DNA of 39,588 bases, taken from NCBI GenBank assembly GCA_904420505.1, contig CAJFVS010000045.1:1-39588 (forward strand), given 5' to 3'. Source of the DNA: Candidatus Alloruminococcus vanvlietii. GTDB taxonomy: Bacteria; Bacillota; Clostridia; Oscillospirales; Ruminococcaceae. Below, one piece after another: positions 1 through 39,588 of this stretch. Positions within the stretch are counted from its first letter, which is position 1, and each line of letters begins with the position of its first letter. The notes under the pieces are model-generated. The model was not told the DNA's origin and searched no databases. It was given only the letters and a program-made list of their open reading frames with translations. Made by a program: the position numbers and the translations under genes.

Positions 1-676
1 GGCAGCCGCCGCACATGCCGGTGCCGTCAATCATAATGGGGTTTAAGCTGACGATGGTTTTGATGTTGTATTTTTTGGTGATATCGCAAACAAATTTCAT
101 CATAATCACCGGGCCGATGGCAACAACCGCATCGTACTGGTTGCCCGCCTGGATAAGCGCTTCCAGCTTGTTGGTAACAAAGCCTTTTTCGCCGTAGGTG
201 CCGTCGTCGGTGGTGATGTAAAGGTTTTTGGAAGCCGCGCGCATTTCGTCTTCCAAAATTACAATATCTTTGCTTCTAAAACCGGCAATCATGTCCACTT
301 CCACGCCTTTGCTGGTTAGCTCTTTGGCCTGGGGGTATGCGATTGCACAGCCCACGCCGCCGCCTACAACAGCTACGCGTTTTACGTTTTCAAGATGAGT
401 AGGAATGCCCAGCGGCCCTACAAAGTCCAGGATGTAGTCGCCTTCGTTAAGCTGCCCCAACAATTTGGTAGAACGGCCCACGGTTTGGAAAATAATCGTA
501 ACAGTGCCTTTTTCGCGGTCATAATCGGCAATTGTCAGCGGAACTCTTTCGCCGAACTCGTCCACGCGGAAAATGATGAACTGGCCTGCATGCGCTTTTT
601 TGGCAATAAACGGTGCGTCCACTTCCATCAAGACCACTTGGCTGTTCAGTTGTCTTTTTTTCACAATTTTAAACAA
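1..676 (-). CDS. NfnA-type ferredoxin:NADP+ oxidoreductase small subunit (FAD/[2Fe-2S]), partial
   Basis: Cytosolic flavin/iron-sulfur subunit of the sulfide dehydrogenase / NADH-dependent ferredoxin:NADP+ oxidoreductase (NfnAB) family, related to dihydroorotate dehydrogenase PyrK. The protein starts MFKIVKKRQLNSQVVLMEVD and has a flavin-binding barrel (RVPLTIADYD, about residues 45-55), a nucleotide-binding segment VAVVGGGVGCA near residue 105, and, at the window edge, the DGTGMCGGC motif that begins the [2Fe-2S] cysteine cluster. The C-terminus (about 50 residues expected) and a likely nfnB/gltD-like partner lie beyond base 1. The start is TTG at 676-674, about 9 bases after AGGAG; no ATG fits. 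A near-consensus promoter lies upstream. A PyrK-like role is the main alternative, but no pyr genes are visible. Confidence 0.85.
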   Translation of the reverse strand, partial: MFKIVKKRQLNSQVVLMEVDAPFIAKKAHAGQFIIFRVDEFGERVPLTIADYDREKGTVTIIFQTVGRSTKLLGQLNEGDYILDFVGPLGIPTHLENVKRVAVVGGGVGCAIAYPQAKELTSKGVEVDMIAGFRSKDIVILEDEMRAASKNLYITTDDGTYGEKGFVTNKLEALIQAGNQYDAVVAIGPVIMMKFVCDITKKYNIKTIVSLNPIMIDGTGMCGGC

Positions 677-713
677 ACACGTTCACTCCTATTCATACTA
701 ACTTGCTGTTTTT

Positions 714-742
714 ATTATAGTATACGCCCGGCGATATTTCAA
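714..742 (-). promoter_or_regulatory. Sigma-A promoter of the nfnA-like gene
   Basis: Read on the minus strand: TTGAAA (742-737), a 17-base spacer, TATAAT (719-714). Transcription would start near 707, about 30 bases before the TTG start codon. Confidence 0.85.
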
Positions 743-770
743 TCTTTTTGACGCTTTTTTAACAATAAAA

Positions 771-818
771 GAATGGAAAAAAACAAAAAAATCCCCATAT
801 CGCGTGGATATGGGGATT
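771..818 (-). terminator. Rho-independent terminator of the amidase operon
   Basis: Perfect 11-bp stem AATCCCCATAT / ATATGGGGATT (790-800 and 808-818) with a 7-base loop, followed on the minus strand by a T-rich run (771-790). It lies about 22 bases after the amidase stop codon. Confidence 0.9.
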
Positions 819-840
819 GGAAAAGCTGCCTTTTGGCCGT

Positions 841-3800
841 TTAACTGCCTGACGCTTGATGGGAAGCTTGGTTATCGGGCACCGAAGATTGCGAAGTGGT
901 GTCCTCCGGCAAGCTTGCCGTGCTTTGGCTGCCCGTAGAGTCGGTGCTCTGGCTGCTGGCGATGGAGTCGCTCACCTGCGAAGAAGTGCTCTCCTGCGAA
1001 GATTCGCTGGACGCCTGGGAAGAAGAGGACTCCGGCTGCGAGGAAGAAGACGAGGACGACGGCGGCAGCGACGAACTGCTGGAAGAGGACGGCTGCGAGC
1101 TGGACGGGTCTTGCGACGAGCTGGACGGCGGCGGTGTTACCGTGCCCTCCATATCGCCGACCGACTGCACACCGGTGGGTTGCGAATTGAGCGACCCGGT
1201 GGCAATAAAGTAATTGACAATCCCGTTGACAATGCCGTTTGCCAAAGCGTTTTGATAGCTGGAATCAATAAGCTTTTGGTACTCCGAAGGGGTGCTGACA
1301 AAGCCTACCTCCAGCAGTGTTGCGGGCAGTTCGGAATCGCGTGTGACGTAAAACGCATTGTATTTTGCCCCGCGGTTGTTCCAGTTGGCCGTGCTGGAAA
1401 TAGCGCTGGTCAGGCTGGAAGCGATGACTTTTTGGTAACTGTAGAAATAATAGCTTTCTGTGCCGGTTGGGCCGGAGGAAACATACGAGTTTTGATGGAT
1501 GCTTAAGAACAGGTGCGGCGCAAACGATTTACCCGCCTCTACACGCTGTGCCAGCGAGGGCATGGTACCGGTGGTATCAATCATGCTCACCGTTGCGCCC
1601 ATGTTCTCCAGCTTGGTTTTTACCAGCGAGGCAATCATGCGGTTAATAACCGCTTCCGGATAATTGGGGTTGTTGCCCAAAGCACCCGGGTCGTTTCCGC
1701 CGTGGCCGGGGTCAAGCATGATGCGCGCGCCGTTTAGGGTGTAGCCCGAACCGCTTGACTGCACAGGCGCCGGGTTGGTAAAGCGGAAGGTCAGATAGCC
1801 GTTGGAATCATAGTAGGCTTTGTAACCCAAAAAGCCGTTTGTTTTACGGAAAGTAAGCGTCAGCGTGGAGCCCGACCAGGTTGCCGACGAGAACAACGAG
1901 TTTTGGGTGAGCGTCAGGTTGTCCGGTACTTGCGTGGTGTGCGCAAACGCTATCTGGAAGCCGTTAGAGGTAATGGTAACGTCATACGGGGCTTTCCAAG
2001 ACATGTTGAGCGAAACATAGGTGTAAAAATCCTCGCCCGTTACCTTTAACCCGGAAATCACATTATTGCCTTTGATGTTGGAGCTGTCCACATTGGTGAC
2101 GTTGTTGGCGTATACGCGCAAACCGCAGCTTAAAATGTAATAGCTGTAGGTGGTGCCGCCCTCCGAATAGGTGAGGATGTCGCCCACAACGGTGTCCACC
2201 GTGCCCTTGGGCAGCGGGTAACAGTACGGGGAGGCCAAATCGTTGATGATATCCGACGGGAAGGTTTCGGCGCTGTCCACCGTAACCATCACCGCTTTGC
2301 CGTCGCCCAAATCCGGTTTCTTATTGATTTTTACCAGCGCGCCCTGCAAGGTATCGGTGTAGCCGTCGTAAGTGGCGGTTACCGAAACATTGCCCAGGCT
2401 TTGCACGCTGTCGGTAGCGGCGGGCGCTGTGTAAGTACCAACGTATTTTTGATAAGTAGAATCACGGTCGGTGTCATCATCATCCACTTCCGCCGGCGAC
2501 ATAGTTACTTTTGTGCCGTTTAAGGTTGCATACACGGTTGAACCTTTATAAGCGGTGGCGGTAATTTCCATCTTCATGCCGCCTTCCAGCACCGCCGTGC
2601 CCAACGGGGACACATCTTTTAGTACGATGATTTCCCTGGTAATGTTATAGGTAATGGTTTTATCTTTGTGCGAGAAGGTAAAGGTGTTTAAGCCTTTTTC
2701 CAAGTCCACTTCGATGTTAAAGTACCCCGAATCGTCCGTTTCAATCACTTCGCCGTTGAAGGTAAGGTCAAAGTTCGGGTCGGAAGCACCAGTAAACACC
2801 ACGCTCGGTTCGGATGTGGTATAGGTGGTTTGGCTGGGCTTGGTCAAAGTCAGCTCTTTTAAAATCAAATCTTCGCTGACCTTGTTGTTAAAGTAATTGA
2901 CAAGCACTTCGGTGCTGCCCTGGGGGTCTTCCATCAAACTGGCCATCGAATCCAGCGCCAGGCCCTGGCAGCCGGTTACATCGCGCAGGATGGTTGCCTG
3001 TTTGGTCAGCTGGTCGGGGCTTGTCCACCCGCGGTTGTTGGTTACGGCTTTGGAAGCCGCCATCACCGCATACATGGGGATATTGTTTTGGTTGGCCAAA
3101 TCCGCCCACCATTTTACAACGGTTTCAAAGGGGATTTCAGGGTCGGTTGTGGAGCCGAAAGCTTCTACAAACACAAAATCCACCAGTTTGTTTTCAATAT
3201 AAGCTTTTACGTCCGCATTGGCGGAGGTAAGCATTTGATAGGAAGCACTGGTAGCCGAGCCCGCCTCGTTGTCGGTGTCGTTTGCCCATACCGAAGAGGT
3301 CAGCACGCCCACCTGGATGTTTCTATCCACGCTGCGCACGCCCTGTGCCGCCGCATTGATGGCCGACTGGGTCATCTCCAGCATAAAGCGGTCATACCCG
3401 GCGCCCGAGGACATCTGCATATAATGCCCGTAGGCCGAGGAGGAATCTTCTATCGAATAGTTGTCCAAAATCACGCCGTCCACTTTGTATGTTTCTACAA
3501 AGCTGGCAGCGTCCTTTTTAATCGTGGTCAGCTTGTCCGAATTGACCTGCTGCATGGTCTGGATAGCGCCCTCTTCATAGCTGCTCAACACATCGTAAAG
3601 CGCATACACAAACAGGCCTTGGTCGCGGCACTGCTGCACAATGTATTCCAGTACATCCAGCCCGGCAACCGCCTGCGGCAGGGTACTGCTTTGGTAAATC
3701 ACGCTGTCATCGTTGTAGGTAAGCCCTACAACCACCGTGTTTAAGGTGTATTCCTTGGCTTGAGCAAGCAGCGCGTCTATCTCGTTTTTCACGCTTTCGG

Positions 3801-4122
3801 CGCTGTTGGACGAACCGGTCATAAAATCCACGCCCGGAACCAGATACACCGCTTTCATATCCACCGGGCGGCTAAAGCTCGGCAAGGTGTTGTCCTCTTC
3901 TTCGCTGTCCGGCGTATCCGAAACAGCGCCGTTATCCGGTATCTGGCTTTCCGGCTCGGACACGGGATTGTCCTCCTCGGAATCTTGACCGGATACGTTT
4001 CCGGCGGTGGGCAGGTAATTTTGCCCAAACACCGCAACCATACCGGTTACCAGCGTAATGCCTAAGAAAACGCAAACCAGTATAATGGCGATTTTTTGTT
4101 TGTTTTTGGACATTTGTGCCAT
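841..4122 (-). CDS. Membrane-anchored GHL10-like barrel fused to N-acetylmuramoyl-L-alanine amidase (Amidase_3), Ser-rich tail
   Basis: Large surface protein of 1093 aa, predicted to cut the amide bond between MurNAc and L-Ala in peptidoglycan. Order of parts: N-terminal membrane anchor (about residues 8-32), acidic Ser/Pro linker, a TIM-barrel-like region (about 90-470; VDGVILDNYS resembles the strand motif of GHL10/DUF187 enzymes), beta-rich Ig-like segments, then Amidase_3 from about residue 800. The zinc ligands can be seen: His807 in DPGHGG, Glu in PEAVINR, His876 in SIHQN, and catalytic Glu938 in LLEVGF. The last ~100 residues are almost only Ser, Gln, Pro and Thr. The start at 4122 follows GGAGG by 11 bases; a longer reading frame to 4323 would overlap the upstream gene and has no family support. 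It is the second gene of an operon, 32 bases after the lipoprotein gene. Amidase activity is well supported; the role of the barrel is unknown. Confidence 0.9.
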   Translation of the reverse strand: MAQMSKNKQKIAIILVCVFLGITLVTGMVAVFGQNYLPTAGNVSGQDSEEDNPVSEPESQIPDNGAVSDTPDSEEEDNTLPSFSRPVDMKAVYLVPGVDFMTGSSNSAESVKNEIDALLAQAKEYTLNTVVVGLTYNDDSVIYQSSTLPQAVAGLDVLEYIVQQCRDQGLFVYALYDVLSSYEEGAIQTMQQVNSDKLTTIKKDAASFVETYKVDGVILDNYSIEDSSSAYGHYMQMSSGAGYDRFMLEMTQSAINAAAQGVRSVDRNIQVGVLTSSVWANDTDNEAGSATSASYQMLTSANADVKAYIENKLVDFVFVEAFGSTTDPEIPFETVVKWWADLANQNNIPMYAVMAASKAVTNNRGWTSPDQLTKQATILRDVTGCQGLALDSMASLMEDPQGSTEVLVNYFNNKVSEDLILKELTLTKPSQTTYTTSEPSVVFTGASDPNFDLTFNGEVIETDDSGYFNIEVDLEKGLNTFTFSHKDKTITYNITREIIVLKDVSPLGTAVLEGGMKMEITATAYKGSTVYATLNGTKVTMSPAEVDDDDTDRDSTYQKYVGTYTAPAATDSVQSLGNVSVTATYDGYTDTLQGALVKINKKPDLGDGKAVMVTVDSAETFPSDIINDLASPYCYPLPKGTVDTVVGDILTYSEGGTTYSYYILSCGLRVYANNVTNVDSSNIKGNNVISGLKVTGEDFYTYVSLNMSWKAPYDVTITSNGFQIAFAHTTQVPDNLTLTQNSLFSSATWSGSTLTLTFRKTNGFLGYKAYYDSNGYLTFRFTNPAPVQSSGSGYTLNGARIMLDPGHGGNDPGALGNNPNYPEAVINRMIASLVKTKLENMGATVSMIDTTGTMPSLAQRVEAGKSFAPHLFLSIHQNSYVSSGPTGTESYYFYSYQKVIASSLTSAISSTANWNNRGAKYNAFYVTRDSELPATLLEVGFVSTPSEYQKLIDSSYQNALANGIVNGIVNYFIATGSLNSQPTGVQSVGDMEGTVTPPPSSSSQDPSSSQPSSSSSSSLPPSSSSSSSQPESSSSQASSESSQESTSSQVSDSIASSQSTDSTGSQSTASLPEDTTSQSSVPDNQASHQASGS

Positions 4123-4154
4123 AAAACGATCTTCCTCCCCCTGTGCTTCCCTGT

Positions 4155-5678
4155 CTAATTCAAAATGGACTGCAAATTTTTGCGTTCGCTTGCTACAATC
4201 GATGCTACATCGGAGCCGGGGCGGAAAACCGAATCGTACCGGTACAGCACAAATCCGCCGTACTGGGATTTTTCCCGCGCATACAGCACCTGACGCATTA
4301 AAATATCGGTGTTTTCTATCCATTCGCGGTTGCTGCTGTCAACCGTGCCGCATTTATAGGGCGCAAGACCCACATACAATGTAACGCTGCTGGATGTGAC
4401 AATATTTGCCCATTGGTCCAAAACTTTGTCGAACGCAGCGGTGGAATGCTCAAAACCCCAGTAAATCTGCGGGCAGATATAGTCGATATAATTGGTATTG
4501 GAGCACCATTTGGCTACATCCGCATACAAAAGATTGTAGTTGTTGCTAATATTGCCTGCCGGGCTTACGCCAAACATGCAGGAAGAATCAATCGCCTTTA
4601 CCGCAGCGTAGGTTTCGCGGATAAGGGTGTTGACATTTTCCCTTCTCCAAGCGGCCAGGCTTAACGTGCCGCCGGATGAGGTGTATTCTTTATAACTGGC
4701 CGCATCCAGCGATTCATCCGTGCCCGGGTAAAAATAATCGTCAAAATGAATGCCGTCCAAATCGTAGTTTTGCACCAGCTCTTTTACGCCGTTGACCACC
4801 AGCTGGCGCACTTCGGGGACAGCGGGGTTGTAATAGTACCCGCCGCTGTATTCCATCACATAATGGCTGGTGCTGGGGTCGTTCATCCAAATATACGCCT
4901 GGTTGTCGCTGGAAAGGTCAAACTTCGAGCCTGCGGCTTTCACACGGTAGGGGTTAATCCACGCATGGATTTGCAGCCCGTACTTTCTGGCGGCGGTAAT
5001 CATCACGTCCAGCGCGTCAAACGGCAAAGAACCGCCCTGCCCGCTGCCGGTTATGTAATAGGATGTTGGAAAATAGCTTGACTCATAAATGGCGTCGCCA
5101 AACGGGCGCACTTGTACAATCACCGTGTTGCAGCCCAGGTTTTTCACATTGGAAAAATACGATTCAATATTGCTTTTAAAGGTGCTTTGGCTTTTGCCCT
5201 GCAAAATGCTCATATACTCCAAATACGAAATCCACACCGCGCGCATTTCCCCGCTGGGTGCAGGAGTTGTATCGGATTCGGAAGAAGACGATGAAGAGCC
5301 AGACGAGCTGGCCTGCGAGCTGCCCGACGAAGCCTGGCTGCTGGAATCCGGTTTGGAACTGGTATTTTGCGAGGACGAAGGCGGCTTTGCGCTGCTTGCC
5401 GAAGAAGGCGGCTGGCTGGACGAAGCGCTGCTTGTACTACCGGTGCTATTCACACTGGAAGCATTGCTGGAAGTACTACTGTGCGTAGAATTCTCTTCCC
5501 CACCCAAGCTGGAATTAAACGGCGGGTCTTCGGGCATGTAGCTTACCCCGTTGCTGGAAGAATTGGAAACAAATTGCGAATTTATGTCAGAACTCGGCAA
5601 AGGGCTGGGCCCTTTGGAGCAACTTGCTGTCGAAAGGAGGACCATTACGGCCAAAAGGATAACGACACTTCTTTTCAT
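4155..5678 (-). CDS. Ser-rich lipoprotein with GHL10/DUF187 glycoside-hydrolase-like domain
   Basis: Predicted exported lipoprotein of 507 aa. The signal peptide MKRSVVILLAVMVLLSTASC ends at Cys20, the likely lipidated residue (the lipobox is imperfect, with Thr at -3). Residues ~25-140 are a Ser/Pro/Gln linker suited to crossing the wall. From ~145 a family-10-like hydrolase fold begins: EMRAVWISYLEY, NTVIVQVRPFGDA, HAWINPYR, and the family signature DGIHFDDYFYPG, whose paired Asp are the likely acidic centre. This is PF02638 (DUF187), related to E. coli YddW; substrates are thought to be cell-wall or capsule glycans but are unproven. The start has GAGGAG 7 bases upstream. It is first in an operon with the amidase, which carries a related barrel, so joint wall remodelling is a fair inference. 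Confidence 0.9.
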   Translation of the reverse strand: MKRSVVILLAVMVLLSTASCSKGPSPLPSSDINSQFVSNSSSNGVSYMPEDPPFNSSLGGEENSTHSSTSSNASSVNSTGSTSSASSSQPPSSASSAKPPSSSQNTSSKPDSSSQASSGSSQASSSGSSSSSSESDTTPAPSGEMRAVWISYLEYMSILQGKSQSTFKSNIESYFSNVKNLGCNTVIVQVRPFGDAIYESSYFPTSYYITGSGQGGSLPFDALDVMITAARKYGLQIHAWINPYRVKAAGSKFDLSSDNQAYIWMNDPSTSHYVMEYSGGYYYNPAVPEVRQLVVNGVKELVQNYDLDGIHFDDYFYPGTDESLDAASYKEYTSSGGTLSLAAWRRENVNTLIRETYAAVKAIDSSCMFGVSPAGNISNNYNLLYADVAKWCSNTNYIDYICPQIYWGFEHSTAAFDKVLDQWANIVTSSSVTLYVGLAPYKCGTVDSSNREWIENTDILMRQVLYAREKSQYGGFVLYRYDSVFRPGSDVASIVASERKNLQSILN

Positions 5679-5709
5679 TGTACACTCCTCACATGTTCAT
5701 TTGGATATA

Positions 5710-5738
5710 ATTTTACAGTTAAATTTTGTTAAAATCAA
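5710..5738 (-). promoter_or_regulatory. Probable sigma-A promoter of the lipoprotein-amidase operon
   Basis: Minus strand: TTGATT (5738-5733), 17-base spacer, TAAAAT (5715-5710), in an AT-rich intergenic stretch about 25-30 bases before the lipoprotein ribosome binding site. Confidence 0.65.
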
Positions 5739-5813
5739 TAATAAATGTATATTTAACAATTATGAAACATTTTCCAAATTTTCTATTAACGTATGTTTTT
5801 CCATGCCAAATCA

Positions 5814-5822
5814 TGCTATAAT
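5814..5822 (+). promoter_or_regulatory. Extended -10 promoter for the small Cys protein
   Basis: TGC followed by a perfect TATAAT (5817-5822); no clear -35 box. It is very close to the RBS (GAGGAG, 5831-5836), so the leader would be short. Confidence 0.5.
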
Positions 5823-5844
5823 AAAAAAAAGAGGAGCAAAAACC

Positions 5845-6090
5845 ATGTTTGTTTTTTCCATGCAGCACAACAAAGTGGACACCGACGCCCTGTGCCATTT
5901 TTATAAAAATCCTTGCAAAAACTGTGCCAGCCGGGAAGGATACCTTCTTTTTCGCACTAGCGCTTGGCATTATGTATCAAAAACCGATTTGCTCCCTCAC
6001 CGTTACCACCGGTATTGGGCTGTATGCGTACATTGCGGCAAGCATTACCGCATGAAACCAAGCCAAGCCAAACGCTATTTACAAAAATAA
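5845..6090 (+). CDS. Small 5-Cys putative zinc-ribbon protein
   Basis: 81-aa protein that I do not recognise. Cysteines sit at residues 17, 24, 27, 61 and 64; the CKNC (24-27) and CVHC (61-64) pairs are spaced as in a four-Cys zinc ribbon. It is basic at the C-terminus (KPSQAKRYLQK) and has no signal peptide or membrane segment. The ATG at 5845 is chosen because AAAAGAGGAG precedes it and a TATAAT box lies just upstream; the open frame continues further up only through the divergent gene's promoter. It is monocistronic, flanked by divergent and convergent genes, and ends at a strong hairpin. A nucleic-acid-binding or metal-binding role is possible but not shown. Confidence 0.7.
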   Translation: MFVFSMQHNKVDTDALCHFYKNPCKNCASREGYLLFRTSAWHYVSKTDLLPHRYHRYWAVCVHCGKHYRMKPSQAKRYLQK

Positions 6091-6092
6091 TA

Positions 6093-6117
6093 AGCCGGCT
6101 CCATAATGGAGCCGGCT
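6093..6117. terminator. Bidirectional terminator
   Basis: 11-bp perfect stem AGCCGGCTCCA / TGGAGCCGGCT with a TAA loop between convergent genes. The plus side continues GTTTTG and the minus side TTATTATTTTTG, so it is stronger for the minus-strand phosphatase operon. Confidence 0.85.
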
Positions 6118-6134
6118 GTTTTGCATATAGGGGA

Positions 6135-6599
6135 TTAAAGCTGTTTTTGGCCGGTGATATGAGCCAGCAGCGCCTGGCAGCCTTTTAGCACATCTTGGTA
6201 GGTGTCTTCAAAATTGCCGGTGTACCAAGGGTCGGCAATATCCCGCGGATTGGGTGTAAAATCCAGCAGGCGGTGCACTTTGTTTTGCGGGTCTTTGCCA
6301 ATAATGCGCATAATATTGCGGATATTATGCTGTTCCATGCCGATTAAATAGTCGTACCGGTCATAATCCTGCCGGGTGAGCTTGGTGGCAAAATGCGCAA
6401 ACACCGGTATGCCCTCTTCACGCATTTTGCGCAGCGTGCCCGGATGCACCGGGTTGCCGGTTTCTTCACTGCTGGTGGCGCAGGACTGGATTTCAAATTG
6501 GTCCAGCACCCCCTGCTGTTTTGCCAGATGGGTAAACACAAACTGCGCCATCGGGCTGCGGCAGATATTTCCATGGCAGATAAACAAAATTTTGGTCAT
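6135..6599 (-). CDS. Low-molecular-weight protein-tyrosine phosphatase
   Basis: 154-aa cytosolic phosphatase of the LMW-PTP (arsenate reductase-like) fold, which removes phosphate from tyrosine residues through a Cys thioester-like phosphoenzyme. The P-loop C-x5-R-S is intact near the start (Cys8 in CHGNICRS, Arg14, Ser15), and the general-acid Asp is in DPWY near residue 122. The length matches the family (~150). The ATG at 6599 follows AAAGGAG, which overlaps the stop region of the Nudix gene 4 bases upstream, so translation is probably coupled. It is last of a three-gene operon. No cognate tyrosine kinase is in view. Confidence 0.93.
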   Translation of the reverse strand: MTKILFICHGNICRSPMAQFVFTHLAKQQGVLDQFEIQSCATSSEETGNPVHPGTLRKMREEGIPVFAHFATKLTRQDYDRYDYLIGMEQHNIRNIMRIIGKDPQNKVHRLLDFTPNPRDIADPWYTGNFEDTYQDVLKGCQALLAHITGQKQL

Positions 6600-6603
6600 G
6601 CCC

Positions 6604-7287
6604 TTACTCCTTTGTTGCGATGTATTGTGCCAGCAAAGGCCGTGTACGCAGCGCGCTGGCAATGATTTTGGCATGGTCAAAGGCCAGGCCGTCGTTTTCC
6701 AAAATCTCCCACTGTACGCAGCTAGAAAAAGCGTCTTTTGTGCAAATAAAGCGCAGCTTGGCCTTAAGCGTCTCTTTGGGCGAGCAAAGGGCAAGGCTAA
6801 GCACCCGGGTAAGAACCTGTTTTCCATCCGCAGCTTGGGTGTGCGCCTCTTCCCCCTGCCAACAAGCGTTCACGTCAAACCATTCGGCGTCGCGCGCGTC
6901 GTCGCCGGCCTGCGCTGTCATCGCGCTGGGCAGTATGGCCGTATAGGCGGCGGTCATCGTCCAGGCGCGCGGGTCACGTCCCGGGTCGGAAAAAACGCCC
7001 AGTTCTTCCAGTACAACGCCTTTTAGATGCGTTTCTTCCTCCAGTTCGCGCTGCGCTGCCTGCAGGGTGGTTTCATCGGGGTTTACAAACCCGCCCGGCA
7101 GCGCCCAGCACCCCAAAAATGGATGCCCGCCGCGTTGGATAAGCAGCAGCTTTAAAGCCGGTAGCCCGTAATGGAATACCAGTATATCCGCCGTCACGCT
7201 TGGGCGCGGGTAATCTTTGGGGGAATATTGGGCCAAAAATTCCTGCTCGGTTAACCCGTTTTTATCGCGTATAGCCATCTGTTTCAT
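6604..7287 (-). CDS. Nudix hydrolase (ADP-ribose pyrophosphatase-like)
   Basis: 227-aa enzyme that likely cleaves a nucleoside diphosphate linked to another group (ADP-ribose is typical for the COG1051 type). The Nudix box G-x5-E-x7-REL-x-EE is complete: Gly66, Glu72, Arg80-Glu81, Glu84-Glu85. The C-terminal FDHAKIIASAL segment is the usual helix of this subfamily; I see no winged-helix domain of the NrtR regulator type. Its ATG overlaps the stop of the upstream nicotinamidase-like gene (ATGA at 7287-7284), and it runs directly into the phosphatase. Pairing with a PncA-like hydrolase suggests NAD turnover, but the substrate is inferred only. Confidence 0.88.
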   Translation of the reverse strand: MKQMAIRDKNGLTEQEFLAQYSPKDYPRPSVTADILVFHYGLPALKLLLIQRGGHPFLGCWALPGGFVNPDETTLQAAQRELEEETHLKGVVLEELGVFSDPGRDPRAWTMTAAYTAILPSAMTAQAGDDARDAEWFDVNACWQGEEAHTQAADGKQVLTRVLSLALCSPKETLKAKLRFICTKDAFSSCVQWEILENDGLAFDHAKIIASALRTRPLLAQYIATKE

Positions 7288-7811
7288 CGGTTCATCACCT
7301 GCACCTGTATGCTTTGCAAAATGTTAAGCGCCTGCTCGTTTAAGCTGTCGTCGTTGCTGGCAGTGCAGTTGGCGTCTACCATCACCGGCGTTTCGGGCGC
7401 GGCGGTTTTGCACAAAACCGCATTGGAAAGCACGCATATATTGCTGACCACCCCGCAAAGCTCAATGCTTTGGTAGCTGCGCTCTTTTACATATTCATAC
7501 AGCTCCTGCGAACCAAAGCTGGGCTTGTAAAAGCATATATCTTGCGGCTGTTTCAGCGCGGCAATATCACTGTAAAGTTCCCAACCTTGTCGGCTTTGGA
7601 TGCAGTGTTCTACCGGCAGATTTTTCCCTTCCTGCGTTTGCAGATAACCCGGCCCGTGGGTATCCATTGTAAAAACAATCTCATCGCCGTGCAGGCGGTA
7701 TTCTTCTATTTTTTTGGCAATCGCCGGGCAAAGGGCCTTTGCTTTTTCAAAGCCCAAAGCGCCGGATACAAAATCGTTTTGGTAATCCACCACGATTAAC
7801 AAGCGTTTCAT
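7284..7811 (-). CDS. Isochorismatase-family cysteine hydrolase, nicotinamidase-like
   Basis: 175-aa cytosolic hydrolase. The catalytic triad of the family is visible: Asp9 (VVDYQNDF), Lys96 (YKPSFG) and Cys126 (GVVSNICV), with the usual cis-peptide loop before the Cys. Asp50, His52 and His69 match the metal site of PncA nicotinamidases, which convert nicotinamide to nicotinate for NAD salvage; this favours nicotinamidase over an isochorismatase sensu stricto. The start at 7811 has AAAGGAG about 8 bases upstream; the open frame upstream of it shows no homology. First gene of the operon with the Nudix hydrolase and LMW-PTP, under its own promoter. Confidence 0.88.
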   Translation of the reverse strand: MKRLLIVVDYQNDFVSGALGFEKAKALCPAIAKKIEEYRLHGDEIVFTMDTHGPGYLQTQEGKNLPVEHCIQSRQGWELYSDIAALKQPQDICFYKPSFGSQELYEYVKERSYQSIELCGVVSNICVLSNAVLCKTAAPETPVMVDANCTASNDDSLNEQALNILQSIQVQVMNR

Positions 7812-7839
7812 TTTTCTTCTCCTTTTGGCTGTTTTTTCT

Positions 7840-7867
7840 AGTATACCACAAATTCTGCGCCAAACAA
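7840..7867 (-). promoter_or_regulatory. Promoter of the nicotinamidase-Nudix-phosphatase operon
   Basis: Minus strand: TTGTTT (7867-7862), 16-base spacer, TATACT (7845-7840) with an upstream TGG that makes an extended -10. Confidence 0.75.
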
Positions 7868-7907
7868 GGTGCGCTGCAACCCTTGCATGGAAAATAGCGC
7901 TTTTCTC

Positions 7908-7930
7908 TGGTATACTGTACCCAGTATACA
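7908..7930 (+). promoter_or_regulatory. Extended -10 promoter overlapped by an inverted repeat (cupin gene)
   Basis: TGG-TATACT (7908-7916) is an extended -10. It lies inside a perfect inverted repeat GTATACTG-TACC-CAGTATAC (7910-7929), which could be a repressor site covering the promoter. No good -35 box is seen. Confidence 0.55.
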
Positions 7931-7947
7931 GCAAGGGGGAAATCATC

Positions 7948-8277
7948 ATGTTATTGGATTTTAAACATGCAAACGAGCTGGGGATAAACAACCTAAACGG
8001 CGGCAGCGGTACGGTTTTTGCCAAAATGTTTGCCCAGCCAAACCTGAAAATCCTGTGCAGCCGGCTGCCCAAGGGTGCGTCTATCGGCCTGCATACCCAC
8101 CTTACAAGCTGCGAAATCAATTTTGTGCTAAGCGGCAGCGGCACCGCCGTTTGTGATAACATACCGGAAACCCTTTCGCCCGGCGCTTGCCATTACTGCC
8201 CCAAAGGCTCTGCGCACAGCATCGCCAATACCGGCGCAGACGATTTGGTTTTGTTCACCGTTGTGCCCGAATGTTAG
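7948..8277 (+). CDS. Small single-domain cupin protein
   Basis: 109-aa cupin_2 barrel. The metal-binding motif is present as His49-x-His51-x4-Glu56 (GLHTHLTSCEINFVLSG), with a second-motif His90 (CPKGSAHSIANTG). Such stand-alone cupins may be metal-dependent enzymes or small-ligand sensors; the function cannot be assigned. Five cysteines (37, 55, 69, 81, 84) are more than usual. The ATG at 7948 follows AAGGGGG by about 9-10 bases. It is transcribed divergently from the nicotinamidase operon and ends at a bidirectional hairpin. Confidence 0.85.
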   Translation: MLLDFKHANELGINNLNGGSGTVFAKMFAQPNLKILCSRLPKGASIGLHTHLTSCEINFVLSGSGTAVCDNIPETLSPGACHYCPKGSAHSIANTGADDLVLFTVVPEC

Positions 8278-8332
8278 GCAAGCGTGGTTCTAACCTTTTT
8301 CAGCGGCACTTTGCAAATTTTTCAGCGCAAAC

Positions 8333-8365
8333 GAAAACAGCAGGAGGCACTCTCCTGCTGTTTTC
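8333..8365. terminator. Bidirectional terminator
   Basis: 14-bp perfect stem GAAAACAGCAGGAG / CTCCTGCTGTTTTC with a 5-base loop between the convergent cupin and acyl-CoA synthetase genes. It carries T/A runs at both feet. Confidence 0.9.
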
Positions 8366-8377
8366 ACTTCTAACGTT

Positions 8378-10042
8378 TTATTGTTGTTCCTGTGACGCTT
8401 TGCGGATTTCCACCCGGCGGATTTTGCCGCTAATGGTTTTGGGCAATTCGGGTACAAACTCCACAATGCGGGGGTATTTATAGGGTGCTGTCTGTTTTTT
8501 CACGTAATTTTGCAGTTCTTTTGTCAGCTCTTCGGATGCGGTATACTGCTTGGTGAGCACGATGGTTGCTTTTACCACCTGGCCGCGCACCGGGTCGGGC
8601 GCGCCGGTAATGGCGCATTCCAGCACCGCCGGATGTTCCATCAAAACGCTTTCAATCTCAAACGGCCCAATGCGGTAGCCGGAGGATTTAATCACATCGT
8701 CGGTGCGCCCCACATACCAGAAATACCCGTCCTCGTCGCGCCAGGCGGTGTCGCCGGTGTGGAACAGCCCGTCGTGCCAGGCGTTTTCGGTCAATTCTGG
8801 CGCCCTGTAATAGCCCATGAACAGGTTAAAGGGCAGATGATCTTTGGGGGTGCGCACTACAATTTCGCCAACACTGCCGGTGGGAACCGAATTGCCGTCC
8901 TCGTCCACTAGGTCTACATTATATAAAGGAGACGGGCGGCCCATCGAACCGGGCTTGGGCTCCATGCCCTTGAGGTTGGCGATAACCAGGGTGGTTTCGG
9001 TTTGGCCAAAGCCTTCCATCAATTTCAGGCCGGTGAATTCATAAAAACGGTTGTACACTTCGGGGTTTAAGGCCTCCCCTGCAATGCAGGCATATTGCAG
9101 CGAGGAAAGGTCGTAGTTTTCCATGCCCTCTTTGATGAAAAAGCGGTAGATGGTTGGCGGGGCACAGAAGGATGTGATGCGGTATTTTTGAATCATATGC
9201 AAAAGGTCGGATGGCGCAAATTTGTCAAAGTCGTAAACAAAAATGCAGGTGCCGCAGGTCCACTGCCCGTACAGCTTGCCCCATGCGGCTTTGCCCCAGC
9301 CGGTTTCGGATACCGTAAGGTGCAGCCCGTCGGCGTGGTTGTTCAGCCAGTGCTTGGCGGTAACGATATGGCACAGCGCATAGGTGTGCGCATGCAGCAC
9401 CATTTTGGGGTAACCGGTGGTGCCGGAGGTAAAATACAAAAGCATGCCTTCGTTTACATTGGTTTGCACGCGTTCAAGTTGGTCGCTTTCCTGCTCCAAA
9501 AGGCTGTCAAAATCCAGCCAGCCTTCGCGTTTGCCGCGCACCATAAGTTTGTGCTGCAAAGTGGGGCATTCGGGCTGGGCAGCGTCTACATGTTCGGCTA
9601 CCTCGCCTTCCCCGGTGCAAACAATTGCCTTCACATCCGCTGCATTAAAGCGGTAAACAAAATCCTTTTTGGTAAGCAGGTTGGTTGCCGGGATGGCAAT
9701 TGCCCCGATTTTATGCAAAGCGGTGATGGCAAACCAGTATTGGTAGTGGCGTTTTAACACCAGCATCACCATATCGCCTTTTTTTATCCCTAAGCGGGTG
9801 AACAAATTGGCCGCTTTGTTGGACATTCTGGAAATATCCGCATAGGTAAACACTTTTTCTTCGCCATGTTCGTTGCACCAAATCATGGCGCGCTTCTCTG
9901 GGGCAAGGGCTGCAATGGCGTCTACCACATCGTAGCCAAAGTTGTAATTGTCTTTGTAAGTCAGTTCAAATTTGGTTAAAACGCCGTTTGCGTCAAATTC
10001 TTCTTTGCAAAACTGTTTATAAAAATTTTCCAAGTCTACCAT
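8378..10042 (-). CDS. AMP-forming acyl-CoA synthetase (acyl/short-chain acid:CoA ligase)
   Basis: 554-aa ANL-superfamily enzyme: acid + ATP + CoA to acyl-CoA + AMP + PPi. Core motifs are in order: P-loop YFTSGTTGYPKM (203-214), GFGQTET (344-350), the hinge motif YVGRTDDVIKSSGYRIGPFE (443-462) and PKTISGKIRR (534-543) with catalytic Lys540. The overall pattern resembles medium- or branched-chain acyl-CoA ligases rather than acetyl-CoA synthetase, whose length is ~650. The ATG lies 1 base after the stop of the XRE-cupin gene, so the two are co-translated. Both are downstream of a T-box riboswitch, which implies an amino-acid-linked substrate such as isovalerate, isobutyrate or an aryl acid; this is inference. 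Confidence 0.93.
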   Translation of the reverse strand: MVDLENFYKQFCKEEFDANGVLTKFELTYKDNYNFGYDVVDAIAALAPEKRAMIWCNEHGEEKVFTYADISRMSNKAANLFTRLGIKKGDMVMLVLKRHYQYWFAITALHKIGAIAIPATNLLTKKDFVYRFNAADVKAIVCTGEGEVAEHVDAAQPECPTLQHKLMVRGKREGWLDFDSLLEQESDQLERVQTNVNEGMLLYFTSGTTGYPKMVLHAHTYALCHIVTAKHWLNNHADGLHLTVSETGWGKAAWGKLYGQWTCGTCIFVYDFDKFAPSDLLHMIQKYRITSFCAPPTIYRFFIKEGMENYDLSSLQYACIAGEALNPEVYNRFYEFTGLKLMEGFGQTETTLVIANLKGMEPKPGSMGRPSPLYNVDLVDEDGNSVPTGSVGEIVVRTPKDHLPFNLFMGYYRAPELTENAWHDGLFHTGDTAWRDEDGYFWYVGRTDDVIKSSGYRIGPFEIESVLMEHPAVLECAITGAPDPVRGQVVKATIVLTKQYTASEELTKELQNYVKKQTAPYKYPRIVEFVPELPKTISGKIRRVEIRKASQEQQ

Positions 10043-10043
10043 A

Positions 10044-10631
10044 TTACTCTGCCTCCGAACCCGTTTGTTTCTTTAAGATGATGGCTAAAAAGGTGCATTC
10101 TTCCCCGCCGGTGGCAATCATGCCGTGCCCATGGGAAGAATCATACAAAATGGCGTCGCCTGCATGCAGGTATTCCACATGGTCTTCCAGCTGCACTTTT
10201 AAGCTGCCGGTCAGGATGTAATCAAATTCCTGCCCTTCGTGGGTGGATAAATGAATCGGCGCGTTTTGTTCTTCCTCGTGATAAGGGGCGCAAACCAAAA
10301 AAGGCTCGGCGTATTTGCCTTTGAACAAATGCGCCAGATGCTGGTAGGTAAAGCCCGCGCGGCGTTTGATGGGCAACCCCTGACCTTTGCGCACAATGGA
10401 ATAAAACGAAAGCTTGGGCCGGTCGCCGGTTAACAGTTCAATCATGTCCACGCCAAAACGCTCGGCGCATTTAAACAAAAAGGTAAAGGAAAAATCGCTG
10501 TTTCCGCTTTCCAGCGCCTCATATTCTTCTACGCTTACGCCCGTAACCTGGGCCATTTCTGCAACAGAAATATCCAAAATCTCCCTTAAACCGCGAATTC
10601 GCTCGGCAATTTCAAACAATTTGGTATCCAT
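10044..10631 (-). CDS. XRE-family HTH regulator with C-terminal cupin sensor domain
   Basis: 195-aa putative transcription regulator. Residues ~8-62 form an XRE helix-turn-helix (LDISVAEMAQVTGVSVEEYE), and ~100-190 a cupin barrel (PIHLSTHEGQEFDYILTGSL; DSSHGHGMIATG) expected to bind a small ligand. This is the same architecture as PuuR/SutR-like regulators. The start at 10631 follows GGGAGG by 8 bases, just after the T-box terminator. It is the first gene of a two-gene operon with the acyl-CoA synthetase and probably senses a substrate or product of that enzyme. Its own operator is not evident in the leader. Confidence 0.9.
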   Translation of the reverse strand: MDTKLFEIAERIRGLREILDISVAEMAQVTGVSVEEYEALESGNSDFSFTFLFKCAERFGVDMIELLTGDRPKLSFYSIVRKGQGLPIKRRAGFTYQHLAHLFKGKYAEPFLVCAPYHEEEQNAPIHLSTHEGQEFDYILTGSLKVQLEDHVEYLHAGDAILYDSSHGHGMIATGGEECTFLAIILKKQTGSEAE

Positions 10632-10662
10632 GTGTTTTCCTCCCAACAAGTTTTTGTAAAAT

Positions 10663-10942
10663 AAAAAAACCGCCCTAGTTTTCATAAAATGAAAACTGGG
10701 ACGGAATAATTACCGCGGTACCACCCATATTGCAGCTATTTTGCTGCCACTTACGAAGTTCCAACAAACTCCTGGCCTTAACGCAGCCTTACGTGATTCT
10801 CTACTTGCATTACGCTTTCGGAACCCTGCTCAAAAGGGATAAGATTGTTCCCATTCCTGCCGGCCTCACACCAAATACCGGCTCGCTGTAAGAACGTGTA
10901 TGGAACGCTCCGTCTTTCTCAACGCTTTTGGTTTTTCAATTT
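10663..10942 (-). promoter_or_regulatory. T-box riboswitch (tRNA-sensing leader)
   Basis: Complete T-box on the minus strand. Stem I begins with CAAAAG (10930-10925), which pairs with CTTTTG; it contains the GAGAAAGA K-turn side and the AGCGAGC / TTGGTG distal-loop elements. The T-box core TGGGTGGTACCGCGG lies at 10727-10713. It is followed by a terminator stem (10704-10670; CCGTCCCAGTTTTCAT against ATGAAAACTAGGGCGG) and seven T (10669-10663). By aligning helices with the known glyQS layout, the specifier is most likely CTT (10843-10841, Leu) followed by the conserved A. ATC (10845-10843, Ile) is an alternative register. The riboswitch class is certain; the amino acid is not. Confidence 0.95.
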
Positions 10943-10948
10943 GCAATT

Positions 10949-10977
10949 ATCATATACCTGTTAAAACCATTTGTCAA
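10949..10977 (-). promoter_or_regulatory. Strong sigma-A promoter of the T-box operon
   Basis: Minus strand: consensus TTGACA (10977-10972), 17-base spacer, TATGAT (10954-10949). It starts the T-box leader near 10942 and lies immediately after the stop codon of the HAD gene. Confidence 0.9.
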
Positions 10978-10986
10978 CTGTTTTTT

Positions 10987-11637
10987 TTATAAAAATTGTA
11001 AAATTTCGGTTGGCGTATCCACAACGGCGTCGGCGCCGTTTTGCCAAAGTTCTTCCTTTTGCCGAAACCCCCAGCTTACCCCGATGGTATACACCCCGGC
11101 GTTTTTGCCCGTTTGCATATCCACGCCCGAATCACCGATATACAGCACCTGCCCGCTGGGCTCATCCAGTTCCTGCATAAGCGCCAGCAGCGCCTGCGGG
11201 TCCGGTTTGCGGGGGATATTGTCCCGCTGGCCGTATACGCAAGCAAAAACATCTTTTGCAAAATATTTTGCAATCAATTGCGTGGTAAACGCATGCGGCT
11301 TGTTGGACAACACCGCGCATTTTACCCCTTGTTTTTGCAAATCGCAAAGCATCTGCACAATGCCCGGATAAGGTTTGGTTTCATCCATGGCGTGAATGGC
11401 ATACTGCTCTTTAAATGCTTCATACAGCGCATCCACCTGCTTGGCTGTGGGGTTTTGGTTTTTCAGCATGCGCTCGCACAGCACACGGGTGCCGTTGCCC
11501 ACCATGTATTTGTATTCTTCCACCGTATACCCAAACGGATACCCCAATTGTTTTAGCGCCAAATTGCAGGAAGTGCCCAAGTCGCCGATGGTATCCAACA
11601 GCGTGCCGTCCAAATCGAACACACAAAGCGTTTTCAT
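10987..11637 (-). CDS. HAD-superfamily phosphatase, phosphoglycolate phosphatase-like
   Basis: 216-aa HAD subfamily IA hydrolase. Motif I is DLDGTLLDT near residues 7-15 (nucleophile and acid Asp), motif II is LSNKPH, and motifs III/IV are RKPDP and YIGDSGVD with the Mg-binding Asp. The cap domain between motifs I and II is helical, as in Gph/PGP enzymes, which dephosphorylate 2-phosphoglycolate or other small sugar phosphates; the substrate cannot be read from the sequence. The start at 11637 follows AAGGGA; an upstream Met at 11679 is inside a terminator hairpin and is rejected. No clear own promoter; transcription may come through the preceding terminator or from an undetected weak site. 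Confidence 0.88.
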   Translation of the reverse strand: MKTLCVFDLDGTLLDTIGDLGTSCNLALKQLGYPFGYTVEEYKYMVGNGTRVLCERMLKNQNPTAKQVDALYEAFKEQYAIHAMDETKPYPGIVQMLCDLQKQGVKCAVLSNKPHAFTTQLIAKYFAKDVFACVYGQRDNIPRKPDPQALLALMQELDEPSGQVLYIGDSGVDMQTGKNAGVYTIGVSWGFRQKEELWQNGADAVVDTPTEILQFL

Positions 11638-11661
11638 TTTTATCCCTTCCCTTTTATGGAT

Positions 11662-11693
11662 AACAAAAGCAGGCCCCAAACCATAAGGCCTGC
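11662..11693 (-). terminator. Terminator after the 125-aa membrane protein gene
   Basis: 7-bp stem GCAGGCC / GGCCTGC (11669-11675 and 11687-11693) followed on the minus strand by TTTTGTT. It lies between the membrane protein stop and the HAD start. Confidence 0.75.
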
Positions 11694-11703
11694 CCTTTTT
11701 GCA

Positions 11704-12081
11704 TTATTTGGATGGAACCTTAATATACGTTTTGCGCTTAAGCGATAAAACGATAAAGATTGCCGACATAACCATATCAAACACGCTGCCCAGGAACATG
11801 GTTTCCATCACTTCCACCGTGGCAACGCCAAACAAGCCGATGTAGATTAAATTAAACGCAACCGCTGCCAGCTCAATGATGTAAAAGGCTGTGAGCATGC
11901 GCATGGAAAGTTTTTTCATCACACGCGCAACCACCAGCGCAAGGCCTGCTAAAATCACAATACTGCTTGCAATGATGGTATACAACGGAATATCCAGTTC
12001 CCCTAAGCCCCAAGCGCTTACCAAGCCGATTACCCGCAACAACGTGCGCACGACCATATAATAAAACAGAAATTTTTTCAC
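11704..12081 (-). CDS. Unrecognised four-helix integral membrane protein
   Basis: 125 aa, not recognised. Four hydrophobic stretches are visible (about residues 5-25, 33-53, 62-84 and 90-110), with basic ends (MKK; KRKTYIKVPSK), which fits a small polytopic membrane protein. There are no catalytic or metal motifs. The start is GTG at 12081, preceded by AAAGGGT at a normal distance; the next Met is inside the first helix. It stands alone between the pfkA terminator and its own terminator, with an extended -10 promoter upstream. Confidence 0.8.
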   Translation of the reverse strand: MKKFLFYYMVVRTLLRVIGLVSAWGLGELDIPLYTIIASSIVILAGLALVVARVMKKLSMRMLTAFYIIELAAVAFNLIYIGLFGVATVEVMETMFLGSVFDMVMSAIFIVLSLKRKTYIKVPSK

Positions 12082-12119
12082 AAGACTACCCTTTCATTCT
12101 CACATTTGCATATATTGTA

Positions 12120-12128
12120 AGTATACCA
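12120..12128 (-). promoter_or_regulatory. Extended -10 promoter of the membrane protein gene
   Basis: Minus strand TGG-TATACT (12128-12120); the -35 region is weak. It lies about 40 bases before the GTG start. Confidence 0.6.
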
Positions 12129-12252
12129 TAACTGCCAAAGGCAAGCCTATAGAAAAAACCGATAATTATTTTTGATAATTCTGCGTAAAAATTGTAAAAA
12201 TCCGAAATTTTGACAAAATTTCAGGTATTCTTTGCTAAAAAATTTGTTGTAG

Positions 12253-12295
12253 CAAATTAAAAAGCGGCATAAGGCGGCTTGCCCTGTGCCGCTTT
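12253..12295 (-). terminator. pfkA terminator
   Basis: 9-bp stem AAAGCGGCA / TGCCGCTTT (12261-12269 and 12287-12295) that on the minus strand leads into TTTTTAATTT, just after the pfkA stop codon. Confidence 0.85.
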
Positions 12296-12298
12296 GCT

Positions 12299-13270
12299 TT
12301 AAATGGAAATCTGGCTGGAAATTTTGTACAGCTCCATATCCAGCGTTTTGGTCATCGCCAACGCTTCGTCAATGTCAAAATCCACGATTTTGCCGCCCTG
12401 CATTGCAACCACCCGGTTGGATGAGCCTTTTAACAACAGCTCCACCGCATAATGGCCCATCTCGCTGGCAACCACACGGTCGCGCACGGTGGGCGAACCG
12501 CCGCGCTGCACATGGCCCAACACCGTAGCCCTGGTTTCAATATGGGTAAGGCGCTCAATTTCGCGGGCAAGTTCATCCACTTTGCCATGCCCTTCGGCCA
12601 CAATGACAATAAAATGCTGTTTGCCGGTGCGCTGGCTGCGCTTCATTTTTTCAATGAGCTTATCCAGCACGAACTCTTTTTCCGGTACAATTACGCCGCT
12701 TGCACCGCAAGCCACAGCGGTTTTTAAAGCAATGTGCCCGGCATGGCGCCCCATTACTTCCACCACCGTGCAGCGGTCGTGCGACTGGGTTGTGTCGCGC
12801 AGTTTGTCAATCATCTGCATGGCGGTGTTTACAGCCGTATCGTACCCGATGGTATACTCCGAACAGGCAATGTCGTTATCGATGGTGCCGGGCAGCGCAA
12901 TGCAGGGAATGCCGTATTTGGTCAAATCCCTTGCCCCGCGGAAAGAACCGTCGCCCCCGATGACCACCACGCCGTCGATGCCGGCCTCCAAACAGGTGTT
13001 GCGCGCCTTGGTTAAGCCAGCATCGGTTTTAAATTCATCGCAGCGCGCGGTGTACAATACCGTGCCGCCGCAATGGATAATATCCGAAACGCTGCGCAGG
13101 TTCATTTCAAAAATATCGCCGTTAATCAATCCATTGTACCCTCTGCGGATACCGATTACCCGTATGCCGTTGTAAATAGCGGTTCTAACAACGCTGCGTA
13201 CAGCCGCGTTCATACCCGGGGCGTCGCCGCCGCTTGTTAAAACACCAATGCATTTTAAAGTGCTTTCCAT
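12299..13270 (-). CDS. pfkA: ATP-dependent 6-phosphofructokinase
   Basis: 323-aa glycolytic kinase: fructose 6-phosphate + ATP to fructose 1,6-bisphosphate. The family motifs are all present: LTSGGDAPGMNAA (ATP loop, 11-23), GGDGS (105-109), PGTIDND with catalytic Asp131, MGRHAGHIA and HVQRGGSPT. Gly at the GGDGS position and PGTID (not PKTID) point to ATP rather than pyrophosphate as phosphoryl donor. The length equals bacterial PfkA (~320). ATG at 13270 is chosen; a GTG three codons upstream (GTGACAAGG) with AAGG before it is a real alternative. It follows dnaE, as in many Firmicutes, but a good promoter in the 190-base gap gives it independent expression. Confidence 0.95.
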   Translation of the reverse strand: MESTLKCIGVLTSGGDAPGMNAAVRSVVRTAIYNGIRVIGIRRGYNGLINGDIFEMNLRSVSDIIHCGGTVLYTARCDEFKTDAGLTKARNTCLEAGIDGVVVIGGDGSFRGARDLTKYGIPCIALPGTIDNDIACSEYTIGYDTAVNTAMQMIDKLRDTTQSHDRCTVVEVMGRHAGHIALKTAVACGASGVIVPEKEFVLDKLIEKMKRSQRTGKQHFIVIVAEGHGKVDELAREIERLTHIETRATVLGHVQRGGSPTVRDRVVASEMGHYAVELLLKGSSNRVVAMQGGKIVDFDIDEALAMTKTLDMELYKISSQISI

Positions 13271-13404
13271 CCTTGTCACCAACCTTATTTTACTTGTTCT
13301 AACAGTATTTGTTTCTGGTTCATCGCGCTTACGGCAAAAACGCAAGGCGTAGTGTACTTTGGTAGTATATACATGTTGTCTCATTATCCATGTATCTAAA
13401 AAGC

Positions 13405-13433
13405 ATAATACTATAATGTTATAACATTTGCAA
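13405..13433 (-). promoter_or_regulatory. pfkA promoter with a 14-bp palindrome in the spacer
   Basis: Minus strand: TTGCAA (13433-13428), 17-base spacer, TATTAT (13410-13405). The spacer holds a perfect palindrome AATGTTATAACATT (13415-13428), a possible operator. The leader to the ATG would be about 125 bases. Confidence 0.75.
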
Positions 13434-13459
13434 TGGATGGATTAGATAAAAAACAGCCG

Positions 13460-16400
13460 CTAATTGACAAAAATCACATTGCTATTTCCCAATATTTTTT
13501 GGATTTCTTTAAACATTGGCTCATTCATCTGAACCCACATGCTTTTGGGGGCAAGCATCAACTTCTTTTTGTCCAGAAAATACACGTATACCGGCTCCAA
13601 CCCGTCAAAAATGGACAATATGTTTTTTACCTTTGCAAACTGCGGGCAGTTTTCGCTTTCCACCTTTAAATACAGCCCGCGCTTTTGGGTTTTGGCGCCA
13701 TTCGCGCGCGCTGGGGCCGCCCCCGCCCCGGGGATGCCGTTTTGCACCTGTTCGGGGGTATACATCCGCTCGCAGATAACCGAAGGTTCCTGGTCCTCGC
13801 GCAGCGAAAGGCGCCCTGTAATGCAAACCACCTTGCCCTCCTGCAAAAGGTGGGCGTACTGCTCCAATACTTTGGGGAAACACAGCACCTCTATGCCGCC
13901 GGTCATGTCCTCCACCTGCAAAAAGGCCATTAAGGCGTTTTGCTTGGTGGTTTTGGATTTTTTGCTTAGCACAATGCCCAGGATTACGACATGGTCGTTG
14001 TCATGCAAATCGTGCTCGTCGGCGTATAAAAGCTCGTTGATACGCCTGGCGTGTACCGTGTCCATCAAGCCGGCGTAATCGTTGACCGGATGCCCGGACA
14101 AAAACAGCCCGATGGTGTCTTTTTCCATGGCAAGGCGCTCGTCCAAAGAGTATTCTTCCAGCCGGGGGATGGCGTATTCGGCTTCGATATGGCTGGCGGT
14201 GTCGCCAAACAGGTTCAGCTGCCCTTCTATGCTGCTTTTGCGCTGGGCGTCAATCCCTTCCAAAACCGTAAACGCGCCGTTCATTAAACTTTTGCGGTTG
14301 TAACCAAACTGGTCCAACGCGCCGCATTTGATAAGCCCTTCTAAGGCGCGGCGGTTAAAATCCTTATTTTGCATGCGCTCTAAAAAATCGTAAATCGAGG
14401 TAAAGGGGCCAAAAGCCTTGCGCTGTTCAAGCATGGTATTGATAACCCCGCGGCCCAGATTTTTAATCGCCAGCAGGCCAAAGCGGATACCCTGCTCGCA
14501 AACAGTAAAGCCAAGGGAGCTTTCGTTGATGTCCGGCGGGAGCACCGCAATGCCCATTTTGCTGCACTCGGCGATGTATTCGATGATTTTGCCGGTGGAA
14601 TCGAGCACGCTGGTTAACAGCGCCGCCATGTATTCTTTGGGGTAATGGCATTTTAAATAGGCGGTTTGGTAAGCCACAAGGGCATACGCCGCCGCATGCG
14701 ATTTGTTAAACGCATAGGAGGCAAACGAGCTCATTTCTTCAAAGATTTCCCGGGCAATGGCCTCGGGCACGCCGTTGCGCACACAGCCGGGCACTTCCAC
14801 ATTGCCCGCATCGTCCACAAGGCCGTGGATGAAAATTTCCCGCTCGTGCTCCATCACGTCTTTTTTCTTTTTGCTCATCGCGCGGCGCACAATGTCCGCC
14901 CGGCCGTAAGAATACCCCGCCAGCGCCCTGAAAATCTGCATCACCTGTTCTTGGTAAACAATGCAGCCGTAGGTCACCTTCAAAATCGGCTCCAAAAGCG
15001 GGTGTTTATAAGTAACCAGCTTGGGGTTGTGCCGGTTTTCGATGTATTTGGGAATGGAATCCATAGGCCCCGGGCGGTACAGGGAGATAACGGCGATTAA
15101 ATCCTCCACGCTTTCGGGCCCCAGGTTTTGCAGCACCTGGCGCATGCCGGAGGATTCAAACTGGAACACCCCCAGCCCCCTGCCTTGCGAAAGCATGTCA
15201 AACACGGTTTTATCGTTTAAAGGGATGTTTTCCATACAAAAGGCAGAGTCTTGCTTTTGCACCATTTTTTCGCAGTCGGAAATCACCGTCAGGTTGCGCA
15301 GGCCCAAAAAATCCATCTTCAACAGGCCCAGCTCTTCCAGCGTGGTCATGGTAAACTGGGTGACAATCGCTTCGTCGTTTTTGGCCAGCGGCACATAGGA
15401 AGCTGCTTCCTCGCGGGTAATCACAACCCCGGCCGCATGGGTGGACGCATGCCTGGGCATTCCCTCTACCCGGCGGGCCATATCCACCAGCTTGCGCACT
15501 TGCTCATCGTTTTGGTACATGGTGCGCAGTTCTTTGGACTGTTTCATGGCTTTGTCGATGGTGATGTTCAGTTCCATCGGAATCGCTTTTGCCACTACGT
15601 CTACGGTCTGGTAACTCATCCCCAAAGCGCGCCCCACATCGCGGATGGACGCGCGCGCGGCCATGGTGCCGAAGGTGATAATCTGCGCCACATGGTCCTC
15701 GCCGTATTTTTGCACCACATAGTCGATGACCTCCTGGCGGCGCTCATAGCAAAAGTCGATGTCAAAGTCGGGCATGCTCACGCGCTCGGGGTTTAAAAAG
15801 CGCTCGAACAAGAGGTTATACTGAATGGGGTCAATGCCGGTGATGCCAATGCAGTAAGCGGCCAGGCTGCCCGCACCCGAGCCGCGCCCCGGCCCCACGG
15901 GAATACCCTGTTTTCGGGCGTAGTTGATAAAATCAAACACAATGAGGAAATAATCAATATACCCCATCGTTTCAATGATATTTATTTCGTATTCCAGCCG
16001 CTTTATAACCGCTTCCTCCGGTTGGGGGCCGTATTTTTTGTGCAGCCCTTCGTAGCAAAGCGATACAAAATATTCCTTGTTGTCCATGCCGTTGGGGGCT
16101 TGAAAGTACGGCAGGCGGGTTACGCCAAATGTAAATTCCACGTTGCACCGGTCGGCAATCTGCTGGGTGTTGTAAACCGCCTGGGGGGTATCATGAAACA
16201 GCGCAAGCATTTCCTCTTCGCTTTTGATGTAAAATTCGTCGGTTTTAAACTCCATGGCTTCGCCGTCGCCCACCACATGGTTGGTTTGAATGCAGATGAG
16301 CACGTTCTGCATGGCCGCGTCTTCTTTTAAAATATAGTGCGCGTCGTTGGTGGCCACCAGCGGAATGCCGGTTTCCTCGCTTAAACGCTTGATGCCAAGG

Positions 16401-16960
16401 TTTACCTTGAGCTGCTCTTCAATGCCGTGATCCTGCATCTCCAAAAAGTAGTTGCCCTTGCCAAAAATATCCTGGTATAAAAGCGCCACCTCTTTGGCGC
16501 GCTCGTAATCGCCGGCGGTTAAACTGCGGGGGATTTCCCCGGCCAGGCAGGCCGAAAGCGCGATGATGCCCTTGTGGTATTTTTTCAAAAGCTCCAAATC
16601 AATGCGCGGGCGGTTGTAAAAGCCGTCGATAAACCCCAAAGAAACCATCTTGATAAGGTTCTGGTAGCCCTCGTAATTTTCGCACAGCAGCACCAGGTGG
16701 TAGGGGCTGGAATCGAGCTTATACACCTTGTCAAACCGCGAGCGCGGCGCCACATACACCTCGCACCCGATGATGGGTTTAATGCCCTGGCGCTTGGCCT
16801 CTTTGTAAAAATCGATTACGCCGTACATCACCCCGTGGTCGGTAATGGCCACCGCGGTTTGGCCAAGCTCTTTTACCCGGCTAATCAGCTGCGGGATGCG
16901 GCAGGAGCCGTCTAGCAAGCTGTATTCGGTGTGCACATGCAGGTGTGCAAATTGGCTCAT
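13460..16960 (-). CDS. dnaE: DNA polymerase III alpha subunit, DnaE type
   Basis: 1166-aa replicative polymerase. The N-terminal PHP domain is intact (HLHVHTEYSLLDG, ITDHGVMYG), followed by the C-family polymerase palm with the active-site acids in PDFDIDF (about residues 395-401), fingers, helix-hairpin-helix region and a C-terminal OB fold (VVILGIVLSKKSKTT... MTGGIEVLCFP). The length fits DnaE1; PolC would be ~1450 aa with an exonuclease insert. Firmicutes usually also have PolC, in which case DnaE extends primers; PolC is not in this window. The ATG overlaps the whiA stop (ATGA), so it is co-translated with the rapZ-whiA operon. The placement next to pfkA is conserved in Clostridia. Confidence 0.96.
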   Translation of the reverse strand: MSQFAHLHVHTEYSLLDGSCRIPQLISRVKELGQTAVAITDHGVMYGVIDFYKEAKRQGIKPIIGCEVYVAPRSRFDKVYKLDSSPYHLVLLCENYEGYQNLIKMVSLGFIDGFYNRPRIDLELLKKYHKGIIALSACLAGEIPRSLTAGDYERAKEVALLYQDIFGKGNYFLEMQDHGIEEQLKVNLGIKRLSEETGIPLVATNDAHYILKEDAAMQNVLICIQTNHVVGDGEAMEFKTDEFYIKSEEEMLALFHDTPQAVYNTQQIADRCNVEFTFGVTRLPYFQAPNGMDNKEYFVSLCYEGLHKKYGPQPEEAVIKRLEYEINIIETMGYIDYFLIVFDFINYARKQGIPVGPGRGSGAGSLAAYCIGITGIDPIQYNLLFERFLNPERVSMPDFDIDFCYERRQEVIDYVVQKYGEDHVAQIITFGTMAARASIRDVGRALGMSYQTVDVVAKAIPMELNITIDKAMKQSKELRTMYQNDEQVRKLVDMARRVEGMPRHASTHAAGVVITREEAASYVPLAKNDEAIVTQFTMTTLEELGLLKMDFLGLRNLTVISDCEKMVQKQDSAFCMENIPLNDKTVFDMLSQGRGLGVFQFESSGMRQVLQNLGPESVEDLIAVISLYRPGPMDSIPKYIENRHNPKLVTYKHPLLEPILKVTYGCIVYQEQVMQIFRALAGYSYGRADIVRRAMSKKKKDVMEHEREIFIHGLVDDAGNVEVPGCVRNGVPEAIAREIFEEMSSFASYAFNKSHAAAYALVAYQTAYLKCHYPKEYMAALLTSVLDSTGKIIEYIAECSKMGIAVLPPDINESSLGFTVCEQGIRFGLLAIKNLGRGVINTMLEQRKAFGPFTSIYDFLERMQNKDFNRRALEGLIKCGALDQFGYNRKSLMNGAFTVLEGIDAQRKSSIEGQLNLFGDTASHIEAEYAIPRLEEYSLDERLAMEKDTIGLFLSGHPVNDYAGLMDTVHARRINELLYADEHDLHDNDHVVILGIVLSKKSKTTKQNALMAFLQVEDMTGGIEVLCFPKVLEQYAHLLQEGKVVCITGRLSLREDQEPSVICERMYTPEQVQNGIPGAGAAPARANGAKTQKRGLYLKVESENCPQFAKVKNILSIFDGLEPVYVYFLDKKKLMLAPKSMWVQMNEPMFKEIQKILGNSNVIFVN

Positions 16961-17883
16961 CGCCCTGCCTCCTTTCTGGATTCGCGCAAATCCTGTGCAA
17001 TTTTGCGCAAACGGTTTAAGCGGTGGTTTAGCCCCGAGCGGCTTATGGGTTTTTCCAGCATCGCGCCCAGCTCCCGCAGGGACATCTCCGGGTTTTCCAG
17101 CCTTAAAGCCGCTATTTCACGCAGCTCAGGGGTTAAGCAATCCAGCCCGCGGGTTTGGCGGATGTATTCGATGTCCTCAATCTGCTGCTGGGAAGCGGTA
17201 ACGGTTTTGTCGATATTGGCTGTTTCGCAGTTGGTGATGCGGTTTGCATTGTTGCGCACATCTTTGTAAATTTTAATGTCCATCATTTCCAGGGTGGATT
17301 TGACCGCCCCCATGATGGTCAGCATGTCCTCAATATTGGCGCTGTCTTTAAAATACACCACATGCATGCCTTTGCGCAGGATAATTTTGGGTTTAATAAG
17401 CACCTGTTCAATCAAGGCAGCCAAATCCTGCGAAAGGTGCAGGTACGGCACCACAAACTCCATATGATAGCTTTTGCGCGGGTCGGTGATGTGCCCGCAG
17501 GCCAAAAAAGCACCGCGCAAAAAAGCAGCGCGCTGTTCTTCGTCGTCAATAAGCGTGGGATGAATGCGCAGAGACGGCTCATGCCCGGTGTAGCCAAAAT
17601 ATTTCAGCAGCTTTTCTTTATAGGGGGCCGGCGTACAAACGGTGTAGGTGCGCTTTTTGCTTTTTTCACCATTGCTGCGGATTTGGTATTTGCAGTTCAA
17701 ATGGGTTTGCAGCATTTCCCCGTAAAGGTTGGCTACAAACTCGTTTTCGCTTGTGCATTCCCCCTGCGGATGGGAAAAAGGCCCTGCAAACAATGCAAGG
17801 CCGTAAAATAACGCTTTTAAAGCAACAATCGAATCGTTTTGGGTATTGCAAAGCTCCTGCTTTATCTGTTTTGCAAACGACAT
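16957..17883 (-). CDS. whiA: WhiA, DNA-binding cell-division/sporulation regulator
   Basis: 308 aa. The N-terminal part has the degenerate LAGLIDADG homing-endonuclease fold (FLRGAFLACGHITDPRKSYHMEF), and the C-terminus a helix-turn-helix (EMSLRELGAMLEKPISRSGLNHRLNRL) typical of WhiA. In Bacillus it affects division and chromosome segregation; in Streptomyces it triggers sporulation septation. AAAGGAG precedes the ATG. It lies 15 bases after rapZ and overlaps dnaE. The GlmR/YvcK gene that in Bacillus sits between rapZ and whiA is absent here. Confidence 0.96.
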   Translation of the reverse strand: MSFAKQIKQELCNTQNDSIVALKALFYGLALFAGPFSHPQGECTSENEFVANLYGEMLQTHLNCKYQIRSNGEKSKKRTYTVCTPAPYKEKLLKYFGYTGHEPSLRIHPTLIDDEEQRAAFLRGAFLACGHITDPRKSYHMEFVVPYLHLSQDLAALIEQVLIKPKIILRKGMHVVYFKDSANIEDMLTIMGAVKSTLEMMDIKIYKDVRNNANRITNCETANIDKTVTASQQQIEDIEYIRQTRGLDCLTPELREIAALRLENPEMSLRELGAMLEKPISRSGLNHRLNRLRKIAQDLRESRKEAGR

Positions 17884-17898
17884 GCCTATCTCCTTTTT

Positions 17899-18762
17899 CT
17901 AGCGGTGAATATCCCGGTGGATAACCGTGCTGTGCACACCCGAAAGCACCAGATGCTCGTTGATTTTATGGGCAAACGCCACCGAGCGGTGATGTCCGCC
18001 GGTGCAGCCGATGGCGACCACCAGCTGGCTTTTGCCCTCCTTTTGGTATAAGGGAATGGTAAAATCCAGCAAATCGATGAGCTTTTGCAAAAGCTTTACG
18101 CTTTCTTCGCTTTTAAAAATATAGTCCTGCACCGGCTTTTGCAGGCCGGTTTGGTTTTTTAGCTTATCAATGTAAAACGGGTTTGGCAAACAGCGCACGT
18201 CAAACAGCAGGTCGGCGTCGCTGGGGATGCCGTGCTTAAACCCAAACGACACGCAGTTGACCGTCATCTGCCTGCCCCTGTCCTCCAAAAACAGCCCTAC
18301 AATGCGCTCGCGCAGCTGGCTGGGGCTCATAAGCGAAGTGTTGACGATGTAATCCGCGCTTTCATACAGGCGGCTTAACATTTTGCGCTCGGTAGCAATG
18401 GCTTCTTCCACCGTTTGCGAACCCATATCCGTCAGCGGATGGCGGCGCCGGGTTTCTTTAAAGCGGCGCACCAGCACCTCGTCGGAAGCGTCCAAAAACA
18501 GGATATGGCATTGGTAGCCCTGCTTTTTTAAATGCGCAATTTCCGCAAACACATCGTCAAACAAAATGCCGCCGCGCGCATCCGTTACAATGGCCGCGCG
18601 CGAAATCTTATCGTTTGACTGGGCGCAAAGCTCGGCAAATTTGGAGATGAGCTTGGGGGGCATATTGTCCACGCAATAAAAGCCAATATCCTCCAGTACA
18701 TCCACCGCAAGTGATTTTCCCGCACCGGACATGCCGGTAACAATAATGAATTCCATAAGCAT
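17899..18762 (-). CDS. rapZ: RapZ/YvcJ nucleotide-binding protein
   Basis: 287-aa P-loop protein. Walker A is GMSGAGKS (10-17), and the C-terminal domain has the family CTGGHHRSV motif. In E. coli RapZ guides decay of the GlmZ RNA to control glucosamine-6-phosphate synthase; in Bacillus YvcJ binds and hydrolyses GTP and affects competence. The first ATG (MLMEF) is 4 bases after the murB stop and a second ATG follows two codons later; neither has a strong RBS, so translational coupling to murB is likely. In operon with murB and whiA. Confidence 0.95.
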   Translation of the reverse strand: MLMEFIIVTGMSGAGKSLAVDVLEDIGFYCVDNMPPKLISKFAELCAQSNDKISRAAIVTDARGGILFDDVFAEIAHLKKQGYQCHILFLDASDEVLVRRFKETRRRHPLTDMGSQTVEEAIATERKMLSRLYESADYIVNTSLMSPSQLRERIVGLFLEDRGRQMTVNCVSFGFKHGIPSDADLLFDVRCLPNPFYIDKLKNQTGLQKPVQDYIFKSEESVKLLQKLIDLLDFTIPLYQKEGKSQLVVAIGCTGGHHRSVAFAHKINEHLVLSGVHSTVIHRDIHR

Positions 18763-18766
18763 TTTT

Positions 18767-19681
18767 CTAAAGGATTTTCACTTCACATTGAAGTTGGTAT
18801 CCAGTCCTTTCCTTTACAACCTTTTGGATATAGGCAATCAAATCCACAATATCCTTCTGGGTGGCCTGCCCTTTGTTGATGACAAACCCCGCGTGTTTTT
18901 CGCTCACCTGCGCGCCGCCTATACAGCAGCCCTTTAAGCCGCACTGTTCAATAAGCGCGCCGGCAAAGTTGCCCTGCGGGCGCTTAAAGGTGCTGCCCGC
19001 GCTGGGGTATTCCAAAGGCTGTTTGTCTTTTCGTTTTTGCATAATGTCTTTCATGCGTTCCATAATGTCCACCGGGTCGCCTTTTTTCAGAGCAAAGACA
19101 GCCTGCACAATGCATGCGCCGTTTTGCTGGAACACGCTTTCCCGGTAGCCAAAGCCCATTTGCCCTGCATCGTAATCCTGTGTGGCGCCCTCTTGGTCAA
19201 GCGCCTGGCAAGAGACCACAACGTCCTTGATTTCGCCGCCGTAAGCGCCGGCGTTCATATACACCGCCCCGCCCACGGTTCCGGGGATGCCATAGGCAAA
19301 TTCCAGCCCCGTTAAGCCGTGGCTTTGGGCGAATAAGCACAGCTTCTTCAGCGAAGCCCCCGCCTGGCACACAATGTGCGTTTCGCCTTCCAGATACATT
19401 TCATCCAAGTTGCCGTCCAGGTTCACCACCACGCCGTTTATGCCATGGTCGTTTACCAGCAAATTGGTGCCCCGGCCGGTAATATAAAGCGGCAAGGCAT
19501 TTTGCTTTACATCCAAAAGCACCTGGCGCAGCTGTTTTATGGTTTGCGGTTTTACCATCAGGCGTGCAGCGCCCCCTACCTTAAAGCTGGTATGGCGCCA
19601 CATCGGCTCATGCACCAACAGCTGGATACCCATTTGCTCCCAGCGTTGCTGCAAAACGAGATATTTTTCATTTAAAAGCAT
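18767..19681 (-). CDS. murB: UDP-N-acetylenolpyruvoylglucosamine reductase
   Basis: 304-aa FAD enzyme that reduces UDP-GlcNAc-enolpyruvate to UDP-MurNAc with NADPH in the cytosolic branch of peptidoglycan synthesis. The FAD-binding region includes TSFKVGGAARLM (31-42), GRGTNLLVND (69-78) and GIPGTVGGAVYMNAGAYG (131-148). The catalytic Ser230 is in SAGSTFKRP, and GYRES (178-182) gives the active-site Arg. It is the short type II form common in Firmicutes. ATG at 19681 follows AAGGCGG; an upstream extension in frame lacks homology. It is preceded by a 0.4 kb gene-free leader. Confidence 0.96.
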   Translation of the reverse strand: MLLNEKYLVLQQRWEQMGIQLLVHEPMWRHTSFKVGGAARLMVKPQTIKQLRQVLLDVKQNALPLYITGRGTNLLVNDHGINGVVVNLDGNLDEMYLEGETHIVCQAGASLKKLCLFAQSHGLTGLEFAYGIPGTVGGAVYMNAGAYGGEIKDVVVSCQALDQEGATQDYDAGQMGFGYRESVFQQNGACIVQAVFALKKGDPVDIMERMKDIMQKRKDKQPLEYPSAGSTFKRPQGNFAGALIEQCGLKGCCIGGAQVSEKHAGFVINKGQATQKDIVDLIAYIQKVVKERTGYQLQCEVKIL

Positions 19682-20104
19682 ATTGCACCGCCTTTTTTGT
19701 ACATTGCTTGTTGTCTGCTGCAAGAAAGACACCCACACCGGGCAACACCGTTTTGCCAAAAACGGCCCGTTTTTTTTACAAAGCCGCTTTCCAAAATAAA
19801 GCCCCAAACGGGCAGCGGCTTGTTTTTTGCATCCTGTCCTTTTTTAACGCCCAACGCCGGATGCTTTAACGCGGTTTCCCGCAAAAGCGCATAGGGCTAA
19901 CCGGTGGCAGCCGCTAAAAACGCGCTGCGGCCAAATTTTCGGCTATCCCTTCGGAGGTATGGATCCAGGCTTTATGGCCCTGCCCAAAAAAGCATGCACC
20001 CTGTTTCCAGTATACCCCAAAGCCCATTGAAAAACCAGGGCGCCGCATCTGGCCGCATCCGTTTGGGCAGGTAAAACCGGCAAATGGCGTTTGGGCAAAG
20101 CGTT
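19682..20104. other. 423-base gene-free stretch between hprK and murB
   Basis: No convincing gene on either strand: short frames here lack ribosome binding sites and family features. It holds a minus-strand extended -10 (GGGG-TATACT, 20014-20009) that could start murB transcription about 325 bases upstream of its ATG, and a hairpin with eight T oriented to the plus strand (19748-19777). The sequence is G/C-mixed rather than AT-rich, so a structured leader RNA is possible, but I recognise no known riboswitch. Confidence 0.6.
19748..19777 (+). terminator. Orphan plus-strand terminator in the murB leader
   Basis: CCGTTTT (19748-19754), loop GCCA, AAAACGG (19759-19765), then CCCG and eight T (19770-19777). 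The orientation ends a plus-strand transcript although no plus-strand gene lies upstream. Confidence 0.5.
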
Positions 20105-21070
20105 TTATACGTATGCGTCCCAAACGTCCATATCCGTTTCGTTTTCTTCCTGGCTTGCGCTTAGCTTGTTAAGCAATTCCTGCGCGGCATTATAGCCCAT
20201 CTTTTTCTGGCGGTGGTTCATTGCCGCCACTTCAATAATAATGGCCAAATTGCGCCCAGGCTTAACGGGTATAGTGGTAGAGGGAATATCAATCCCCAGT
20301 ATGGTGGTGTATTCGGTTTCCAAACCCATGCGGTCGTACATTTTGGTTTGGTCCCACAATTCCAGGTTGATAATCAAATCGATTTTTTCAGTAACCTTTA
20401 CCGAGCCCATACCAAAAATCCGCCGCGCATTGATAATGCCAACACCGCGCAGCTCTAAAAAGTGGCGGATATTTTCCGGCGAGGTGCCGATTAACGTGCG
20501 GTTGGATACGCGGCGGATTTCCACAGCGTCGTCCGCAATCAAACGGTGGCCGCGTTTTACAAGCTCAATTGCGGTTTCGCTTTTGCCAACGCCGCTTTCG
20601 CCCAACAGCAAAATGCCTTCGCCGTAAACTTCCACCAATACCCCATGCCGGGTGATGCGCGGGGCCAGTTCTACATTCAATATGGAAATAAGCGCCGATT
20701 GGAACGCCGAAGTGGAATCCTGCGTGCGCAAAACCGCGACTTCGTATTGCTTGGCAAATTCATATACCTCAGGGAAAATATCCAGTCCGCGGGTGAACAT
20801 CACACAGACAGGGCGCTCGGCAAAGAATTTTTCCAAAATCGCACGGCGGGCGTTTTCTTCCATCAAATCCAGATAGCCATGTTCGCTTTTGCCAACAATT
20901 TGGATGCGTTTGTTGTCAAAAAACTCATAAAAGCCCGCAAAATACATCCCCGGACGGTTCACATCCGCGCTGGAAATCAAAATATCGTTAGGGTCTTTGG
21001 GGGTGTAAATGGTTTCCAAAGAAAACTCTTTGCATAATTTTTTCAACCGGACGGTAAAAATGGCTGCCAT
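20105..21070 (-). CDS. hprK: HPr kinase/phosphorylase
   Basis: 321-aa bifunctional enzyme that phosphorylates Ser46 of HPr and also removes that phosphate, setting carbon catabolite control in Firmicutes. Walker A is GESGVGKS (157-164), His142 and Asp180/181 form the active centre, and the family signature ELRGVGIIN (206-214) is intact. The length is typical (~310-320). ATG at 21070 follows GGAGGA. A near-consensus promoter lies upstream, and the divergent gene is the GT4 glycosyltransferase. Placement upstream of murB-rapZ-whiA is a common clostridial order. Confidence 0.96.
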   Translation of the reverse strand: MAAIFTVRLKKLCKEFSLETIYTPKDPNDILISSADVNRPGMYFAGFYEFFDNKRIQIVGKSEHGYLDLMEENARRAILEKFFAERPVCVMFTRGLDIFPEVYEFAKQYEVAVLRTQDSTSAFQSALISILNVELAPRITRHGVLVEVYGEGILLLGESGVGKSETAIELVKRGHRLIADDAVEIRRVSNRTLIGTSPENIRHFLELRGVGIINARRIFGMGSVKVTEKIDLIINLELWDQTKMYDRMGLETEYTTILGIDIPSTTIPVKPGRNLAIIIEVAAMNHRQKKMGYNAAQELLNKLSASQEENETDMDVWDAYV

Positions 21071-21114
21071 TGTCGTTCCTCCTGCCTTAAGTTTTTGCCA
21101 ATCCTTTTGAGTAA

Positions 21115-21143
21115 ATTATACACGAAATGCAGTTTCTTTTCAA
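21115..21143 (-). promoter_or_regulatory. hprK promoter
   Basis: Minus strand: TTGAAA (21143-21138), 17-base spacer, TATAAT (21120-21115), about 45 bases before the start codon. Confidence 0.88.
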
Positions 21144-21161
21144 ACCTATTTGTATATCTTA

Positions 21162-21189
21162 TTGTAATATATGCGGTTTATGGTATAAT
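21162..21189 (+). promoter_or_regulatory. Promoter of the GT4 glycosyltransferase gene
   Basis: TTGTAA (21162-21167), 16-base spacer, extended TGG-TATAAT (21184-21189). The predicted RNA start, near 21196, falls on an ATG that opens a 36-codon frame ending at 21306, which might be a leaderless leader peptide or coincidence. Confidence 0.75.
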
Positions 21190-21252
21190 CATCCTATGAA
21201 CACATTTGCAGGGCCTATTTTTACGCATAAGGCAGCCGATGGCGTTGGCCGC

Positions 21253-21271
21253 TATAATCTCAATTGTGAGA
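21253..21271 (+). promoter_or_regulatory. Inverted repeat with -10-like box in the glycosyltransferase leader
   Basis: TCTCA-ATTG-TGAGA (21258-21271), a 5-bp perfect dyad that overlaps a second TATAAT (21253-21258) without a -35 partner. It is a possible operator; weak evidence. Confidence 0.3.
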
Positions 21272-21322
21272 ATAACCATACGCCTGCCGGCCTGCGCAAT
21301 TTGTAAGCAAAGGAGAAAGAAT

Positions 21323-22534
21323 ATGAGGGTTGCTTTATTTACCGAAACCTACCTGCCTCATATCAACGGTGTTGTTACCCATGTAAAAATTTTAAAGGAA
21401 GGGCTGGAAAAGCTTGGGCATGAGGTATTGGTGGTATGCGCGGATGCAAACGCCAAATGCCATTATATTGACAAAAACAACGTGATGCACTGCCCGGCCA
21501 TTGTCAGCAAAAAGCTGTATGGATACGGCTTGTCTTCCCCTTACAGCCGCGCGCGCTTTAAACTGGTGGAGCGATTTAATCCCGATATCCTGCATATCCA
21601 CAACGAATTCGGCATTGGCCTGTTTGGGGCCAACTGCGCCAAAAAAATGCATAAGCCGCTGGTGTATACGCTGCACACCATGTACGATGAATACATCTAT
21701 TATGTGGCCCCCCGGCTGCTGGTGCGCCCGGTAAAAAGTTTAAGCCACAAGTATTTTAAGCATTTGGGCAAGCATTCCACTGCGTTAACCGGCCCTTCAC
21801 AAAAGGTGGCGGAATATTTTAAAATGATCGGGGTAAAAAACAACGTCTCGGTTGTGCCAAACCCGGTGGAACTGGACGCTTTCTCCCCTTCGGTTATCAC
21901 CGAAGAAAGCAAGCAGGCATTCCGCAAAAAATACCATTTGGAAAAAGACGATATGGTCGCCTGTTTCTGCGGGCGGTTGGGGCGTGAAAAAAGCGTGGAC
22001 ATTCTGCTGGATTATTTTGCCCAAACCGTAAAGCCCGAAGACCATATCAAGCTGGTCGTCATCGGCGACGGGCCCTGCAAGCCGGAACTGGAAGAACAGG
22101 CGCACCGTTTGGGCATCGACGATATGGTTGTGTTTACCGGCAAGGTCATGCACGACGAAATCCCGCCGTATTATGCCTCGTGCGACGTTTATGTCACCGC
22201 TTCGCTTTCGGATACCAACTCCATCTCCATGCTCGAAGGCATGGCGACCGGCCTGCCGGTATTGCAGCGTTACGACGAATTGAACAAAGACCAGGTGGTG
22301 GACGGGCAAAACGGCTACACGTTTAAAGACGCCCAGGAGTTTTACCAAAAATTAAAGCTTATCCAGGCGCTGCCTATCGGCGATTTGGTCGCTTTGCGCG
22401 AGCGCGCAATGGAATCGGTCAAACGCGCAGGGGCAACCAATCTGGCTACTTATATTTTGGCCATTTACGAAAACGCCATAAAAACCCATGATGTGGACAA
22501 GCGCCGGCGCCGTTTGGACCACGAAAGAATATAA
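21323..22534 (+). CDS. GT4-family glycosyltransferase (glycolipid type)
   Basis: 403-aa GT-B fold enzyme. The N-terminal motif MRVALFTETYLPHINGVVTH is typical of GT4 enzymes that glucosylate diacylglycerol or phosphatidylinositol. The C-terminal donor site has FCGRLGREKSVD (215-226), VIGDGP (247-251) and the E-x7-E region, here Asp297-x7-Glu305 (DTNSISMLE), so the first acid is Asp instead of Glu. A membrane-associated glycolipid glucosyltransferase is the best guess; mannosyltransferase is possible. ATG at 21323 follows AAAGGAGAAAG. The C-terminus is basic (KRRRRLDHERI), fitting membrane surface binding. Monocistronic, ending in a strong terminator. Confidence 0.87.
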   Translation: MRVALFTETYLPHINGVVTHVKILKEGLEKLGHEVLVVCADANAKCHYIDKNNVMHCPAIVSKKLYGYGLSSPYSRARFKLVERFNPDILHIHNEFGIGLFGANCAKKMHKPLVYTLHTMYDEYIYYVAPRLLVRPVKSLSHKYFKHLGKHSTALTGPSQKVAEYFKMIGVKNNVSVVPNPVELDAFSPSVITEESKQAFRKKYHLEKDDMVACFCGRLGREKSVDILLDYFAQTVKPEDHIKLVVIGDGPCKPELEEQAHRLGIDDMVVFTGKVMHDEIPPYYASCDVYVTASLSDTNSISMLEGMATGLPVLQRYDELNKDQVVDGQNGYTFKDAQEFYQKLKLIQALPIGDLVALRERAMESVKRAGATNLATYILAIYENAIKTHDVDKRRRRLDHERI

Positions 22535-22645
22535 AATGCCTGTTCGGGTTCTATCCAAACGCGTGTGCATTTTCCGCCCGTTGCCTTCTGAAACCGGTGT
22601 TATTAGCGATTTTTTGGCACAACGCCTTTGCAACATGCAAGCAAA

Positions 22646-22674
22646 AAATCCTCCGTATAAACGGAGGATTTTTT
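22646..22674 (+). terminator. Terminator after the glycosyltransferase gene
   Basis: AAATCCTCCG / CGGAGGATTT stem (22646-22655 and 22662-22671) with loop TATAAA and a T run. It may also serve the convergent mntP, which carries an A-rich left foot. Confidence 0.88.
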
Positions 22675-22718
22675 ATGTATGTTTGCTAGTTTGCCCGCCA
22701 TGCTAAAGATACAGGCGT

Positions 22719-23276
22719 TTAGCCAAACATATGCTCTACAAAAATTTTAATGCCGATTAGCACCAAAATAATACCGCCGGCTATCTGGGCTTTTTGCCTT
22801 AAAAAAACGCCGCATTTGCGCCCAATAAACACCGCAATCGCCGCAAGCAAAAAGGTAATACAGCCAATTAAAGCGGCAGACAGCCAAATGTTCACCTTCA
22901 CCGCCGCAAAACCTACGCCTACCGCCAAAGCGTCAATGCTGGTGGCAACGCCCTGTACCGCTATAAAACGCACGGTAAGGTGGGGCACGGTGTTCTCCTC
23001 CTGCTTAAAGCTTTCCACAATCATTTTAATGCCAATATAGCACAGCAGCACCAAAGCAATCCAATGGTCATACTGGGAAAGCATATTGGTAAAAGTAATG
23101 CCGGCAAAATAGCCGATAATGGGCATAACGGCCTGGAAAATGCCAAACATAAGCGCTGCCAGCAGCGACATTTTTTTGTCTTTTGCATCCGGGTAGCACA
23201 TCCCGTTGGTTAGTGATACGGCAAAAGCATCCATCGACAGCGCAACGGCTGTCATAACAAGCATGAATAAATCCAT
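22719..23276 (-). CDS. mntP: MntP manganese efflux pump
   Basis: 185-aa inner-membrane protein with six hydrophobic helices arranged as two three-helix repeats. Each repeat has the conserved acid motif: SMDAFAVSLTNG (about 17-28) and TSIDALAVGVGF (about 110-121), the Asp residues that line the Mn(II) path in E. coli MntP/YebN. ATG at 23276 follows AAAAAGGAG; an upstream Met in the same frame lies before the RBS and is rejected. The leader is only about 40 bases, too short for the yybP-ykoY manganese riboswitch that often controls this gene. Confidence 0.93.
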   Translation of the reverse strand: MDLFMLVMTAVALSMDAFAVSLTNGMCYPDAKDKKMSLLAALMFGIFQAVMPIIGYFAGITFTNMLSQYDHWIALVLLCYIGIKMIVESFKQEENTVPHLTVRFIAVQGVATSIDALAVGVGFAAVKVNIWLSAALIGCITFLLAAIAVFIGRKCGVFLRQKAQIAGGIILVLIGIKIFVEHMFG

Positions 23277-23320
23277 CTCTCTGCTCCTTTTTATGCATTC
23301 ATACACACCATTGTCCGTTC

Positions 23321-23326
23321 ATTATA
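23321..23326 (-). promoter_or_regulatory. mntP -10 box
   Basis: Minus strand TATAAT (23326-23321); the -35 region (TTTTCT at 17 bases) is poor, which may mean activator dependence. Confidence 0.55.
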
Positions 23327-23388
23327 AGCGTTTTTTGCCTTAAAGAAAAGCCCTTTTGCTAGCATTTTACAAATTCACAGTTTTTTCA

Positions 23389-23417
23389 TTGAATTTGGGT
23401 AGCACATATTGTACAAT
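23389..23417 (+). promoter_or_regulatory. Promoter of the DUF5685/J-domain operon
   Basis: TTGAAT (23389-23394), 17-base spacer, TACAAT (23412-23417), with a 35-base leader to the TTG start. Confidence 0.8.
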
Positions 23418-23452
23418 AATAGTCGCAAATACACGTTTTGGAGGATTTTTTC

Positions 23453-24325
23453 TTGTTTGGTTATGTCAAGCCCTTCAAGCCGCAACTTCGCATTTGCGAA
23501 TTTGATGCATATCAATCCATCTACTGCGGGCTGTGCAGGCAAATCGGCAAAAGCTATGGGCGTTTGGCCCGTATGAGCTTGAGCTACGATTTTGTTTTTT
23601 TGGCCCTGTTGGGCATGGCGCTTAAACAAGCCCCTCCTACCATTTCCGACGGGCGTTGTATGCTAAAACCCACCAAAAAGCGCCCTTTTTGCCAAACGAA
23701 CGAGCAGATGCAGTTTGCCTGCGGCTGCGCGATGATTATGCTTTACTACAAAGCGCGCGACAATATTCAGGACAACCCGTTTTTCAAGCGCCTGCTGTAT
23801 TATCCGGCTTTGTGGGTAGCTGGCCGTGCGCGCAAAAAAGCCATGGTGCAATATCCCAAAGCGGAAGAAGCCATTCGCACGATGATGTTCGAGCAAAACG
23901 CGTTGGAAAACGCGCGCTGCACCAGTGTGGACCAAGCGTGCGAGCCTACGGCAAAAGCGCTGTCGGCTTTGTTTGCCCAGCTTGCAGAAGACCCCAAGCA
24001 GCAGCGTATTTTGGCGCAAATGGGGTATTTTGCCGGGCGGTATGTGTATTTGTGCGACGCTGTGAGCGACATCACAGAGGATATACAAAAGAAAAACTAC
24101 AACCCGTATGTTTTATCCCACAACCTGACCCAAACCGATGACCCAAAAGTGCTTATGTTAAAACAGCAAGCACAGGGGGATATCTTTTTAACCATTGCGC
24201 AAATCCAAAGCGCATATGAATTGCTGGATATCCACCATTTTGCTCCCATCTTAGAAAATATACTCTACCAAGGTTTAAAATATACGACCATGCAAATTAC
24301 AGCAAAGGAGACCAACCATGACTGA
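23453..24325 (+). CDS. DUF5685 family protein
   Basis: 290-aa protein of unknown function (PF18937-like, clostridial). The N-terminus MFGYVKPFKPQLRICEFDAYQSIYCGLCRQIG has the family's conserved Cys15 and Cys25-x2-Cys28; more cysteines follow (RCML, PFC, FACGC, RC, AC, LC). The middle is mostly helical. It has no signal peptide. The start is TTG at 23453, 8 bases after GGAGG; an earlier TTG at 23438 would place the RBS inside the gene. It overlaps the J-domain gene by 8 bases, so the two are translationally coupled. The Cys-x2-Cys and CGC patterns could bind a metal or Fe-S cluster; that is inference. Confidence 0.85.
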   Translation: MFGYVKPFKPQLRICEFDAYQSIYCGLCRQIGKSYGRLARMSLSYDFVFLALLGMALKQAPPTISDGRCMLKPTKKRPFCQTNEQMQFACGCAMIMLYYKARDNIQDNPFFKRLLYYPALWVAGRARKKAMVQYPKAEEAIRTMMFEQNALENARCTSVDQACEPTAKALSALFAQLAEDPKQQRILAQMGYFAGRYVYLCDAVSDITEDIQKKNYNPYVLSHNLTQTDDPKVLMLKQQAQGDIFLTIAQIQSAYELLDIHHFAPILENILYQGLKYTTMQITAKETNHD

Positions 24326-24935
24326 CCCATATAAAGTACTGGGGGTAAGCCCCAACGCAACCGATGAAGAGGTACGCGCGGCTTACCGCGAATTGGCCAA
24401 AAAATACCATCCGGATAATTATGCCAACAACCCTTTAAGCGATTTGGCAAATGAAAAGATGTCGGAAATCAACGAAGCGTATGATACCATCATGAACATG
24501 CGCCGCGGCAAATCCTCTTCCGGTTCTTCTTCCTATAGTGGCAGCGGCGGCGGGCGTTCCCAGTTTGCCGATATCCGCCGGCTTATCAACGCCAACCGCA
24601 TTGTGGAAGCCGAAGAGCTGTTAAACGGCGTGCCGGAAGGCTCGCGCAATGCCGAATGGTATTTTTTAAAAGGCAGCGTGTTTTACGCGCGCGGCTGGTT
24701 AAACGAAGCCACCAACTATTTTAGCCGTGCCGTATCGATGGACCCGCAAAATACAGAGTACCGCGCGGCATTAAACCAGATTTCCTACCAGCGCAACACC
24801 GGGTTTAACACGCAGGGCAATTACCAAACCATGAACAACAACGGCGGCTGCAGCGGATGCGACGTGTGTTCTTCGCTAATTTGCGCAGACTGCTGCTGCG
24901 AATGCATGGGCGGCGATTTGATTCGCTGCTGCTAA
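24318..24935 (+). CDS. J-domain protein with TPR-like middle and Cys-rich tail
   Basis: 205-aa cytosolic co-chaperone-like protein. Residues 4-62 are a J domain with HPD at 31-33, which should stimulate an Hsp70 ATPase (DnaK). A Gly/Ser linker (~67-82) leads to a TPR-like helical pair (AEWYFLKGSVFYARGWLNEA; YFSRAVSMDPQNTEY). The last ~30 residues carry ten Cys (CSGCDVC, LIC, ADCCCEC, RCC). It lacks the DnaJ zinc-finger and substrate domains, so it is not DnaJ itself. It starts within the end of the DUF5685 gene. The tail may hold a metal centre or anchor by modification; unknown. Confidence 0.85.
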   Translation: MTDPYKVLGVSPNATDEEVRAAYRELAKKYHPDNYANNPLSDLANEKMSEINEAYDTIMNMRRGKSSSGSSSYSGSGGGRSQFADIRRLINANRIVEAEELLNGVPEGSRNAEWYFLKGSVFYARGWLNEATNYFSRAVSMDPQNTEYRAALNQISYQRNTGFNTQGNYQTMNNNGGCSGCDVCSSLICADCCCECMGGDLIRCC

Positions 24936-24956
24936 AAGATTTGGAGGATGAGCCCA

Positions 24957-25496
24957 ATGAAACAAAGCGCCAAAATTGCCTTGGGCGGTTTAATTGCAGC
25001 CTTTAGCGTACTGTTAATGTTTATGACCGGCCTGTTCCCGTTTGCAACCTTTGCCCTGCCTGCAGCGGCGGGTATCCTGCTTGCCTGCCTGGTAATTGAA
25101 TGCGGCTATAAATGGGCGTTTACGGTATATGCGGCCGTTTCGCTTTTGGCCTTTTTTATGACCCCCGACCGGGAGGCCGCCATTCTGTTTGTGTTTTTCT
25201 TTGGCCACTATCCCATTGAAAAAGGCCTTATTGAACGCATTAAGCTAAAACCGGCTTGCTGGGCTATTAAAATGGCGGTATTCAACGTGTGCATTGTATC
25301 GGGGTATTTGGTGCTTAGCTATTTGTTCGGCTTAAATGAATTTATTGCAGAATTTGCCGAATACGGCCAGTATGGGCTGTTGATTTTCTGGGCGGTGGGC
25401 AATGTGGTGTTTGTTATTTACGATATTGCCATTACACAGCTTATTACCGCTTACTATTCTTCCCTGCGGCCCAAAATTTCCCGTTTGTTTAAATAA
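24957..25496 (+). CDS. Unrecognised polytopic membrane protein
   Basis: 179 aa with about five or six hydrophobic helices (about residues 5-25, 30-50, 52-68, 75-88, 101-124, 138-165). It somewhat resembles the S-component type of ECF vitamin transporters in size and helix layout, but no substrate motif is recognised. The ATG at 24957 is preferred over one at 24948 because GGAGG (24943-24947) abuts the earlier codon. It follows the J-domain gene by 21 bases, in the same operon, and ends at a weak hairpin. Confidence 0.78.
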   Translation: MKQSAKIALGGLIAAFSVLLMFMTGLFPFATFALPAAAGILLACLVIECGYKWAFTVYAAVSLLAFFMTPDREAAILFVFFFGHYPIEKGLIERIKLKPACWAIKMAVFNVCIVSGYLVLSYLFGLNEFIAEFAEYGQYGLLIFWAVGNVVFVIYDIAITQLITAYYSSLRPKISRLFK

Positions 25497-25501
25497 ATTA
25501 T

Positions 25502-25533
25502 ACATGTCCCAGGGGTGCTTGGGGCATGTTATT
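25502..25533 (+). terminator. Weak terminator or attenuator
   Basis: ACATGTCCC / GGGGCATGT (25502-25510 and 25521-25529) with one G-T pair, followed by TATTTC. It may reduce, not stop, transcription into the next gene. Confidence 0.5.
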
Positions 25534-25553
25534 TCATTTTAGGAGCTGTTTTC

Positions 25554-26624
25554 ATGAACCGCACACGCAAGGTTTTTCGCATAATCGTTTTGGTTATGGC
25601 CGCCATTATGGTGGCAACCTTTTTATTTGGGGCGCTGTATCCGCTTGTCGTCAGCGCTTCTTCCCCCGAAAACACAAGCGTTGCCAGCGTGCAAAGCTTT
25701 TTGCAAACCAGTGATAACGCCGCTTTGCAAACCCTGGCGCTTGTTTACATGGGGGCTTCCCCCAATGAGGAGACCATTGACGCGTTAAACCAAAGCATGA
25801 CCAATAAAATCGATTATGCCGATACCCTTACCTTAAGCCGGATGATTTTAAACGCAGCGGCGGCCGGGTATGATGTGCAAACGGTAAAGGATACGTCTTT
25901 GCCGCAGCAGCTTATGGACGCCAAAGCCCCCCAGCAGATGAGCACCTTGGAATTGATATTTGCTTTGCTTGCCTTAAACTGCCAGGATTTTGAAATAGAC
26001 AGTACGGCGGTTGCCTCTTACAAAGACACATTGCTTTCCCAGCAAAACGCCGACGGCAGCTTTTCCATTGCAGGGCAAAGCGAAGATACGGTATATCTAA
26101 CTTCTATGGCCATTTGCGCCCTTTCCCATTACATGGAAGACGCCGTTTTGCAAAGCATTTCCAATGCGTTTGGCTATTGCCAAAGCGTTTTAACAGCGCA
26201 GGGTGCGTTTTCTTCGGCAGAAACTTCGCAAAGCCGTTCCATTTCCGCTTTATTGCTGGCCAAAAAATGCCTGAACACAACCGTTTCGGCAGCCGAACAA
26301 ATCGATACTTCCCTTTTGCGCCAATCGCTGGAAAGTTTCCAGCTGGCCGACGGTTCGTTTTGTGCAAGCAAAGGCGGGCAAGGCGATATCGAATCCACCG
26401 AATACGCCGCTATGGCCATGTTCACCGCCTATGCCGCCGACTCCCCGTTTAACCTGCGCGGCATCGCCCCTACCAAAACGGTACAGCTTTTGTCCAATAA
26501 AGGGTCGCTTTTGTATTACGGCGCTTTGTTTATCGGGGTGATGGTGATTATTTACGTTTGCCTGGTTGTTGTGGGCAAAATCGGCAAATCCACACAAAAG
26601 CGCAAAGAGGGGCCGCAAAGCTGA
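25554..26624 (+). CDS. Membrane-tethered alpha-toroid (prenyltransferase/squalene-cyclase-like repeat) protein
   Basis: 356 aa. An N-terminal hydrophobic helix (9-34) and a C-terminal one (318-341) bracket an extracellular region. That region carries repeats of the alpha/alpha-toroid type: QQNADGSFS (163-171), TAQGAFSSAE (214-223) and FQLADGSFCAS (262-272), each followed by a helix rich in Ala/Leu, as in prenyltransferase and terpene-cyclase repeats. The catalytic DxDD acids are not visible, so a binding or scaffold role is likelier than cyclase activity. ATG at 25554 follows TAGGAG; a longer start upstream has no support. It lies downstream of the J-domain operon. Confidence 0.8.
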   Translation: MNRTRKVFRIIVLVMAAIMVATFLFGALYPLVVSASSPENTSVASVQSFLQTSDNAALQTLALVYMGASPNEETIDALNQSMTNKIDYADTLTLSRMILNAAAAGYDVQTVKDTSLPQQLMDAKAPQQMSTLELIFALLALNCQDFEIDSTAVASYKDTLLSQQNADGSFSIAGQSEDTVYLTSMAICALSHYMEDAVLQSISNAFGYCQSVLTAQGAFSSAETSQSRSISALLLAKKCLNTTVSAAEQIDTSLLRQSLESFQLADGSFCASKGGQGDIESTEYAAMAMFTAYAADSPFNLRGIAPTKTVQLLSNKGSLLYYGALFIGVMVIIYVCLVVVGKIGKSTQKRKEGPQS

Positions 26625-26662
26625 CCGCTTATACCAAACGATTTTAAAGAGGTGTGAAAAAG

Positions 26663-27346
26663 ATGACCAAAAAAGAAATTGCAACGCAGGCTATGGACAT
26701 TCTGGAGAAAAAATATCCCGATGCGATTTGCTCGCTGGATTACCGGAAAGATTACGAGCTGCTCATCTCCACCCGCCTTGCCGCCCAATGCACCGATGCG
26801 CGCGTTAATCTTGTAACACCGGTGCTGTTTGGCAAATACCCCACTTTGCAGGCTTTGGATGAAGCGCCGCTGGAGGATATTGAAGAGATCATCAAATCTT
26901 GCGGGCTGTATAAAACCAAAGCGCGCGATATCAAAGGCATTGCGCGCATGCTGCTGGAGGTTTACGGCGGCAAGCTTCCCGATACCATGGAAGAGCTTTT
27001 AAAACTGCCGGGCATAGGACGCAAAACCGCCAATTTGGTGCTGGGGGATGTTTTCCATAAACCCGCCATTGTGTGCGATACCCATTGCATCCGCATCACC
27101 AATCTGCTGGGGCTTTCCACCACCAAAGACCCTGCCAAGGTTGAAATCCAGCTGCGCAAGGTGCTTGACCCGCAAAGGTCCAACGATTTTTGCCACCGCC
27201 TGGTGCTGTTTGGCCGCGAAACCTGCAAGGCGCGCTCGCCCCAATGCGAAAACTGCGAGCTGAGCGTTTGCTGCACCCATTACATAAAAAACCACAAGGC
27301 AGACAACACCGGCAGCACGCAAAAACCTGCTTTGGCAAACGCATAA
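26663..27346 (+). CDS. nth: Endonuclease III (DNA glycosylase/AP lyase)
   Basis: 227-aa base-excision repair enzyme that removes oxidised pyrimidines and nicks the AP site. The helix-hairpin-helix is LPGIGRKTANLVLG (115-128) with catalytic Lys121, and Asp139 is in CDTHCIRITN. The [4Fe-4S] motif C-x6-C-x2-C-x5-C is complete (188, 195, 198, 204). The family consensus is VDTHV; here it reads CDTHC, with two extra cysteines beside the catalytic Asp. ATG at 26663 is chosen; GTG at 26654 is too near AAAGAGG. Ends at a strong bidirectional terminator. Confidence 0.95.
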   Translation: MTKKEIATQAMDILEKKYPDAICSLDYRKDYELLISTRLAAQCTDARVNLVTPVLFGKYPTLQALDEAPLEDIEEIIKSCGLYKTKARDIKGIARMLLEVYGGKLPDTMEELLKLPGIGRKTANLVLGDVFHKPAIVCDTHCIRITNLLGLSTTKDPAKVEIQLRKVLDPQRSNDFCHRLVLFGRETCKARSPQCENCELSVCCTHYIKNHKADNTGSTQKPALANA

Positions 27347-27352
27347 AAAACC

Positions 27353-27389
27353 AAAAGCTCTGTAACCCAAGCGGCTACAGAGCTTTTTT
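27353..27389. terminator. Bidirectional terminator after nth
   Basis: AAAAGCTCTGTA / TACAGAGCTTTT stem (27353-27364 and 27376-27387) with an 11-base loop. It has a T run on the plus strand and TTTTGGTTTTTT on the minus strand. Confidence 0.9.
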
Positions 27390-27620
27390 GCGCTGTGTTT
27401 TCGTTTTTCTTATTTACCCCGGTGTTGGCTGCATTCCTCCACGTTTGTGCCAAAAGGCCGGTTATCCAAAAGCCATCCCATACGTGGTATGCCTCCCCCG
27501 GCGGCTTTTGCCAAAAGGAAGATTGTGTATTCAAGGCCAAGGGGTATATTACGCACCCATTTTCAAAACACAGGATTGGATGGCTGCAAGCCCATTGGCA
27601 CGCAAAGGGGACGGCCGTCT
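27390..27620. other. 231-base intergenic stretch, no gene seen
   Basis: Between nth and the methyltransferase gene. Several overlapping short frames on the plus strand have no RBS and no family likeness. I see no hairpin other than the terminator at 27353-27389. Confidence 0.6.
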
Positions 27621-28583
27621 TCAATCGGCAATCGGCTTTTTGTGTGCAGCCTGCTTTTGGGATTGCATCCAGCCGGCCAAAGCCTGCATATGGGTGTTAT
27701 TGGTGCCGCAGCATCCCCCATACAGTTTTAAGGGGAACGCGTTATGCAATGCAACAAAATCTTCCAGCAGCTGCTCTGCCGTGCAGCTTTTGACGGTTTT
27801 GCTGTGATCCAAATCCTGCGGGTCAAACGTAGAAGCATTGGCAATAATGCCCCGGAAGCGGCGGCGCACCACCTCGGTTTGGTTAAACGGCGCCATAAGA
27901 GCCTTTAATAAATTGGCCGGGTGCACACAGTTGGTGATATAGGCGATGGGATGGCGGCTGGTGTTGGCGTCAATTTTGACAATGGCGTCGTGAATGGAAG
28001 TGCCGTCGAGCAGATGGCCGGATTTGGTCAGCATAAAGCTAATGATATACGGCAGGCCGGTTTCTTCCATTGCCTGCGCCATGCCAACGGCTTCGTCAAT
28101 TTGCGGCATAATGCCCGCCTGCAAATATTCCACCCCCAAATCTTTCAGCTTTTGCGCCTGCACACGATGGTACACCCGCGCCTGCTCGGTTGGCAAAAAC
28201 TCCTGGGCGCTGTAAGCATCGCCCCGGCAGCCCATAAGCCCGCCCAGATAAATGGGAATGCCCCAGCCCTGTTTAAGCTGCTGCAAAAACACAATATTAT
28301 CCTTTAAAACGTCCTTATCATGATAAGCAGAACGCGCAATCCGCTCATCGCTTGCGCGGCGGGTAGGCGAACAAATGCACATGGGCAGGCGGTGTTCGGC
28401 GGCAATGGCCATATACTGGCGGTAAGCGGTTTGAAGGCTTTCTTTGCCCTTTTGTGAATAAATAAAACAGGCCGAGGTGATGTTCTCGTCCACATGCACA
28501 TGGAATTCATGCTCAATGCGCTCTACAATGGCGCCTTCGGTTATCAAAAACGGTTCGGCTGCAAAGCACTGTGCAAATGTCAT
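27621..28583 (-). CDS. Homocysteine S-methyltransferase-family protein
   Basis: 320-aa TIM-barrel enzyme of the Pfam S-methyl_trans family, which moves a methyl group (from S-methylmethionine, betaine or methyl-cobalamin) to homocysteine. The three zinc-binding Cys are visible: one in YITNCVHP and two in GGCCGTN near the C-terminus. The N-terminal motif is ITEGAIVERIEHEF, where the usual enzyme reads DGAMGTEL, so this is a divergent branch. No folate or B12 domain is present. ATG at 28583 follows AAGGGAAGGA, with a near-consensus promoter. Monocistronic. The methyl donor is unknown. Confidence 0.85.
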   Translation of the reverse strand: MTFAQCFAAEPFLITEGAIVERIEHEFHVHVDENITSACFIYSQKGKESLQTAYRQYMAIAAEHRLPMCICSPTRRASDERIARSAYHDKDVLKDNIVFLQQLKQGWGIPIYLGGLMGCRGDAYSAQEFLPTEQARVYHRVQAQKLKDLGVEYLQAGIMPQIDEAVGMAQAMEETGLPYIISFMLTKSGHLLDGTSIHDAIVKIDANTSRHPIAYITNCVHPANLLKALMAPFNQTEVVRRRFRGIIANASTFDPQDLDHSKTVKSCTAEQLLEDFVALHNAFPLKLYGGCCGTNNTHMQALAGWMQSQKQAAHKKPIAD

Positions 28584-28611
28584 ACTATCCTTCCCTTCTT
28601 ATAGCAGTTTC

Positions 28612-28640
28612 ATTATAAAAAATCCCTTTGCAGATTGCAA
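28612..28640 (-). promoter_or_regulatory. Promoter of the methyltransferase gene
   Basis: Minus strand: TTGCAA (28640-28635), 17-base spacer, TATAAT (28617-28612). Confidence 0.85.
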
Positions 28641-28641
28641 C

Positions 28642-28679
28642 AAAAAAGCCATGGCGAACAAACTCGTCATGGCTTTTTT
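28642..28679. terminator. clpC operon terminator
   Basis: 12-bp stem AAAAAAGCCATG / CATGGCTTTTTT (28642-28653 and 28668-28679). It lies 16 bases after the clpC stop and abuts the -35 box of the next gene. Symmetric, so it works on both strands. Confidence 0.9.
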
Positions 28680-28695
28680 ATGGGAAAACAAAGAT

Positions 28696-31176
28696 TTAAT
28701 TGGAAGAAGTCGTGCTGTTGGACGCGGTTTTGTCGAAGTGATAAACCTCATCGCGCCAGTCGCATACAATCTGGTCGCCGGCTTTTACATTGCCTTCCAG
28801 CATCTCCTGCGAGAGGCGGTTTTCAATTTCTGCCGCAATGGCGCGGCGCAAAGGACGCGCACCGTAAATTTCATCAAACCCGGCTTTGGCGATGTGTTCC
28901 ACCGCCGCATCGGTAAAGGTAAGTGTAATGTCCATTTCCTTTACACGGTCGGACAAGGTCTGCAGCATATTTTTGGCAATCTTCTGGATGTCCTCGCTGG
29001 TGAGCTTGTTGAACACGATGATGTCGTCTACACGGTTTAAGAATTCCGGGCGGAACGCTTTTTTCAGCTCTGCCAGAACCGCTTCATTTACCGCAGCGTC
29101 ATCTTTTTGCTTCTGCTCGGCAGAGGCAAACCCGAGGTTTTTCTGTTTTTCGGTTAACAAGCGCGCGCCGATGTTGGAAGTCATGATGATAACCGCATTT
29201 TTAAAGCTTACGCGCCGCCCCTGCGAATCGGTCAAAATGCCGTCGTCCAAAATTTGCAGCAGCATGTTGAACACATCCGGGTGGGCCTTTTCAATTTCAT
29301 CGAACAGCACCACCGAATAGGGTTTGCGGCGGATGCGCTCGGTCAGCTGGCCGCCTTCGTCATAGCCGACATATCCGGGAGGCGAACCCACCAGGCGGGA
29401 CACTGAATGTTTCTCCATGTATTCGGACATATCAAAGCGGATCATCGCATCGTCATCGCCGAACAGGCATTGGGCCAGCGCTTTGCAAAGCTCGGTTTTG
29501 CCCACGCCCGTAGGCCCTAAGAAGATAAACGAGCCAATGGGGCGTTTGGGGTCTTTTAAGCCAACACGCCCGCGGCGGATGGCCTGTGCAACCGCCGTAA
29601 CCGCGGCATCCTGGCCGATGATGCGTTTGTGCAGCTCTTCTTCCAGCTTGAGCAAACGTTCGGATTCTTCTTCGGTAAGCTGGTTTGCAGGGATACCGGT
29701 CATGCTGGAGATGATATAGGCGATGTCTTCCGCCGTTACCACCTGGCGCTCGCGAGAGTTTTTATCCTGCCATTGGGATTTTTGCTCTTCCAGCTGCTGT
29801 TTAAGCTCTTTTTCCTGGTCGCGCAGGGAAGCTGCACGCTCAAAATCCTGCTCGTTGATGGCGGCGGCTTTTTCGTCGCCCAATTCTTTCAGCTTATTTT
29901 CCAGCTCCTTCATATCCGGCGGAGCTGTAAAGCTTCTAAGCCTTACACGAGAAGACGCCTCATCGATCAAGTCAATCGCCTTATCCGGCAGATACCGGTC
30001 GTTGATATAGCGGGCCGAAAGTTTTACCGCTGCCAAAATGGCTTCATCGGTGATTTTCACCCCATGGTGCGCTTCATATTTGTCGCGCAGGCCCTGCAAA
30101 ATTTTTACAGCGTCCTCCTGGGTGGGTTCGTCTACCATAACGGTGGCAAAACGGCGTTCCAAGGCGGCGTCTTTTTCAATGTATTTGCGGTATTCGTTTA
30201 AGGTTGTAGCGCCAATGATTTGAATTTCCCCGCGGGCAAGCTGCGGCTTTAAGATATTGGCCGCGTCCACAGCGCCCTCGGCGGCGCCGGCGCCTACAAT
30301 GGTATGGATTTCATCGATAAACAAGATGACATTGCCGGCTTTCAGCACTTCATCCAGCGCGGTTTTGATTCTTTCTTCAAAATCGCCGCGGTATTTGGTT
30401 CCGGCCACCATACCCGAAAGGTCCAAAGAAACCACGCGTTTGTTACGCAAAATCTCCGGCACTTTGTTTTCTACAATTTTTTGTGCCAGCCCTTCGGCAA
30501 TGGCGGTTTTGCCCACACCGGGCTCGCCGATTAAGCAGGGGTTGTTTTTGGTGCGGCGGGACAAAATTTGAATAACCCGCTCGATTTCCTTGTCGCGCCC
30601 AATCACCGGGTCAAGCCCCTGGTCGCGTGCAATGGCGGTTAAATCCTTGCTGAACTGGTCCAATGTTTTGGTATTGGAATTGCCTTTGGCGCCGTTTGCC
30701 TTATTGGCAGCCCCTTGCCAGCCGGAGGAAACATCCTCGCCGCTTAAAGCACGCTGGCATTCCATATACAATTCGCGGGTGCTTATGCCCATCTCCTGCA
30801 GGAATTTGACTGCATAGCTGTCTTCTTCCTTTAAAATGGCCATAAGCAAATGCTCGGTGCCAACATACCCCTGCCCCATCCGGCGGGATTCGTAAATCGC
30901 CGTTTCCAAAATCCGTTTGCTGCGGGGGGTAAAATCGTTGGCGGAAAGTTCTGTTGGCAAGCCTTTGCCCACCACTTCCACTAAACGTTGTTCAATGTCT
31001 TCATCGGTTACGTTTTTGTTGTTTAATAGCCCGCAGGCTACGCTTTTGCCTTCTTTTAAAAGGCCCAGCAGCAAATGCTCGCTGCCAATGTATGTGTGGC
31101 CCATTTCCTGGGCGCATGCAATTGCTAAGTTAATCGAATCGTTTGCTTTTTGGGTAAATCCTTCAAAACGATACAT
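28696..31176 (-). CDS. clpC: ClpC AAA+ unfoldase
   Basis: 826-aa Hsp100 ATPase that unfolds proteins for ClpP. Two Clp_N repeats occupy ~1-145 ([29 protein letters not shown]). AAA-1 has Walker A GEPGVGKT (217-224), and a coiled-coil/UVR-like middle domain sits near 420-470 ([19 protein letters not shown]), the site where McsB or MecA bind. AAA-2 has GPTGVGKT near 555, and NLGFAS contains the hydrophobic loop that docks ClpP. ATG at 31176 follows AGGAGGTG. Last gene of the ctsR operon. Confidence 0.97.
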
Positions 31177-31232
31177 ATTCCTACACCTCCTGTGTGTCTG
31201 TCAATCCATGTTTGGTTTTCCATTTTATAAAA

Positions 31233-32255
31233 TTATGCAAATGCTTTGCGAACCGCTTGTGCCCGTATACGGTCACGCTCTTCGCTTTTTACCTCGTGGT
31301 CGGCCATGCTGGAAATCGACGCCGCCCCTTGGTTGATAATCAAGCTGTTAAGCGTGCCAATTTGTATATTGGGAACAATTGCGTTGGATACGCCTAAACG
31401 CACCAAAGAAAGCAGGTTCATCAATTCATCGTAGCTTAAAAGCCGCGCGTATTTTAATATGCCCAGCGCACGGTAAATTTGGTCTTCCATCGCCTCATTG
31501 ACATACCCTGCGCGCAGCTGGCGCTCCTGGTCGATCACCTGCATCACAATGCCTTTTAGGTTTTCGCAGGCGGTTTTTTCATCCAATCCCAGGGTCACTT
31601 GGTTGGATATTTGGTACAACGCGCCTTTGGCGTCGCTTCCTTCGCCGTAGGTGCCGCGGATGGTAAGCCCCAGCTTGGACAAGGTGTTGATGAGCCTGCC
31701 CATATTGTGGCTTTGCTCCAACGCGGGCAGGTGCAGCATGACCGAAGCGCGCAGCCCTGTGCCCAAATTGGTTGGGCAGGAGGTTAAATACCCCAGCTTC
31801 TCATCAAACGCATAGGTAAGCCAGGAATCAAACAAATCGTCAAAACGGTTTGCCATATCCAAAGCTTCGTGCAGCTGCAAGCCCGCACACAGCACCTGAA
31901 TACGCAGATGGTCTTCTTCGTTAACCATAATGCTAATGGATTCGTCTTCGCTTAAGAACAGGCCTTTGCCTTCGCGCTGGGTGGTAAAATCCGGGCTAAT
32001 CACATGGCGTTCGGCCAATGATACCGCCTGCGCCTGGGTAAGGGCTGCCATATCGATATAGTGTATTGGGTTATCGGAAGAAAAATTTGCCGATTCCAAA
32101 GTCTGCTTTACTTTTTGTATCAATTCCTGCTTTTGCTCTAAGCTCATGCGGCTTACAAAGGGATAATCGGCTACATTGCGGGCCAGCCGCACGCGGGTGC
32201 TTACCACGATATCGCCCAGTTCGTTGGGTTGTTCATACCATTTGCTGTTACGCAT
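31233..32255 (-). CDS. mcsB: McsB protein-arginine kinase
   Basis: 340-aa kinase related to creatine/arginine kinases; it phosphorylates arginine residues and so marks proteins for ClpC-ClpP. Visible motifs: VVSTRVRLARNV near residue 20 (nucleotide/phosphate contacts) and the conserved LTSCPTNLGTGLRAS near 180-195, with the active-site Cys in CPTN. ATG at 32255 overlaps the mcsA stop by 8 bases; AGGG precedes it. McsA, encoded just upstream, is its activator. Operon order ctsR-mcsA-mcsB-clpC matches Bacillus. Confidence 0.96.
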   Translation of the reverse strand: MRNSKWYEQPNELGDIVVSTRVRLARNVADYPFVSRMSLEQKQELIQKVKQTLESANFSSDNPIHYIDMAALTQAQAVSLAERHVISPDFTTQREGKGLFLSEDESISIMVNEEDHLRIQVLCAGLQLHEALDMANRFDDLFDSWLTYAFDEKLGYLTSCPTNLGTGLRASVMLHLPALEQSHNMGRLINTLSKLGLTIRGTYGEGSDAKGALYQISNQVTLGLDEKTACENLKGIVMQVIDQERQLRAGYVNEAMEDQIYRALGILKYARLLSYDELMNLLSLVRLGVSNAIVPNIQIGTLNSLIINQGAASISSMADHEVKSEERDRIRAQAVRKAFA

Positions 32256-32763
32256 GTTGTTCGCCCTCGCTTTCCATTGCGCGGATTTGGTCGCGCAGTT
32301 TTGCGGCTTCTTCAAAGTTTTGCTGTGCAATCATCTGGTTGAGTTCTTCTTTCAGCCGCTTGATCTCATTTTGTTTTTTCACCATTTCCCCGGCCGAGGA
32401 CGGTACCTTGCCGGTGTGCTGGGTGTTGCCATGGATGCGCTTTAAGGAAGGGGCCAGCAGGCTTTTAAAGGTTTGGTAGCATTTTGCGCAGCCTACTTTG
32501 CCGCTTTGGGCGATGTCCTCAAAGGTCATGCCGCAGCCTTCGCAGCGTTCGCGTTCACTGCCAGACTTTAAGAAACCTTTGAACTCATCTTTCAAAAAGC
32601 TGTCCAGTATATGGTCAAACCCCAAAGGGTGGGTGTTAAACAGGTCGTGATAACCTGCTTCTTTGGCGCAGGAAGAACACAGATGCATTTCTTTCAGTAC
32701 GCCGTTTACATTTTCGCGGATTAAGGTATTTGCCGTATTTTTTTTGCATCTTTCACATAACAT
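32248..32763 (-). CDS. mcsA: McsA, zinc-finger activator of McsB
   Basis: 171 aa. Two CxxC zinc sites: Cys3/Cys6 with Cys29/Cys32, and ERCEGC with VGCAKC further on. A UVR motif at the C-terminus (LNQMIAQQNFEEAAKLRDQIRAM) is the kind that contacts ClpC. It activates McsB arginine kinase and tunes CtsR release in stress. ATG at 32763 follows AAAGGAGG. It lies 15 bases after ctsR and overlaps mcsB. Confidence 0.95.
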   Translation of the reverse strand: MLCERCKKNTANTLIRENVNGVLKEMHLCSSCAKEAGYHDLFNTHPLGFDHILDSFLKDEFKGFLKSGSERERCEGCGMTFEDIAQSGKVGCAKCYQTFKSLLAPSLKRIHGNTQHTGKVPSSAGEMVKKQNEIKRLKEELNQMIAQQNFEEAAKLRDQIRAMESEGEQHA

Positions 32764-32778
32764 CTTCGTTTTCCTCCT

Positions 32779-33228
32779 TTATATGGATGCCAGCAACATA
32801 TTTTTTAGGATACACGCCCGTACCTGGTCGCGGTAAGGCACCGCCACACCATGCAGGGCCTTGTCTGAGATGGCGCTTAACATAACCTCGGCCATCTTAT
32901 CCTCCAACAAGTGCTGGTATTGTAAATTTTCTATATTAATTCTTGCCGAGTTGTAATCAATCGAATCACCTATGGAATTGACCATATGCATAAGCATAAC
33001 CTTTTCGGCTAATTGCACACGGGTAATGCGGATATACCCACCGCCGCCGCGGCGGCTTTCAACGATATACCCTTGCTCCGGGGTAAAGCGCGATGTGATG
33101 ACATAATTGATTTGGCTGGGAACACAACCAATTTTGCCGGCAAGCTCGTTGCGCTGGATTTCGGCAACGCCGTTTTGTTCGTCCAGCAAATCCAAAATGC
33201 TGCTGGCTATCAAATCCGATAACCGCAT
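32779..33228 (-). CDS. ctsR: CtsR heat-shock repressor
   Basis: 149-aa DNA-binding repressor of clp genes. The winged helix-turn-helix (IGCVPSQINYVITSRFT, ~33-49) is followed by the Gly-rich wing ESRRGGGGYIRI, whose glycine loop acts as the heat sensor in Bacillus CtsR. The C-terminal domain is the dimer/McsB-contact part. First gene of the operon; its own promoter is bracketed by CtsR boxes, so it is autoregulated. RBS AAAGGCGG is spaced wider than usual from ATG. Confidence 0.96.
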   Translation of the reverse strand: MRLSDLIASSILDLLDEQNGVAEIQRNELAGKIGCVPSQINYVITSRFTPEQGYIVESRRGGGGYIRITRVQLAEKVMLMHMVNSIGDSIDYNSARINIENLQYQHLLEDKMAEVMLSAISDKALHGVAVPYRDQVRACILKNMLLASI

Positions 33229-33252
33229 CTTCCAAACCGCCTTTCTTTTTGT

Positions 33253-33275
33253 TTTGACTTTGACTTTCTTTGACC
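33253..33275 (-). promoter_or_regulatory. CtsR operator, downstream box
   Basis: Minus strand GGTCAAA-GAA-AGTCAAA (33275-33259), a perfect match to the CtsR heptad repeat RGTCAAANANRGTCAAA, followed directly by a third AGTCAAA heptad (33259-33253). It covers the transcribed region just after the start. Confidence 0.93.
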
Positions 33276-33287
33276 TTTTATGACATT

Positions 33288-33316
33288 AGTATACCATATT
33301 GAAAGAAATAGTCAAA
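33288..33316 (-). promoter_or_regulatory. ctsR operon promoter
   Basis: Minus strand TTTGAC (33316-33311), 17-base spacer, TATACT (33293-33288) with an extended TGG. The -35 box lies inside the upstream CtsR box. Confidence 0.88.
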
Positions 33317-33332
33317 GTCAGTTAAAGTCAAA
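33310..33332 (+). promoter_or_regulatory. CtsR operator, upstream box in opposite orientation
   Basis: Plus strand AGTCAAA-GTC-AGTTAAA (33310-33326), one mismatch from consensus, then a further AGTCAAA (33326-33332). It overlaps the -35 box and faces the downstream box. Confidence 0.8.
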
Positions 33333-33439
33333 TTAAAATTAAATTTTGGAATACAGGCAATTTATCATAAATTCTCTTTCATTTTCTAAGTTTTTCGCAT
33401 TTTTTTACACTTTTTTACGGTTTTAAAAAATGCATTGTA

Positions 33440-33467
33440 ACACAAAAAGCAGCCGCAACATAAGATA
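33440..33467 (+). promoter_or_regulatory. Possible sigma-K-like (mother-cell) promoter
   Basis: ACA (33440-33442), 16 bases, CATAAGATA (33459-33467), which fits the AC-N16/17-CATANNNTA pattern of late sporulation promoters. No sigma-A promoter with a good spacer is seen before the Cys-rich gene. The pattern is short, so chance is possible. Confidence 0.45.
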
Positions 33468-33498
33468 TGTTGAAAGCTTTTAAAGGAGGCAATTCATT

Positions 33499-33663
33499 AT
33501 GTGTAACAACTCTTTTGGTAATGGTTCTTGGTGGATTATCATTTTGATTCTCCTCTTAGGCTGCGGCAATTCCTGCGGTTGCAACAATTCTTGTAGCTGC
33601 AACAATTCCTGCAACTGCAATAACAACAGCTGCAACTGTGGCTGCAATTCCTGCTGCGACTAA
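33499..33663 (+). CDS. Cys/Asn-rich small membrane protein (HCB-type)
   Basis: 54 aa. After MCNNSFGNGS comes one hydrophobic helix WWIIILILLLG (11-21). The rest is almost only Cys, Asn, Ser and Gly: 13 Cys and 14 Asn in all, in CxC and CNNSC units. At DNA level an 18-base unit beginning TGCAACAATTC is repeated, so the tail grew by duplication. The strong RBS AAAGGAGG lies 8-9 bases before the ATG. It resembles proteins labelled chorion-class high-cysteine HCB 13 in clostridial genomes; function unknown. The possible late-sporulation promoter suggests a spore-coat or mother-cell membrane part. Ends at a terminator. Confidence 0.8.
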   Translation: MCNNSFGNGSWWIIILILLLGCGNSCGCNNSCSCNNSCNCNNNSCNCGCNSCCD

Positions 33664-33726
33664 CCGCACGCAATAAAGAACCAACTGTACAATCTCCTCA
33701 CATGTATCAAAGGGATACATAACAGC

Positions 33727-33757
33727 AAAAGCGCCCTGGGCCTCCAGAGCGCTTTTT
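33727..33757. terminator. Terminator between convergent genes
   Basis: AAAAGCGC ... AGCGCTTTTT stem (33727-33757) with an inner CTGG/CCAG pairing and a T5 run. A and T runs at both feet suggest function on both strands. Confidence 0.8.
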
Positions 33758-33758
33758 G

Positions 33759-34406
33759 TTATGCAAAACAGGTTTGCTGTATTTTTTGCTGTATGCAGTC
33801 TTCAAAGCGCATATACAGCGCCTTGCCAAATTCACAAAACGTTTCCTGCGGGTGTTCCACCAGTTTGGCAAAAGTTTGGCCGATGCATTGCGCCGGCGTT
33901 GTGCTGGTGCGCACGCACAAATAATATAAAGAATACGCAGCGTCGTCGGTGATGAGCTCGTAAATATCCTGGGAATGCCGTTTTACTTCATCAAAAAACG
34001 CATTTTGGATTGCCTGCGACACCAGCGAGCTTTTAATAATGCGTTCCACACAGTTTACCACCACAAAGGCAAACAAAATTTTGCGGTGGCGGCGGATTTC
34101 TTCGCTTTCCGCTATGGCGTCCACGCCAAAATCGGCAACGCTTTCTTCACTTAGCAGCTCATTTGCCAACGAAACGCCAAGCGCACGGGCTTTATCCAGG
34201 TTGCCGTTTTGCTTTTGTTCTTTTAGCTCCTGGGGCGATTGGTCAGGCGTTTCGGGTATGGTGCGCTTGTTTTTGGAAGAATAGTCCGGTGCGATTTTGA
34301 TGTCGCTGTCCATCGAACAAAGCAGCAAACGCTGTTGTTTTGTACCCCTAAAAACTATCCAGCTTATCATCATACCCAACCATAATAGGACTAGCCACCC
34401 AAACAC
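33759..34406 (-). CDS. Unrecognised membrane-anchored protein
   Basis: 215 aa, not recognised. One N-terminal hydrophobic helix (2-19, FGWLVLLWLGMMISWIVF) is followed by a polar linker rich in Lys/Gln/Glu (~35-70) and a helical domain of about 130 residues with a hydrophobic stretch ILFAFVVVNCVE near 110. Four Cys sit in the last ~105 residues. The start is GTG at 34406 after GGAGGG. It lies 34 bases after the malic enzyme gene with no terminator between, so it is probably last in the PHP-malic enzyme operon. Confidence 0.78.
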   Translation of the reverse strand: MFGWLVLLWLGMMISWIVFRGTKQQRLLLCSMDSDIKIAPDYSSKNKRTIPETPDQSPQELKEQKQNGNLDKARALGVSLANELLSEESVADFGVDAIAESEEIRRHRKILFAFVVVNCVERIIKSSLVSQAIQNAFFDEVKRHSQDIYELITDDAAYSLYYLCVRTSTTPAQCIGQTFAKLVEHPQETFCEFGKALYMRFEDCIQQKIQQTCFA

Positions 34407-34440
34407 TGCGAATCCCTCCTAATTTGTTCTTCTTTTATTT

Positions 34441-35613
<1,173 letters not shown>

Positions 35614-35618
35614 TTTCT

Positions 35619-36455
35619 TCAACCTTTCTTTTGCGAGCACGCCTGGATGCGTGCCAAAGTTTCGTCATCGCTTAAAACTTCCCCCAAATGCACCGGAATC
35701 GAGGAATGCATCCCGTGGAAATCCGATCCGGCGGTGACGATTAAATCGTACTGCCTGGCAATCTCCCACATTTTGGGGATATCTTCCTGGCGGTTGCGCG
35801 GATGGTGGATTTCCACCCCGTCGATTAGCCCCTGACAGGCCAGCTTTTCCAGTAAATCCATGCTGCGGTATACGCTTGGATGCGCCAGAACCGCTACGCC
35901 CTTTGCGCGTTTTACCAGGTTTAGCATTTTATAAACATCCGGCTGTTTGGGGCTTACTATGCAGCTGCCGGTTTTGGTGGAAAACAGTTCTTTATACAAA
36001 TCGCCGTACATTTTATCGGTGTAATTCAAATCCATCAATGCGCGCATAATGTGCTGCTTATACAAACTGGCGCTGGTGCGGGCATACCGGCGGATATGCG
36101 CGCTGGAAACCGGGTAAAGCTTGGCTACTTTTTGCGCCATCTCTACCCCGGCCATATAGCGGTCGTGCAGTACGCCGTCCATCACCGGCTGTAAAACCAT
36201 CGGTTCTTTGGGCATATAGCATAAAATATGCACCTTGCGGCCGTTTTCCGGGTCGTTGCAGGACAATTCCACCCCGGGAACGATTTGAATATTCCATTTT
36301 TCTGCCGCCGCCTGCGCACGCGCTACCCCGTCGAATGTGTCGTGGTCGGTAACGGACAAAAACGTGTGCCCCAGCCTTGCGGCCAGCTCAACAATTTCTT
36401 CTACTTCCATGCTGCCATCGGACAAACAGGAATGGCAATGCAAATCCCCCGGCAT
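35619..36455 (-). CDS. PHP-domain phosphoesterase (RNase AM/YciV-like)
   Basis: 278-aa metal-dependent hydrolase of the PHP family. The metal ligands are visible in order: HCHSCLSDGS (His6, His8, Asp13), VTDHDTFDG, PGVELSC, AHPSVYR and a C-terminal AGSDFHG. The arrangement fits E. coli YciV/RNase AM, a 5'-3' exonuclease that trims 5' ends of RNA and degrades short oligonucleotides. ATG at 36455 follows AAAGGAG. It is the first gene of the operon with malic enzyme, though no functional link between the two is known. Confidence 0.9.
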   Translation of the reverse strand: MPGDLHCHSCLSDGSMEVEEIVELAARLGHTFLSVTDHDTFDGVARAQAAAEKWNIQIVPGVELSCNDPENGRKVHILCYMPKEPMVLQPVMDGVLHDRYMAGVEMAQKVAKLYPVSSAHIRRYARTSASLYKQHIMRALMDLNYTDKMYGDLYKELFSTKTGSCIVSPKQPDVYKMLNLVKRAKGVAVLAHPSVYRSMDLLEKLACQGLIDGVEIHHPRNRQEDIPKMWEIARQYDLIVTAGSDFHGMHSSIPVHLGEVLSDDETLARIQACSQKKG

Positions 36456-36500
36456 GATAACTCCTTTGCTTTATGCAACTTCAATTTACAGATTGTTTTT

Positions 36501-36530
36501 ATTATACACCCAATACACGGATGCACGCAA
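36501..36530 (-). promoter_or_regulatory. Promoter of the PHP-malic enzyme operon
   Basis: Minus strand TTGCGT (36530-36525), 18-base spacer, TATAAT (36506-36501). Confidence 0.7.
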
Positions 36531-36664
36531 TAAAAAATCACGCAAAATAACCATTTTTTTACATTTTTAATAGGGAAGAATATCCCCCATGATTGGGCGT
36601 TTTGATAACCGCGGCCAGTCTTTTTTCTTGCAAAGCCTTTATGCAGGCAGCTTATAAATTTTGC

Positions 36665-36766
36665 AAAAAAACAAGCCAGATAGATAAAACCGTCTGGCTT
36701 CTGCGCTGGGGTCGGGTCTTGATGCCCGAACTCGCTTCCCACCCTGCAAAGCTGCGTTTTGCAGGG
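36665..36766 (-). other. Structured intergenic RNA-like segment ending in a terminator
   Basis: Three hairpins in a row on the minus strand: CCCTGCAAA / TTTGCAGGG (36742-36766), TCGGG / CCCGA (36712-36729), and AAGCCAGA / TCTGGCTT (36673-36700) followed by seven T (36671-36665). It lies downstream of the tRNA-Gly terminator inside a 402-base gene-free stretch (36456-36857). It could be a small RNA, a read-through processing region of the tRNA transcript, or a copy of an intergenic repeat. No promoter of its own is evident. Confidence 0.45.
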
Positions 36767-36810
36767 GACGCGGGCCTCTTTTTCAAAATGGCGGTGGAGG
36801 CAGCGAGACC

Positions 36811-36848
36811 AAAAATAAAAAAAGAGCAAACAGAAAAAATCTGCTTGC
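36811..36848 (-). terminator. tRNA-Gly terminator
   Basis: GCAAGCAGA / TCTGTTTGC stem (36848-36840 and 36834-36826, one G-T pair) with a long T-rich tail (36824-36811) on the minus strand, 10 bases after the tRNA end. Confidence 0.88.
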
Positions 36849-36857
36849 CCGTTATAT

Positions 36858-36933
36858 TGGAGCGGGTTACGAGGCTCGAACTCGCTACCTCCACCTTGGC
36901 AAGGTGGCGCTCTACCAGATGAGCTAAACCCGC
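36858..36933 (-). tRNA. tRNA-Gly (anticodon GCC), CCA encoded
   Basis: Full cloverleaf on the minus strand: acceptor GCGGGTT / AACCCGC with discriminator T and encoded CCA; D arm GCTC-ATCTGGTA-GAGC; anticodon arm CCACC-TTGCCAA-GGTGG giving GCC; T arm GCGAG-TTCGAGC-CTCGT. Length 76 including CCA. It is a single transcription unit with its own promoter and terminator, antisense to spurious open frames. Confidence 0.97.
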
Positions 36934-36949
36934 AAAACTTGCAAACACA

Positions 36950-36977
36950 ATTATAGCATAATCTTTTTTCTTGTCAA
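36950..36977 (-). promoter_or_regulatory. tRNA-Gly promoter
   Basis: Minus strand consensus TTGACA (36977-36972), 16-base spacer, TATAAT (36955-36950). Confidence 0.92.
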
Positions 36978-37057
36978 GCCCGGCGATGGAAAAGTTTGCA
37001 AACACTTTTTTGGGTGTGCGTTTTCTAACCATGGTAATACCCAATTTGCATTTTTTA

Positions 37058-37066
37058 TGGTATACT
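37058..37066 (+). promoter_or_regulatory. Extended -10 promoter of the dnaD operon
   Basis: TGG-TATACT (37058-37066) about 43 bases before the start codon; the -35 is weak. Confidence 0.6.
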
Positions 37067-37108
37067 AAAATACATATTGGTTTTGGCACGGGAAAGGATG
37101 TGAAAAAA

Positions 37109-38074
37109 TTGACGTATGCACTAAACGCAGCCTGTTTAGGGGAATGTTTTTCCATCCCCTGCGAGGTGGTGGATAAACACTTAAACTCTGCGCCTTTTAA
37201 AGCCATTTCCATCCTTTTGTATATTTTCCGCAACCGGTTGCAAGCCATAAATGTACAGGATATTTCCAAGGCTTTGTTTTTAAACGAAACCGTTGTGCAG
37301 CAAGCGCTGGATTATTGGGTGCAAAACGCCATTTTAACCGTTGTGCAGCAGCCGGGCGCAAGCGTTTTGCAGCCGGTGGCGGACGCGGCGCAACCTATCC
37401 AAACGCAGCCGCATTATGTTCCCCAGCCCAAACCCAGTGCGCAGGAGATTTTGCAGCTAACTGCCAACGACCCTGACCTGCGCTATCTGCTTGCCAATGC
37501 GCCTACGGTTTTGGGGCGGCTGCTCACCTCCAGCGATACCTCTACCCTGGTGTGGTTGTACCATTACGCGGGTATGAGCAGCGATATCATTTTGATGGTG
37601 ATTGAATTTTGCGCCGCTATTGGTAAAAAAAATATGCGTTTTATTGAAAAACAGGCGCTAAAATGGGTGGAAAAAGGCATTGATAGCCATGAAAAAGCCG
37701 AAAATTACATCAAACAGGCCATGGCCTTTAGCAAATATGAAGCGCTTGTGCAAAAAGCGTTTGGCATATACAACCGCAGCTTTACCCCAAAGGAAAAGGA
37801 ATACATCCATACCTGGTTTGAAACCTTTGGGTTTGATATCCAAATGGTTACCGCTGCATATGAACGCACGGTGGACCGTACCGGAAAAGTATCTTTTCCC
37901 TATATGCATTCTATTTTAACATCCTGGCACCAAAAGGGGTACCGCACGCCGGCCGATACCCAAAAAGAAGCGCCGCCCCCTAAAAAAAATGCCGGCAACC
38001 GCCAAGCTTCCTATGATTTGGAAGCTTTTGACGACCTTGCCCTGTTTAACCGCCCTTCCAAAGACCGTACATAA
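37109..38074 (+). CDS. dnaD: DnaD-domain primosomal replication protein
   Basis: 321-aa protein of the DnaD/DnaB family, which remodels DNA at the origin and at restart sites and recruits the helicase loader. An N-terminal winged-helix-like region (~10-75) is followed by a Pro/Gln linker (~80-115) and two DnaD/DnaB2 helical domains: VLGRLLTSSDTSTLVWLYHY with MRFIEKQALKWVEKGIDSHE, and FTPKEKEYIHTWFETFGFD with YMHSILTSWHQKGY. The start is probably TTG at 37109 (the RBS region AAAGGATGTGA ends 5 bases before); GTG at 37100 is the alternative. It is followed by the helicase loader, as in other Clostridia. Confidence 0.9.
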   Translation: MTYALNAACLGECFSIPCEVVDKHLNSAPFKAISILLYIFRNRLQAINVQDISKALFLNETVVQQALDYWVQNAILTVVQQPGASVLQPVADAAQPIQTQPHYVPQPKPSAQEILQLTANDPDLRYLLANAPTVLGRLLTSSDTSTLVWLYHYAGMSSDIILMVIEFCAAIGKKNMRFIEKQALKWVEKGIDSHEKAENYIKQAMAFSKYEALVQKAFGIYNRSFTPKEKEYIHTWFETFGFDIQMVTAAYERTVDRTGKVSFPYMHSILTSWHQKGYRTPADTQKEAPPPKKNAGNRQASYDLEAFDDLALFNRPSKDRT

Positions 38075-38086
38075 AGGAGAATCCAC

Positions 38087-39076
38087 GTGGGATACGATAA
38101 AGCGGTACATATTGCCGCACATGAAAAAATGCAGCAGCGCCGCGCACGCGCACTGGAGCGCGCCCATGCGCACCAAGAGGAAATTTACCAAAAAATCCCG
38201 CAGGTTCTGGCCATCGACCAGGAGCTTGCCAAAACCTCTTTGTACGTTTCGCGCGCTGTGTTAAACAAGCGCAATGATATTGGCGAGCTTATTCAAGGCC
38301 TGCGGCTGAAAACCGAGTCGCTGCAGCAAAAAAAAGAGCATCTGCTTTTGCAGCACGGCTACCCGGCCGACTATTTGCTTGCAAAATTTCACTGCCCCAA
38401 ATGCGAAGACCGCGGGTATTTGCAAAACGGCACCTGCGACTGCATGAAAGAGCTTTTAAAGCAGGAAGCCGCCGCGCGTTTAAGCTCGGTGCATAATATT
38501 GCGTCCTTTACTTTTCAAAATTTTCATGTAAATTTGTACAGCAACCAGCCGGATGCCTCCGGCGTTGTGCCGCGCGAGCGCATGCGGGAAATTTTGGAAT
38601 ACTGCCAGCAATATGCCAGCACCTTTTCCCTCGCCTCCCGCAATATTTTGATGATGGGCCACACCGGGCTGGGCAAAACGCATTTGTCGCTGGCCATTGC
38701 CAATACCTGCATCCAAAATGGGGCGGGCGTGGTGTATGCTTCTGCACAAAATATTTTAACCAAGCTTGAGCAGGAACGCTTTAACCGTGTGGAGGCTTCA
38801 CAGGATACCTTTGAAACCATCACCTCCTGTGATTTGCTGATTTTGGACGATTTGGGATCGGAATTTACCACCCAGTTTACCACATCGGCGGTGTTTAACC
38901 TGCTAAACAGCCGGATATTAAAAGGCTTGCCCACCATTATTAGCACCAACCTTACCCCAAAAGAACTGGAAGAACGCTATACCCAGCGCGTGGCTTCACG
39001 TTTAATCGGCAGTTTCGACATCCTTCGCTTTGTGGGCAGCGATATCCGTTTTATACTGAAGAAAAACCAGATGTAA
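38087..39076 (+). CDS. dnaI: DnaI/DnaC-type replicative helicase loader
   Basis: 329-aa AAA+ ATPase that loads the DnaB-type helicase. The N-terminal helical part (~10-95) is followed by a four-Cys zinc site (103, 106, 117, 119 in CPKCEDRGYLQNGTCDC). Walker A is GHTGLGKT (191-198), Walker B LLILDDLG, and sensor 1 ISTN. The Arg finger is likely in YTQRVASRLIG. The start is GTG at 38087 with AAAGGAG at the right distance, 12 bases after the dnaD stop. IstB of IS21 is similar, but no transposase gene is nearby and the zinc site favours DnaI. Confidence 0.92.
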   Translation: MGYDKAVHIAAHEKMQQRRARALERAHAHQEEIYQKIPQVLAIDQELAKTSLYVSRAVLNKRNDIGELIQGLRLKTESLQQKKEHLLLQHGYPADYLLAKFHCPKCEDRGYLQNGTCDCMKELLKQEAAARLSSVHNIASFTFQNFHVNLYSNQPDASGVVPRERMREILEYCQQYASTFSLASRNILMMGHTGLGKTHLSLAIANTCIQNGAGVVYASAQNILTKLEQERFNRVEASQDTFETITSCDLLILDDLGSEFTTQFTTSAVFNLLNSRILKGLPTIISTNLTPKELEERYTQRVASRLIGSFDILRFVGSDIRFILKKNQM

Positions 39077-39090
39077 AGAAGGAAAAAACC

Positions 39091-39588
39091 ATGGATGAAC
39101 AACATGTTTTTTTACAGGGCGTTTCCCCTGGGAGCGTACGCAGCTCGCTGGAAGTAAAAATTCTCATCTGCTACCTGCTTTCCAGCATTGCCAAACCGCT
39201 GACCCGCGAACAACTGGTGGAGGTGTTTTCGCAAAACGGGCTGGTAAACTATTTTGCGTTAACCGAAACCTTAGGCGAATTGGAAAATTTAGGGCAAATC
39301 CAAAAAATTGCCCACAACGGCGCCGAAGCCTACCAGGTAACCTCTTTGGGGCGCGAAACCGCCAAATCGCTGGAACGCTCTCTTCCCGCGGCAACCAAAG
39401 AAAAAGCGGTGAACAGCGCTTTGCAACTGTTGCGCCGCATGCGCATTGAATGCGAAAACAAAGTGGAAATTGAAAAAACGCAGGACGGCTATCTGGTAAA
39501 GCTGCGCATGCTTGATGTTGGCAGCGATTTGCTGGACCTTTCCCTTTTGGTGCCGGATAAGCTGCAGGCATTGGCTATTAAAGATGCA
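39091..39588 (+). CDS. DUF4364 family protein, cut by the window end
   Basis: First 166 codons of a protein like PF14277 (DUF4364), common after dnaD-dnaI in Clostridia. The N-terminal half looks like a winged helix (SLEVKILICYLLSSIAKPLT, LVNYFALTETLGELENLGQI, YQVTSLGRETAKSL), so a DNA-binding regulator is plausible. ATG at 39091 follows AAAGAAGGA. No stop codon occurs before 39588, so the C-terminus is outside. Confidence 0.85.
   Translation, partial: MDEQHVFLQGVSPGSVRSSLEVKILICYLLSSIAKPLTREQLVEVFSQNGLVNYFALTETLGELENLGQIQKIAHNGAEAYQVTSLGRETAKSLERSLPAATKEKAVNSALQLLRRMRIECENKVEIEKTQDGYLVKLRMLDVGSDLLDLSLLVPDKLQALAIKDA

Follow-up and report, generated by a model that had tools for sequence, protein, structure and literature searches.

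The T-box leader and its operon

The window, the whole stretch of 39,588 nucleotides from Candidatus Alloruminococcus vanvlietii analysed here, carries a T-box leader that heads a two-gene operon, in which an XRE-cupin gene is followed by a gene for an AMP-forming acyl-CoA synthetase. The features are as follows.

10949..10977, minus strand: sigma-70-type promoter, TTGACA-17-TATGAT (consensus scan, 11/12 positions)
10694..10931, minus strand: T-box leader, RF00230 (cmscan, 103.6 bits, E 5.6e-22)
10838..10840, minus strand: specifier codon AUC, isoleucine (aligned codon ATC in 27/27 homologous leaders)
10713..10727, minus strand: T-box core TGGGTGGTACCGCGG, UGGU bulge, antiterminator (sequence reading and cmscan alignment)
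10660..10704, minus strand: intrinsic terminator hairpin and T run, alternative to the antiterminator (fold -23.8 kcal/mol, z -4.3)
10044..10631, minus strand: XRE HTH and Cupin_2 protein, 195 aa (Pfam HTH_3 and Cupin_2, above gathering cut-offs)
8378..10042, minus strand: AMP-forming acyl-CoA synthetase, 554 aa, Macs/MbcS-like (Pfam AMP-binding; NCBIfam; PDB)

The leader (10931-10694) covers the full RF00230 model, positions 1-219, end to end, and its score lies above the gathering score of 93. Besides this model match, it has the specifier codon, the UGGN bulge and the competing terminator of the T-box class. The UGGU bulge is complementary to the ACCA end of a tRNA, which fits a discriminator A, and none of 200 shuffled sequences was as stable as the terminator region. 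An initial annotation of this DNA had described a complete T-box with a consensus promoter, upstream of an XRE-cupin gene and an AMP-forming ligase gene. All of these are borne out: the core falls exactly at the 10727-10713 given there, the region of the terminator placed at 10704-10663 folds stably, the promoter is found at 10977-10949, and Pfam identifies both proteins, at 10631-10044 and 10042-8378.

The specifier codon, which the initial annotation had not called, is ambiguous in the single sequence, where CUU, UUA and UCU were also candidates. Alignment of the window leader with 26 leaders upstream of homologous XRE-cupin genes rules these out in favour of AUC. The T-boxes with known targets in the same genome (tyrS UAC, thrS ACC, trpB UGG and leuA CUC) set a register in which the codon stands one base plus five bases before a conserved GAG, and applied to the window leader, this register yields AUC. 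A discriminator A suits tRNA-Ile, not tRNA-Ser. Of the eight T-boxes in the genome, the window leader alone specifies Ile; the rest specify Tyr, Leu (acsB, leuA and probably an NSS transporter), Trp, Thr and Asp. The NSS-type transporter, which is sodium-dependent (C7, L012:6568-7935, minus strand), has an upstream T-box of 99 bits whose specifier is probably CUC (Leu), in an uncertain register.

The acyl-CoA synthetase

The best NCBIfam profile for the window ligase is MbcS (NF047394), although its score of 508 bits places it outside that equivalog family, which has a cut-off of 850. Its best PDB match is 3ETC, the Macs enzyme of Methanosarcina acetivorans, at 728 bits, with the next best at 403. 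In Macs, which favours 2-methylbutyrate, Trp259 of the acyl pocket and a Gly that replaces Trp416 of acetyl-CoA synthetase have been shown to matter (PMC10455477). Both residues are conserved in the window ligase, where TAKHW and EGFGQTET align with them, so that it resembles the Macs-type enzymes in this signature as well as in overall sequence. The window ligase probably activates 2-methylbutyrate. The short branched acid that the initial annotation had proposed as substrate remains likely. Its examples, isovalerate, isobutyrate and phenylacetate, give way to 2-methylbutyrate for the window copy because the specifier is Ile.

XRE-cupin/ligase units in related genomes

Of the 298 genomes of the family, 122 have a homologue of the XRE-cupin protein. 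Among the remoter homologues, at about 44-52% identity, many are XRE-cupin-ligase fusions in single frames of about 760-840 aa. These fusions (L047-L054 among others), which often occur two in tandem, are possibly self-regulating enzymes. When each species was represented by a single genome, a scan turned up 80 named loci. Most belong to Oscillospirales and Coriobacteria; two contigs are filed under Thermoplasmata/Methanomassiliicoccaceae and two more under Lentisphaerae.

The association of T-box, XRE-cupin and AMP-forming ligase recurs well beyond the window. Among 128 XRE-ligase units, 61 have an Ile T-box, a count in which at least 4 loci are present twice, 5 have a Val T-box, and in 62 no T-box was detected. 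The specifiers are script calls, of which four were reset by eye to ATC, as was L063, which had been scored as lacking a T-box. Rfam confirms the T-boxes of the Val units. Carriers of the Ile T-box unit include the cultured relatives Angelakisella massiliensis, Neglectibacter timonensis and Bittarella massiliensis. The Val specifiers occupy three separate positions in the ligase tree, and at two of these the genomes also bear an Ile copy: G115 and G169 have Val units (L055 and L060) besides Ile units (L043 and L059), while G222 and G104 have tandem Ile/Val pairs (L049, L052). A decayed T-box of 50 bits lies upstream of the XRE-cupin gene of a Candidatus Soleaferrea (L017:2361-2530, minus strand), which has ilvC; a pattern search found no T-box core in it.

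A second ligase under Leu T-boxes

The window's own genome contains a second ligase under T-box control, acsB, which is unrelated to the window ligase.

C42, L010:4589-6256, minus strand: acsB, second ligase, near NF009233
L010:6310-6561, minus strand: acsB T-box, 121 bits, specifier CUC (Leu)

Across 148 family genomes, acsB orthologues were collected at 30 loci, and the specifier is CUC or CUG (Leu) in all 20 that bear a T-box, that of the own genome included. The gene is present in 47 of 60 genomes with the XRE-cupin gene versus 5 of 88 without it, in a count that ignores kinship. All three specifiers meet in G060, a 100% complete genome, where an Ile T-box heads an XRE-cupin/ligase unit, a Val T-box heads a ligase and a Leu T-box heads acsB. 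Its Val T-box stands directly on the ligase, with no XRE-cupin gene between them. Distant acsB orthologues lack a T-box and carry a fused sugar-epimerase-like TIM barrel.

Linkage to 2-oxoacid:ferredoxin oxidoreductase

In Coriobacteria, two XRE-ligase units flank a complete 2-ketoisovalerate:ferredoxin oxidoreductase (VOR), with VorB at 544 bits (cut-off 399) and the beta and gamma subunits. VOR also stands beside the units on two contigs that are filed under Methanomassiliicoccales, and in G222 and G104, from Oscillospirales, the Ile T-box unit is followed by the Val T-box unit, a ParA-like ATPase, a ferredoxin subunit and VorB. VorB lies 1.9-5.1 kb from the XRE-cupin gene in 12 family genomes. 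Among the 298 genomes, VorB is encoded by 109 of the 122 with the XRE-cupin gene and by 51 of the other 176 (Fisher p 1e-26, kinship ignored); of 28 T-box genomes, 24 encode it and four do not. None of 30 VOR loci showed a T-box on VOR itself. In Oscillospirales, Coriobacteria and the contigs filed as archaeal, the cluster of VOR and XRE-cupin-ligase genes also has a small ParA/MinD-like ATPase as a conserved member (copies at L049:7111-7791, L052, L104:8008-8760 and L126:511-1170).

The own assembly (1.83 Mb in 125 contigs, 95.5% complete) was searched by named families. VOR was not found in it, and the POR_N search matched only a NifJ-type pyruvate:ferredoxin oxidoreductase (PFOR). The 2-oxoacid:ferredoxin oxidoreductase proposed in the initial annotation is thus upheld in the relatives, by adjacency to and co-occurrence with the unit, but not in the own assembly. 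One study reports genetic evidence for a role of a NifJ-type enzyme in branched-chain amino acid breakdown (PMC12867394), and because of this it may be speculated that the NifJ-type PFOR could replace VOR.

Branched-chain pathway genes

The initial annotation had also suggested looking for incomplete Leu/Ile/Val pathways. The own genome has ilvB and ilvN (C25, L180:5087-7206), an ilvD-like gene, BCAT (TIGR01123, 422.8 bits, cut-off 250) and leuA; ilvC was not found in the 95.5% complete assembly, but the pathway as a whole is not broadly missing. The absence of ilvC extends to relatives: the gene occurs in 54 of the 122 XRE-cupin genomes versus 127 of the 176 others (kinship ignored), and 25 of 28 T-box genomes lack it. 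Among genomes whose leaders were read, 6 of 37 with a T-box have ilvC versus 7 of 8 without one (p 3e-4, kinship ignored).

The absence of ilvC was considered as proof of auxotrophy and rejected, since most of the T-box genomes that lack it keep ilvN. The presence of ilvBN without ilvC suggests that the reductoisomerase has been replaced by another enzyme or that the remaining genes serve another use; beside ilvBN, inspection by eye gave no shared candidate for a replacement. In G078, where ilvC is not detectable, an Ile T-box stands on a citramalate-synthase-like gene.

L254:10911-12491, minus strand: citramalate-synthase-like gene
G078:C7:650613-650852: T-box of this gene

Because ilvB, ilvN, the ilvD-like gene and leuA are kept, and because of this Ile T-box in G078, the T-box organisms are possibly not auxotrophs.

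Proposed mechanism and alternatives

The conversion of branched volatile acids to isoleucine, valine and leucine in rumen and gut anaerobes has been known biochemically since the 1960s. The link between this operon and amino acid supply drawn in the initial annotation is supported, and the favoured reading, held with fair but incomplete confidence, is that uncharged tRNA-Ile induces a ligase for 2-methylbutyrate, whose CoA product is reductively carboxylated on the way to isoleucine. Uncharged tRNA-Ile would pair at two sites, with the AUC specifier through its anticodon and with the UGGU bulge through its ACCA end. This pairing would stabilise the antiterminator, so that RNA polymerase could read into the XRE-cupin and ligase genes. 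With ATP, the ligase would convert external 2-methylbutyrate, a fermentation acid, to 2-methylbutyryl-CoA, from which a 2-oxoacid:ferredoxin oxidoreductase (VOR in the relatives) using reduced ferredoxin would form 3-methyl-2-oxopentanoate, and BCAT would transaminate this to isoleucine. In the organism itself, the carboxylating enzyme may be a VOR that was not assembled, or possibly the NifJ-type PFOR. The XRE-cupin protein would sense the acid or the acyl-CoA, in line with the acid-level input suggested in the initial annotation, and probably modulates the expression of its own operon. The T-box, the specifiers, the gene order, the co-occurrence and the relatedness of the proteins are observed features; the substrate, the direction of flux, the carboxylation step of this organism and the ligand of the cupin are the parts that we infer.

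In the rumen, 2-methylbutyrate is the precursor of Ile, isobutyrate of Val and isovalerate of Leu (PMC7356843, PMC10658910, PMC2812497). The specifiers match these three known acid/amino-acid pairs, and the route from tRNA-Ile through ligase, VOR and BCAT to isoleucine is therefore favoured. Parallel ligases would then convert isobutyrate to valine under a Val T-box and isovalerate to leucine under a Leu T-box. A broader version, offered tentatively and at slightly less than an even chance, is a three-branch regulon of gut anaerobes in which uncharged tRNA-Ile, -Val and -Leu would each induce their own acid:CoA ligase, the acids would become amino acids via VOR, and the XRE-cupin protein, often fused to the ligase and self-regulating, would sense the acid or acyl-CoA. 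The main gap in the route is the VOR that was not found in the own assembly; the ligase also falls under the MbcS cut-off, and VOR is reversible and could simply make acyl-CoA.

The strongest rival is a supply of membrane lipids, in which the ligase would make branched acyl-CoA primers for branched-chain fatty acids, as MbcS of Staphylococcus aureus does, and the T-box would respond when branched amino acids, the usual source of primers, run low. MbcS is indeed the best NCBIfam profile and activates 2-methylbutyrate and isobutyrate for FabH and branched membrane fatty acids (PMC10026030). The VOR linkage is compatible with this role because an oxidative VOR would give the same acyl-CoAs. Uncharged tRNA, however, signals the state of translation rather than of membranes, T-box control tracks the loss of ilvC, the unit and VOR are found on two MAG contigs whose archaeal origin is a matter of filing (L116, L126), and Macs itself comes from an archaeon. 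Archaeal lipids need no fatty acids. Membrane supply as the main function is judged unlikely; a dual role is plausible, and both processes may draw on one acyl-CoA pool.

The Ile specifier and the retained ilvBN would also fit a ligase that makes propionyl-CoA, whose reductive carboxylation would give 2-oxobutyrate, the normal isoleucine precursor via IlvBN-C-D. Macs is able to adenylate propionate (PMC10455477), but it completes the reaction poorly with poor substrates, and this pathway requires ilvC, which was found neither in the own genome nor in 25 of the 28 T-box genomes. As it also leaves the Val and Leu T-box ligases unexplained, it is quite improbable. Still harder to credit is that the T-box mainly controls the XRE-cupin protein as a regulator of unlinked genes, with the ligase incidental: the XRE-cupin gene does come first in the operon, yet many relatives have it fused to the ligase, and the Val T-box of G060 directly precedes a ligase without it.

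The reading in which each ligase serves the amino acid named by its specifier makes the T-boxes a source of candidate genes with predicted substrates. Ligases under Ile, Val and Leu T-boxes point to the genes for a little-mapped rebuilding of amino acids from short branched acids; in a 2022 reconstruction of 2,856 gut genomes, the branched-chain variants differ only in the source of 2-oxobutanoate (PMC9026213). If the reading is true, an auxotroph score may hide an acid-dependent producer in many gut species, with the acids supplied by amino acid-fermenting neighbours.

Relation to known systems

Earlier work has established the T-box class, ligases of the Macs type, VOR and the biochemistry of the carboxylation. 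The window element shares with known T-box leaders the full model, specifier, bulge, terminator/antiterminator and promoter, but differs in its target, an XRE-cupin and acid:CoA ligase operon. The two accessible T-box surveys list synthetases, biosynthesis and transport as targets, and the term 'acyl-CoA' is absent from the text of both (PMC2494555, PMC3766115). Ile/Val/Leu T-boxes on acid ligases, and XRE-cupin-ligase fusions, appear to be undescribed in the accessible literature, which covers the T-box reviews incompletely. Allison and co-workers reportedly found that rumen anaerobes make branched-chain amino acids by carboxylating branched acids. The route proposed here would share that chemistry, with an acid, a CoA ligase, a ferredoxin-linked carboxylase and a transaminase, whereas the own genome has no recognisable VOR and the regulation by tRNA is apparently new.

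Among ligases, Macs is the closest solved relative, with an end-to-end alignment and the pocket Trp and Gly in common, although the likeness is one of sequence: Macs has no T-box and no shown operon with an XRE-cupin gene. MbcS, a ligase for 2-methylbutyrate and isobutyrate, has its known role in branched-chain fatty acids, and the accessible part of its source describes no XRE-cupin or T-box. The own genome also has a paralogous XRE-cupin and ligase pair without a T-box (C25, L181:6947-9208, plus strand), close to which, in the tree, stand among others a Val T-box copy (L062) and the second Coriobacterial copies.
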